The translations under genes and the position numbers were made by a program. A stretch of 51,014 nucleotides of DNA from Verrucomicrobiota bacterium (GTDB taxonomy: Bacteria; Verrucomicrobiota; Verrucomicrobiia; Limisphaerales; UBA9464): NCBI GenBank assembly GCA_947471985.1, contig CANIZL010000045.1, positions 1 through 51,014 on the forward strand, given 5' to 3'. Shown one piece after another: positions 1 through 51,014 of this stretch (position 1 is the first letter of the stretch; every line of letters begins with the position of its first letter). Under the pieces are notes generated by a model. The model saw nothing but the letters and a program-made list of their open reading frames with translations. It had not been told where the DNA came from and did not search any database.

Positions 1-354
1 CGGCTCATCTCCACCTTCAAGCCGCATCCCCGGCTGAGCCTCGCCCTCGAGGGACATCTCTTCTGGCTGGCGAATACGAGCGACCGTTTTTACAACGTCG
101 GCGGCGTCGCCCGGGCCGGGGCGGGAGCCACGGGCAACGCCGGCTCCGGTACCGGCTACGGCCTCAATTCCACCTACGGCTCGTTTGTGGGCAGCGAGCT
201 GGATTTGGTGGCCGGGTTTGCCCTCACCAAGGCCGCGACTTTCGAGGCCGGATACTCGCACTTCTTCCACGGCGACTATATCGCCGACACCTTCAAGGTC
301 TCCGGTTCCAAGGACGCCGACTGGGTCTACGCCCAGCTCCTGGTGCGCTTTTAG
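1..354 (+). CDS. C-terminal part of an outer-membrane beta-barrel protein (alginate-export-like)
   Basis: The left edge cuts this gene; 117 residues and the TAG stop remain in frame 1. The visible part alternates polar and hydrophobic residues as in transmembrane beta-strands, has an LDLVAGFALTKAATFEAGYSHF segment, and ends in Phe (LLVRF), the usual C-terminal residue of outer-membrane barrels. The motif GSELDLVAG followed by EAGYSHFFHGDY resembles the last strands of alginate-export (AlgE-like) family porins, which I recall being found next to nitrate-assimilation genes in Verrucomicrobia and Planctomycetes. It lies 23 bases before nirA on the same strand, so it may belong to the operon and serve as a porin for nitrate or another anion; that role is inference. 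Family assignment is moderately sure, substrate unknown. Confidence 0.6.
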   Translation, partial: RLISTFKPHPRLSLALEGHLFWLANTSDRFYNVGGVARAGAGATGNAGSGTGYGLNSTYGSFVGSELDLVAGFALTKAATFEAGYSHFFHGDYIADTFKVSGSKDADWVYAQLLVRF

Positions 355-377
355 TCAGCGGCCCAAGCTCATTCCGC

Positions 378-2183
378 ATGATTGCCACCCCGCCCACCGC
401 GCCGCCGGACGCCGGATTCTCGCCGCTCCAGCGTGAATACCTCCAAGGCCTCATGGCCGGGGTGGCCCAGCGCCAGCTGTATCCGTTCGTGGGCTACGTC
501 GGCGGACAATTCACCGCCGATCCCGCTGCGGGAGGAGCCAATCTCGCCGCCGCCGCACCGGAGGAAACCCACCACGGATTTCCCCTCTCCGAAATCACCA
601 AGCAGGAATTGTGGAAGCGGGAACTCTCCGGACTGGATTCGTGGGACCGGCTGTTGGAGCACGCGGAACAGAATAAACTCCCGGATGATGCCGATACCTT
701 TCGGTTTCGTTCGCTCGGACTTTTTCACGTCTCGCCGGCGCAGAAATCCCTCATGCTTCGCTGTCGGATTCCAGCGGGCGAGCTGACCGCCGCCCAACTC
801 CGTGGTCTCGCGGAGATCGCCGAAAATTGGGGCAACGGAAAATCGACCATCACCACCCGGTCGAATCTCCAAATCCGGGAGATCGCCCCGAAAGATGCCG
901 TCCACGTCCTGACGAAACTCACCGCCCTCGGTCTGACTGCCCGCGGTTCGGGCACCGACAACGTGCGCAATATCACGGCGTCGCCCACCGCCGGCATCGA
1001 TACCCAGGAATTGCTGGACGTCCGTCCCTATGCCCACGCCCTGCACCACTATATTCTGAACAACCGCGACCTGTACGATCTGCCGCGGAAATTCAATGTG
1101 GCCTTCGAAGGCGGCGGCGCCATCGACGTGGTGGCGGACACCAACGACATCGGATTCATCGCCTGTCGGGTCGGGGCGCCGGAAGCCGGCGCGGTAACGG
1201 ACGGACAGCCGGCGCCCGGAGTCTACTTTCGAGTCGAACTGTGTGGCATCACCGGTCACAAACAGTTCGCGCGCGACTGCGGCCTCCTGATCCAGCCCGG
1301 ACAAAGCGTCGCGCTCGCCGCTGCGATGTTACGGGTCTTCGGTGAATTCGGGGATCGAACCGATCGCAAAAAGGCGCGGCTCAAATATCTGATCGATGCC
1401 CGCGGCGTGGAGTGGTTCCTCGCGGAGACCCGGAAGCGTCTCGCGTTTTCGTTGGTGCAGTTTCCCCTGGAGCGCTGCCAATTGCGTTCACCCGCCGTCA
1501 AACACGGACACCTCGGTGTCTATCGCCAACGGCAGGCCGGATTGAACTACGTAGGCGTCGTGGTTCCCGTTGGCATTCTCTCCGTGAAGCAGATGCGTCG
1601 CGTCGCGGAACTGGCCGAGCATTATGGCTCCGGATTCATCCGGTTGACCCCGTGGCAGAACCTCATCCTCCCCGGGGTCACGGATGGCTTCGTCGAGACC
1701 TTGAAGCGGGCGCTGGTACGCACCGGGCTGCATCATGAAGCCACGCACCTCATGGGCGGCCTCGTCGCCTGCACGGGCAATCAGGGTTGCAAGTGGTCCA
1801 GCACCGACACCAAGGGCCATGCGGTGACCTTGGGTCGAACGCTCTCGCAACGATTGAATCTCGACCAGCCGCTCAACATTCATCTGACCGGTTGCCCAAA
1901 TTCCTGCGCCCAACACTACATGGGCGACATTGGGATGCAGGGCGTGAAGACACAGCTCAATGGCGAGAGCGTCGAGGCTTACAACATCGCCTTTGGCGGC
2001 GGCTTCGGTGGAGATCAAGCGGTGGCCCAGCAGGTTTTCACGGGCATTCCCTTTTCCGAAACGCCCCGGCTGCTGGAGCGCGTGTTGAAAGCCTATCAAG
2101 CCCGGCGGACCGCGGGCGAATCCTTCGCCGCCTTCACCCGACGTCATTCGGTCAAACAATTACAGGAACTGTTCGCTGAATGA
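378..2183 (+). CDS. nirA: NirA-family siroheme/[4Fe-4S] nitrite reductase
   Basis: Predicted to reduce nitrite to ammonium in the cytoplasm by a six-electron reaction at a coupled siroheme and [4Fe-4S] centre. The 601-residue protein shows the family's two cysteine pairs: C465/C471 in a CTGNQGC motif and C506/C510 in HLTGCPNSC, plus repeated ferredoxin-like half-domains (around 70-140 and 375-440) and the arginine-rich siroheme regions. The length fits the NirA/sulfite reductase haemoprotein family. An N-terminal motif F-S-P-x-Q-R-x-Y-L-x-G-x-x-A-G (residues 14-28) recurs in the next protein. Its stop overlaps the next start (ATGA). Because it sits beside a CysJ-like reductase and a nitrate reductase, nitrite is the likely substrate; sulfite cannot be excluded from sequence alone. 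Confidence 0.92.
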   Translation: MIATPPTAPPDAGFSPLQREYLQGLMAGVAQRQLYPFVGYVGGQFTADPAAGGANLAAAAPEETHHGFPLSEITKQELWKRELSGLDSWDRLLEHAEQNKLPDDADTFRFRSLGLFHVSPAQKSLMLRCRIPAGELTAAQLRGLAEIAENWGNGKSTITTRSNLQIREIAPKDAVHVLTKLTALGLTARGSGTDNVRNITASPTAGIDTQELLDVRPYAHALHHYILNNRDLYDLPRKFNVAFEGGGAIDVVADTNDIGFIACRVGAPEAGAVTDGQPAPGVYFRVELCGITGHKQFARDCGLLIQPGQSVALAAAMLRVFGEFGDRTDRKKARLKYLIDARGVEWFLAETRKRLAFSLVQFPLERCQLRSPAVKHGHLGVYRQRQAGLNYVGVVVPVGILSVKQMRRVAELAEHYGSGFIRLTPWQNLILPGVTDGFVETLKRALVRTGLHHEATHLMGGLVACTGNQGCKWSSTDTKGHAVTLGRTLSQRLNLDQPLNIHLTGCPNSCAQHYMGDIGMQGVKTQLNGESVEAYNIAFGGGFGGDQAVAQQVFTGIPFSETPRLLERVLKAYQARRTAGESFAAFTRRHSVKQLQELFAE

Positions 2184-3964
2184 ACCCGCCCGTATCGCTC
2201 GTCCCCGTCCTGCCCGACTCCGCGCCGTTCACCCCGGAACAGCGCGCGTATCTCAACGGTTTTCTGGCCGGGCTTTTTTCCTATGCCCCTGCGAGCGCGG
2301 CGGGTGCGGCGGCGGGTACCGCGGCGTCCACGCGGCTCCAACCGCTCACGATCGTGTTTGGTTCCCAAACCGGCACGGCCGAAAAACTGGCGCGGCGCAT
2401 GGCGAAGGAGGCCGGCAAGCGGGGCTTCGCCGCGACGGTACAGGATCTGGTTTCCTATCCGATTGCATCGCTGGCCACCGAACAAAACCTGCTCGTCATC
2501 ACCAGCACCTACGGCGACGGGGAACCGCCGGACAACGCCCGCGGCTTCGCCGATGCCTTGAAGTCCACCGCACTGCCGTCGTTGGCGACGGTTCGTTACA
2601 GCGTCTGCGGCTTGGGGGACACGAATTACGCTAAGTTTTGCGGGTTCGCCCGGGAACTGGATGCGCGACTGAAACAATTGGGCGCCGTCCGGGTCCTTCC
2701 CCGCACCGAATGTGACGTGGACTACGAGGCCAGCTTTTCCGCTTGGTTGGGTCAAGCCTTGACGTCGCTCAACACCGCGGGCAGCGCATCCGCCATCCCG
2801 ACAACCTCCGTGGATTCAACCGAGCCGGCCCCCGCGCCGAGAGGGTATGATCGGCAAAATCCTTTTCGCTCGCGTCTGGTGGCCAATCGGCGACTGAATG
2901 CGCCCGGTTCGGAAAAGGACGTGCGTCACTTGGAGCTGAGCCTGGAGGGCTCCGACCTCAGCTACGAGGTGGGTGACGCGCTGGGCGTCGTTCCCCGCAA
3001 TGATCCCGAATTGGTGGATGAACTGCTCCGCCAGTTGCACGCCACGGGCACCGAGACCGTGTCGGGCAGCGACGGGAAAATGATTCCGGTGCGGGACGCG
3101 CTGTTGACGGTTCATGAAATCACCCGAGTTCCATCCCCACTGCTCCAATGGATGGCGAAACGAACCGGCGACGCCACCCTGGCCCGGGTCGCCGCGCCCG
3201 ACGCCAACGGCGAGCTGACGCAATTCCTGCGGGGTCGCGAGATCGTGGATTTGCTGGCGGCCTTCCCGGATTCCGGGTTAACGGTGGCGGAGTTTGTGCC
3301 GCTGCTGCGCAAACTTCAGCCGCGCCTTTACTCCATCAGCAGCAGCCTCAAGGCGCATCCGGGCCGGGTGCATCTGACCGTCGGTACGGTGCGCTACGAA
3401 AGCCTCGGCCGCCGCCGGCTCGGCGTCTGCTCCACCTTCCTGGCGGATCGCACGCAGGAAGCCACCGAAGTTCTGATCTTCGTCCACCGCAACACCTCCT
3501 TTCGCCCACCTGCTCCGGATCAGGCCCTGATCATGGTGGGGCCCGGCACCGGCATCGCCCCATTCCGCGCGTTCCTGCAGGAGCGACGCGCCACGGGGGC
3601 CGCCGGGCGAAACTGGCTCTTCTTCGGCGATCAACGGGCCGGCTCCGACTACTTGTATCAGGAGGAAATTAGCGCGTATCAGAACGACGGATTGCTGAAC
3701 CGCCTCGACCTGGCCTGGTCGCGTGATCAGGGACAGAAGGTCTATGTTCAGGACCGCATGCGGGCGGCCGCGGACGAACTCTGGCAGTGGCTGGACGCCG
3801 GCGCGGCGTTTTACGTCTGTGGCGACGCCTCCCGGATGGCCCGTGATGTGGAGACAACCCTTCTGGAGATTATCCAATCCGCCGGCAGCCGTACCCCTGA
3901 GGGCGCCCGCGAATATCTCCAACAAATGAAATCCGGCCGGCGTTACCAACGCGATGTCTACTGA
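2180..3964 (+). CDS. CysJ-like diflavin reductase (sulfite reductase alpha-subunit family), probable electron donor to NirA
   Basis: The 594-residue protein has the full CysJ architecture. A flavodoxin-like FMN domain (about 55-200) carries GSQTGTAEKLA at 61-71 and TSTYGDGEPP. An FAD/NADPH ferredoxin-reductase-like domain (about 225-594) carries RLYSIS at 382-387 (FAD), GPGTGIAPFRAF at 454-465 (NADPH) and a CGDASRMA motif. It ends in RRYQRDVY, the conserved aromatic C-terminus of CysJ. Known members pass NADPH electrons through FAD and FMN to a siroheme subunit. No CysI is encoded here; the neighbour overlapping by 4 bases is NirA, so I infer an NADPH-dependent nitrite reductase of two subunits. 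The N-terminal FTPEQRAYLNGFLAG (17-31) matches NirA 14-28 and resembles the N-terminal segment of E. coli CysJ. Confidence 0.88.
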   Translation: MNPPVSLVPVLPDSAPFTPEQRAYLNGFLAGLFSYAPASAAGAAAGTAASTRLQPLTIVFGSQTGTAEKLARRMAKEAGKRGFAATVQDLVSYPIASLATEQNLLVITSTYGDGEPPDNARGFADALKSTALPSLATVRYSVCGLGDTNYAKFCGFARELDARLKQLGAVRVLPRTECDVDYEASFSAWLGQALTSLNTAGSASAIPTTSVDSTEPAPAPRGYDRQNPFRSRLVANRRLNAPGSEKDVRHLELSLEGSDLSYEVGDALGVVPRNDPELVDELLRQLHATGTETVSGSDGKMIPVRDALLTVHEITRVPSPLLQWMAKRTGDATLARVAAPDANGELTQFLRGREIVDLLAAFPDSGLTVAEFVPLLRKLQPRLYSISSSLKAHPGRVHLTVGTVRYESLGRRRLGVCSTFLADRTQEATEVLIFVHRNTSFRPPAPDQALIMVGPGTGIAPFRAFLQERRATGAAGRNWLFFGDQRAGSDYLYQEEISAYQNDGLLNRLDLAWSRDQGQKVYVQDRMRAAADELWQWLDAGAAFYVCGDASRMARDVETTLLEIIQSAGSRTPEGAREYLQQMKSGRRYQRDVY

Positions 3965-5636
3965 CATGCCGTTGTCCGGCTCCGAGGTTCGCACCTTGGT
4001 GGATGAACTCCTGCACGAACAACGGGAGCTCTCGGCGGTGGCCAAGTTCGCCCGCGCTTCACCCTCCACCGGCAACCGGGCTCCGGGCCAACGGCATCGT
4101 GATCTCATTCCGCTGACCGCGCCCCGGCCCGGGGAGCAATATGGCTTCGAGGTGGATTTGGATCGGTGTTCCGGCTGCAAAGGTTGTGTCACCGCCTGCC
4201 ACACTTTGAATGGTTTGGATGAGGCGGAGAGCTGGAGGGAAGTCGGGGTGTTGTTGGGGGAGATTCAAATCCCCGCCTCCCCGGATCCAAACGCCGGGAA
4301 TCGGGTGATACCGTGGCAGCAAACCGTGACGACCGCCTGTCACCATTGCGTGGAGCCCGCCTGTCTTCTGGGCTGTCCGGTGCTGGCGTACGACAAGGAT
4401 CCGGTGACCGGAATCGTCCGGCATCTGGATGACCAATGCATTGGCTGCAGTTATTGCATCCTGAAGTGCCCTTATGAAGTGCCCCAATTTTCCGCCAAAC
4501 GGGGAATCGTCCGGAAGTGCGATATGTGTCAGGGCCGCCTGGCCGTCGGCGAGGCACCGGCGTGCGTCCAAGCCTGCCCCAACGAGGCGATCCGCATCAC
4601 CCACGTGCGCAGCGACTGGGCCACGATTGAGTGGCGCGAAAAGCGGGAGGCGACATGGCTGCCCGACGCCCCGGCTCCGGACTACACCGTCCCCACCACC
4701 CGCTACCTCACCAAAACCCAACGCCCGTACCTCGCCGCAGGCGATCACTATCGGAATCGTCCGGCCCACGCCCACTGGCCGCTGATTCTTCTGCTGACGC
4801 TGACCCAGATCGGCATGGGCGCCATGCTGGCCGGTTGGTGGCGGAACGGACTCCCAACCACGGCTTGGAATCTGAGCCGTGCGAATCTCGTCGGATTGGC
4901 GGGCTTCGGCCTGTTCCTGGCCGGCTTGGGTGCCTCCGTCTTTCACTTGGGCCAACCTCGCAAGGCTTGGCGGGTTTGGTTGGGTTGGCGCACCAGCTGG
5001 ATGAGTCGCGAGGCCATCGCTCTCAATCTTCTGTTGGGTGTGGCCGGGACCACCGCCGCGGTCTCCACCGTGCCATTGGCGTGGCTCGGACCCCTCGGAC
5101 GGGCCGACGCAACGGTCCCACTGTTGCCGTTCCAGGTAGCCTTGTGCGGGCTTTTGACCGTTGCCGTTGCCGTCGGTGTCGTAACGCAAATCATGGTCTA
5201 CGTGGACACCCGCCGCAGCTATTGGAGCTGGTCCCAGACCGGCCCGCGTTTTCTGGGCACCGTGCTTCTGGGAACCGCTCTGGCCGGAAACTGGCTCGAA
5301 CCGTCGCCGGTGATCGCCATTGGATTGGGATTGATCCTGCTGTTGAAACTTGCCCAAGAGACCCGCGCATTGAAACCGGCGCAGAGCGACGAATCCCGGC
5401 GCACCCAGGGACGGCGCTCGGCCGAACTGATCCTCGGCCCGCTGCGACCCCTGTGGTGTTTCCGTTTGCTGGCCGCGGCGTTCGGCCTCGCCGCGGTCCT
5501 GTTCGGTCCCAGCGCCGGTCTTACGCCCCTTATCGGCGGGACGCTCGCGAGTGTCACCTTGCTCACGGGCGAACTCGCCGAACGGTGGCTCTTTTTCGCC
5601 GCCGTATCTCCGGACAAGATGCCCGGCCTCCCATGA
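3954..5636 (+). CDS. Fused DmsB-type four-cluster ferredoxin and DmsC-type membrane anchor
   Basis: A single 560-residue chain joins two subunits that are usually separate. Residues about 64-215 are a DmsB-like ferredoxin with sixteen cysteines for four [4Fe-4S] clusters: C72/75/78/82, C129/132/137/141, C162/165/168/172 and C189/192/204/208. Residues about 275-555 form a DmsC-like hydrophobic domain with roughly eight membrane helices, expected to oxidise menaquinol. The first 60 residues are helical and carry no export signal. The ATG at 3954 overlaps the diflavin reductase by 11 bases; an in-frame ATG at 3966 is an alternative start. The stop overlaps the nitrate reductase start (ATGA). The context implies that it wires the quinone pool to the nitrate reductase (inference). 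I recall such fusions from Planctomycetes and Verrucomicrobia. Confidence 0.88.
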
Positions 5637-7849
5637 ATCCCTCGCTCTCCAAAAACACCTGGTTGCGCGAGTGGAGCGGACCGTTGACCGCCGAACTGGC
5701 GCGGACTCCCGGCTCCTTTGGCCTCGGCCAGGTGCCCCTCCGCCTGGCACCGGACAGTTTGGTATCGATGGTGTGCGGCTATTGCTCAACCGGCTGCGGT
5801 TTGAACGTGCACCTGAAGGACGGCCGGGCGGTGAGCCTGACTCCGGACCCCCATCATCCCGTCAATCTGGGCATGGCCTGCCCCAAAGGCTGGGAGGCGT
5901 TGACTCCTTTGGCGGCACCCGATCGCCTCACCACACCACTGCTCCGCGATCGGCAGACCGGTCGTCTGGAACCCGTCTCGTGGATTCGGGCGATGTCCGA
6001 ATTCGTGTCCCGGATGCGCGGCATTCAGGAGCGTCACGGCCCACACAGTCTGGCCTATTTGAGCACGGGCCAGATCACCACCGAGGAGATGGCCCTGCTC
6101 GGCAGCCTGTTCAAATTCGGCATGGGTGGACTGCACGGCGATTCCAATACCCGCCAATGCATGGCCACGTCACACGTCGCCTATAAACAATCGCTGGGAT
6201 TTGATGCTCCGCCGTTCACCTACGCGGATTTTGAAGAGTCCGATGTCCTCATTTTTGTGGGGTCGAATCCCTGCATCGCCCATCCGATCATGTGGCAGCG
6301 CGTGCTGCGCAATCCTCACTCACCGGAAATCGTCGTGCTCGATCCGCGACGCACCGAAACCGCGGTGAACGCCACGTTGCATCTGGCCCTGAAACCCAAA
6401 TCCGATCTGACCCTGCTTTACGGTCTGGCCGCCGCCCTGATTCAGGCGGGCGCTGTGAAGGCGGAATTCGTGAACGCCCACACGACCGGTTTTGCGGAGT
6501 TCGCCCAATTTGTTGCCGAGTTCACTCCGGAGCGGGTCTGCCTCGCCGCCGGATTGGAGCGCCCGGATTTCGATCGTTGCGTCAACCTCATCGCCCAGGG
6601 GAAGCGCGTGAGTTTCTGGTGGACCATGGGGGTCAATCAGGGTCACGAGTCCACGCGCACCGCCCAAGCCATCATCAACCTCGCGTTGATGACCGGCAAT
6701 ATCGGCCGACCGGGGACCGGGGCGAACTCGATCACCGGCCAATGCAATGCGATGGGTTCCCGCCTGTTCGCCAATGTCACCTCCCTGCTGGGTGGACGCG
6801 ATACCAGCAACCCGGATGATCGGACGCACGTGGCCCGAATCCTGGGCATCCCGGTCGAACGAATCCCCACCGAGAAATCGTGGGCCTACGATCAGATTCT
6901 GGCCGGCATCGACACCGGGGACATTCGGGGGCTCTGGGTGATCGCCACCAATCCGGCCCAATCGTGGATCGATCAGCATCGTTTTCTCGATCGACTCAAG
7001 AAGCTCGATTTCCTGGTCGTGCAGGATCTGTATTCGACCACGGAAATGGCCCAAAGGGCGGACTTAATCCTGCCGGCCGCGGGTTGGGGAGAGAAGGAAG
7101 GCACGTTCATCAACAGCGAACGACGCATCGGTGTTCTGAAGAATGTGAGCCCGGCACCCGGCGAGGCGTTGAGCGATTTCAGCATTTTCCGGCTCGTCGC
7201 CGAGGCTTGGGGCTGCGGGCAGCTGTTTCGCGAGTGGCGCACGCCGGAAGCGGCGTTTCAAATTCTCAAACGACTAAGTGCGGGGCAACCCTGTGATTTC
7301 ACCGGCATCCGGGATTACCGACATCTGGACGAAGCCGGCGGCATACAATGGCCGTATCGCGCCGGCCAGGAGGATCGGCTGCCCGCGAGCGAAACCCGGG
7401 AGCGTCGATTGTTTGCCGACGGCGGCTTCTTTCATGCCGACGGCCGGGCCCGCTTCCACTTTGAACATCCCGTACCCGTCGCCGAGCCCACCACGAACGA
7501 GTATCCGTATGTGCTTTTGACCGGGCGCGGGACCAGCGCGCAGTGGCATACCAATTCGCGAACGGGGAAATCGGCGATCCTGCGGGCGTTGTACCCGGCC
7601 GATCTTTATTTGGAAATTCACCCGGAGGATGCCGGACGGCTCGGGTTGGTGGGTGGCGGACAGGTCCGGGTAAGTTCCCGTCGCGGCACGTTGCTGGCGG
7701 ACGTTTTGATCACCCCGACCGTTTCCCCCGGCCAGGTCTATCTGCCGATGCACTACCCGGAGGTGAATCGCCTGACGTGCGCGCAATTCGACCCGTATTC
7801 CCGTCAGCCGAGTTACAAGCATTGCGCCGTTGCTTTGGCCCGCCCGTAG
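5633..7849 (+). CDS. nasA: Molybdopterin-dependent nitrate reductase, assimilatory (NasA/NapA-like)
   Basis: Predicted to reduce nitrate to nitrite at a bis-MGD molybdenum centre. The 738-residue protein begins with an N-terminal [4Fe-4S] site, C48, C51, C55 and C83 (CGYCSTGC...CPKGW), followed by the molybdopterin core. C176 in SNTRQCMAT is at the position of the molybdenum cysteine ligand of Nas/Nap enzymes. The C-terminal third contains the MGD-binding domain with a [20 protein letters not shown] motif. The reading frame stays open far upstream, but only the ATG at 5633, overlapping the previous stop, gives a normal start. No twin-arginine signal precedes the cluster site, so the enzyme should be cytoplasmic. 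Length and the lack of a C-terminal BFD domain resemble compact NasA enzymes. A formate dehydrogenase is less likely given the neighbours. Confidence 0.88.
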
Positions 7850-7920
7850 GAACATTCCCTGTCCCGGCAGACCGCTCCCGGGGGAATTGTCCGCTGCGCA
7901 GCGGAAGACTCAACGTCCAC

Positions 7921-8619
7921 TCACGCGCTCCCACGCGACCTCTTAAACTGCAGCAGCACCCGCGTCCCGTGTTCACTCCAAACGCGGGCGGAGGTCAGGC
8001 CAGCGGTGTCCGCCAGTCGACGCCATTCCGGGACCCGCCAGCCGCGACGGACCGACAAAACCCCGTCACGACGGAACTCGCCCGGCGCGCCGAGAGCCAT
8101 CAACACACCCCAAAGCCCGGCCGCAAACAGCGAATTTCGGTGCAGATCACATAACAAAACGCCGCGGCGCGCGACCCGCACCGCCTCCCGGAAATGCGCC
8201 ACCACGTCCGCCTCCGATTTCAAATGATGGGTCATCGTGGTGGCGATGACTGCATCAAAGCTCTCATCCGGAAACGGAAGCGCCGTCACCGAACCCACCA
8301 CATGACGACCGGAGGTATTTAAGGGACGGGTATGCGGTGAAAGATCCAGATCCGTGAACCGCCAGGACCAGCCTTTTTGGTCCGCCCAATCCCTCAGCGT
8401 CCGTCCCAGGGAGCCATCTCCCGCCCCCAGATCGAGCACCTCCAGGTTCGCACAGTTCTCAACACCCACTGTCTCCGGCAACCATCGCCGAAAGGGACGA
8501 TCGAACTGGGTCAGCCGGTTGATCCGGCCCAGCCATGCGTAATGCTCGCGGGCCTCGGCCGCGGACAGATCCGGGGCATCGAAGTACTCCGCTTGCAGCG
8601 TGCGGCGGGCCAAAAACAT
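7921..8619 (-). CDS. Class I SAM-dependent methyltransferase
   Basis: This 232-residue protein has the Rossmann-type methyltransferase signature: motif I as LEVLDLGAGDGSLGRTL, an acidic end of strand 2 (FTDLDLS), and DESFDAVIATTMTHHL for motifs II/III, followed by VRVARRGVLLCDL. This pattern fits small-molecule methyltransferases of the UbiE/Methyltransf_11 type; the substrate cannot be read. I place the start at the ATG giving MFLARRTLQAEYFD rather than further upstream, since the longer frame runs through a low-complexity, arginine-rich stretch and would overlap the divergent gene at 8638. It converges on the nitrate operon with 71 bases between stops and is unlikely to be part of that pathway. 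Confidence 0.85.
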   Translation of the reverse strand: MFLARRTLQAEYFDAPDLSAAEAREHYAWLGRINRLTQFDRPFRRWLPETVGVENCANLEVLDLGAGDGSLGRTLRDWADQKGWSWRFTDLDLSPHTRPLNTSGRHVVGSVTALPFPDESFDAVIATTMTHHLKSEADVVAHFREAVRVARRGVLLCDLHRNSLFAAGLWGVLMALGAPGEFRRDGVLSVRRGWRVPEWRRLADTAGLTSARVWSEHGTRVLLQFKRSRGSA

Positions 8620-8637
8620 CCTAAGTAACGAAGCAAG

Positions 8638-8994
8638 ATGAACCGGGTAAAACAAGCGAGACCATCGGCTTCTCGAGAAATCGCCTGGCGTTGGGTACGG
8701 CGATTGCTGGGGACTGTGGCGGTGGCGCTGGCCATCGGCTGGAGCTCGGGTACGGCGATGCGTCTCGATGCCCGCAGCGTCGGCCCCGCGGGCTTCGGCC
8801 GCGGACTGTTGCACGGGGCCCTGATGCCTCTCGCCTGGCCGACGCTGCTCGCGGGGCGGGAGCAGGAAATCTACTCACTGAACAATCTCGGCCGCACCTA
8901 CAAGCTCGGATACTCTCTGGGCGTAAACGCCTGTGGGGCGGCGTTCTTCGGCTGGTCCTACAGTCGCTGGCGACGCTGGTCGTCCCGCAACTGA
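8638..8994 (+). CDS. Small membrane protein, conserved hypothetical
   Basis: The 118-residue product has a basic N-terminus (MNRVKQARPSASREIAWRW), a membrane helix at about 22-42, and a second hydrophobic segment near 60-75, followed by NLGRTYKLGYSLGVNACGAAFFG, which looks like a conserved motif followed by a further helix. The pattern HGALMPLAWP...NNLGRTYKLGY seems familiar to me from uncharacterised proteins of Verrucomicrobia and Bacteroidetes, but I cannot name a function. It starts 18 bases from the divergent methyltransferase, so the two genes probably share a promoter region. A frame this open is common in GC-rich DNA, but the hydrophobicity pattern and conserved motif favour a real gene. 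Confidence 0.65.
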   Translation: MNRVKQARPSASREIAWRWVRRLLGTVAVALAIGWSSGTAMRLDARSVGPAGFGRGLLHGALMPLAWPTLLAGREQEIYSLNNLGRTYKLGYSLGVNACGAAFFGWSYSRWRRWSSRN

Positions 8995-9037
8995 CGCGCC
9001 CAATCCGCCCCGGCATCCCTCACGAACCGCGCTGGTT

Positions 9038-9811
9038 TCAGCGGCTCCAAGAGCAGTACACTTCGTAGGCCTTTACCGCACCGCCGGCAAAATACGGAAC
9101 CGCGGGCATCACAAAACCGCGGTCGTCGCGGAACTGAATCATCACCGGTAGGCCGGGATCGTTGGGATCGTAGGCGCTAAAACGCAATCCTTCCGGGACC
9201 GTCTCCACGTGATAAAGCAGTACCGCGTGATTGAGTCGCAGACGGGGAAATTCGCAGAGATGAACCACCGGCGCCCCCCCGGACCGAATCTCTTTAGCGA
9301 GACGCATAGCTTCCGCCTGCTGCCCCCGATAAGAAAAAGGCAGAATCATCCGCCAATGCCCGCGTTGCAGATAGCTTTGCCAGGCACCGCCCGCCTGCCG
9401 CCGAATCAAATCCGGATACGCCGCACTGAAGGAATACAGGTCAGCGAAGCCGGGAAATGGAATGCGATCACCCGCCGGACTCCGTGAACGAGGGCTGCGG
9501 GCCAGCACGGCCGCCAGGCGTTCCCGATAGCCCGCTTCCGTCAACCGGGGCTCGGCGGGGAGGAAATCTGCATGCGCATGAAACTGCTTGGCCGTTCGGG
9601 CGAGCACGAAGCAATGAAGCGCGTAGGTGGGCGGCGGTGATCGGGGCGTATGAACCGGCTTACCGGTGGCCGCATCCAGGCCGTAAATCCAGGCGGTTTC
9701 GTTGGTCACGGCCAGGGCGTCCGCCGGGAATCGGAACTTCCGCGCCGCCGGCAATTGTGTCCGGCACCCCAAAAGGAAACCCATCAACACGAGCAGCCCC
9801 GCGGCACGCAT
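9038..9811 (-). CDS. Lipoprotein with C39-peptidase-like fold
   Basis: The 257-residue product starts with MRAAGLLVLMGFLLGC, a lipoprotein signal whose lipid-anchored cysteine is residue 16; an upstream in-frame start at 9844 would add eleven residues. The mature part resembles papain-like C39-type cysteine peptidases: a possible nucleophile in YALHCFVLARTAKQF, then LNHAVLLYHVE with a candidate catalytic His, then SAYDPNDPG with a candidate Asp/Asn. I recall related lipoproteins in Verrucomicrobia. Whether it is an active peptidase is uncertain, since the usual GxCxG nucleophile context is lost. It ends tail-to-tail with the small membrane protein and starts divergently from the PQQ-propeller gene. 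Confidence 0.65.
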   Translation of the reverse strand: MRAAGLLVLMGFLLGCRTQLPAARKFRFPADALAVTNETAWIYGLDAATGKPVHTPRSPPPTYALHCFVLARTAKQFHAHADFLPAEPRLTEAGYRERLAAVLARSPRSRSPAGDRIPFPGFADLYSFSAAYPDLIRRQAGGAWQSYLQRGHWRMILPFSYRGQQAEAMRLAKEIRSGGAPVVHLCEFPRLRLNHAVLLYHVETVPEGLRFSAYDPNDPGLPVMIQFRDDRGFVMPAVPYFAGGAVKAYEVYCSWSR

Positions 9812-9902
9812 CGCATCAGTCTTCCACCCAAGCCGGAAGCTCATACCTCAGCCGGACCAGAGCGGTTCCACACGTTGGCTGGGAGGGCGCCGCCTGCACT
9901 AT

Positions 9903-9958
9903 TTGACCCATAAATTGGCATATATTCGCGGACCAATTCCCTATAAATGATTGACCCA
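9903..9958. promoter_or_regulatory. AT-rich divergent promoter/operator region with repeats
   Basis: This AT-rich patch sits between the divergent lipoprotein and PQQ-propeller genes. TTGACCCA occurs twice as a direct repeat (9903-9910 and 9951-9958), and AATTGG at 9913-9918 is inverted as CCAATT at 9933-9938 around a TATATT core. TATAAA at 9942-9947 could be a -10 box but no well-spaced -35 is present. This suggests promoter or regulator sites; no regulator can be named. Confidence 0.3.
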
Positions 9959-9986
9959 GAATCCGCAATGGCGGAGCGTTTCGCTT

Positions 9987-11294
9987 GTGAATACGTTGAA
10001 AATCAGGGGTTGGGCGGCCGCATGCGTCGCGACAGTGTTGACCGTGGCCTCGACGGAAAGACTCTCGGCCGCTGATTGGACCGAATACCGCGGGCCGGAC
10101 AACAACGGGGTGACTCGGGAAAAGGTCATGACCTCGTTTCCCGCAGGAGGCCCGAAGGTCCGTTGGAAAGTACCGAGCGCCAACGGCTTCAGCTCATTCG
10201 TAGTGGCCGGCGGGCGTTGCTACACGCAGGAACTCCGTTCCTTGGAAAATACGGAACAAGAAGTGGTGGTGGCCCGCAATACGGACACAGGCGCGGAACT
10301 TTGGGTGAGCTCCCTCGGCACGATGAAGGTCAACACCGGCGGCGAATCCGGGACCGACAAGAATCGGGGCGGTGACGGACCCCGTTCCACCCCGGCGACC
10401 GACGGGAGCCACGTCTGGACTTTTTCCGCCCAATTGGTTTTGCGCTGCCAGGACGCCAAGACGGGCAAAGAGATCTGGAAACACGATCTGGTGAAGGAGT
10501 TCGCCGGCCGCAACATCAACTGGATGAACGCGCAAAGCCCGGTCATCGAGGGCGATCTGGTCTTTGTCGCCGGCGGGGGCCCGGGACAGTCGCTGCTCGC
10601 CTTTAAGAAGAACGACGGCTCCGTGGTGTGGAAAGCCTTTGACGATGCCATGACGCACGCGACCTGCGTGCCGGCCACCATCCTCGGAAAACGTCAGATT
10701 ATCTTCTTTGTGCAAAAGGGTCTGGTGGCCGTCGATCCGACCACCGGCCACGAGCTGTGGCGCTATCCGTTCCCTTACAACGTATCGACCGCGGCTTCGC
10801 CCGTTGTCGATGGGGATGTGGTCTACTGTTCCGCCGGGTACAAGGTCGGTGCCGGAGCGGTCCGCATCACCAAGGAAGGGGACGCCTGGAAAGCAACGGA
10901 GATCTACCGGTTCGTCGGCGACAAGCCGCTCGCCAATCACTGGTCGACGCCCGTGCTTTTTCAAGGCCACCTCTACGGCATGTTCCAGTTTAAGGAGTAC
11001 GGCAGCGGGCCCGTGAAATGTGTGGAGATCGCCACGGGCAAAGTGAAATGGGAGAAGCCCGGCTTCGGCCCCGGACACGTCATTCTGGCGGGGGACAAGG
11101 TGGTGGCGCTTTCCGATGGCGGAGAACTGGTGGTCTTCGCCGCGGACCCGAACCAATACAATGAATTGGCCCGGGCCCAGGTGCTGGACGGAAAATGCTG
11201 GACGACCCCCAGCCTCTCCGGAGGGCGCCTGTATGTCCGCTCGACCAAGGAGGCCGCCTGCCTGGATGTGGCCCGCCAGCGCGCGCAGCGCTGA
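9987..11294 (+). CDS. Exported PQQ-like beta-propeller repeat protein
   Basis: The 435-residue product has a signal peptide (MNTLKIRGWAAACVATVLTVASTERLSAADW, cleavage near SAA-DW) followed by WTEYRGPDNNGVT, the usual opening of PQQ-propeller (BamB-like) proteins of Verrucomicrobia and Planctomycetes. Repeated blades carry the motifs DTGAELW, KTGKEIW, NDGSVVW, TTGHELW and ATGKVKW, the A-x-D-x-x-T-G-x-x-x-W pattern. I chose the GTG at 9987, preceded by GGCGGAG eleven bases upstream; an in-frame TTG at 9951 would lengthen the N-terminus by twelve residues. No cytochrome or catalytic domain is fused. Such proteins are probably periplasmic scaffolds or enzymes of unknown substrate; true PQQ binding is not supported by anything visible. 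Confidence 0.85.
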   Translation: MNTLKIRGWAAACVATVLTVASTERLSAADWTEYRGPDNNGVTREKVMTSFPAGGPKVRWKVPSANGFSSFVVAGGRCYTQELRSLENTEQEVVVARNTDTGAELWVSSLGTMKVNTGGESGTDKNRGGDGPRSTPATDGSHVWTFSAQLVLRCQDAKTGKEIWKHDLVKEFAGRNINWMNAQSPVIEGDLVFVAGGGPGQSLLAFKKNDGSVVWKAFDDAMTHATCVPATILGKRQIIFFVQKGLVAVDPTTGHELWRYPFPYNVSTAASPVVDGDVVYCSAGYKVGAGAVRITKEGDAWKATEIYRFVGDKPLANHWSTPVLFQGHLYGMFQFKEYGSGPVKCVEIATGKVKWEKPGFGPGHVILAGDKVVALSDGGELVVFAADPNQYNELARAQVLDGKCWTTPSLSGGRLYVRSTKEAACLDVARQRAQR

Positions 11295-11306
11295 ATCCGC
11301 TCGGGA

Positions 11307-11333
11307 GAGGGCGATGGATCGGCCATTGCCCTC
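11307..11333. terminator. Hairpin between convergent genes
   Basis: GAGGGCGATGG (11307-11317) can pair with CCATTGCCCTC (11323-11333), one G-U pair included, with a five-base loop. It lies between the converging stops at 11294 and 11343. There is no clear T-tract on either strand, so its terminator role is only suggested. Confidence 0.35.
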
Positions 11334-11342
11334 CTGCCGATT

Positions 11343-12008
11343 TCAAAAGGCGGAAAGTACCCGGCCAATCCGGTTTACCGCCCACCCCAGAGCCTTCATC
11401 AGCGGCATCACCCGCGTCAGCAGGGGGAGCGCAATCAGGAGAGTCAGGGCATTGCCCAGCCAAATCACGACCGCGGAAAACACCCAGCCTTCGCTTTCCA
11501 AGTCCGGCTGCCGGGTGCGCAGGATGTGTGCGGTCAGCGTGACGTGAAACGCGTAGGCGAGCCCGAGGCCAAAATGGAACCAAGGCAACCAGGGACGCCA
11601 TCCAAACAGCGCATTGCCCAAGAGGAAAAACAGCGTCCAGAGGACTGCGTAAAGGGGGAAAAAATAGGGTGACAGCGTGATCAGGAGGTTGGTCTTGGTG
11701 ACCACGACATGTCCCCCGCGAGCGGTGGCCCGAAACTTTTTCACCTTCCCCCCGCATAACAACGCCCACAGCGCGTGGGTCAGTTCATGTCCCACCACGT
11801 AAAGCCACATGGGCTTCGGCAGGCTCAGAAATATCACCCACCAGCAGGTGGCGCCCACCAGGACCGGGACCCAGAACTGCGAGCTACGACCCACCAGGGA
11901 AAGCAGATCCACCAAGGCCCAAGTTGTGCCGATACAAACCGGCAGCAACGCCAAGGCTATCAACCACCGCAGGATGCGGCCCCAAATAGTTCGTCGAACG
12001 GCACCCAC
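11343..12008 (-). CDS. Membrane metallopeptidase-like protein with HELTH motif (M50-like)
   Basis: The 221-residue integral membrane protein has helices near 12-35, 45-65, 110-130, 145-165 and 180-200. A zinc-peptidase signature HExxH (YVVGHELTHALWALL, about residues 79-83) lies at the start of a membrane segment, as in M50 site-2-protease relatives. A second metal ligand (NPDG-like) is not obvious, so activity is unproven. I chose GTG at 12008 with GGGAAG upstream; the longer frame opens with TTG at 12032, which lies in the T-tract of the neighbouring gene's terminator and so is a poor start. It lies just downstream of a strong minus-strand terminator, so it needs its own promoter or read-through. 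Confidence 0.7.
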   Translation of the reverse strand: MGAVRRTIWGRILRWLIALALLPVCIGTTWALVDLLSLVGRSSQFWVPVLVGATCWWVIFLSLPKPMWLYVVGHELTHALWALLCGGKVKKFRATARGGHVVVTKTNLLITLSPYFFPLYAVLWTLFFLLGNALFGWRPWLPWFHFGLGLAYAFHVTLTAHILRTRQPDLESEGWVFSAVVIWLGNALTLLIALPLLTRVMPLMKALGWAVNRIGRVLSAF

Positions 12009-12030
12009 GGCGGAGACGCTTCCCGGAAAC

Positions 12031-12056
12031 AAAAAAGGCCTGTCCGGAGACAGGCC
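12031..12056 (-). terminator. Intrinsic terminator of the alanine-rich exported protein gene
   Basis: Read on the minus strand, GGCCTGTC pairs with GACAGGCC around a four-base loop (12037-12056) and is followed by six T residues (12031-12036). It starts 21 bases after the stop of the gene ending at 12078. Confidence 0.88.
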
Positions 12057-12077
12057 TCAAAATTCATTCAGCCAGAA

Positions 12078-12677
12078 TCAGGGCTGACGGCGCGGATCGC
12101 CACCCGGCTGGGCGTACACCTGGGTCGGCGCCACCGGATTCGGCAGGGGCGTCACAACCACCGTGCCACCAGCGAAAGCACCACCGACGGGAGCGGTCGC
12201 AGAAGCACCGGCCGTGCGGCGGGAGGCCGAGCTGGCCGCCACTTCACGTTCAAACACCGTGGCCTTCTTCGGATCAAGCTTGGACGCCACCGAGCGGATG
12301 GCTTGCGCCTGCTCCGGATTGGCATCAGCAGCAGTACGGACAATGGTCGCGCTGCTGTTCGGGGCGAGGTGGATGGCCGTTTCCACGAGCTTTTCGGTCG
12401 CCTCAGGGGAAGCCTGAATCGCCGAGGTCAAGCCGGTGGTCAAAGTGGCCGGATGGGACTTGAACGCTGCGACGAACGCCGCAACCGCCGTGTCCGCCTT
12501 GTCTTCCTTGGACGCCGCCGTAACGAGCTTGGAAACCATCGCAGGGGCTTCAGCCGTCTTGGCAGACTTAACCTGCCGGGTGATGTCTGCAACCTGCGCG
12601 GAGGAGAGCGCCGCGGAGGTCGTCACCGCCGAAACCGCCAGAACAGAGGCAGTAATTGCGAAATTCTTGAGGTTCAT
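12078..12677 (-). CDS. Exported alanine-rich helical repeat protein, function unknown
   Basis: The 199-residue product begins MNLKNFAITASVLAVSAVTTSAALSSAQV, a signal peptide cleaved near TSA-AL. The ATG at 12677 has AAGGA at a good distance; an in-frame ATG six codons upstream does not. The mature part is built of helical repeats of about 22 residues, visible as FKSHPATLTTGLTSAI, IQASPEATEKLVETAI, HLAPNSSATIVRTAA and DANPEQAQAIRSVA, each centred on a P-x-x-x pair with small residues, like HEAT/TPR-type pairs. The tail is rich in Pro, Gly and Ala and likely disordered. It stands alone with a promoter candidate and a strong terminator, which suggests solid expression. No family name or function is recognised. 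Confidence 0.75.
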   Translation of the reverse strand: MNLKNFAITASVLAVSAVTTSAALSSAQVADITRQVKSAKTAEAPAMVSKLVTAASKEDKADTAVAAFVAAFKSHPATLTTGLTSAIQASPEATEKLVETAIHLAPNSSATIVRTAADANPEQAQAIRSVASKLDPKKATVFEREVAASSASRRTAGASATAPVGGAFAGGTVVVTPLPNPVAPTQVYAQPGGDPRRQP

Positions 12678-12714
12678 AATGATATCCTTAGCCAACGATC
12701 AACCAACTGTGCCT

Positions 12715-12745
12715 AATCTATGCGGCGATAGCCCCGACTCGTCAA
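12715..12745 (-). promoter_or_regulatory. Candidate promoter of the alanine-rich exported protein
   Basis: On the minus strand TTGACG (12740-12745) and TAGATT (12715-12720) match the -35 and -10 hexamers at 5/6 and 4/6 positions. The 19-base spacer is longer than ideal. The -10 lies about 38 bases before the chosen ATG. Confidence 0.4.
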
Positions 12746-12983
12746 CCTCAAAAACACTTTGGGAGCAGGAATTTGTTGACCGTCCATCCTCCGACGCGGG
12801 GACATTTTTGCTGTTCGCCCGACGGCGCCAAGCCCGAGTCGCGGCCCCGGTCAACGATTGGGCCCCACAAAATCCACAACCAACTATCAATTAGCAGGTT
12901 AATCCCAGACCGTTCCGATCAGCCGGGCGAACCCGAACCGGAGAACCCTTTCCCTCCGCCCAGACCTCCGCCAATGCTGCGGG

Positions 12984-14405
12984 GTGCAAGAACGTCTGCC
13001 TCCCTTGCTGCAGAGAATCGTCCGGGAGACCCCCGCGCTCGCGCGGACCTACCTGGTCGGCGGCGGGGTGCGGGATGCCCTTCTGGGCGAGCCGGTCAAG
13101 GATTTCGATCTGGAGGTCTTCGGGGTCGACTATCCCGAGCTTGTCGCCGCCCTGGGTCGTTGGGGGCGGGCTGACCTGGTGGGTCGATCCTTCGGAGTGG
13201 TGAAATTGAGCACGTCGGAAGGGACGTTTGATTTCTCCCTCCCCCGACGCGACTCCAAAACCGGCCAGGGACATCGCGGATTTGTCGTCAACCTCATCCC
13301 GGATCTCGCCCCGCAGGAAGCCGCCGCGCGGCGGGATTTCACGATCAACGCCATGATGTACGACCTGCGGGGCGGGACATTATTGGACCCCTTTAACGGA
13401 CGGCAGGATCTGGCCGACCGCATTCTTCGCCACACCAGTGCGGCGTTTTCCGAGGATCCCCTGCGAGTGCTGCGCGGGATGCAGTTCACGGCCCGTTTCA
13501 ATCTGACCGCCGCACCGGAAACCGTTGCGCTCTGTCAGGAGATGGTGGCCACGCATGACGAACTGGCTGTGGAACGTCGCCGCGAGGAATGGCTGAAGTG
13601 GGCGACCCAAAGTCGCTCCCCGGCGCGGGGCTTGCAGTTTCTTGCCGATACCGGCTGGCTCCGGCACTACCCCGAACTGGCCGCCCTGCGGGGAGTCCCG
13701 CAGGATCCGGAATGGCATCCCGAAGGCGATGTCTGGGAGCACACCCGGTTTTGCGTGGATGCCCTGGTGGAGTTGCCGGAGTGGATCGGAGCCGACCGCA
13801 ATACCCGCATTGTCCTGCTGCTAACCTTGCTGCTGCACGATATCGGCAAGGCCACCACGACCCGGGAGGAGCAACGGGACGGCCGCACGCGAATTATCTC
13901 ACCCGGGCACGAACAGGAAAGCACCCGGATGGCGGCCACTTTCTGCCAGCGCCTCGACCTTTCTTCCACCCTCGTGGATCGCATTCTGCCGCTGGTGAGC
14001 AACCACATGGCCCACTATTCGGACCCCTCGTCGCGCGCCGTGCGCCGTCTGGCCGCCCGGTTGCAACCCTCAACGATTCACGAATTAGGTGTGGTGATGA
14101 CGGCCGACGCCAGCGGTCGCCCGCCCCTGCCGAAGAAGGTCCCGGAAACGGTCACGGCCCTCCTGGCCCGGGCGGCCCTCCTGGATTTACAGGCTCAAGG
14201 CCCCCGACCCATTTTACTCGGCCGCCATTTGATCGAGCGCGGCCATCCACCGGGACCTGATCTGGGGCGACTTCTCCACTCGGCCTTTGAAGCGCAACTC
14301 GATGGCGCCTTCCACGACCTGCCGACGGCTCTGGAGTGGCTCGCGCAGCAGAGGGCCAAACCGTCACCTGGCCCCACGCCCGGCCCCGCCACCGAAATTC
14401 GGTAA
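12984..14405 (+). CDS. cca: CCA tRNA nucleotidyltransferase with HD domain
   Basis: Predicted to add or repair the 3' CCA end of tRNAs in the cytoplasm. The 473-residue protein has the polymerase-beta-like head (LVGGGVRDALLG with GGVRD at 27-31, catalytic DFD at 40-42), the RRDFTINAM motif at 116-124, and the neck motif EDPLRVLRGMQFTARF (158-172), all typical of class II CCA enzymes and poly(A) polymerases. An HD phosphohydrolase domain follows (HDIGK at 285-289, and a later His pair NHMAHYSD). The start is GTG at 12984 because no in-frame ATG fits the conserved N-terminus. A poly(A) polymerase or A-adding enzyme cannot be fully excluded. It converges on recA. Confidence 0.88.
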   Translation: MQERLPPLLQRIVRETPALARTYLVGGGVRDALLGEPVKDFDLEVFGVDYPELVAALGRWGRADLVGRSFGVVKLSTSEGTFDFSLPRRDSKTGQGHRGFVVNLIPDLAPQEAAARRDFTINAMMYDLRGGTLLDPFNGRQDLADRILRHTSAAFSEDPLRVLRGMQFTARFNLTAAPETVALCQEMVATHDELAVERRREEWLKWATQSRSPARGLQFLADTGWLRHYPELAALRGVPQDPEWHPEGDVWEHTRFCVDALVELPEWIGADRNTRIVLLLTLLLHDIGKATTTREEQRDGRTRIISPGHEQESTRMAATFCQRLDLSSTLVDRILPLVSNHMAHYSDPSSRAVRRLAARLQPSTIHELGVVMTADASGRPPLPKKVPETVTALLARAALLDLQAQGPRPILLGRHLIERGHPPGPDLGRLLHSAFEAQLDGAFHDLPTALEWLAQQRAKPSPGPTPGPATEIR

Positions 14406-14438
14406 CCGCCGGGCCGGAATGAAGGGAGCTTCCCGGGC

Positions 14439-15584
14439 CTAGCGCCCGGCCGCCGTTGCCGCCGCCAGAATATCGGCCGCTTTCTTGGTCAAAATGGCCT
14501 CCTTGATCTTGGCCATCAGCTCGGGCTTTTCCGTCAGGGCCCGGCGCGACGCTTCCTTGCCCTGCCCGATGAGATCGCCCGCAAACTGCAACCAGGCGCC
14601 CTTCTTCTCCACCACACCCAAGTCCAATCCGACGTCCAGAACGGAGCCTTCCTTGTCGATCCCGTGATTGTAAATGATGTCGAACTCGGCCTCCGCAAAG
14701 GGCGGGGCCACCTTGTTTTTGACGATCTTCACCTTCACATGGTTGCCCGTGGCGTTGCCCGCGGCGTCCTTGATGGTGTCCTTGCGGCGGATGTCGATCC
14801 GCACGCTGGCGTAAAACTTCAGCGCCTTGCCGCCCGGCGTGGTTTCCGGACTGCCGAACATGACCCCGACTTTCTCGCGCAACTGATTGGTGAAAAGACA
14901 GGTGGTTTTGGCCTTGCTGAGGATGGCCGTGAGTTTCCGTAGCGCCTGGCTCATCAAACGGGCCTGCATACCCATCGTCGCCATGCCCATCTCGCCTTCC
15001 AACTCGGCCTTGGGAACCAACGCCGCCACCGAGTCCACCACGATGATGTCCAACGCGCCCGACCGCGCCAGCGTCTCGCAGATGGTGAGCGCTTCTTCAC
15101 CGGAATCCGGCTGGGAAACGAGCAATTGATCGACATCCACTCCCAGCTTTTTCGCGTACCCGGGATCCAGTGCGTGTTCCGCGTCGATGAAGGCCGCCAT
15201 GCCGCCGGCCTTCTGGGCGTTGGCGATGAGGTGGAGCATCAGCGTGGTTTTACCGGAGGATTCCGGCCCATAGATTTCAATGATCCGCCCGCGCGGAACG
15301 CCGCCGACGCCCAGGGCGATATCGATGGCCATGCCGCCGGTCGGGATGACCTCGATGGGTTTGAAGACCTGCGCGCCCAAGCGCATGATGGCGCCTTCCC
15401 CGTAGGCTTTGGTGATGGAAGCGATGGCCGTGTCGAGCTCCCGTTGCCGGGCGGCACTCAGGGGGGAAACGCTCACCGCCGGTGCGGCAGCAACCACTGC
15501 GGTCTTGGGCTCCGGCGCCTTCTTTTCGGGCTTCTCGGCTTTTTCAGTCGGTTTCTCGGCCATGATCAAAGTTGATTTTTGCAT
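14439..15584 (-). CDS. recA: Recombinase RecA
   Basis: The central homologous recombination and SOS co-protease ATPase. Walker [10 protein letters not shown] is at 106-114, preceded by [40 protein letters not shown], the MAW-like [12 protein letters not shown] and Walker [23 protein letters not shown] follow, then the L2 and [19 protein letters not shown] segments. The protein is 381 residues if started at 15584; an in-frame ATG seven codons on (15563) gives 374. About 45 Lys/Glu/Pro/Ala-rich residues precede the conserved core, a longer and more charged N-terminus than E. coli RecA. No recognisable E. coli- or Bacillus-type LexA box is seen upstream. Confidence 0.97.
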
Positions 15585-15818
15585 CGTATTCAGTTTGGCA
15601 CCGGGATCGGTCAACAGCTGCCCGACCCTGTAAATATTCGGCGCCAATCACTGCTACGAAGAACTGGGTCAATCGTTACAGCGAAAGTCGCGGAGGGCGA
15701 AGGAAAGTAGGTGGAATCGATTTGAGAGGGGACCGCTGGTACCAGGTTCACCGTCAGGAATCGGTGCCGGGTTCGATCGCAGAGTGCCGAGTCGCGACCG
15801 GAACCGTTGGTGGGAATG

Positions 15819-15845
15819 GAAAAGGCGGCCCCGGAGGGCCGCCTT
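15819..15845 (-). terminator. Intrinsic terminator of the MFS permease gene
   Basis: AAGGCGGCCC (15822-15831) and GGGCCGCCTT (15836-15845) form a ten-base-pair stem with a four-base loop. On the minus strand the stem is followed by a short T-run. It lies 26 bases after the stop of the permease that ends at 15871. Confidence 0.7.
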
Positions 15846-15870
15846 GACTGATCTCAGCTGTGCTACGGAA

Positions 15871-17433
15871 TCAACGCTGGTCGCTGATGGTCAGCGGACG
15901 ATAGCCGCCGATGCTCTTGAAGTAGATCAGGAGCAGGAGGTAAATCACGGCCATGGCCGCCGGAATGAACGAATCGGCCTTCAACGTCAGGCGATCGCCC
16001 ACGATGCTGGATTCGGAGAGTGCCTTCTGGGCCGGCGTCTTGTCCTTGGCCGCCTGCGCCTCCGCCAGCTTGGTTCCATCCAGACCCGTGACGGGTTCGA
16101 GGAAGAGGAAGCCGCTGGGCTTGGCCGCCTTGCTCGCCTCGTAGACATCGGCGTGGGTGCTCTTCAGGTGCTCCACCGTGTACCGATCCTTGGCGTAGCC
16201 CAGGCCCGGGCCACCCAGCAAACCGGCCGACATCATACCGATGCCGCCCATGATGGACATGGCGATGGCGCCCGTACGGGGGAATCGGTCACCGATGACC
16301 GCCAACATCGTGGGCCAGAAGAAGGTCTTGCCCAGCGCGTACACCGCCAGCGCGAGCATGGCCGAAACGAAGGTGGTGATGCCGCTAACCAGATTCAGGC
16401 CGACCACCGCCAGCGAGGCACAGATCACCAGCAGGCCGATGGGCGAGAGCTTAAGCTTGCTCTCAATGAAGTGGGCGGAGAAGCGCAGTGCGAACATCAA
16501 GAGCGACGTGAAGACGAACAGGATCTTGCCTTGGCCCGGGGTCAGGATATTACCGGTGATGTTCTGAATCCACCCGTCGGTCCCAAGTTCAACGGCACCC
16601 ACCAGGGCGTGGACGCAGAAGAGGACGAACAACAAAACGGACCCGATCGAAAAGCCGGTCAGCACGCCGACCGCCACCAGCAACGCGCCGCCGATGCCCC
16701 AAGCAACTGCGTTGTCCAGTTTGAGGGCGTCCTGAAAGAAGAGCACGAGCAGGTAGCACGCCACGGCGGAGCCGAGGATACCGACCTCCTTAAGCATCTC
16801 GCCCACCTTGAGCCCCTTGGCCGCAGCCTCGGACTTGGGAAACGACTGGCCCATGAACGCCAAGCCGTAGAGAACAGTGGGGAGGAGGAACAAGCCCAGC
16901 TGAATCTTCCAGCTGACCCCGTTTTCGCCGAGCGTCCAACCAATCAATCCGCCGATCACCAATCCGGCCGGCCACGAAGCGTGCAGAATATTCAGGTAAT
17001 GAGTGCGGTTGCTGGGGAACAAGGTCGCCACCAAGGGATTGGCCACGGCTTCCAACGTTCCGTTGGCGAGCGCGAACACGAACGTGCCCCAATACAGGAA
17101 ATTGTAGGCTACCTCCTGCGCCTGACCCTTGGTCGCGGCAAAGGTAATGAAGGCGGAAAGCACGTGAAACAAGAAGGCCGCAAACACCAGTTTGCCGTAG
17201 CCGATCTTGTCCACCACCACCCCGCCGATGATGATTCCGAAGCAAAAGCCCGTGAAACCCGCACCGCCGATGGCGCCGAGTTGCGCCCCGGTGAAGCCGA
17301 AATCAGCCGCCCAGTTGGAAAGAATACCGCCCCGGACCCCGAAGCCGATGCCGGCGGCCAGAATGGCCAGAAACCCCGCAAATAGCAGTCGCTTTGCGTT
17401 GGAGGCTATGCCTTCGTTTGAACCTGTGCTCAT
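15871..17433 (-). CDS. Major facilitator superfamily permease, sugar/nucleoside-type
   Basis: A 520-residue inner-membrane protein with about twelve hydrophobic segments. The N-terminal half contains [19 protein letters not shown], and a loop-2-like signature follows the second helix ([14 protein letters not shown]). A long loop of about 70 residues containing DADV-like and KTPAQKAL segments lies before the last helix, near residues 420-490. Overall shape and the FGVRGGI...[15 protein letters not shown] pattern resemble verrucomicrobial sugar or nucleoside MFS permeases, but the substrate is not determinable. Start chosen at ATG 17433 (MSTGSNEG); the frame further upstream lacks family character. 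It stands alone, with its own terminator. Confidence 0.82.
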
Positions 17434-17635
17434 ATGTATGTAGGTACAGAATTGCTCAACAAAATTGTTCTGTGGAACGTGGGGAGGAGTTACGGCAAAC
17501 CGGCGGGCGCTGTCCACAAAACCTTTTGGATGAATCATTGCCCCACCAGGCGCTCCCATAATGATCGACTATGGACCCGCTCCCCAAGCGAAGTCCCCAG
17601 TCCCACACAGCCGCCCAGCAAACTCCGCCACCCAA

Positions 17636-18316
17636 TCACGCCAGCACCAACATCAGAATTTCCGCCAACCCACCCGCCGCCCGCTGCGCCTGGCGCCCGA
17701 ACCGGATGAGCTGGGGAATCTTTCCCGGCGAACCCGCCAACCGCACCAACAGCCGGGGCAGGCTCAGGTTCATTTTCGGCGTCATCAAGGTATTGAAATC
17801 CAAGGGTAAAGGCTCATCCGCCGCGTCGGAAATCACGCGCACGGTGGCCGAGGGAATACCCCGTTCCCGGGCCAGGCGCCGCAGCACCCCGGACTCCATT
17901 TCCACCGCATCGGCCTGAGTGGCGCGCCGCAGCGCGGATTTCTCGGCCACCGTCGTGGCGACCGTCGTGGCACACTCAAATTTCCAGGCCTTCAGCCCCG
18001 CTCGCTGAAGCCGTTCGGCCAGCGGAAAGGCCGAATCCGCATCAAATCCTACCGCTCCGGAGCGCAGTTCCGGATTCAATCCGCCCGCAAAACCGCAAGT
18101 CAGGATCCATTTCGGCGCGACCGTTCCGTCCGCCAGGGCCGCTAGAAACGCTCGTTCCGCATTGCGCGCGCCCATGCCCGTCACCAGAACGCGGACGGGT
18201 GCCGGGCCCGGATTAGTCATCGCAGCCCACAGTTTCCGCTGGAACGGCCGGGCCTCTTCGGGAACCGCAAAGATCACCCACCCGCCCGCCGCGGGACCAC
18301 CCGGATTCAATTGCAC
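17636..18316 (-). CDS. Nucleoside phosphorylase/nucleosidase superfamily protein
   Basis: The 226-residue product has the PNP/UDP superfamily pattern: WVIFAVPEEARPF at the N-terminus, VRVLVTGMGARNAE (phosphate/ribose loop), WILTCGFAGGLNPEL, and DAVEMESGVLRRLARERG with the diagnostic D-x-x-E-M-E-S motif, then VRVISDAADE with the catalytic Asp region. It resembles MTA/SAH nucleosidases and the hopanoid-associated phosphorylase group. The GTG at 18316 is chosen because GGAGG lies seven bases upstream; it overlaps the end of the AlgH-like gene by ten bases, suggesting translational coupling. The substrate is unknown; a purine or methylthio-nucleoside is most likely from the family. Confidence 0.78.
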   Translation of the reverse strand: MQLNPGGPAAGGWVIFAVPEEARPFQRKLWAAMTNPGPAPVRVLVTGMGARNAERAFLAALADGTVAPKWILTCGFAGGLNPELRSGAVGFDADSAFPLAERLQRAGLKAWKFECATTVATTVAEKSALRRATQADAVEMESGVLRRLARERGIPSATVRVISDAADEPLPLDFNTLMTPKMNLSLPRLLVRLAGSPGKIPQLIRFGRQAQRAAGGLAEILMLVLA

Positions 18317-18888
18317 GCCGGATCCTCCGGGCTCTCGGCCAGCAGGCGATCCAGCCAATTGGTCCGCCGCTTCAAAATGTGCCGCCACAACTGCTCCGGC
18401 GGCACCGAAAAAATCAGTTCCGCCGTCGCCGGCTCGGTCAACCACGCCTTGCGCTTCATCTCGCCATCCAGCTGGCCCGGCGACCACCCCGCATAGCCGG
18501 CAAACACCCTCACCGATCCGGGTTGCGGCGACGATCGGCCCAAGTCCACCAGATCCTCCAGTTGATGCCCCACCCAAAGTCCCGGCAGCACGAGCGTCTG
18601 CGTCGCCCCCGGCGATTCCGCCGCCGCGTCCACCAGCCGGAGAAAACTCAAGGCCGCCGGCTGTACCGGCCCGCCCCCGCAGAGAATCTGCCCGCCAATG
18701 ACCGGCCCCAGATCCCCTTCCAGGACATCCTCCACCCGGCTGTCGGAAAGTTTGGTCAGCACCAGCCCAAAGGCGCCCTCGGAATTATGCTCGCAGACCA
18801 GCACCACGGACCGATGGAACCACGATCCCGCCAACTGCCCACCATCGAGGAGCAGCTGACCTTTGAGTGATTTATGCGGCCTGGCCAT
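18307..18888 (-). CDS. YqgE/AlgH family protein (UPF0301)
   Basis: The 193-residue product matches the AlgH fold family in its ordered motifs: LKGQLLLDGGQLAGSWFHRSVVLVCEHNSEGAFGLVLT at the N-terminus, an ILCGGGPVQP segment, and VFAGYAGWSPGQLDGEM, the most conserved block. Family length is about 185-190 residues. The biochemical role of this family is not settled; it was first linked to alginate regulation in Pseudomonas. The ATG at 18888 lies inside the upstream region of the divergent mutY gene. It overlaps the phosphorylase-like gene downstream by ten bases, so the two are almost certainly co-transcribed. Confidence 0.92.
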   Translation of the reverse strand: MARPHKSLKGQLLLDGGQLAGSWFHRSVVLVCEHNSEGAFGLVLTKLSDSRVEDVLEGDLGPVIGGQILCGGGPVQPAALSFLRLVDAAAESPGATQTLVLPGLWVGHQLEDLVDLGRSSPQPGSVRVFAGYAGWSPGQLDGEMKRKAWLTEPATAELIFSVPPEQLWRHILKRRTNWLDRLLAESPEDPACN

Positions 18889-18948
18889 CGGACACCCGGA
18901 CTGTTACCCGCAGTTGCCGGTGAGACAACGCCGATTAGTCTGCGCCGC

Positions 18949-20184
18949 ATGCAACGCGCCAACGGGGTGGAACGTTCCCCGGGCAACGTTCGTCAGCGGA
19001 AATCCGCCACAACTCGCCACCCCCCAGCGGCTTTGACCGCCCCCCAGGTCGCGCTTCCGAAACGTTCCCCGCGCACACCCGCTCGACCCGCCAAAGCGGC
19101 ACCGGGAACGACCGATCTCCCCCGGCGGGCGCGGCTACTGATCGACTGGTTCAACCGGTCCGCCCGCGATCTGCCCTGGCGGCGGACCACGGATCCCTAC
19201 GCGATTTGGGTCTCCGAAATCATGCTGCAACAAACCCAGGTCGCGACGGTGATTCCCTATTGGGAACGGTGGCTGCGGGAGTTTCCCGACCCGGCCACTC
19301 TCGCGGCCGCCCCGGAGGCCCGCGTGCTCAAGCTCTGGGAGGGTTTGGGCTATTACTCCCGCGCCCGCAATCTACAGCGCGCCGCCCAAACCGTCGTTCG
19401 CGAGCACGGCAGTCGACTGCCCGACACCGTCGCCGGACTGAAGGAACTCGCCGGCATCGGGCCCTACACCGCCGGCGCCATCGCCTCCATCGCCTACAAT
19501 CAACCGGCCGCCCTGCTCGACGGGAACGTGATCCGAGTGCTGACCCGTCATCAGGCGTGGCCGGGCGATCCCCGGTCCCGCGAACTCAATACCCGTCTCT
19601 GGGCCGAGGCCCAACAACTGGTCGACGCGGCCGCCCGCCTCACGCAGCCGCGGAATTCAGGCGCGGTGCGAAACTGTTCCGCCCTGAACCAGGCGCTCAT
19701 GGAACTGGGCGCCACGGTCTGCACCCCAACTTCGCCGCGCTGCGATGACTGTCCCTGGCAGACGACGTGTGCGGCGAAGGCCCGCGGCCAGACCGACCGT
19801 TTTCCCGAAACCGCCGCCCGTCCCAAAGTCGAACTGCGATACTTCGCCACGGCCCTGCTCCGGCATAAGGACCGCTGGTTGGTCCGCCAACGCCCGACCG
19901 GCATCGTCAACGCCGGCTACTGGGAATTCCCCAATCTGGAACTTCCGGACAACACCGAGCCGCGGACCGCCCTGGCGCAGTGGTTGGGTATTCCGATCCA
20001 ACAACTGGAAGCCGCCGGCACGCTCCGTCATGCGATCACCCGCTATCGCATGACCCAGCATCTTTACCGTGCGGACGTGCCCCGCGCCGTCGCTCTGGAG
20101 TCGGCCCGCTGGGTCTCCCCGGCGGAACTGGCGGAACTGGCGTTGACGGGTCCGCACCGCCGCCTCGCCGCAACGCTGGCCTGA
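18949..20184 (+). CDS. mutY: A/G-specific adenine DNA glycosylase MutY
   Basis: Removes adenine mispaired with 8-oxoguanine or guanine. The 411-residue protein carries LPWRRTTDPYAIWVSEIMLQQTQV with catalytic Glu90, the helix-hairpin-helix LAGIGPYTAGAIASIA, Asp191 in LLDGNVIRVLTR, and the [4Fe-4S] loop C258, C265, C268, C274 (C-x6-C-x2-C-x5-C). A NUDIX-like C-terminal domain (about 295-411) follows, with YWEFPNLELPDN. The ATG at 18949 leaves about 55 basic, Pro/Ala-rich residues before the catalytic domain; a longer frame from 18874 would overlap the divergent AlgH gene. True translation may begin closer to the domain. Confidence 0.94.
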   Translation: MQRANGVERSPGNVRQRKSATTRHPPAALTAPQVALPKRSPRTPARPAKAAPGTTDLPRRARLLIDWFNRSARDLPWRRTTDPYAIWVSEIMLQQTQVATVIPYWERWLREFPDPATLAAAPEARVLKLWEGLGYYSRARNLQRAAQTVVREHGSRLPDTVAGLKELAGIGPYTAGAIASIAYNQPAALLDGNVIRVLTRHQAWPGDPRSRELNTRLWAEAQQLVDAAARLTQPRNSGAVRNCSALNQALMELGATVCTPTSPRCDDCPWQTTCAAKARGQTDRFPETAARPKVELRYFATALLRHKDRWLVRQRPTGIVNAGYWEFPNLELPDNTEPRTALAQWLGIPIQQLEAAGTLRHAITRYRMTQHLYRADVPRAVALESARWVSPAELAELALTGPHRRLAATLA

Positions 20185-20339
20185 AGGTTGGGCTCCGGGG
20201 AGTTGAGTCACCAGCCCATTCGGTTGGGGGCAACGCCGCTCTTTCCCTTTGCGCCCGCCCGGAACCCGCAAACAGTATCCCCCGTTCCGGCAATACTTTG
20301 CTTGAACATGCCACCAAAGCCGCCAGTCCTTAAACCGCG

Positions 20340-21539
20340 ATGTCCACTGCCGCCCCGTCCGCGCCCCTGGCACCTTTTGACTATGCGCTCCGAACCCGAC
20401 TGGTGTTCGGCGCCGGCAGCCTGGCCCAACTCGGCGAACTCGCCCGCCAAACCCGGCCCGACGCGGAACGAATCCTGCTCGTAACCGATCACGGACTCGT
20501 GGCCGCCGGACACGTGGAGAACGCCCGCGAGATCCTCGCCGCCGCCGGTTGGAACGTGACCGTTTATAGCGACGTCCATGCCAATCCCACCACCGAGGAC
20601 GTCGCCCGCTGCCTCGCCGTGGCGCGGGCGGCGGAGGTGCAGATTTTTGTGGGACTGGGCGGGGGGAGTTCGCTCGACACCGCCAAGGGAACCAATTTCC
20701 TGCTCACCAACGGCGGAGAAATGCGCGACTATTGGGGCGTGGGGAAGGCCACCCGGCCCATGCTGCCGTTGATCGCCGTACCGACCACTGCGGGCACCGG
20801 CAGCGAATGCCAATCGGCGGCCTTGATCGCCGATGCCGGCACCCACCAGAAAATGGCCTGCCTCGACTCCAAGGCCACGCCGGCCGTCGCCCTGCTGGAT
20901 CCGGAACTCACCCTGTCCCTCCCGGGCAGCATCACCGCGGGCACGGGCGTCGATGCACTTGCGCATGCCTTGGAGACGGCGGTCACCCGGAAACTCAGCC
21001 CGATCTCGGAAGTGTATTCCCGGGACGCGTTTGCCCGCTGTTTTCCCGCGCTGCCCACGGTGTTGGCCAACCCCAAGGATCTCACCGCCCGGGGTCAGAT
21101 GTTGCTGGGGGCGGCCCACGCGGGCATCGCCATCGAGAACTCCATGCTGGGCGCGGTCCACGCTGCCGCCAATCCCCTGACCGCCCACTTCGGCACCGTA
21201 CACGGCGTCGCCGTCGGCCTCATGTTGCCGCATGTGATCCGATTCAACGCCGTGGATCCCACCGCCCGCGCCCGCTACGCCGCCCTGGCCGTGGCGGCCG
21301 GGGTCGCCGGCCCGCACCTGACTGACACCCTCGCCGTCCAGGCGCTATTGGACCGTTTGAACCAAACCCTCAACGGTGCCGGTATCCCGCGCTCCCTCGA
21401 AGCCGCGGGTGTGCCGGCAGATCAGGTGGATCGCCTCGCCATCGAAGCGGCCCAGCAATGGACGGCGAATTTCAATCCCCGGACCGCCGGGGTGGAAGAA
21501 TTCCGAACCCTCTATCGGGCCGCCCTCAAGCCCCGCTGA
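20340..21539 (+). CDS. Iron-containing alcohol dehydrogenase
   Basis: The 399-residue product is a group III metal-dependent alcohol dehydrogenase. FDYALRTRLVFGAGSLAQLGEL opens the Rossmann-like N-terminal domain, with LVTDHGL and FVGLGGGSSLDTAKGTNF for NAD(P) binding, and LIAVPTTAGTGSE. The metal ligands are expected in GTGVDALAHALE (Asp and His) and in HFGTVHGVAVGLMLPHVI (His residues). Family length is about 385-400. The substrate cannot be told: butanol, lactaldehyde or 1,3-propanediol dehydrogenases share these motifs. It is separated from mutY by 155 bases containing no other gene and ends convergently with the CII-like gene. Confidence 0.9.
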   Translation: MSTAAPSAPLAPFDYALRTRLVFGAGSLAQLGELARQTRPDAERILLVTDHGLVAAGHVENAREILAAAGWNVTVYSDVHANPTTEDVARCLAVARAAEVQIFVGLGGGSSLDTAKGTNFLLTNGGEMRDYWGVGKATRPMLPLIAVPTTAGTGSECQSAALIADAGTHQKMACLDSKATPAVALLDPELTLSLPGSITAGTGVDALAHALETAVTRKLSPISEVYSRDAFARCFPALPTVLANPKDLTARGQMLLGAAHAGIAIENSMLGAVHAAANPLTAHFGTVHGVAVGLMLPHVIRFNAVDPTARARYAALAVAAGVAGPHLTDTLAVQALLDRLNQTLNGAGIPRSLEAAGVPADQVDRLAIEAAQQWTANFNPRTAGVEEFRTLYRAALKPR

Positions 21540-21591
21540 GTCGCGGCCCAACGAATCCGTGGGAAGGACCCACTGAAGACACTTGCCCCGC

Positions 21592-22074
21592 TCACGGAGT
21601 CTGCACGTCCGGAACTTCCTTCAACGCGGTGAAATTGCCGTTCTCGCAACACGCGACAAAGGTCTCGGTGACCGACTTCAATTGTTCCCAACGTTTCCGG
21701 ATGTTCCGGGACTCCTCCGAGCTGATCGCATTATCGCTCGCGGCGCCCGACACCACGGAAAGCAGATCCGCAAATTCTTGCACGATCTGGTTCGTCGCCG
21801 GGATCAGGTAATCCGGATGGGCGTGGGTAATCTTGGGGTTCTTGATGAAGAAGCCGCCCGCCCGTTCGCACTGCCAGTGGAGGATCCGTAGATCCTTGGT
21901 GGATTGAAAGAGTTGATCCACCCGGTCCAGGGGGTTGTAGGACTGGGTCAGCGCTTGCGGATCCGGAGTCTCCGCCCATTTGTAGACGAGGGAGAGGGAA
22001 AGATTGAGATCCGCGGCGATCTGCTTGGCGGAAGTGCTTTTGAGCACCTCACGGAGAACTTCGTGGGATTGCAC
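21592..22074 (-). CDS. CII-like helix-turn-helix regulator
   Basis: The 160-residue product opens with LREVLKSTSAKQIAADLNLSLSLVYKWAE, a helix-turn-helix of the kind found in phage CII-type regulators. It continues NPLDRVDQLFQSTKDLRILHWQCERAGGFFIKNP, a block I associate with conserved small proteins in Verrucomicrobia and Planctomycetes. The C-terminal half is helical and acidic. The start is a GTG at 22074. No phage genes surround it, so it is likely a resident regulator rather than part of a prophage. Target genes are unknown; it neighbours an alcohol dehydrogenase (convergent) and a TPR protein (same strand, 83 bases away). Confidence 0.7.
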   Translation of the reverse strand: MQSHEVLREVLKSTSAKQIAADLNLSLSLVYKWAETPDPQALTQSYNPLDRVDQLFQSTKDLRILHWQCERAGGFFIKNPKITHAHPDYLIPATNQIVQEFADLLSVVSGAASDNAISSEESRNIRKRWEQLKSVTETFVACCENGNFTALKEVPDVQTP

Positions 22075-22157
22075 GGGCGGTGTTTAGCACGTTCCGGGTG
22101 GTTCGGGAAGTCTGTCCGCATCGCCCGCCACGGGCTCCGATAGGTCCGTCAGCCGGG

Positions 22158-23054
22158 CTATTTTCCGGCCGCCGGCGGAGCGGGCGCCGCGGGCTTCGGG
22201 CTTCCCGCCGGGGCGTCGAACAAAAGGGCATGGACCCGGGCAACTTCCCCCATGTAGCCGCCGTAGCGGGCCAGCGCGGCTGCCTTGCGGATATGTTCCT
22301 CGGCTTGGGGCCGCTGGCCGGCCGCCTCATAGTACAAGCCCACATAAAGGTGGGCGTAAAAGCGCGGCCCGGGACGCTCCGCTTCCGCGCCCGCTTCCGC
22401 CGCTTGAAACACCTCCGCCGGGGTCAACTTGCCGCCGAACAATCCCTGCACTTCCCGCATCGGCACCCGGGCGTCTGCCCCCACCACGATCAAATCCGCC
22501 CGGGCCTTCTCCATCCCGTCCATCCGGGCCACGCACAGGAAATGCCACGCGGCGTTTTCCACATCCTCGGGATTCACGGTGCGGTGGAGTTCGAACAACT
22601 TCCGCCCCTCGGCATACCGGCCGGCGTAATAAAGCGCAATCCCCCGCTGCCAATCATGGGCCGCCCGTTGCGGGGAGAGTTCATCCGCCCGGGCGAAATC
22701 AGCGCAGGCGGCGGTAAAATTCCCCGCGCGAAACTGATGTTCCGCCCGCTCATGATACAGCCACGGCGATTGCGGATCGACCGCGATCGCCGCGGTGATA
22801 TCCGCGATGGCTTCGGCCCGACGCCCCAGCAACGCGCGGATTTGGGCCCGGAAATTCAGGGTTCGGACGTCCCGCGGCGACTCCTTCACCGCCTGATCCA
22901 CCAGCGCCAACGCGTTGGTGTGCTCGCCCGACTTCCAGGAGGCGAGGGCGCGATCCAGCAGGGTTGTCTCGGCGGCGACGCTTGTAAATCCCAGCCCGAC
23001 CCACCCAAGGGCGAACCATCGTTGCAGCCGCCGCCAGCCAGTATTCCGTATCAC
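22158..23054 (-). CDS. Exported tetratricopeptide repeat protein
   Basis: The 298-residue product begins MIRNTGWRRLQRWFALGWVGLGFTSVAAE, a signal peptide, if started at GTG 23054; another GTG seven codons upstream (23075) is also possible. Tandem TPR units of 34 residues follow, for example ALASWKSGEHTNALALVDQAVKESP, TLNFRAQIRALLGRRAEAIADITAAIAVDP, WLYHERAEHQFRAGNFTAACADFARADELSP and RAAHDWQRGIALYYAGRYAEGRKLFE. It ends in a short Pro/Ala-rich tail. It is likely a periplasmic scaffold; no partner is identifiable from the neighbours. Confidence 0.8.
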   Translation of the reverse strand: MIRNTGWRRLQRWFALGWVGLGFTSVAAETTLLDRALASWKSGEHTNALALVDQAVKESPRDVRTLNFRAQIRALLGRRAEAIADITAAIAVDPQSPWLYHERAEHQFRAGNFTAACADFARADELSPQRAAHDWQRGIALYYAGRYAEGRKLFELHRTVNPEDVENAAWHFLCVARMDGMEKARADLIVVGADARVPMREVQGLFGGKLTPAEVFQAAEAGAEAERPGPRFYAHLYVGLYYEAAGQRPQAEEHIRKAAALARYGGYMGEVARVHALLFDAPAGSPKPAAPAPPAAGK

Positions 23055-23133
23055 GCTCCCAGCAGCGCACCGCACGGGGCGGTCGTCGAGGACAATTTGC
23101 CGGGGTCAGCGCCCGCGGGCACCCCCGACGGAT

Positions 23134-23388
23134 TCACACGGAGAAACCCGTGCTCTCCCACCACGCCTCCAGCTCGTCGGCATCAAAATCCACCAAAATA
23201 TGGCCATCCACGTCAATGCTGGGCGTCCGGGTCTGACCGGTCAGTTCATGCATTTCATCGCGGGCCTCTTGATTGCTGGTCACATCGAGCTGCTCATACT
23301 TGATCCCGTTGGAGTCGAGCCAGTCAATGGCCTCCTCGCACCACGGGCAGCCGGGTTTTATAAAAAGACGTACGGATTCGGGTTTCAT
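23134..23388 (-). CDS. Glutaredoxin-family thiol-disulfide protein
   Basis: An 84-residue thioredoxin-fold protein with the dithiol active site C14-P-W-C17 in KPGCPWCEEAIDWL, a TPSIDVDGHILVDFD segment carrying the cis-Pro, and an acidic C-terminal helix (DADELEAWWESTG). Length and motifs fit glutaredoxin/NrdH-type reductants. CPWC rather than CPYC is seen in a minority of glutaredoxins. It lies on the minus strand 48 bases downstream of a cupin gene, so the two may be one unit. Substrates are unknown. Confidence 0.88.
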   Translation of the reverse strand: MKPESVRLFIKPGCPWCEEAIDWLDSNGIKYEQLDVTSNQEARDEMHELTGQTRTPSIDVDGHILVDFDADELEAWWESTGFSV

Positions 23389-23436
23389 GGTAAATTGGAT
23401 GGGAGTACCGGATGGGTGGTTGAGCGGATCGGCGAT

Positions 23437-23799
23437 TTACTCCGTCATGATCGTGTCGCTGTGTTCGTAAGCCGGGGCGCAGCAGCACAGCAGCCGCAGC
23501 GGTTCGGTTCCCGTGTTCCACAGCTTGTGGCGGACGCCCGGCGGAATGGCAATGGCGTCCCCCGCAGTCACATCGCGCTCCTCGGTTCCCAGACGCATGC
23601 GACCGCGGCCGTGAGTCAGGTAGTAGATCTCCTCGGTGCGGACGTGGTAGTGTTCCTGGGTGGCCGCGCCGACGGCCAGACGCGCCTCGGCCAGCGATTG
23701 GTTCCGGACGCAGGAATTCCGCGGAGCCAGCAGCTCGCGGATTTCCGATCCGTCCTTGGTGATAAAGGGCGGGCATTGCGTCAGGGAAACGACGTCCAT
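23437..23799 (-). CDS. Cupin-domain protein
   Basis: The 120-residue single-domain cupin carries motif 1 as QEHYHVRTEEIYYLTHGRGRM (metal ligands H, H, E) and motif 2 as GDAIAIPPGVRHKLWN (His), followed by an unusual CCC run in LLCCCAPAY. This arrangement resembles mannose-6-phosphate-isomerase-type and sensory cupins. The ATG at 23799 has AAGGG upstream; an earlier in-frame ATG (23841) overlaps the divergent rhodanese upstream region and is less likely. Metal and substrate are not determinable. Confidence 0.85.
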   Translation of the reverse strand: MDVVSLTQCPPFITKDGSEIRELLAPRNSCVRNQSLAEARLAVGAATQEHYHVRTEEIYYLTHGRGRMRLGTEERDVTAGDAIAIPPGVRHKLWNTGTEPLRLLCCCAPAYEHSDTIMTE

Positions 23800-23879
23800 C
23801 CCGGGACCCTTGGCAGAGGATCGGGCGTTGCCAAACCACAAATTGCGTTGACGTGTTCGTCGGTGGAGACTCCAAGCTC

Positions 23880-24263
23880 ATGCAACACACTCCTGGTTTT
23901 CTCCACCTGGTCGACGACGCGAAAAGCCGCATCCAGGAAATCTCCATCCCGGACCTGCGCCTCCGCCTGGCCGCGAACCCGAAACTCGTCCTCCTGGATG
24001 TCCGCGAGGAGAGCGAGTGGGGTGCCGGTCACGCCACCCAGGCCAGCCACCTCGGCAAGGGCATTCTGGAACGGGATCTGGAAACGCGTTTCCCGGAAAA
24101 GAATGCGGAAATCATCATGTATTGCGGCGGCGGCTACCGCAGCGCCCTGGCCGGTGATGCCGCGCAAAAAATGGGTTACACCCACGTCCGCTCCCTCATC
24201 GGCGGTTATAAGGGGCTCGTGGCCGCCGGCTGGGAAATGACCCGTCCGACACCCGCCAGCTGA
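23880..24263 (+). CDS. Rhodanese-like sulfurtransferase 1
   Basis: A 127-residue single rhodanese domain: ISIPDLRLRL, LVLLDVREESEWGAGH, and the active loop C82-GGGYRS in IIMYCGGGYRSALAGDAA. The last segment, SLIGGYKGLVAAGW, is the usual family end. The active-site cysteine is present, so sulfur transfer or thiol chemistry is possible. GGAG lies 11 bases upstream of ATG 23880. It is divergent from the cupin gene and followed nine bases later by a second rhodanese on the same strand. Confidence 0.88.
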   Translation: MQHTPGFLHLVDDAKSRIQEISIPDLRLRLAANPKLVLLDVREESEWGAGHATQASHLGKGILERDLETRFPEKNAEIIMYCGGGYRSALAGDAAQKMGYTHVRSLIGGYKGLVAAGWEMTRPTPAS

Positions 24264-24271
24264 AGCCGACC

Positions 24272-24808
24272 GTGATCGCCCGCATGGTCCGCCTCGCCAC
24301 CGTCCTGGCCCTCTGCCGGGCCTTGCTGTCGCTGCTGCGCGTGCGGGCGGGCGAAACGGGCGATCTCGATCACTGGAAAAACGCGGTTCGCGCGCAGTTT
24401 CCCGATGTGCCGCAGATCACCACGCGTGAGCTGGGCGACTGGCTGGCGGCAACGAATCGTCCGCCCCCGGTGCTGCTGGACGTCCGCACCCCGGCCGAAT
24501 TCCGGATGAGCCACCTGCCCGGGGCTCGGCGGGTGGATCCCGGCGCCCGGCTCACGGCGGTGAGCCCGCTGCTCCCGACCAATCGTCCCGTGGTGGTGTA
24601 CTGCTCCGTGGGCTGGCGTTCGTCGGAGCTGGCTCACCAACTCCGCCAGGCCGGCCACACCAACGTCGTCAATCTGGAGGGATCGGTCTTCGCTTGGGCC
24701 AATGAAGACCGCCCCTTGGAAACCGAAGGCCATCCCGCAAGCCACGTGCATCCCTATAACTCCACGTTTGGTCGCCTGCTCCGACCGGACCGTCGGGGTC
24801 CACCGTGA
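24272..24808 (+). CDS. Rhodanese-like sulfurtransferase 2, probably exported or membrane-attached
   Basis: A 178-residue protein with a hydrophobic N-terminus (MVRLATVLALCRALLSLLRVR), then a rhodanese domain with VLLDVRTPAEFRMSHLPGARRV and the active loop C111-SVGWRS. The C-terminal HVHPYNSTFGRLL segment recurs in a group of bacterial rhodaneses I have seen. The start is GTG 24272 (MIARMVRL) or ATG 24284. Unlike its neighbour it may cross or enter the membrane, so the pair could act on different sides. No partner enzyme in sulfur metabolism is adjacent. Confidence 0.82.
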   Translation: MIARMVRLATVLALCRALLSLLRVRAGETGDLDHWKNAVRAQFPDVPQITTRELGDWLAATNRPPPVLLDVRTPAEFRMSHLPGARRVDPGARLTAVSPLLPTNRPVVVYCSVGWRSSELAHQLRQAGHTNVVNLEGSVFAWANEDRPLETEGHPASHVHPYNSTFGRLLRPDRRGPP

Positions 24809-24973
24809 ACGGCACCGGCGCCGCCGCGGAATCGCGCCAAAGCCCAGCCTCCGCCGATCCGCGCTCCGCGTCCCCTTCCCGTTCGTCCACCCCGGAAACC
24901 ACCGCTTTTCACGTTCCCGGCCTTGTTTCCCCCCTTTTCTCCGACCATTGTCTCCGCTTCGTTAAATTCTTTT

Positions 24974-25996
24974 ATGTCCAAAGTGTTTCGTGATAAGGAC
25001 GCCGACCTCGGCGTGTTCAAAGGCAAAACGCTCGCCGTGCTCGGTTTCGGCTCCCAGGGTCATGCGCATGCGCTGAACCTCAAGGATTCCGGCTGCAAGG
25101 TCATTATCGGCCTGTATACCGGCTCGAAATCCATCAAGGTAGCCCAGGAAAAGGGGTTTGAAGTTCTGACCACCGCCGAGGCGGTCAAGGCGGCCGACGT
25201 GATCTTCGTCGCCCTGCCCGACACCAAGCAGGCCAAGGTTTATACCGAGGACATCGCCCCGAACCTCACCGCCGGTAAAACGCTGCTGTTCAGCCACGGC
25301 TTCTCGATCCATTACAAGACGATCGTTCCCCCGACCAACGTCGACGTGATCCTGGTCGCCCCGAAGGGCCCCGGCCACATCGTCCGCCGCCAGTTCACCG
25401 AAGGCAAAGGCGTGCCTGCCCTGGTGGCCGTGCACCAGAATCCCAGCAAAAAGGCCCTCAAGACGGCGCTCGCGTGGGCCAAGGGCGTGGGTGGCACCCG
25501 TGCCGGCGTGCTCCAGACCACCTTCAAGGAAGAGACCGAAACCGATTTGTTCGGCGAACAGACCGTGCTCTGCGGCGGTTGCAGCGCGCTGGTCCAGGCC
25601 GGTTTCGAAGTTCTCGTGGAAGCGGGTTACAGCCCGGAGATGGCCTACTTCGAATGTCTGCATGAACTCAAGCTCATCGTCGACTTGATGAACGAATCCG
25701 GCATCGCCGGCATGCGCTTCTCCATCTCCGAAACCGCCAAGTGGGGCGATGTTTCGGTCGGCCCGAAGATCATCGATGCCTCGGTCAAGAAGCGCATGAA
25801 AGCGGCGCTGAAGGACATCCAGAACGGCAAGTTCGCCAAGGAATGGGTGGCCGAGTACCAGAACGGCTACAAGAAGTACAACGCCCTGCTCAAGGCGGGC
25901 GAACAGCATCCCATCGAGAAGACGGGCGCGAAGCTCCGTTCGTTGATGCCCTGGATGCAGAAGCGCAACGTGAAGGGCGCGCAGGCCGCGTACTAA
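24974..25996 (+). CDS. ilvC: Ketol-acid reductoisomerase (class I)
   Basis: The second common step of valine, leucine and isoleucine synthesis: Mg-dependent alkyl shift and NAD(P)H-dependent reduction of acetolactate or acetohydroxybutyrate. The 340-residue length marks class I. Motifs: [21 protein letters not shown] (nucleotide-binding), [34 protein letters not shown] (first metal-binding block), [17 protein letters not shown] and [10 protein letters not shown]. The start at ATG 24974 ([12 protein letters not shown]) is typical; no Shine-Dalgarno is seen before it. It stands alone, not with ilvBN or leuA, and ends in a very strong terminator. Confidence 0.96.
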
Positions 25997-26012
25997 GCGA
26001 TCTCCAGTCACC

Positions 26013-26053
26013 GAAAACGCCGGGCATCCACCGATGCCCGGCGTTTTCTTTTT
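26013..26053 (+). terminator. Intrinsic terminator of ilvC
   Basis: A perfect 16-base-pair stem (26013-26028 with 26033-26048) with loop CACC is followed by TTTTT (26049-26053). It begins 17 bases after the ilvC stop. Confidence 0.93.
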
Positions 26054-26212
26054 CCCGGCGGAGGCGGACACCGGAACGAACTGTCCGACCCTCGCCAATT
26101 CGAATCCCAAGTCATCCCCGCGGGAATGCTGAGCCGGCGGCCCTCGGGAAATTCCAAAAAAAGGTTTGTCCCAATCGCCACTCCCGCCTATCGATGGCCT
26201 CCGGTTTTTGTT

Positions 26213-26297
26213 GCGCCCGTGGCGGAATTGGCAGACGCGCTAGATTCAGGTTCTAGTGAGTAACATCGTACAGGTTCAAGTCCTGTCGGGCGCACCA
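26213..26297 (+). tRNA. tRNA-Leu (anticodon CAG)
   Basis: An 85-base class II tRNA. The acceptor stem GCGCCCG (26213-26219) pairs with CGGGCGC (26287-26293), discriminator A, then an encoded CCA (26295-26297). The anticodon arm is CTAGA-TTCAGGT-TCTAG with CAG at the anticodon positions. The variable arm is long, as in Leu tRNAs. The T arm ACAGG-TTCAAGT-CCTGT is intact. It decodes CUG, a very frequent codon in this GC-rich DNA. Confidence 0.97.
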
Positions 26298-26304
26298 CTC
26301 CTTC

Positions 26305-26330
26305 AAAACCCCTGTTCCACAGGGGTTTTT
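26305..26330 (+). terminator. Intrinsic terminator of tRNA-Leu
   Basis: AAAACCCCTGT (26305-26315) pairs perfectly with ACAGGGGTTTT (26319-26329) across loop TCC; the final T-run is TTTTT. It begins seven bases after the tRNA CCA end. Confidence 0.85.
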
Positions 26331-26864
26331 GCTTTTCCAGGGACTTGCAGGGACTCTGTCACCCAGAACCGACACTCCGCTAACCGTCCCGGAACTCCAC
26401 CCCACCCCTGGTTACAATGCCTGTCCACAACCCTGGCCACGAAAACACCGAAACCTCGGTCAACCGGTGCGCTGTGGCCCAAAAGCGACGCAAATGACGG
26501 TGCCTCCGAATTTGGGCCGCCGCTGCCAAGTGAAGGCAGGCAGCTTACCGGAGCGCGGCGCGGGAACGCTGGGGAACCCTGGAGAAGTGACGTTGGGACG
26601 GATCGGATGATGGGGGCCGAGAGCCAATTTCGCACCAGCGCCGCAATGAAATCGTATATCCACTAGCAGGAGAACAGGTTGCGTGACTCGGTTGGAGTGG
26701 GACAGACACGCTGATCGAGGCGCCCGGGAGCCCGCGGACGGCCGAAGAAGCCATCCCAGCGGCGTCGAAGCGGGCCATGGCGTTCATGCTTTCGCGATGA
26801 TTTGTTCCCAATCCCGGGGTTTACGACCCGGCAAAATCCGGCTACCCCGTAGGTCTGTTCGCTG
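26331..26864. other. 534-base stretch without a recognisable gene
   Basis: Between the tRNA-Leu terminator and the NlpC/P60 gene no frame on either strand shows protein-like composition, known motifs or a plausible start. It contains GGGACT twice close together near 26339-26354 and no integrase fragment or repeat of the tRNA 3' end. It may hold the NlpC promoter or decayed sequence beside a tRNA; nothing specific is supported. Confidence 0.5.
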
Positions 26865-27578
26865 ATGCAACTTTCGCGCTTAACTCTTGTAGCCACGGCC
26901 GCGTTCGCCGTGGCCTCCTCCGGCTGCCGGTCCCGCGCGGTCCAGTCCGACGAAACCAGCACGGGCCTGCCCTATCATCCGCCCGGGGTGGCCCGCTATG
27001 TGGAGACCCCGGACGGGTTCAGCGCGCCTGCACCGGGTGAGCCCCTGACGCAGCGGCGCTACCTGCCGCCCTCGCCGGAACTGGAGTCGCCCAACACCCT
27101 CGGCCGCACCCAACCGCCGACGCGCGGCGGTACCGTGGCCATGGGAACGCCCGGCACGTATCTCCACACCAAGGATCAAACGGCCATTGAACTCGCCATC
27201 CCCCAGAACGAGTGGGTGCAAGCCACCACCAACTGGCGCGGCACACCGTATCGCGACGGGGGCACCAGCCGCGAGGGCGTGGATTGTTCCGGGCTCGTGC
27301 AGCAATTGTACAAGGAGGTCCGCAATCAGGACGTGCCCCGCACCACCGCCGAGCAGTGGGACCGCAGCGTCTCCACCGGCACCGGCCAATTGCAGCCCGG
27401 CGATCTCGTCTTCTTCAATACCCGTCGTATTTTCGGCGACGAAACCACCCACGTGGGCCTCGTGGTCGGCAACCGGGTCTTCGTCCATGCCAGCACCTCG
27501 ATGGGCGTGACCTACGGCTCGCTCGATGACGCCTACTGGAGCAAGCGCTTCACCGGCGCCCGGCGGTTCGACAAGTGA
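26865..27578 (+). CDS. NlpC/P60-family lipoprotein (cell-wall endopeptidase)
   Basis: A 237-residue lipoprotein: signal MQLSRLTLVATAAFAVASSG with lipid-anchored C21, then a Pro-rich linker to about 105 and a C-terminal NlpC/P60 domain (115-235). The catalytic triad is visible as C141 in GVDCSGLVQQLY, H196 in DETTHVGLVVG and a polar third residue near H208 in VFVHAS. Family members cut the D-Glu to diamino-acid bond in peptidoglycan stems. It would act in the periplasm, anchored to a membrane. It has no obvious operon partner; the next gene begins 206 bases later. Confidence 0.9.
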   Translation: MQLSRLTLVATAAFAVASSGCRSRAVQSDETSTGLPYHPPGVARYVETPDGFSAPAPGEPLTQRRYLPPSPELESPNTLGRTQPPTRGGTVAMGTPGTYLHTKDQTAIELAIPQNEWVQATTNWRGTPYRDGGTSREGVDCSGLVQQLYKEVRNQDVPRTTAEQWDRSVSTGTGQLQPGDLVFFNTRRIFGDETTHVGLVVGNRVFVHASTSMGVTYGSLDDAYWSKRFTGARRFDK

Positions 27579-27784
27579 AGTGACGCGGGCCGGGGCGATC
27601 ATCGCTCAGGCTCGTCCGCGGATTGGGGACTCTGACGGGCGGGAATTTCTCCGACGGAAGGGCGGCACCCACCGCTTCCAGCAGCAGCACGCGTGCGGCC
27701 TCCCGCGGGGCGAGCGGCAAACACCCGCACGCGAGGATTGACCCGGGAGCGGGTTCGGGGGTAGCGTGCGGGGCACCGCCGAAG

Positions 27785-28687
27785 ATGAATATCCTCCCAC
27801 TCATTTCCGCGCCCCGCCTCACTCCTCGTTCCTCACCGGCTGCCTCATTGCCGGAAACGCTCCGCTCCGACCGACCGTCGGCTCCCCAGCGCAGCGCACC
27901 CGGTTCCCCCGCCCGAGCCTTCACGCTCATCGAACTGTTGGTGGTGATCGCCATCATCGCCATCCTGGCCGGGCTTTTGCTGCCCGCCCTCGCCAAGGCC
28001 AAGTATTCCGGCATGCGCACCTTCTGCTGGAATAATATCCGGCAGCAATATCTCTCCCAGATCCTCTATGCGGGAGATCACCGCGGCCGCTTTCCCGTCC
28101 ATGAGGACGGTAGCCCGGATTATCACCGACTCGGCGGTCGCACCGACAGCATCGTCAGCTTGATGCGCGGAAAGTATGTTCCCAACACCGCCATCCTCAT
28201 CTGCCCCATCACGCGGAAGTCCTTCGGTCGGCAGTGGCTGAATTATGAGAGCATGGCCAATTTCGCGGATAAATCGACGCGGGACTACGGCGGGTGGGAC
28301 ACCACGGCGGGAAATGTTTATACGCCGTACATGTGGTTCGCGAATTTCACGGCCCAACCCGCCATGCAATTCCTGAATGACGCGGGCAAGGTGGCCCCGG
28401 AGGATCCGTCCACGGAACCGGCCTGGCCGCGCAACGAGGAGGAGTGCGAAAGCCGCCGGGCCTTCATCACGCACCGGGTCAGCGACAGTCCGGGCTCGGC
28501 CCTGTGGGACGTCGGACACCTCGGCAAATTCGGACAGGGTAGCCAAAGCAAACCACTCTGGGCCTGGTCTTCCACACCGGATCAACCCGTGGGTCAAGCC
28601 GACGGTTCCGTCATCACCCGGCCCAAGGCCCAAATCCGACCGCGCGCCAAAGGGGGACCTTCGGCCGACACCATTTACTACTATTAA
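27785..28687 (+). CDS. Prepilin-like secreted protein (type II pseudopilin N-terminus)
   Basis: A 300-residue protein. After a 45-residue polar, Pro/Ser-rich leader comes the prepilin signature [29 protein letters not shown] with Glu at mature position 5. Cleavage would follow Ala rather than Gly, common in verrucomicrobial homologues. The C-terminal domain is of the type found by the dozen in Verrucomicrobia and Planctomycetes (DUF1559-like), with one or two cysteines (FCWNN, ILICPIT). ATG 27785 gives MNILPLI; longer frames upstream look non-coding. It precedes a DapA-family aldolase by 16 bases; any functional link is unclear. Exact role unknown. Confidence 0.75.
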
Positions 28688-28703
28688 TCCGTCCCCATCG
28701 CCC

Positions 28704-29753
28704 ATGTCCTCCTCCGTTCCTGAAATCCGCCGCGCGCTTCTTGGACATCTGTTCCCGGAAGGCGTCCCCAGTCTGTGGTGCCCCCCCATCACCCACTACG
28801 CGCCGGACGGTGGCATCGACGGTCCGCGAATGCAGGCGCACCTTACCCACCTCGCACCCCACGTCGGCGGCCTGCTGGCAGCTGGCTCCACAGGCGACGG
28901 CTGGGAGCTGGATAACGAACGTTATCGCACCGTGGTGCGTCAGGATCTCGACGCAGCAGCGAAACAGGGCTACCGGGTATTGATCGGAGCCCTGCGCCCG
29001 CGCACCGACGAAGTGCAATTGTTAATCGCCTCCTGGGTCCGGGAGTTGGCCGGGCCCGCGGCGGATCAACCGCTCATGGATCGTCTGGCCAGCCAACACG
29101 TGGCGGCCTTCACCATCTGCGGTGCCGTCGGAGCGACCCTGGCCCCGCCCGTGATTGAAGCCGGTCTGGTGGAAATTCTGCAGACCGGTGTTCCCCTCTC
29201 GCTGTACCAGCTGCCCCAGGTTACGGGCTACACGATCGCCCCCGCGGTGCTGGAAACTCTGGCCGCCCGGTTTCCCAATTTTCTGCTGTTCAAGGACACC
29301 TCCGGCGAGGATGCCGTTGCGACAGCGCCGCATCCGCTGCCCGGTGTGCATCTGGTGCGGGGAGCGGAAGGTGACTACTTGCGCTGGTTGGGACTCGCGG
29401 GCGGGCCGTACCACGGATTCCTCCTCAGCTCGGCCAATTGTTTCGCAGCCGCGCTGCATGATCTCATCGAGGCCGCCCGCCATCACCACCTGGCGGTGGC
29501 CCAGGAGCGATCCCGCCAGATCACCTCGGTCATGCAGGGCCTCTTCGGGGTCGTCCAAGGCCTGACCGGCGGCAATGCCTTCGCCAACGCCAACAAGGCG
29601 GCCGACCATTTCCTGGCGTATGGCCCCCGCGGCCGCACCGCCAACCCACCCCGATTCTCCACCGGCGAACCGCTGCCCGGCCCGGTGTTGCAGGCGGCTC
29701 AGCAGGTACTGGCCAGTCACAATCTGCTGCCGCAACGCGGCTATCTCGAATAG
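28704..29753 (+). CDS. Dihydrodipicolinate synthase-family aldolase
   Basis: The 349-residue product is a TIM-barrel Schiff-base aldolase of the DapA/NanA family. GGLLAAGSTGDGWELDNERY corresponds to the substrate-binding GTTGE region, LYQLPQVTGY carries the family Tyr, and LLFKDTSGED carries the Schiff-base Lys. It is about 50 residues longer than DapA, and the GTTGE motif is altered to GSTGD, so lysine synthesis is not the best guess; a keto-acid sugar aldolase or dehydratase is more likely. It converges on the ABC exporter with 13 bases between stops. The frame upstream of ATG 28704 overlaps the prepilin gene and is a shadow. Confidence 0.8.
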   Translation: MSSSVPEIRRALLGHLFPEGVPSLWCPPITHYAPDGGIDGPRMQAHLTHLAPHVGGLLAAGSTGDGWELDNERYRTVVRQDLDAAAKQGYRVLIGALRPRTDEVQLLIASWVRELAGPAADQPLMDRLASQHVAAFTICGAVGATLAPPVIEAGLVEILQTGVPLSLYQLPQVTGYTIAPAVLETLAARFPNFLLFKDTSGEDAVATAPHPLPGVHLVRGAEGDYLRWLGLAGGPYHGFLLSSANCFAAALHDLIEAARHHHLAVAQERSRQITSVMQGLFGVVQGLTGGNAFANANKAADHFLAYGPRGRTANPPRFSTGEPLPGPVLQAAQQVLASHNLLPQRGYLE

Positions 29754-29766
29754 CCCCTGCGCTCAG

Positions 29767-31638
29767 CTACAACCGCGGGGATTCCGTTCCGGTGCCCGCG
29801 TCGGGATCGCTGACCGGCTCCGGCCGCCGAAATTGCAGGGCGGCCAGGCGGCGATAAACGCCACCGTCGCGGGCCTGCAGTTCCTCGTGCGTACCCGATT
29901 CAGCCACCTGTCCGTCCACAATCACCACGATGCAATCCGCGTCCCGCACCGTGGCGAGCCGATGGGCAATGATGAAGGACGTACGGCCTCGCATGAGCTT
30001 TTCCAGCGCGTCCTGAATCAGACGTTCACTTTCGGAATCCAACGCGCTCGTGGCTTCATCGAGGATGAGGATGGCCGGATCCCGGAGAATGGCCCGGGCA
30101 ATGGCCACACGCTGGCGTTGGCCACCGGAGAGCTTGATTCCCCGATCACCCACCAGCGTCTCATAGCCCTGCGGAAACGTGGTGATGAAGTCGTGGGCAT
30201 TGGCCTGTCGCGCGGCCGATTCGATCTCCGCGGTGGAGGCACCGGGCCGACCGTAGGCGATGTTCTCCGCAATGGTGCCGCCGAAGAGCAACACCTCCTG
30301 CGGCACCATCGCAATCTGGGCACGGAGGGCGGATAGCGGATACTCCCGGGCGTCGCGACCGTCGATGAGCATGCGGCCCGCGGAAGGATCGTACAGCCGG
30401 AGCAGCAGGGAGATCAGGGTCGATTTCCCGGCCCCACTGGGACCGACCACGGCGATCCGCTGTCCCGGGGCCGCCACCAGATCGATTCCCCGCAACACCT
30501 CCACGCCGGCGCGCGATGGATAGGTGAAACGCACTCCCTCCAATCGCACCTCGCCGAGGAGACGCGGCAGCGACGGGCCGGCGACCGGGTTCAATTCCAC
30601 CTTCACCTCACCGGGCTCGCGCAGTAATTCGCGGACGCGCTGGGTCGCGCCGATCGCCTTCTGCAATTGACTGTAAAGCTCGGCGAACTGTCCCATCGCC
30701 CCGGCCACAAAGGTCGTGTAGAGAATGAATCGGGTGAGATCGCCGAACGAAATTTCACCGGTCTGCAACAGCCGCGCACCGGACCAGAGGACGAGCACGA
30801 TCGAGCCGAACAATGCGAAAACGATAAACGCAATAAACGCCGCCCGCAGGCGCGCCCCACGCAATGTGGCCGCCAGGAAAACCTCCAGGCCGTGGTGGTA
30901 CCGTTTCAGTTCGTAGTCCTCGTTGGTGAACGCCTTCACGTTGAGGATGCCCTGCAAGGTCTCTTCCACGATCGTCGCCGTCTCGGCCAGACGGTCCTGT
31001 GCATCGCGCGCAATGCGGCGGGTCTTTCGGCCAAACACGACTGCCACCACCGTCAGCACGGGCAGGCTCGCCAACATGACGGCCGTGAGCTTCAGCGAGG
31101 TGGCCGCAATCAGCGCGATGCCACCGGCCAGCAGCGTGGTCTGACGCAGGAATTGCGGCAGAATGGAAATCAGCGTGTCTTCGATCTGGGTCAGATCCGC
31201 CGAGAGTCGACTGGCCAACTCACCCACCCGGCGATTGGCGAAGAAGGTCATCGGCAGCGAAATCAGCCGCGCGTAGGTATCACGGCGCAGATCCACCAAC
31301 CCGCGCTGTCCGACGGTCGCAAAGGACAACGTGTGGAAGTATTGCAGGCCCGATTGGATCGCGAGGATGCCCAACAACAGCAGCGCGGTGCGATCCACCC
31401 CCGTCATTCCGCCTCCCCGGGTCTGCTGTACCGCCGCATCCACCAGGCTCCCGGCCAGGTATGGAAAAGCCAGACTCAGGAGACTGGTGAGAAACAGGGA
31501 GCACAGGGCTGCCCCAAAGCGCAGCCGATACGGGCGAAGATACCGGAACAGGCCCACCGCCTCCCGCAGCGATTCCCGGTCGAGCTTGGCCTTGGGTAGA
31601 TCTATCCCCGCCCGATCGTTCCGAGAGTAACGCGCCAT
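29767..31638 (-). CDS. ABC exporter, fused permease and ATPase (MsbA-like)
   Basis: A 623-residue half-transporter that should act as a dimer in the inner membrane. Residues about 35-325 form the six-helix ABC_membrane domain. The nucleotide-binding domain has Walker A GPSGAGKST (399-407), a Q-loop (VPQEVLLF), signature LSGGQ (503-507), Walker B ILILDE (523-528) and the H-loop HRLATV. Members export lipids, drugs or peptides; the LFRYLRPYRLRF start and a short C-terminal tail fit lipid A/multidrug type exporters. The substrate is unknown. It stands alone, tail-to-tail with the aldolase gene. Confidence 0.92.
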   Translation of the reverse strand: MARYSRNDRAGIDLPKAKLDRESLREAVGLFRYLRPYRLRFGAALCSLFLTSLLSLAFPYLAGSLVDAAVQQTRGGGMTGVDRTALLLLGILAIQSGLQYFHTLSFATVGQRGLVDLRRDTYARLISLPMTFFANRRVGELASRLSADLTQIEDTLISILPQFLRQTTLLAGGIALIAATSLKLTAVMLASLPVLTVVAVVFGRKTRRIARDAQDRLAETATIVEETLQGILNVKAFTNEDYELKRYHHGLEVFLAATLRGARLRAAFIAFIVFALFGSIVLVLWSGARLLQTGEISFGDLTRFILYTTFVAGAMGQFAELYSQLQKAIGATQRVRELLREPGEVKVELNPVAGPSLPRLLGEVRLEGVRFTYPSRAGVEVLRGIDLVAAPGQRIAVVGPSGAGKSTLISLLLRLYDPSAGRMLIDGRDAREYPLSALRAQIAMVPQEVLLFGGTIAENIAYGRPGASTAEIESAARQANAHDFITTFPQGYETLVGDRGIKLSGGQRQRVAIARAILRDPAILILDEATSALDSESERLIQDALEKLMRGRTSFIIAHRLATVRDADCIVVIVDGQVAESGTHEELQARDGGVYRRLAALQFRRPEPVSDPDAGTGTESPRL

Positions 31639-31715
31639 GTGGGCGACAGTGTAGCGCGATAACCCCGCAGTGTCAGGTCGGGGTCCAAAACACAGGCACC
31701 CCGATCACCGGACAC

Positions 31716-33183
<1,468 letters not shown>

Positions 33184-33194
<11 letters not shown>

Positions 33195-35544
33195 AGACAA
33201 ACTCGTTGCTGTTAATGAGCGCGAGGGTGAAATCGGTCCACCGTTCCCGCTCCGGCGCGGCGGGGCCTTGGGCCATAAAATCCTCGGTGATCCGCATTTC
33301 TTCGACCGAGGGCGGTCGCGCATAGCAGCGGAGAAACGCCTCACGGATTCGCGCCGGAGTGGCGGCGGCGCCCCGGCACAGGGAATCAGCGAAGGCCCGG
33401 GCCGCCTGCTGGGCGAACTCGCCGTTGAGCATCACCAAGGCCTGCGGAGCGTGGGTGCTTACCGGTCGCTGCGGACACGGCGTCAGGGAGTCGGGCACAT
33501 CAAAGGCGTCGAACATCGGATAGTGCACATTGCGCTTTCGCAGCACGTAGATCGAACGGCGGAAATGCTCGGTCACGTCCGGTGAAACCGGCCAGAGATC
33601 CACCACTTCCGCCTCAGTGAAGATCAGCGAACGGACTTCCGGTTCGAGTGGCAGACTCACTCCCGGGCCGCCCGGCTTTCGCTGAAGAATTCCCGCCACC
33701 GCGAGCACTGCATCCCGGAACCCCTCGGCCTCCATGCGGCGCGGATTCATCCGCCAGAGATATCGGTTATCCGGATCCCGCGCCAGGCCACTGGACGTCT
33801 CCACGCGGGACGCACGCCGATACGCCTGCGTCGTCACCATCAGGCGGTGTAGCGGTTTGAGGTGCCAACCGTTCTGCAAGAGTTCGCCCGCCAGCCAATC
33901 CAACAACTCGGGATGCGAGGGCCGTTCGCCACGCGTGCCAAAATCCGAGGTCGTCCCGACCAGACCGCGACCGAAATGATGCTGCCAGAGCCGGTTGACG
34001 ATCACCCGGGCGGTGAGCGGGTTATTCGGAGCCGTCAGCCACCGGGCGAGGGCCAACCGACGTCCGGAATGCGTGGGCCCCAACGGAGCCGCGGGCGGCA
34101 CGAAATGCGGCGCCTCTTTCATCCCGGCCAGCAGCACGGCCGGCGGTGCCGGGGCGACCGGACCCAGCTTGTTTTTTACACTGCCCCGCTTTAGCACCCG
34201 CGTCTCCGGCAACGGAGCCTCCGTTTCGGTCATCGACATCGCATGCGCCAGCGGTCGGGGCAGCTGCAACTGCAGTTCGTGGATCTGCCGCTTCAACGAT
34301 TCGCGGGTCGGGTGATCCACCGGACTCTCCGCGACCGCCTCCGCCACTTCCTCCCACGTCACCCGCAACGCAACGCCGATGCCTTCCAGCAGGCGCTCCT
34401 CCTCGGGTGTCCGACGTTCCTTGGGCAGTGCGCGGATCTCCCGTTCCCGGTCGGTGAGCCGACTCTCCTTCACCTTCAGCAACTTCGTACGGTACGGCTC
34501 TTCAAGCTTGGACTTGGCCGCCTCCAACGGCTTGATCCGGGCTTGGATCCCGGCGGTGGCCGCCTCGAATTCCTTTTTCTGCGCCTCGGAAAAGAGGGGA
34601 ATCTCCTTGAGCTCCGTGCCGGCGAAAAACGCCTGAAGTCCGTAGTAGTCCGTCGCCGGGAGCGGATCGAACTTGTGATCATGACACCGGGCGCACCCCA
34701 GCGTCAGTCCGAGGAACACCGATCCAACCGTGGCCGTGGCCGCCGTCAATTCGTCCTGTCGTCGCACCTCGGGATCGATGTTTCCGCCCACGACTTCCCG
34801 CGGACCGCACCGGGCAAAGCCGGCCGCAACCAAGGCCGCCGGATCGCCCGGAGCCGCTTCATCACCGGCGATCTGAAGCGTGACAAAACGATCGTACGGC
34901 AGGTCATCATTGAACGCTTGAACCACCCAATCACGATAGCGCCACGCGTCCGGTCGATCAGCGTCCAGCTCAAAACCATTGGAGTCCGCGTAGTGGGCCA
35001 GATCCAACCAGTGTTGCGCCCAGCGTTCGCCGAAACCCGGTGATGCCAGCAGTCGATCCACGACCTTCTCATAGGCGTCCGGGGTGTTGTCGCGTAAAAA
35101 GTCCGCCAGTTCCGTCGGGGTCGGTGGCAGCCCCGTCAGATCGTACGTGACGCGCCGGAGCAATTCCGTCTTGCCGGCCGGCGCCACCGGCGTCAGCTCG
35201 AGTTCCTCCTGACGGACCCGCAGAAAGGCATCAATGGGATTCTCCGCGCGCCCGGCTTTCCGGAGGTTGGGAACCCGGACCGTTTTCGGCGGCTGAAAGG
35301 CCCAATGCGACACGGACGCGGCCTTGTTGGTCGTCGCCCCAGGCAGCGTCCCGGCCGAAAACGCGAGCAAGGGGGCCCACCAGAGAAATAAAGCCGCCCG
35401 GAGAATTCCACCGATTGAGCGCAAAAAGCTTTGGTCCCCGGCGCTTCGCGAGGTGCAGCGGGGTATCAGCTCGAACGGTGTATCGACTGATCGGAAGGAC
35501 ACGAAACATGCAATCGCATTTCCCGCCGGCTGGTCAATGCCCAT
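33184..35544 (-). CDS. DUF1549/DUF1553 (PSD1-type) secreted protein
   Basis: A 786-residue protein with a hydrophobic segment [15 protein letters not shown] near 51-65 as export signal. DUF1549 (about 95-300) shows [18 protein letters not shown] and [27 protein letters not shown]1553 (about 470-760) shows [34 protein letters not shown] and [26 protein letters not shown] helical charged stretch near 310-430 links them. No CxxCH haem site is seen, unlike variants fused to a planctomycete cytochrome domain. Start uncertain: the ATG at 35544 precedes about 40 unconvincing residues; TTG near 35424 would put the signal at the N-terminus. Confidence 0.88.
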
Positions 35545-35622
35545 CGTCCGCTAAAACCGGGTCTCCCGCCGTCGGGACTGAGACGCTCGGAGCCGTCCGA
35601 TCGGAAGCGCCGACCGGATCGC

Positions 35623-35859
35623 TCAAAAACCCGACCGCCGGATCAACCAAAAAACCAGACCGATGATCCCGATGGAGACCAGGGACATCAGCCACCAGCT
35701 ATCAATGAAATAGGAACCCGCCACCAGGGCGACGCCCCCGAGCAGGGGCAGGGGCTCTTTCTGTTTCCATCCGTAGATCAGGTATCCCGAACCGACGGAG
35801 CCCCAGACCAGGGAGGCCCAGAGAAAGCCTTCGTTGATTTCGGCCAGCATACGCCCCAA
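35623..35859 (-). CDS. Small membrane protein, conserved hypothetical
   Basis: A 78-residue product with three hydrophobic segments: EGFLWASLVWGSVGSGYLIYGWKQK, PLLGGVALVAGSYFI and LMSLVSIGIIGLVFWLIRR. The pattern WGSVGSGYxIYGxKQ...GGxAL...SYFI...SW is one I associate with a widespread family of tiny uncharacterised membrane proteins. Start is ATG 35859 or, three codons on, ATG 35850. No function is assigned. It is separated from the DUF1549 gene by 78 bases. Confidence 0.75.
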   Translation of the reverse strand: MGRMLAEINEGFLWASLVWGSVGSGYLIYGWKQKEPLPLLGGVALVAGSYFIDSWWLMSLVSIGIIGLVFWLIRRSGF

Positions 35860-36073
35860 GCATCGCCCGGACGAACACCCGGAAGCCAGCCTGCTATTTC
35901 AGCAAGTCGGGTCGCGAGAATTGGCTCCGTGATACCACCCCCGGCAAATCGCCGCCTGATGGCACCAACGGGATGGGGCACCGACCAACTTCACCCCTCA
36001 TGATCTCATTGTCTCTACAACCCCACGACAATCCGTTTGCCTAGCGTTCGATCCTCCGGTTGAATCGTCGCGC

Positions 36074-37312
36074 ATGGATTCCAGCGGCGAACGCGAACTT
36101 TCGGAGCCCCTTGCCACTGGCGAGTCGGCGAAGGCTCCGACGCAGGCGGCCGACCTCGAGATCAAGGACGCTCAACTGATCTTCAATGCCGTCTGGAATG
36201 ACCTCCTCGCCGATCCCGGCCGGGAGAACCTGCGCTTCGCCAAGGAGATCATCCTGCTCGGCGGCGCACCGGGTTCCGGCAAAGGGACCAACACCCGCTA
36301 TATCCTCAGTGGCCGCGGACTCACCTGCGATCCCATCGTGGTCAGCGACCTGCTCAACAGCCCCGAAGCCCGCAAAATAAAGGAAAGCGGCGGACTGGTG
36401 GGGGATCGCGAAGTCGTCCGCCTGGTGTTCCGCCGATTGCTCGACCCGATCTACCGCGACGGCGCGGTTCTGGACGGTTTTCCCCGCACCAAGGTGCAGG
36501 TCGAATGCCTCAAACTGCTGGTGCAAAAAATGCAGGAGCTGCGACGGGCCTTCTACGACACACCGCTGCACCACCATTTCCGCCAGCCCATCATTCACGT
36601 GATGGTGTTGTTCGTGGAGGAGAAGGTGAGCATCGAACGACAGCTCAAGCGGGGACGCGAACTTCAGGCCCACAACGAGGAAGTGGCCGCCACCGGTATC
36701 GGGGAAATGAAGGACCTGCGGCCCACCGACCTCGACGTGGCCGCCGCCCGCCGCCGGTACCTCGTCTTCAAAGAACAGACCTGGGAGGCTCTGCAGTCCC
36801 TGAAGCAGACCTTCTTCTACCATTTCGTCAACGCCAACGGACCCGTTGCCGAGGTCGAAGAGAACATCACCAAGGAGCTGGAATATCAAAGCTCCCTCGA
36901 GCTGGATCCCCGCACTTTTGATCGCCTGCGCCACCTGCCCCTGGCCCGCGACATCATCGTGCATGCGCGCCAGGATCTCGTGCGTCGTCTCGACCAGTAC
37001 GAGTTCGAGCACTCGCAGCTCTTCCCCCAGGTGGTGGAATTCATCGATCACCGAATCATGCCGATCGTCATCCGGCACGCCATCTCCGGCGTGGCCACGG
37101 TAAATTCAGAGGAGCAGCTCCTGAACGACCCGCTGGCCCTGGCCATGTTGATCGATGTTTTTTCCGAGCGCGGCTATCACGCGCTGGTGGACCTGCACCG
37201 GATTGAAATTCCCGAACGGGTGGATCTCGCCACCGGGGTGATCACCTGCCGGGAGAAGAAAGTCTTCCGCATCACCATCCGCTTTAAGGGCTCGGAGATC
37301 CGGCGGGGTTGA
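36074..37312 (+). CDS. Nucleoside monophosphate kinase-like protein with large C-terminal domain
   Basis: A 412-residue protein. Residues about 57-260 form an adenylate-kinase-like P-loop domain with LLGGAPGSGKGTNTRYI (P-loop 64-72), DPIVVSDLLNSPEAR, DGFPRTKVQVE (134-144) and RRRYLVFKEQTW. Unlike classical Adk (about 215 residues), it has an N-terminal helical extension of 55 residues and 150 further residues after the kinase core, with LPLARDIIVHARQDLVRRLDQYE and HRIMPIVIRHAISGVATVNSEEQLL. The latter region I do not recognise. It is not an ordinary adk; it may be a kinase with a regulatory domain. It is followed 127 bases later by purC, consistent with nucleotide metabolism, though that is weak evidence. 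Confidence 0.72.
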   Translation: MDSSGERELSEPLATGESAKAPTQAADLEIKDAQLIFNAVWNDLLADPGRENLRFAKEIILLGGAPGSGKGTNTRYILSGRGLTCDPIVVSDLLNSPEARKIKESGGLVGDREVVRLVFRRLLDPIYRDGAVLDGFPRTKVQVECLKLLVQKMQELRRAFYDTPLHHHFRQPIIHVMVLFVEEKVSIERQLKRGRELQAHNEEVAATGIGEMKDLRPTDLDVAAARRRYLVFKEQTWEALQSLKQTFFYHFVNANGPVAEVEENITKELEYQSSLELDPRTFDRLRHLPLARDIIVHARQDLVRRLDQYEFEHSQLFPQVVEFIDHRIMPIVIRHAISGVATVNSEEQLLNDPLALAMLIDVFSERGYHALVDLHRIEIPERVDLATGVITCREKKVFRITIRFKGSEIRRG

Positions 37313-37439
37313 GTTGGCCGGATCCGGTGGGCGCCATCGACTGCGGACAAACGGGCGGCGGGATGGCTGGTTGCCAATTGCCAGGCCGGGCAACAATCCA
37401 CATGACCCCGCACCTTTTGCCCGTTAATCTGCCCGCATC

Positions 37440-38345
37440 ATGCTCGATGCCCCTCCGGCTTCGGTTCCCCTGCTGAAACTCAGTCTGCCTGGCCTGCCGC
37501 CGCCGCGGTCGGGCAAGGTGCGTGAAGTCTTTGACCTCGGGGACTCCCTCCTGTTCGTCGCCACCGACCGCATCTCGGCCTTCGATTGCGTCATGCCCAA
37601 CGGCATCCCGCGCAAGGGCGAGGTGCTCACGCAGCTGTCGCATTTCTGGTTCGATTTCACGGAGTCCTGGCTCCCGAATCACCGACTGGCGCGGGCGCAG
37701 GATCCCCTGCCCGCGCGGTTGCAGCCGTTCGCCGCCCAACTCGCGGGCCGCAGCATGATCGTCAAAAAGGCCCGTCCACTGCCGATCGAATGCGTGGTCC
37801 GCGGCTATCTCGCGGGCTCCGGCTGGAAGGAATATCGGGAGCGCCAAACCGTGTGCGGTCTGCCCCTGCCCGCGGGCCTGCAGGAGTCCAGTGAACTGCC
37901 CGAGCCGATCTTCACCCCGGCCACCAAGGCCGAGACCGGGCACGACGAAAACATTTCCTACGCCGTCGCCGAGCAACTGGTCGGCCCGGCCGTGGCCGCC
38001 GAAGCCCGGCAGCTCAGTCTGCGGCTGTACACCACCGCGCGCGATTACGCCCGGCAGCGCGGGATCGTGATTGCGGACACGAAATTCGAGTTCGGCCTTT
38101 TTGAGGGCAAACTGATCCTGATCGACGAGGTGCTGACCCCCGATTCCTCGCGCTTCTGGCCGGTGGACCACTATACACCGGGCCGCGGGCAGCCTAGTTA
38201 CGACAAGCAGTTCGTCCGCGATTACCTGGAAACCCTGGCGTGGGACAAAACCCCGCCGGCACCGGAATTGCCGCCGGACGTCGTGGCCCGGACCCAGGCC
38301 AAATATCTGGAAGCCTACGAGCGCCTCACCGGTCGCCCTCTCTAG
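37440..38345 (+). CDS. purC: Phosphoribosylaminoimidazole-succinocarboxamide synthase (SAICAR synthetase)
   Basis: Catalyses the ATP-dependent joining of CAIR and aspartate in purine synthesis. The 301-residue protein shows RSGKVREVFDLGDSLLFVATDRISAFD at the N-terminus, RSMIVKKARPLPIECVVRGYLAGSGWKEY, TPATKAETGHDENISY, and LILIDEVLTPDSSRFWPVDHY with YDKQFVRDYLE, all core PurC blocks. Length fits the longer yeast-ADE1-like type of about 300 residues. It starts at ATG 37440. It is followed 50 bases later by ubiX and ubiA on the same strand; co-transcription is possible. Confidence 0.96.
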   Translation: MLDAPPASVPLLKLSLPGLPPPRSGKVREVFDLGDSLLFVATDRISAFDCVMPNGIPRKGEVLTQLSHFWFDFTESWLPNHRLARAQDPLPARLQPFAAQLAGRSMIVKKARPLPIECVVRGYLAGSGWKEYRERQTVCGLPLPAGLQESSELPEPIFTPATKAETGHDENISYAVAEQLVGPAVAAEARQLSLRLYTTARDYARQRGIVIADTKFEFGLFEGKLILIDEVLTPDSSRFWPVDHYTPGRGQPSYDKQFVRDYLETLAWDKTPPAPELPPDVVARTQAKYLEAYERLTGRPL

Positions 38346-38394
38346 GCGCCCCGGCCTGTTTCTCTGTCACCCCTTCGCCCCATCGCCCCACACC

Positions 38395-38952
38395 ATGCGT
38401 CTGCTCATCGCCATCACCGGGGCCAGTGGCTCGCTCTACGCCCAAAGGCTGCTCGATCAACTGGACCCCGAGGTCCACGAGATCCACGTCATGCTGAGCC
38501 AGTATGCGCCAGCGGTCCTGGCGGAGGAATTGCCGGCCGGATTGAACCTGCGGCCCGGCGTGCAACAACACGGGGCGCGGTCCATGAATGTCCCGTTCGC
38601 GTCCGGCTCGAATCCCCCGGACGCGATGGTCGTGATCCCGTGCAGCATGGGCACGTTGGGACGAATCGCCCACGGACTGAGCAGTGACGCAATGCTGCGG
38701 TGCGCCGACGTGATGTTGAAGGAACGGCGGCCATTGATCCTGGTCCCGCGCGAGACGCCGCTCTCGCTCGTGCACGTGAAAAATTTCGAACTGCTGCTGC
38801 TCGCCGGAGCCACGCTGCTGCCGGCGAATCCGTCCTATTACACCCGGCCGACGACCGTCGAGGGCGTGGTGGATACCGTGGTGGCCCGCGTGCTGGATCA
38901 CCTGCGGGTGCCCCACGCGCTGGTAAGCCGCTGGCGGGATGAACCTGAATGA
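38395..38952 (+). CDS. ubiX: UbiX-family flavin prenyltransferase
   Basis: Makes prenylated FMN, the cofactor of UbiD-type decarboxylases. The 185-residue protein has LLIAITGASGSLYAQRLLDQL (FMN-phosphate loop), MVVIPCSMGTLGRIAHGLSSDAMLRCADVMLKERRPLILVPRETPLS, and ANPSYYTRPTTVEGVVDTVVARVLD, all typical of UbiX/Pad1. It overlaps ubiA by 14 bases, so both are co-translated. Verrucomicrobia normally use menaquinone, so this pair may be the MqnP/UbiX-like members of the futalosine pathway; a ubiD-like partner is not in this window. Confidence 0.93.
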   Translation: MRLLIAITGASGSLYAQRLLDQLDPEVHEIHVMLSQYAPAVLAEELPAGLNLRPGVQQHGARSMNVPFASGSNPPDAMVVIPCSMGTLGRIAHGLSSDAMLRCADVMLKERRPLILVPRETPLSLVHVKNFELLLLAGATLLPANPSYYTRPTTVEGVVDTVVARVLDHLRVPHALVSRWRDEPE

Positions 38953-39928
38953 GCCGGGCATGTTGACCTCTCTCTTCCGTTCCCTCTGGCAGTGGGGCTC
39001 GTTCGTTAAATTCAGCCACACCATCTTCGCGCTGCCCTTCGCCCTCGCCTCGACCGCCCTCGCCGCCCGGGCGACGTCAGGGTGGCCCGGCTGGCGCGTT
39101 TTCGGACTGATCCTGGTCGCGATGGTTGGCGGCCGCACCTGCGCCATGGCCTTCAATCGGATCATCGATCGCCGCTACGATGCGCTGAATCCGCGCACCG
39201 CCGGGCGGCACCTTCCGCGGGGGGTGATTTCCCTGTCCAGCGCCTGGCTGCTCTGCGGACTGAGTGCGGCAACCTTGGTGGCGGCTTCGTGGGCCCTGAA
39301 TCCTCTGTGTTTTTGGCTGTCGCCCGTGGCGTTGTTTCTGGTCTGCTTCTATTCGCTGACCAAACGCTTCACCGATTTCACCCAGGTCTGGCTGGGCCTC
39401 GCCCTGGCCGTGGCCCCGGTGGGTGCCTGGCTGGCCGTGAAGGGTTCGCTCGTTTTCTGGCCGGAGAGTCTGAACCAACTAACCCGGTCTACGGGCGCCC
39501 CGTCCTGGCTGGCCGGGAGCGCGTACGTACCGCTGGCGCTGGCCGCCGCCGTGATGCTGTGGTTGATCGGCTTCGATCTCATCTACGCCACGCAGGACTA
39601 CGAGTTTGATCGGCGTCAGGGATTGCGTTCCCTGGTAACGCGGTGGGGTCCCGAGAACGCGCTGGCGGTGGCCTTCCTCGCCCACTTGTTCACCTGGGGA
39701 TGGTTTGTGGTCGTGGGCGTCCTGAGCGGTTTCCGGCTGGCCTATTGGATCGGACTGGTGCTCATCCTCGCGTTGTTGTTGATGGAGCACACGCTGGCGC
39801 GGAGGCGAACCCCGGAGGCGATCAACATCGCATTCTTCAAACTCAACGCGACCATCAGCCTGACCTATCTGGTGGTCGTCCTCTGCGAGATCCTGTTCCC
39901 CTGGTTCCGCCTCCGGGTTTATCGCTGA
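38939..39928 (+). CDS. ubiA: UbiA-family prenyltransferase
   Basis: An integral membrane enzyme that joins a polyprenyl diphosphate to an aromatic ring. The 329-residue protein has about eight or nine helices and both Asp-rich motifs: MAFNRIIDRRYDALNPRTAGR (NxxxDxxxD) and LIYATQDYEFDRRQGLRSL. SFVKFSHTIFALPFALAS at the N-terminus is typical of the 4-hydroxybenzoate octaprenyltransferase/MqnP branch. Start ATG 38939 overlaps ubiX; an alternative ATG lies at 38960. As menaquinone is the expected quinone here, MqnP function is at least as likely as ubiquinone synthesis. Confidence 0.92.
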   Translation: MNLNEPGMLTSLFRSLWQWGSFVKFSHTIFALPFALASTALAARATSGWPGWRVFGLILVAMVGGRTCAMAFNRIIDRRYDALNPRTAGRHLPRGVISLSSAWLLCGLSAATLVAASWALNPLCFWLSPVALFLVCFYSLTKRFTDFTQVWLGLALAVAPVGAWLAVKGSLVFWPESLNQLTRSTGAPSWLAGSAYVPLALAAAVMLWLIGFDLIYATQDYEFDRRQGLRSLVTRWGPENALAVAFLAHLFTWGWFVVVGVLSGFRLAYWIGLVLILALLLMEHTLARRRTPEAINIAFFKLNATISLTYLVVVLCEILFPWFRLRVYR

Positions 39929-39993
39929 ACCGGCGAAAGGAACCGAGGGGGGCGGGCGACCGGCCGGGCGGTGGGAGTTCCCCCCCGGGAACT

Positions 39994-40914
39994 TCAGATC
40001 TGGAAATCGAGCGAGGCATCGTTGCGATCCCGTTTGGGCATGATCTTCACCCGGACATCATCCAGCAGCACCAGTGAATTAGCCGGAATGCTGTGCATGA
40101 GAAACACGTTGGCCCCAACCGTTGAGCCCGCACCGATCACGGTGTCGCCACCCACGATCGTGGCGTTGGCGTAGATCGTCACCTGATCTTCCAGCGTCGG
40201 ATGCCGCTTCTGCCCGCGCAGTGCCTGACCGGCCGCCAACGACCGCGCCACCAGACCCACTCCCTGGTAAAGTTTGACGTGTTCGCCAATCACCGCGGTC
40301 TCCCCGATCACCGTGCCGGTGCAATGGTCGACAAAGAAATACGGACCGATCCGGGCGCCGGGATGGATATCCATGCCCGAGCGGCTGTGGGACCATTCGG
40401 ACATGATGCGGGGGACGAACGGCACTTCCCGAAGGTAGAGTTCGTGCGCCAAACGGTGCACGGCCACGGCCTCAATACCCGGGTAGGCCACGATGACCTC
40501 TTCGCGGTTCCGCGCCGCCGGATCGCCCAGAAACGCGGCTTCGATGTCGGTCGAAAGCATGGCCCGCACCGCCGGCAGCGAGCGCAGGAAATCGGTCGTC
40601 AGCTCATGGGCGGCCCGACGCGGATCCCGCTTCACGGCCTCCGCGCAATCAAAGCTACGCACCGCCTTGTACAATTGATCTTCCAGACGGCCGGCCAGCG
40701 AATCCAGCAGCAGCGCGGTCTCGGCCTTCAGCTCCGAGGACTCAATCACCCGGTCGTCATAAAAACCCGGGAACAGCAACCGCAGCAGATCCGCGGTGAT
40801 CTCCACCACGGCCCCCTTGGACGGCAGATTCGCGCCCTCCAGGCGGTTGATTCCGCCCAGCTGCGCGTAGCTGGTCACCATCGCTCCGGTGAGTTCCGCG
40901 ATCGGAAAATTCAC
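39994..40914 (-). CDS. Serine O-acetyltransferase, EpsC type
   Basis: Acetylates L-serine with acetyl-CoA as the first step of cysteine synthesis. The 306-residue product has a helical N-terminal region (to about 180) including AVRAMLSTDIEAAFLGDPAARNREEVIVAYPGIEAVAVHRLAHELY, then left-handed beta-helix hexapeptide repeats: GMDIHPGARIGPYFFVDHCTGTVIGETAVIGEHVKLYQGVGLVA. It is longer than CysE (about 270) and matches EpsC-like enzymes. The start is uncertain: GTG 40914 or ATG 40881; a longer frame opening with TTG at 40998 overlaps the amidase gene. It lies downstream of that gene on the same strand. Confidence 0.88.
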   Translation of the reverse strand: MNFPIAELTGAMVTSYAQLGGINRLEGANLPSKGAVVEITADLLRLLFPGFYDDRVIESSELKAETALLLDSLAGRLEDQLYKAVRSFDCAEAVKRDPRRAAHELTTDFLRSLPAVRAMLSTDIEAAFLGDPAARNREEVIVAYPGIEAVAVHRLAHELYLREVPFVPRIMSEWSHSRSGMDIHPGARIGPYFFVDHCTGTVIGETAVIGEHVKLYQGVGLVARSLAAGQALRGQKRHPTLEDQVTIYANATIVGGDTVIGAGSTVGANVFLMHSIPANSLVLLDDVRVKIMPKRDRNDASLDFQI

Positions 40915-40967
40915 AGTTCCAATATCAGCGATCGCCGCGGGAAATCTATCGGGAGATGCGGATGTTT

Positions 40968-41960
40968 TCAGCGCAGGCTCTTCTGCAACCGCTCCCAATC
41001 GAAGGCCGGGCCGGGGTCCAACTTCTCCGCCTGCACATGGTAGTGTCCCAGGATGCCGTGAAATCGATTCAATTCGTCAGCGGACAGCTTCTCCCGCCGC
41101 ACGGCCCCGGAAGCGTCCCGCGGGAATTCCGGTCGCAGGGCCGGGAAAATGCGGGTCAGCGATTTCGCCAGCCGACCGAGGGCGACGTACTGCTCGGGCG
41201 TGAAGTCGTACTGCACCAAAGTCTCGTTTTGAATGCGTCCAACGATCGGCTCGGGCCGCGCCGGATGGCCGACAAATCCCGGTGTGCGAATGCCCGTGGG
41301 ACCAATCCATTCGGGAAACGTCAGCCGGGGCGGTCCGCCGGCTTGGGGTGCATACCACGCTTCCAGACGCTTCTGCTGGGCCACCGGGACAGCCCCGATC
41401 TGGGCGATTTCTATCCCCACCGCCCGGCTGTTGGCCGAGGTGGCGTGCCAGGCGCGCTCCTTCAGATCGAGGGTTTGATAAAGGGTGCCATCCACATCGA
41501 GCAAAAAGTGAACACTCAAGTCCCGCTCGTCGTGCAGCACCTGGAAGCAGCGGCGACTCGTCCCACTGGCATCGAAGTGCAATACAAATTGATCCACCAC
41601 CCGCTGCAGCGTGGGCAGGTCCCAGCCGTTCGTGCGCACCCGTTCCAACTCCACGGGCGGCAGCGCGGTGGTACGACGGAAGCCATAGCGGTTGGGCGTT
41701 TCGAGCTGGGGATTGGCCGCCTGCGATGCCTTCCAATCGGCCTGCTCGGCGGGCGCAAACCGGCGCTCCACCCGATACGCATCATAGCCCCCGGGATCCA
41801 ACCACGTCACCACCGGCGTGCCCGTATGAAAGAAACGGCCGCACACCACGATCTCATCGCCCGTCCGGGGCACGGGCTTTCCGGCCCGGCGACCGGTGAA
41901 ACATCCGCCCGCCAAACTGGCAAGAAGGAGGAACCAAACCCAACGCAGGGACGGAAGCAT
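40968..41960 (-). CDS. N-acetylmuramoyl-L-alanine amidase lipoprotein (AmpD/Amidase_2)
   Basis: A 330-residue lipoprotein: MLPSLRWVWFLLLASLAGGC places the lipid-anchored cysteine at residue 20. The Amidase_2 domain is visible as FVLHFDASGTSRRCFQVLHDERDLSVHFLLDVDGTLYQTL with a zinc-ligand His, ERAWHATSANSRAVGIEI, and late in the chain GHYHVQAEKLDPGPAFDW with the final His and the K-x-D-P-G-P-x-F-x-W motif. It should cut the amide bond between muramic acid and the peptide, outside the cytoplasm. The start upstream of 41960 in the same frame overlaps the divergent transglycosylase region and is unlikely. Confidence 0.9.
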   Translation of the reverse strand: MLPSLRWVWFLLLASLAGGCFTGRRAGKPVPRTGDEIVVCGRFFHTGTPVVTWLDPGGYDAYRVERRFAPAEQADWKASQAANPQLETPNRYGFRRTTALPPVELERVRTNGWDLPTLQRVVDQFVLHFDASGTSRRCFQVLHDERDLSVHFLLDVDGTLYQTLDLKERAWHATSANSRAVGIEIAQIGAVPVAQQKRLEAWYAPQAGGPPRLTFPEWIGPTGIRTPGFVGHPARPEPIVGRIQNETLVQYDFTPEQYVALGRLAKSLTRIFPALRPEFPRDASGAVRREKLSADELNRFHGILGHYHVQAEKLDPGPAFDWERLQKSLR

Positions 41961-42090
41961 GCCGCCGTTTCTAGTTCGCGCGACCACCGGAGGAAAACCA
42001 AACCCGCGCCGCGGACGAAGCGGAACGGGCCGCGTCGAGGGACAACAATCCACCCCGGGAAGCGAGTTTCCGCTCGCTCCCGGGGTGGCG

Positions 42091-43404
42091 ATGGGGCTGA
42101 TTGACTGCGTGCTTCATCCCGACTGGAGTGGACGGAATCGGTGGCGCGCCCGGTGGGTGCCGGCCGCCCTATCCGCCATCCTGCTCACGGGCCGGTCGGT
42201 GAGCGCGCAGGACGAGGTCTTCGATTTTTCGTTGGATCGCCTCCGGCAACAAGTCGACGAACTGGTGAAGGAACATCTGCCGGACAGCGATCTGGAATTG
42301 CCCGAGCCGGATCCGGCGCAAATGGACGAATTCTTCCGGCAATTGCAGGCGCAGCTGGAAGGCGAGTACGTGTTGGATCTGGTGCCCTTCAAGCGCACCG
42401 TCGATTTTCTCCTGCCGCTGCTGGAGGCTCACGAACCCCTGCGCGATCTCGGGACCTGGTTGCGCAGCCGCCGGGATTATTTCGAGGTCCTGGATGAGCT
42501 GAACGTCGTCGTGCCCCCGACGACGACCACCAACGCCCCGGCCACCGTTATCCCACCACCGCCGGAAGCCCTAACCCGCCCAACGGCTCCCCGCCCGCCC
42601 GTCATCGTCCCGCCGCCCCAGCCACCTCCCGGCAAAGCTGCCGCGGCCACCCAACTGACGAACCAAGTGACGGCCGAGATCGCCCGCGACGACGAAGAGC
42701 CGGTGGCGGTGAACGTGGTGATCGTCCCCCCGCCCACTGCGATCCCACCGGCACCGCGCCCACCCACCACTCCCGGGGCGGCTCCACCAGCACCCCAGCG
42801 CCCTGCGCCCCCAACCTTGCGCCGGGACAATCCGCCGCAAGAGGCGGTGCGCGCCGCGTGGTCGCGGCAGTTGGCCGGGCGCGATCTACCCGCGGGTGCG
42901 GTCACTTGGGTGCCCCGACTGAAGCCGATCTTCCTCGCCGCCGGAATCCCGGCCGAATTGGTTTGGTTGGCGGAGGTGGAATCGGGCTTCGATCCCCGGG
43001 CCCGCAGTCCCTCGGGAGCCGTTGGTTTGTACCAACTCATGCCGATCACCGGGCGCAGTTTGGGGCTGAGCACATTTCCCTTCGACCAACGCAAGGACCC
43101 GGAAAAATCCTCCCGCGCCGCCGCCCGCTACCTGCGCCAGCTCTATGATCAATTGGGTGACTGGCCGCTGGTTCTGGCGGCCTACAACGCCGGGCCATCG
43201 CGGGTGCGGATGCTGCTGACCGCCCACCGGGCCGCCACCTTCGGCGAAATCGCCCGCCACCTGCCGGCGGAGACGCAATTGTACGTCCCCAAATTTGAAG
43301 CCGTCTTGCAACGACGAGAGGGTCTGCGCTGGGCAGATCTGACCACGCCGGAATCCCTTCCGGGTCCGCTGGGTAACGACCCCGCCAAACGCCCCCCCAA
43401 GTAG
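42091..43404 (+). CDS. Lytic transglycosylase (SLT domain) with Pro-rich linker
   Basis: The 437-residue protein has an N-terminal hydrophobic signal (WVPAALSAILLTGRSVSAQDE, cleavage near SAQ), a helical acidic domain (43-135), a long Pro/Thr/Ala-rich linker (about 150-245), and an SLT transglycosylase domain (about 260-420). The catalytic Glu is E297 in VWLAEVESGFDP; the family motifs SPSGAVGLYQLMPITGRSLGL and LVLAAYNAGPSRVR follow. It should cleave glycan strands of peptidoglycan in the periplasm, non-hydrolytically. It is divergent from the amidase gene; both act on the wall, so a shared regulatory region is plausible. ATG 42091 is chosen for its fit to the signal; a longer frame begins at 41896. 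Confidence 0.9.
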   Translation: MGLIDCVLHPDWSGRNRWRARWVPAALSAILLTGRSVSAQDEVFDFSLDRLRQQVDELVKEHLPDSDLELPEPDPAQMDEFFRQLQAQLEGEYVLDLVPFKRTVDFLLPLLEAHEPLRDLGTWLRSRRDYFEVLDELNVVVPPTTTTNAPATVIPPPPEALTRPTAPRPPVIVPPPQPPPGKAAAATQLTNQVTAEIARDDEEPVAVNVVIVPPPTAIPPAPRPPTTPGAAPPAPQRPAPPTLRRDNPPQEAVRAAWSRQLAGRDLPAGAVTWVPRLKPIFLAAGIPAELVWLAEVESGFDPRARSPSGAVGLYQLMPITGRSLGLSTFPFDQRKDPEKSSRAAARYLRQLYDQLGDWPLVLAAYNAGPSRVRMLLTAHRAATFGEIARHLPAETQLYVPKFEAVLQRREGLRWADLTTPESLPGPLGNDPAKRPPK

Positions 43405-43492
43405 AGCAGATTCCTTCGGGCCTCCCGGAGTCAGGCTCACTTTCCTGTCCGCTTGCCGGGGGCGTCGCCCATATTGTGGATGAGTGAGCGAC

Positions 43493-44758
43493 ATGAGCGG
43501 GGAAACGAATGTTGAGCAACCGCAGTCGGATTACAGCCTCCTGCGAGCCTACGTGGATCGCGGGGATGAGGCGGCCTTTTCCGAGCTGGTCAGCCGTTAT
43601 GTCGGGATGGTCCATGCCTCGGCCCTGCGGCAAACCAGCCGTTCGGACCTGGCGGAAGACATCGTCCAGGCCGTCTTTATCCTGTTGGCCCGCAAGGCGG
43701 CAACCTTCGATCCACAGATATTGTTGGGCGGCTGGTTGTTTCGTTCGGTCCGGTTTGCCGCCAATGATTTGCTCAAAGCAGAACGACGTCGCCAGTTTCG
43801 GGAAACGGTTGCCTACACCATGAAAGAACAAGCAGACAAGGTCACTGAAATGGCCGGTCCAGGTAAGACCGATGACGATCTTTGGAAGCAGGTGGCGCCG
43901 GAGATCGATGGGTGCCTGGGGCAATTGGGCGAGACGGATCGCATGGCGATTCTGTTGCGCTTCTTTGAAGAAAAGTCCTTTCCCGAGGTCGGCGCCGCCC
44001 TGCGCTTGAGTGAAGAGGCGGCCCGGAAACGGGTGAATCGGGCGCTGGAAAAACTGCAATCCCTGCTCCAGCGGCGGGGATTAACCGCCTCGGCACTGGG
44101 TTTGAGCACGCTCCTTTCGACCCAAGCGGCCAGTTCCGTGTCCGCCGCCGCCGTACCCGCCGGTCTCGGATCCAAGGTGGCGGTGGTGGCGTTGGCGGCC
44201 CAAGCGGGCACCGCCGCCCCGGCGTCGGCGATCACGTTGGCCCAATCCGTGGCGACCAAATGGGCGTGGGTGCAAGCCAAAGCGTGGCTGTGGGGCGCAG
44301 GCACCGTGGCGGCCGTGGGTACTGTCGCGGGGGTGCTCCTGACCCAGCTGCCGTCGAACAGCGACGGAGCCGCGGGAGTCTCGGCCGGGCGACGGGACGA
44401 CTACCGGGTGGCCGGGTTTCCGGATGCGACCCGGGTTCATGCGGTGATTGCTGAGCTGCAGGCCGCGGTGGCTCGCGGCGACGCCAAAGCTGTAGCCGCC
44501 CGAGTGCGCTTTCCCTTGCGGCTGAATTCCACGAACGGCGTCACGCTGGTCCCCGATGCCGCGACATTCATTGCGGAGTTCAGTCAGATTTTCCCGCCGG
44601 AGGTCCGCTCGGCCCTGGCCAAGTGTCCACGCTCCGCGCTTTTCAGCAGTACCGAAGGGGTCATGATTGGCAGCGGCGACTTGTGGCTGGCACCCGCGGC
44701 GCCCGACAATGCCGATCCCCGGCTCGCGGCCATCAATCTCAAAGTCGCCCCCCGGTGA
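43493..44758 (+). CDS. ECF-type sigma factor with C-terminal membrane-spanning extension
   Basis: A 421-residue protein. Sigma-70 region 2 (about 15-85) carries LLRAYVDRGDEAAFSELVSRYVGMVHASALRQ and DLAEDIVQAVFILLARKA; region 4 (about 125-190) carries LRFFEEKSFPEVGAALRLSEEAARKRVNRALEKLQ. An Ala-rich segment and a membrane helix, WLWGAGTVAAVGTVAGVLLTQL (about 265-287), follow; the last 130 residues contain AVIAELQAAVARGDAKAVAARVRFPLR, like small NTF2/SnoaL-like modules. Such self-tethered ECF factors occur in Planctomycetes and Verrucomicrobia; the extension may act as a sensor or built-in anti-sigma (inference). The start is ATG 43493 or GTG 43484. Its stop overlaps a GTG in the frame of the next gene. 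Confidence 0.85.
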   Translation: MSGETNVEQPQSDYSLLRAYVDRGDEAAFSELVSRYVGMVHASALRQTSRSDLAEDIVQAVFILLARKAATFDPQILLGGWLFRSVRFAANDLLKAERRRQFRETVAYTMKEQADKVTEMAGPGKTDDDLWKQVAPEIDGCLGQLGETDRMAILLRFFEEKSFPEVGAALRLSEEAARKRVNRALEKLQSLLQRRGLTASALGLSTLLSTQAASSVSAAAVPAGLGSKVAVVALAAQAGTAAPASAITLAQSVATKWAWVQAKAWLWGAGTVAAVGTVAGVLLTQLPSNSDGAAGVSAGRRDDYRVAGFPDATRVHAVIAELQAAVARGDAKAVAARVRFPLRLNSTNGVTLVPDAATFIAEFSQIFPPEVRSALAKCPRSALFSSTEGVMIGSGDLWLAPAAPDNADPRLAAINLKVAPR

Positions 44759-44856
44759 AATCGGCTCTCTCGGACTTCGCGCACTGGGCGCAGCGACCTC
44801 CGGGATCCGGCCCCAACTTGCTGCCGCGGGCTTTTGGGAGTATTCATGCCTTTGAA

Positions 44857-45567
44857 ATGGCGCCGCGCCGAATAGTTTTCCGAGGCTCTCGGGGCTTCAG
44901 CATGGTGGAACTGCTTGCAGTGACCGCGGTCATCGGCGTTTTGGCGGGCCTCACCCTACCGGCCCTCGCGTCGGCCATGAGCCGGGCCCGGTCCATTCAG
45001 TGCCTGAATCAACTCCGCCAACTGGGCCTGGGTCTCAAACTCTACGCGGATGCCGATCCCTCCGGCCGGCTGCCCACCACGGACAGTGACCTGCCGCCCA
45101 TCGCCGGTCGCCCGCTGGATTCCTGGGTCCTGTCCCTGACGAATCAACTGCCGTCGTCCGCCGCCCTGCGGATATGTCCTTCGGACGCCGCCAAGCGCCA
45201 GCGCAAACGGGCGGGTGAGTTGAGTTCCAGTTATCTGCTCAACACCTGTCTGGACCACATTCTCGGCGCGGACGGCCTGCCGCTCGCTTTGGCGGCCAGT
45301 TGTCCGAGCTTGGATCGACTGCCCTCTCCGGCCGCCAGTTTCATCACCTTTGAAGCTTCCCTGGCTGGCTACCTCGCCGGTGAGGATCGGGTCCATCCCG
45401 AGACCTGGCTCTTGGGCTGGCCGCATGTGCAGGCGGATATCGATCCCACCCGGCATGGACGCGGCGCGAATTACCTTTTCGGCGACGGGCATGTGCAGGC
45501 GGTATCGGCATTGGAACTGCGGGGACGGATCGAGCGCGGGGACAATTTCGCCGTACCCCCGCCATGA
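44857..45567 (+). CDS. Prepilin-like secreted protein
   Basis: A 236-residue protein with prepilin signature GSRG-FSMVELLAVTAVIGVLAGLTLPALASAMSRAR, cleaved after Gly with Glu at mature position 5. The following domain has RSIQCLNQLRQLGLGLKLYADADPSGRLP and ends NYLFGDGHVQAVSAL, the DUF1559-like/H-x-G-D-G-H end seen in many verrucomicrobial prepilin-like proteins. ATG 44857 is preceded by GGGAG rather far upstream; a GTG at 44755 overlapping the sigma stop would give a 34-residue longer leader. Its stop overlaps the RCC1 gene start (ATGA), so the series sigma, prepilin and RCC1 is likely one operon. Confidence 0.78.
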   Translation: MAPRRIVFRGSRGFSMVELLAVTAVIGVLAGLTLPALASAMSRARSIQCLNQLRQLGLGLKLYADADPSGRLPTTDSDLPPIAGRPLDSWVLSLTNQLPSSAALRICPSDAAKRQRKRAGELSSSYLLNTCLDHILGADGLPLALAASCPSLDRLPSPAASFITFEASLAGYLAGEDRVHPETWLLGWPHVQADIDPTRHGRGANYLFGDGHVQAVSALELRGRIERGDNFAVPPP

Positions 45568-46952
45568 AACCCGTGCCGAAGGCCGCCCATGGGCGTCATC
45601 TCGCTCGCGGCGCCTGGTTGCTGGGCCTGACCGCTTTGTCAACGTTTCTGACCAGCGCCCAAACCAACATTACCGGGCTGGACATCTTTAACCTCACCGG
45701 GCAGGCAAATTTCCGCTCCGCCTACACGTTCGAAATCACGGGCTGGGGAGCCACCGGACTGAACGGGCCGGCCTACAATTTCAACCAGGTAATTTCCTCT
45801 CCCGAGCTGCCCCCCGGGGCTCCCGGATCAGCCGTCGATCTGGGTGCGCTGGCACAGAACTACGCCAGCATTTCCGCGCTCACCAATACCATCCATCTGA
45901 CCGCCAATACCGTGGGCGTGGCGTGTGGTGAAAAGCACACGCTGCTGCTAAAACGCGACGGCACCGTCCAGTCCATCGGCAGCTTCCAGTCCGGTCAGGT
46001 CTCAATTCCCGGCAACCTTTCCAACGTCGTCGCCGTGGCCGCCGGCACCGATCACAACCTGGCGCTGACCGGGGACGGCCGCGTCGTGGCCTGGGGCTGG
46101 AACAACGCCCATCAACTGTGCGTCCCGTCCGATCTTGCCGGGGTTCGGTGTGTGGCCGCCGGACGAAACTACAGCCTGGCTTTGCTCACGAATGGAACGG
46201 TGCGCGCCTGGGGCGGCGCCGATAACGATGCCGACGACTGGTTGGAAGGTGGAGAAATGGAGCCGCCGTCCGACCTGCGCGAACCGTCTACCAACCGGGT
46301 TATCGCCATCGCCGCCGGCGCCCGGCACGCCCTCGCCCTGCAGGCCAATGGCACGGTGGTCGGCTGGGGCGAAGGTCCGGACCGCTCCGCTTGGACACCC
46401 CCGGCCGGATACGAACCCTTTACCGCCCTCAGCGCCGGCAGCGGCTTCAGTGTCGGCTTGCGCCCCGACGGAACCGTCCGCGCCTGGGGCGATAATCGGT
46501 ATCACCAATTGGACGTTCCTCCCGGACTCAATCGCGTCGTGGCCCTGGCGTGCGGTAACTACCATACGCTTGCCCTCCGCAACGACGGCACCGTGGTCGC
46601 CTGGGGAAACAATTCCGCCGGACAGACCGACGTACCCGCCGAGGCAAGTCACGTCGTCGCCATCGCTGCCGGCGGCTTCCATAGCGAGATTCTGGAACAA
46701 TCGGGTCCCCTGATGTCCCAAGCGCGGATGGAGGGCGGGGACTTTCATTGTGAAATGAATCTGACGGCCGGACAGCGTTACCGGGTGCAGGCCTCCGCGG
46801 ATCTGCGCGAATGGCTCACCGTGGAGGTCGGCACCGCCTTGCCGCCTTCGATGGGCTGGTCCTACCGGGCTCGCAGCACGGGCGCCGCTTTCTATCGGGT
46901 GCAGCGGATCCTGCCCGACGAACCGGATTACGCTCCGGTCAACCTCCCGTAG
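45564..46952 (+). CDS. Exported RCC1-repeat beta-propeller protein
   Basis: A 462-residue protein with signal MKPVPKAAHGRHLARGAWLLGLTALSTFLTSAQT. About six or seven RCC1-type repeats follow, each of the form V-x-A-(V/I)-A-A-G-x-x-H-x-L-A-L-x-x-D-G-x-V-x-A-W-G: VVAVAAGTDHNLALTGDGRVVAWG, VRCVAAGRNYSLALLTNGTVRAWG, VIAIAAGARHALALQANGTVVGWG, VVALACGNYHTLALRNDGTVVAWG. The last 80 residues (CEMNLTAGQRYRVQASADLREWLTVE) are a C-terminal module common in secreted verrucomicrobial proteins, perhaps for outer-surface attachment. RCC1 repeats in bacteria often bind proteins; no partner is known here. Confidence 0.88.
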   Translation: MKPVPKAAHGRHLARGAWLLGLTALSTFLTSAQTNITGLDIFNLTGQANFRSAYTFEITGWGATGLNGPAYNFNQVISSPELPPGAPGSAVDLGALAQNYASISALTNTIHLTANTVGVACGEKHTLLLKRDGTVQSIGSFQSGQVSIPGNLSNVVAVAAGTDHNLALTGDGRVVAWGWNNAHQLCVPSDLAGVRCVAAGRNYSLALLTNGTVRAWGGADNDADDWLEGGEMEPPSDLREPSTNRVIAIAAGARHALALQANGTVVGWGEGPDRSAWTPPAGYEPFTALSAGSGFSVGLRPDGTVRAWGDNRYHQLDVPPGLNRVVALACGNYHTLALRNDGTVVAWGNNSAGQTDVPAEASHVVAIAAGGFHSEILEQSGPLMSQARMEGGDFHCEMNLTAGQRYRVQASADLREWLTVEVGTALPPSMGWSYRARSTGAAFYRVQRILPDEPDYAPVNLP

Positions 46953-46976
46953 ACAAAACCGCCGGGGGAGTCCGGA

Positions 46977-48248
46977 TCAAATCAGGATCCCAATGACACA
47001 CGCGGTCAGGTAACAGGCCAGCAGTCCGCCCACCATGGCCTTGAACCCCAATCGGGCCAGGTCCCCGCGACGGGCCGGACACAAGGCTCCAATGCCCCCG
47101 ATCTGAATGGCAATGGAGGCGAAATTGGCAAAGCCGCACAACGCATAGCTGGCAATGACATAACTCCGTTCCTGGATGAGCCCGGCCGATTGCTGCGCGG
47201 ACAGCGAGGCGTAACCAATGAACTCATTCAGCACAATCCGCTCACCGAGTACCCGGCCAATCAAACGGCAATCGGCCGTGGGTACGCCCATCAGCCACGC
47301 CAGCGGCGCATTGACCCAACCCAAGGCGTCCTGCAGCGGGTGAGTGCTGGCGATGCCCGCCCAGCCCAATCCGGCGGACAGAATGTAGTTGACCAGGGCC
47401 ACCATCGCTGTGAGCGCGATCAGCATCGCCGCCACATTGATCGCCATCTTCATGCCGTCCGAGGCGCCGGTGACCAGGGCATCGAGGCCGTTGCAGGATT
47501 CCCGCTCGGGTCGGGCATTCGCCCCCGCGGCAGTCTCACTGACCTCGGTTTCCGGAAGCAGGATCTTCGCCACCAGCAACGCGGCCGGGGCGCTCATGAC
47601 TGAGGCGGTGAGGAGGTGCCCCGCCGGGATCTTGAGCACCGTCGCATACACCGCCAGCACACCCCCCGCGATGGTGGCAAATCCGCCCACCATGAGGCAC
47701 ATCAGTTCGCTCCGGGTCATCTTGGCCAGATACGGTCGAATCACCAGCGGCGCCTCCGTCTGGCCCATGAAAATATTCGCTGCCGCCGCCAGGGTTTCCG
47801 AGCCGCTGGTGCCCATCAGTCCGCGCATCACCCAGGCCAGTCCGCGAACCACCCCCTGCAGGATGCCGTAGTGGTACAGCAGCGAGGAAACCGCAGCGAC
47901 CAGAATGATCGTGCCGGCGATGATGATGATCAGGATCGTGCCGTTCTGCGGTCCAAAGGAGCGACCCAGCACGTCGGATTGCGCCAGCGGCCCGAAGACC
48001 AGCCGATTGCCCTCGTCGGCAAAACCGATGAACCGCTCCACCGCGTGTTGAAAGCCGGAAAAAATGCGGAGACCCATCCGGGTTTTCAGGATCAGAGCGG
48101 CAAAACCAAACTGCAGAATCAGCCCCCAGATCACCGTCCGCAGGGGTATCCGGGACCGTCGCTCGGACCACAGCCACGCCAGAAACAGCAGTACCACGAG
48201 ACCCAGAAAACTCCGGAGGGGAAGCAACACCCGGGCACCGTGACACAC
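46977..48248 (-). CDS. Concentrative nucleoside transporter (NupC/CNT family)
   Basis: A 423-residue inner-membrane protein with about ten helices. Core CNT motifs are AAANIFMGQTEAPLVIRPYLAKMTRSELMCLMVGGFATIAGGVLAVY (Na/H-coupled nucleoside-binding region) and VLGERIVLNEFIGYASL, with AGALL-like helices between. N-terminal LRSFLGLVVLLFLAWLWSERRSRIPLRTVIWGL also fits the family. The GTG at 48248 has GAGGG six bases upstream; a TTG one codon before is a poorer start. It should import purine or pyrimidine nucleosides with a cation. It converges with the RCC1 gene and diverges from the DUF481 gene. Confidence 0.93.
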   Translation of the reverse strand: MCHGARVLLPLRSFLGLVVLLFLAWLWSERRSRIPLRTVIWGLILQFGFAALILKTRMGLRIFSGFQHAVERFIGFADEGNRLVFGPLAQSDVLGRSFGPQNGTILIIIIAGTIILVAAVSSLLYHYGILQGVVRGLAWVMRGLMGTSGSETLAAAANIFMGQTEAPLVIRPYLAKMTRSELMCLMVGGFATIAGGVLAVYATVLKIPAGHLLTASVMSAPAALLVAKILLPETEVSETAAGANARPERESCNGLDALVTGASDGMKMAINVAAMLIALTAMVALVNYILSAGLGWAGIASTHPLQDALGWVNAPLAWLMGVPTADCRLIGRVLGERIVLNEFIGYASLSAQQSAGLIQERSYVIASYALCGFANFASIAIQIGGIGALCPARRGDLARLGFKAMVGGLLACYLTACVIGILI

Positions 48249-48360
48249 CAAACGCCCTCAGGAAATCCCCGGCCAACGTGTCCGGAAATCACCCACAACA
48301 GCGCCAAAAACGCCATTGCCTCCCGGTTTTGCCTGCACTAAATCGGGCGGTCTAATCCCT

Positions 48361-49080
48361 ATGTTTAAAAAACTCATGCTCGGTGCGGTGGCGGTTGCTG
48401 CCGTCAATCAGGTCTCGGCCGCGAATGCGGATACCGGTTGGAAGTGGACCGTCGGTGTGAATGCCGCCGTCGCGCGCGGTAACTCCAGCTCCACGCTCGT
48501 CGGGGGCACCATCCTCACGGCCCGCAAGTGGGAACAGAATGAACTGTCCTTTGGTCTGGACGGCGCGTACGGCAAGGCCAACGGTGCCAAGAACGTCGAA
48601 AACTACGGCGGCGTGGCCCAGTACAACCGCCTCCTCGACGACCGCTGGTTCCTCTACGGTCACGGCGACATCCGCCGCGATACCGTCGCCAGCATCAACT
48701 ACCGCATCACCCTCAGCCCCGGTGTCGGTTACTACCTGATCAAGAACGACAAGACCACCCTGAGCCTCGAAACCGGTCCCGGCTTCGTGATGGAGAAATT
48801 CAAGGGCGTCAGCTCCCAGAACTACTTCACGCTGCGCGTCGGTGAGAAGTTCACCCACAAGTTCAACGAGCACGTCAGCGTCTCCCAGTACGCCGAGTAC
48901 CAGCCCAAGATCGATGACTTCGGCAATTACGTCGTCGACGCCGGAGCCACCCTCAGCGCGAAGATCGCCGGCAACCTGGCGACCACCTGGACCATCCGGG
49001 ACACCTACCGCAGCGAACCCGCAGCGGGCCGCGTGAAGAACGACGTGCAGTTCCTCGCCGGTCTGTCCTACGCGTTCTAA
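48361..49080 (+). CDS. DUF481 outer-membrane protein (YdiY-like)
   Basis: A 239-residue protein with signal MFKKLMLGAVAVAAVNQVSAANA and a mature domain of alternating hydrophobic and polar beta-strands: [79 protein letters not shown], ending in FLAGLSYAF with C-terminal Phe. This is the DUF481 pattern of small outer-membrane barrels, often induced by acid or salt stress in other bacteria (family knowledge). No substrate is known. It has a strong terminator 51 bases downstream. Confidence 0.88.
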   Translation: MFKKLMLGAVAVAAVNQVSAANADTGWKWTVGVNAAVARGNSSSTLVGGTILTARKWEQNELSFGLDGAYGKANGAKNVENYGGVAQYNRLLDDRWFLYGHGDIRRDTVASINYRITLSPGVGYYLIKNDKTTLSLETGPGFVMEKFKGVSSQNYFTLRVGEKFTHKFNEHVSVSQYAEYQPKIDDFGNYVVDAGATLSAKIAGNLATTWTIRDTYRSEPAAGRVKNDVQFLAGLSYAF

Positions 49081-49131
49081 GCGCTCACCGCGCGCGCGCC
49101 CCCGGGCCCGCCCGGCGGCCGCAACGCTTCC

Positions 49132-49168
49132 CGGCCGTCCAGTTTTCGCTGGACGGCCGTTTGCTTTT
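49132..49168 (+). terminator. Intrinsic terminator of the DUF481 gene
   Basis: CGGCCGTCCAG (49132-49142) pairs with CTGGACGGCCG (49149-49159) across a six-base loop, followed by a T-rich run TTTGCTTTTT. It lies between the DUF481 stop and xylB. Confidence 0.87.
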
Positions 49169-49238
49169 TCTGTGCCCAAAGGGGAGATGCCCAGACTTAC
49201 TTATTGCCCGCGCCGCGCCAACAACGAATGCTCCCGCC

Positions 49239-50771
49239 ATGGCCAAGCGTAGTTTGATTATCGGCATTGATTCCGGCACTCAATCCACCAAGGCCCTCGT
49301 CGTCGACGCGAAGTCCGGCAAGGTCCTTGGCGCGGGTTCCGCCGCGTATGATCTCATCCCCAACCTGCCGCCGGGGGCAAAGGAACAGCATCCGGAGGAC
49401 TGGACCGATGCCACCACCAAAGCCATCAAGGCGGCGCTGAAGGAAGCCAAGGCCGTCGCCTCTGAGGTCGTAGCCATCGGCGTCAGCGGCCAGCAGCACG
49501 GCTTCGTCCCGCTGGACGCCGCCGGCAAGGTGATCCGACCGGCCAAGCTCTGGTGCGACACCGTCACCGCGAAGGAATGCCAGGAAATCATGGCCATCTT
49601 CGGCGGCGACAAAGCCCTGATCAAAGCGGCGGGAAATGCCGTACTGCCCGGATTCACCGCTTCCAAGATCCTGTGGCTGAAGAAAAACGAGCCCAAGAAT
49701 TTCGCCCAGCTCGCCACGGTCCTGCTGCCCCACGATTACCTGAACTGGTGGCTCACCGGCAATGCCTGCATGGAATACGGTGACGCCTCCGGCACCGCCC
49801 TGCTCGATGTCCGCCGCCGGGTTTGGTGCCCGCCCGCCGTGGCGGCGATCGATCCGGGTTTGATGTCGAAGCTGCCGAAGTTGACTTCGAGCGACGTCCC
49901 GGCCGGCCGGCTGACCGCGAAGACCGCGGAGCTGCTCGGTTTGAGCACCGACGTTCTGGTGAGCGCCGGCGGCGGCGACAACATGATGGGCGCCATCGGC
50001 ACCGGTAACACCCGGCCCGGCGTGGTGACCGCCAGCTTCGGCACCAGCGGCACCATCTACGCCTGCTCGGACAAACCCGTCGTGGATCCCACCGGCGAAA
50101 TCGCCGCATTCTGTGATTCCACCAACAACTGGCTGCCGTTGCTCTGCACCATGAACGTGACCGTGGCCACGGAGATGGTTCGGAACGACTTCAAGCTCGA
50201 CCACGCCGAATTTGAAAAGACCGCCGCCCACGCCCCCGCCGGCTGCGACGGATTGATCCTGCTGCCGTATCTGGAAGGCGAACGGACCCCCAACGTCCCC
50301 GACGGCACCGGCGCGTTCTTCGGCGTGCGACCGAAGACCTTCAATGCCGGCCATTTTGCCCGCGCCACCATGGAGGGCGTCACTCTCGGCATGAATTACG
50401 GGCTCCGCCGGATGACCTCCCTGGGCGTCAAAGCGACCCAGGTCCGTGCCACCGGCGGCGGCGCCAAATCGAAGCTCTGGCGACAGATCATGGCCGACAT
50501 CTTCAACGCGGAAGTTGTGACCCTTAAAGTCAGCGAAGGCGCCGCGTATGGCGCCGCCCTCCAGGCCCTCTGGTGCTGGCGTCGGCAACAGGGCGAGACG
50601 GTCTCCATGGCGGAGATCACGGATCAGTTCGTCACCCTGAACACGCAGGAAACGGCCACGCCCAACGAAAAAGCCGTGGCGGTGTACGCCGAATTGCAAG
50701 CGTTGCAAGATCGCCTCGGCCGGGCCCTCGCGCCGGTCTTCCCGATCCATCGGAAATTGGTCGGCGGTTGA
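49239..50771 (+). CDS. xylB: Xylulokinase-family sugar kinase
   Basis: Phosphorylates D-xylulose to xylulose 5-phosphate. The 510-residue protein has FGGY-family motifs: LIIGIDSGTQSTKALVVDAKSG (phosphate 1), AIGVSGQQHGFVPLD, KLWCDTVTAKE, LPHDYLNWWLTGN with the DYLNWWLTG signature, SAGGGDNMMGAIGTGNTRPG with the likely catalytic Asp, and IYLLPYLEGERTPN-like LLPYLEGERTPNVPDGTGAF, then RATGGGAKSKLWRQIMADIF. The length fits XylB. ATG 49239 is a good start; the frame continues 26 codons upstream without family character. No xylose isomerase is adjacent, so another ketose cannot be excluded. Confidence 0.92.
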   Translation: MAKRSLIIGIDSGTQSTKALVVDAKSGKVLGAGSAAYDLIPNLPPGAKEQHPEDWTDATTKAIKAALKEAKAVASEVVAIGVSGQQHGFVPLDAAGKVIRPAKLWCDTVTAKECQEIMAIFGGDKALIKAAGNAVLPGFTASKILWLKKNEPKNFAQLATVLLPHDYLNWWLTGNACMEYGDASGTALLDVRRRVWCPPAVAAIDPGLMSKLPKLTSSDVPAGRLTAKTAELLGLSTDVLVSAGGGDNMMGAIGTGNTRPGVVTASFGTSGTIYACSDKPVVDPTGEIAAFCDSTNNWLPLLCTMNVTVATEMVRNDFKLDHAEFEKTAAHAPAGCDGLILLPYLEGERTPNVPDGTGAFFGVRPKTFNAGHFARATMEGVTLGMNYGLRRMTSLGVKATQVRATGGGAKSKLWRQIMADIFNAEVVTLKVSEGAAYGAALQALWCWRRQQGETVSMAEITDQFVTLNTQETATPNEKAVAVYAELQALQDRLGRALAPVFPIHRKLVGG

Positions 50772-50862
50772 GCTGGGAAAGCCAACCGTCCCCGGCCTGC
50801 GCCCGCGCCGCCGGAGATTCGTCCTTCCTCATTGCCCTCCCTCCGCCTCGCACGCTTCCGGA

Positions 50863-50968
50863 CCAAAGCGGCAGAGGACTGCCGCATTCCAATAACCTCG
50901 CGGAATCCACTCACCGCATAAGAAGTCGCGCCAGCGTCGTGGACTGCGGTCGCCCTCTACCGCTTTGG
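50863..50968. repeat. Intergenic REP-like nested palindrome
   Basis: Two 29-base arms face each other: 50863-50891 and 50940-50968. The reverse complement of the second matches the first at 24 of 29 positions; CCAAAGCGG/CCGCTTTGG is perfect at the outer edges. The left arm contains its own hairpin, GCGGCAG-AGGA-CTGCCGC (50868-50885). The 48 bases between are not palindromic to my eye. The arrangement looks like a transcribed or mobile interspersed repeat; I recall GCGGCAGAGGACTGCCGC-type elements between genes in Verrucomicrobia. Only one copy is seen in this window. Confidence 0.7.
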
Positions 50969-51014
50969 AAGGGCGCACGCCCAGCACCCAAGGCGCTGAT
51001 GAGAAACTGCAATA

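Follow-up and report, generated by a model that had tools for sequence, protein, structure and literature searches.

Several described systems set an ECF sigma factor at the membrane or extend it with a C-terminal domain. IutY (ECF243) and the actinobacterial groups ECF48, ECF52 and ECF53 are ECF sigma factors with a C-terminal membrane segment and an extracytoplasmic part, and proteolytic release of IutY by Prc and RseP has been shown (PMC8999054). RpoE-RseA and SigW-RsiW are membrane-held ECF sigma factors with autoregulated operons (PMC3426412). In the ECF41 and ECF56 groups (SigJ, SigG1, SnoaL_2) the ECF sigma factor carries a C-terminal NTF2/SnoaL-like domain. The sigma factor described here resembles the first of these in its predicted membrane segment, the SnoaL-domain groups in the fold of its C-terminal domain, and the membrane-held pairs in the mechanism that we propose for it. 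It is encoded in a window of 51,014 nt (the whole stretch of DNA analysed), ahead of genes for a pseudopilin-like protein and an exported RCC1-repeat protein (Table 1). We think it reasonably probable that these three genes form a self-activated operon, in which the tethered sigma factor is held at low activity and freed when its outer domain receives a signal.

Table 1. Features of the sigma-pilin-RCC1 locus (window coordinates).
Feature	Position	Strand	Basis
Putative autoregulated ECF promoter core, -35 TGTCCGCTT, -10 CGTC (TGTCCGCTTGCCGGGGGCGTC)	43446..43466	+	Pattern match
ECF sigma factor with transmembrane-like segment and C-terminal NTF2-like domain, 421 aa (start ATG; stop TGA at 44756-44758)	43493..44758	+	ORF and Pfam
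Sigma region 2, residues 32-100	43586..43792	+	Pfam PF04542
Sigma region 4, residues 141-189	43913..44059	+	Pfam PF04545
R178 and K179 (sigma region 4), covarying with the -35 element	44024-44029	+	Covariation, SigW alignment
Predicted single transmembrane segment, residues 265-283 (WLWGAGTVAAVGTVAGVLL)	44285..44341	+	Hydropathy and charge scan
C-terminal NTF2/SnoaL-like domain, residues 302-421, predicted extracytoplasmic	44396..44755	+	Alignment A1, AF2, fold searches
Pseudopilin-like protein, prepilin motif GFSMVE at 44893, H-X9-DG C-terminus	44857..45567	+	Start inferred
Exported RCC1-repeat (beta-propeller) protein, start overlapping pilin stop (ATGA)	45564..46952	+	RCC1_2 9.4e-55

The three genes and the conservation of their order

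The window sigma has regions 2 and 4 (Sigma70_r2, 6.1e-10; Sigma70_r4, 9e-10; both above the cut-off) and lacks region 3, as is the case for ECF sigma factors, and it scores 73.5 bits with TIGR02937 against a cut-off of 42.9. The pilin gene product matches N_methyl (1.9e-4; 21.3 bits, cut-off 21.2), SBP_bac_10/DUF1559 (2.9e-6; 28 bits, cut-off 23.3), H-X9-DG (9.3e-5) and TIGR04294 (22.1 bits, cut-off 19), and thus has both the class III signal peptide and the C-terminal H-X9-DG motif of the H-X9-DG/DUF1559 pseudopilins, a family for which, in general, we know of no function. A prepilin peptidase is encoded in the genome. The preliminary description had the sigma gene overlapping or abutting its neighbors; the pilin-RCC1 overlap is confirmed, but the sigma stop codon lies 98 nt from the best pilin start (ATG 44857), and only the open pilin frame extends back into the sigma gene. 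A lytic transglycosylase gene just upstream (41896-43404) was excluded from the set because a tblastn search with it matched none of the 14 orthologue loci.

Within a large superfamily whose outer domains are interchangeable (Ig-like, HEAT, coiled-coil/pilin-like and NTF2-like), the window sigma forms one branch; its own genome encodes nine further such sigma factors with different outer domains. Alignment A4 comprises L014 and 13 of 19 other loci (L215, L216, L221, L222, L228 and L229 are omitted). Orthologues sharing the same outer domain are present in 14 of 96 related genomes, and the arrangement of their neighbors has several features. First, the pilin gene follows the sigma gene on the same strand at all 13 loci with sufficient contig (eight genera, window included), and in L067 and L072 the sigma stop and pilin start overlap directly. 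Second, this order is kept far beyond chance: a pilin gene lies within 1.2 kb downstream in only 2 of 33 other superfamily members with a located sigma gene (40 loci minus 7 at which the search pattern missed sigma region 4), and, where flanks were limited, near the sigma gene in 4 of 17 loci of another set and 0 of 9 paralogue loci in the same genome. Third, RCC1 varies most of the three: it shares the strand of the sigma gene at 9 of 11 informative loci, precedes that gene at two (L072, L073), does not occur in L074, and gives way to a different exported protein in L070. Conservation of the gene order, for which the preliminary description asked a check, is supported, most fully for sigma and pilin, and the orthologues do not have unrelated neighbors.

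These data bear on whether the pilin is a partner of the sigma factor rather than a mere target, as we infer. The chances appear evenly balanced that the pilin and RCC1 proteins are outputs only, the pilin having no role in sensing. The sigma factor would then respond to some envelope or chemical cue unrelated to them and control an operon for secretion or for a surface appendage. Transcription of their own operon is common among ECF sigma factors, and a pilin together with an exported protein recurs as cargo: related pilins elsewhere are often followed by another exported protein, and since all 15 fetched loci have no sigma or RCC1 match nearby, these pilins do not generally have a sigma partner (L072, with a broken frame, was omitted from the pilin alignment). 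Against this, the sigma-pilin coupling is tighter and older than the sigma-RCC1 coupling, and a C-terminal domain in other superfamily sigma factors, similar to the pilin family over about 37 columns, hints at a functional link. The likeness of these extensions to the pilin family (probability 77-78 over 36-37 columns) was detected by profile comparison alone and none was recognised by curated models, so that fusion of a pilin-like domain to sigma in some superfamily members is a tentative reading.

The promoter motif and the recognition helix

The preliminary description suggested looking for a common promoter motif upstream of 43493, and a putative two-part ECF-type motif, new in this analysis, is indeed located there, with one match in the window against 0.10 expected. 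The pattern was built from 37 superfamily upstream regions, 17 of which contain it, so the independent test consists of the 40 held-out upstream regions only. Among these it is present in 27, compared with a mean of 0.59 and a maximum of 5 in shuffled sequences, none in the reverse complement, and 2 farther upstream.

The letters of the -35 element vary with two residues of sigma region 4 that align with K170 and T171 of SigW, which contact -35 bases. Lysine at residue 179 occurs with C at position 4 of the -35 element in 36 of 36 cases and methionine or valine with T or G in 22 of 22; arginine at residue 178 occurs with CG at positions 5-6 (26/26) and lysine with C at position 6 (19/20). These counts refer to 58 genes, 19 of 77 upstream regions having been dropped for want of a -35 element above 8 bits. 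The -35 letters of the window motif fit R178 and K179 of the window sigma. Because the -35 letters track the recognition-helix residues, each superfamily sigma very probably reads its own promoter. On a quick tree each covarying trait changes eight times; the two independent pairs on well-supported branches are both concordant, and are too few to give a phylogeny-corrected test adequate power.

Two further observations concern the reach of this motif. At the two loci where RCC1 comes first (L072 and L073), a -35 half (TTTGTCCGGTTT) sits ahead of RCC1 rather than sigma, which favors the operon reading; against it, the full two-part pattern is unmatched ahead of RCC1. A scan of the window's own genome gave seven matches, compared with two for a reversed control, and none is a convincing second target: besides the window's own, five fall within reading frames and the remaining one lies 74 nt ahead of a 389-aa ORF, and we therefore claim no regulon.

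The outer domain and the predicted membrane segment

The C-terminal domain of the window sigma gave no significant match to Pfam or to PDB sequences, and none of the 14 orthologue outer domains matches SnoaL in Pfam, and its fold assignment comes from the AF2 model alone; this model (pLDDT 91, pTM 0.83) predicts an NTF2/SnoaL-like fold with high confidence. The 130-residue outer domain of the preliminary description corresponds to this domain of about 120 residues. Between genera it is 34-50% identical (alignment A1), which suggests a selected function. A linker of about 110 residues separates it from sigma region 4 and includes the hydrophobicity peak ahead of the domain, with two K/R residues just before the peak and none just after. 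AF2 confidence is low across linker and segment, so an inhibitory contact would not be visible in the model.

From this pattern, and from the resemblance of the outer domain to portions of exported lipoprotein-like proteins, the window sigma appears to be membrane-anchored, and its outer domain is predicted, with good support, to be extracytoplasmic. We consider it improbable that the domain is cytoplasmic and binds a ligand there as well as the sigma core, as in ECF41/ECF56, with the hydrophobic stretch forming a buried or peripheral helix. The SnoaL domains of SigJ (5xe7) and SigG1 (7qh5) are among the structural matches to the outer domain (with the full-length model the sigma part swamped the search), but the NTF2 fold is common and this likeness is weak evidence. 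In hydropathy and charge scans the segment is marginally hydrophobic in L061, L063-L065, L067 and L068, a qualification to the membrane helix originally described; in most superfamily members checked, nonetheless, a clearly hydrophobic stretch occurs at a similar offset and is preceded by basic residues. Several members, moreover, have Ig-like or pilin-like C-termini of the kind that exported proteins typically carry. A cytoplasmic extension, which would have contradicted the preliminary description, is thus disfavored. Still less probable is anchoring with no regulatory role, the sigma factor being constitutively active at the membrane at a level set by autoregulation, since conservation of the outer domain across genera speaks against it even if neither an anti-sigma domain nor a gene for a partner protease is recognised in the cluster.

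Proposed mechanism and comparison with known systems

On the reading that we favor, sigma, pilin and RCC1 genes would be transcribed as one self-activated operon. Sigma regions 2 and 4 would lie in the cytoplasm, connected by one membrane helix to the NTF2-like domain outside the cytoplasmic membrane, and the tethered protein would be inactive or weakly active with no anti-sigma factor encoded. The outer domain would sense a change, perhaps in how much pseudopilin there is or how it is assembled, or in a small ligand bound by the NTF2 pocket, and the signal would release the sigma2-sigma4 part, most simply through regulated intramembrane proteolysis. Freed sigma would then transcribe its own operon from the upstream motif, raising sigma, pseudopilin and RCC1 surface protein together. 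The genome encodes an M50 site-2-type protease, which says little because all 14 control genomes have M50 proteases too. The earlier suggestion that the extension replaces an anti-sigma factor fits these data: no anti-sigma or zinc-finger domain is among the Pfam/NCBIfam matches shown for the window sigma between region 4 and the membrane segment, and the ORFs at the examined loci include no recognisable anti-sigma gene. That the set has a surface-sensing role is a guess.

A broader reading, possible but doubtful, is that the superfamily is lineage-specific and a local counterpart of membrane sensor kinases, each member a single tethered protein that reads its own operon promoter through a two-residue code, the outer domain monitoring the pseudopilin here and a fused pilin-like domain making pilus or pseudopilus assembly a direct signal for transcription elsewhere. 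The covariation counts would offer a simple promoter code by which each sigma could be matched with its operon. A literature search, conducted with most subscription papers beyond its reach, returned no title or abstract on the superfamily or the sigma-pilin pair.

The described systems differ from this locus in several respects. IutY, ECF48, ECF52 and ECF53 carry an anti-sigma or zinc-finger domain that can be recognised ahead of the membrane segment, where Pfam finds none in the window sigma, and have different outer domains and partner genes. The ECF41 promoter, given as TGTCACA-N16-CGTC in PMC3426412, resembles the window motif, whose -35 element is TGTCCGNTT and whose spacer is shorter; the word "transmembrane" does not appear in the main text of that paper. 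In ECF41 and ECF56, SnoaL_2 directly follows sigma region 4 and is cytoplasmic, whereas the window sigma lacks this arrangement, a linker with a predicted membrane segment intervening. The window pilin shares N_methyl, SBP_bac_10 and H-X9-DG with the DUF1559/H-X9-DG prepilin-like proteins, and differs in belonging to a subgroup linked to a sigma factor; the conserved pair would offer a first entry point into the function of the widespread H-X9-DG pseudopilins. Finally, RpoE-RseA and SigW-RsiW are each two polypeptides whereas the window sigma is one, and if the proposed mechanism is correct, a single protein would signal across the membrane to RNA polymerase with no anti-sigma factor, with nine further cases in the same genome.

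Gene order around the sigma factor

In the window, the gene for an ECF sigma factor is followed by genes for a pseudopilin-like product (N_methyl, DUF1559/H-X9-DG; the pilin) and an exported RCC1-repeat protein (RCC1). The window makes up the whole of contig C45; judged solely by gene content, the genome probably belongs to Verrucomicrobiota. The preliminary description, which suggested that the set may be a self-contained surface-sensing unit, had these genes overlapping or abutting; this holds for the pilin–RCC1 junction and is wrong for the sigma–pilin junction, since 98 nt separate the sigma stop from the pilin start.

Features of the window locus and of the L014 paralogue locus in the same genome
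Feature	Locus	Coordinates	Strand	Remarks
Putative promoter motif	window	43446-43466	+	window-specific form, 1 match vs 0.10 expected
ECF sigma gene	window	43493-44758	+	421 aa
Pilin-like gene	window	44857-45567	+	ATG 44857 is the best start
RCC1-repeat gene	window	45564-46952	+	ATGA overlap with pilin gene
L014 sigma	L014	6818-8227	-	coiled coil + small domain extension

The C-terminal outer domain of the sigma factor (query residues 297–421) is present in 14 of 96 related genomes, its own included, and the 14 loci examined cover all 13 others. The proposed three-gene order was checked there, and its first two members are invariably paired: a same-strand pilin with 37–50% identity to the window pilin comes directly after the sigma gene in 12/12 loci whose contig extends past that gene (G023, whose contig stops within it, is outside the count), and the order is therefore 13/13 with the window, across eight genera (g1, its own, and g2, g3, g4, g7, g9, g21 and g37; four near-identical g3 genomes count as one lineage). 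RCC1 is present in 9 of 11 informative loci: it follows the pilin in the own genome, G003, G009, G042, G044, G048 and G061, precedes the sigma gene in G001 and G015, is missing in G077, and is replaced in G029 by a large exported Ig-type protein (the contigs of G010 and G037 are too short downstream to be counted). The remaining window neighbour proteins gave no tblastn match in the fetched orthologue loci. Frame breaks in the L072 pilin and the L073 sigma gene, both otherwise conserved, reflect draft assembly error or decay. Elsewhere in the window, another prepilin-type motif, AFTLIELL, lies at 27917 (+), and the transglycosylase ORF as listed overlaps a divergent amidase-like ORF by 158 nt (41896–42053); its real start is probably further downstream.

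The sigma factor belongs to a superfamily of related ECF sigma factors with exchangeable C-terminal parts, in which a pilin neighbour is rare. A prepilin motif was found in none of the nine own-genome paralogue loci, two of which end soon after the sigma gene; a downstream pilin is present in 4 of 17 loci of other genomes (L035, L042, L043, L045), and a pilin within 1.2 kb downstream accompanies 2 of the 33 sigma genes located in 40 further loci picked by extension length. The pairing is therefore a trait of the window branch and a few others, not superfamily-wide. Loci L230 and L255, like the four just named, have a same-strand pilin after a superfamily sigma gene outside the orthologue group. 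Conversely, no sigma or RCC1 match lies near the related pilins of 15 other pilin loci. Relatives also carry another pilin paralogue that is widespread (L108–L122) and has no sigma gene nearby; its frequent neighbours are a small His-rich protein and exported proteins whose N-terminus resembles 'GHTD(V/M)G..YED'.

A putative shared promoter motif and its probable recognition

Reading the sequences upstream of the orthologues revealed a repeated two-part motif near the start codon, TGT[CT][ACG][CG]N[TC]T-N9-12-CG. The pattern occurs in 17/37 superfamily upstreams, a post hoc count (shuffles: mean 0.48, maximum 4), and in 27 of 40 held-out upstreams not previously viewed (shuffles: mean 0.59, maximum 5; reverse complement 0; stretch farther upstream 2). 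In the window, where a look for a common promoter motif upstream of 43493 had been proposed, the corresponding site lies at 43446–43466. In the RCC1-first loci L072 and L073 the -35 half stands before RCC1 and not before the sigma gene; neither shows the full two-part pattern ahead of RCC1.

Of 77 genes, 58 have a -35 that scores above threshold, and for these the mutual information of each -35 position with all aligned residues of the sigma factor was calculated. It is highest for residue 179 against position 4 (z 26.9) and for residue 178 against position 6 (z 20.4). The strongest of the other distinct residues stands at 11.1, and no residue of sigma2 exceeds 6.5. Lysine at 179 goes with C at position 4 (36/36) and methionine or valine with T or G (22/22), while at 178 arginine goes with CG (26/26), lysine with C at position 6 (19/20) and glutamine with GG (7/11). 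A held-out strict subset (n=27), whose pattern allows only C/T at position 4, gives K-C 16/16, M/V-T 11/11 and R-CG 12/12. Residues 178 and 179 appear to correspond to K170 and T171 of SigW, judging from alignment to M. tuberculosis SigE and a SigW register set by contact spacing. PMC6713349 describes both B. subtilis SigW residues as contacting -35 bases, K170 pairing with C at -31; K178 here likewise pairs with C.

On a quick tree built without the recognition helix, residue 179 and position 4 change eight times each, concordantly in 2/2 pairs on well-supported branches; with only two such pairs, shared relatedness may formally still account for the covariation. The 178–179 combinations seen (R-K, K-K, Q-K, R-M, K-M) show the two positions varying independently, which argues against simple shared descent.

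The sigma protein and its relatives

AF2 modelled sigma2 and sigma4 moderately, the outer domain very well (alone: pLDDT 91, pTM 0.83) and residues 213–300 poorly. All 50 Foldseek rows for the outer domain are weak (best E 7.4e-3); most are proteins of NTF2-like, SnoaL-like or ketosteroid-isomerase type, and they include SigJ and SigG1; VIA-align gave Z up to 8.7, with 99–103 residues aligned at 3.4–3.9 Å, mostly to the same fold class. From these fold classes we term the predicted domain NTF2-like, a label that carries no function.

The best predicted membrane segment, residues 265–283, has basic residues before it and none just after. A comparable segment lies 61–80 residues past the recognition helix in most superfamily members, and outer-domain relatives are found in proteins whose N-termini look like those of lipoproteins or like signal peptides. 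Counting against this topology, L061, L063–L065, L067 and L068 have only a weak segment. At L088, L092, L094, L099 and L100, proteins that are exported or lipoprotein-like and lack any sigma part carry the outer domain or a domain related to it.

Superfamily sigma factors are found in 62 of 96 related genomes at E 1e-20. The own genome has nine more (L009–L017), up to 1205 aa, whose C-terminal parts consist of HEAT repeats, of Ig-like repeats of the carboxypeptidase-regulatory type, or of a small domain preceded by a coiled coil. The extension of one, L014, has homologues in 32/96 genomes and, like those of L231, L232, L237 and L239, resembles the H-X9-DG pseudopilin family, 'FADGHVE'-like motif included. 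Profile comparison of L014-type extensions with the pilin alignment matches the stretch after the pilin helix (probability 77–78, E ~2e-5, 36–37 columns), and by eye a C-terminal 'DG' motif is common to both; curated models give no pilin-family support for these extensions. As a lead, L014-type sigma factors are possible sigma–pilin fusions.

A possible mechanism and known systems

Our best reading is a self-amplifying, membrane-held sigma factor whose outer domain controls release and which drives sigma, pilin and RCC1 together. Architecture, gene order and own-promoter recognition are the steps with support; the sigma factor would be inhibited while tethered, proteolysis would free it, and the outer domain may sense a ligand or the pilin. 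The own genome encodes an M50 protease, a near-universal kind of enzyme, and a prepilin peptidase.

No paper on the superfamily was found in the literature searched, whose coverage does not extend to the main reclassification paper. Many ECF groups bear C-terminal extensions, and their characterisation has only just begun, according to a review (PMC8103513). Two kinds of known system come closest: fused sigma/anti-sigma proteins, namely IutY and those of ECF48/52/53 (PMC8999054), which have a recognisable anti-sigma domain, and the ECF41 group (PMC3426412), in which a SnoaL domain is attached directly to sigma. Since the window sigma factor has no recognisable anti-sigma domain, SnoaL Pfam match or direct attachment, it belongs to neither on the tests made; it may work like a mix of the two.
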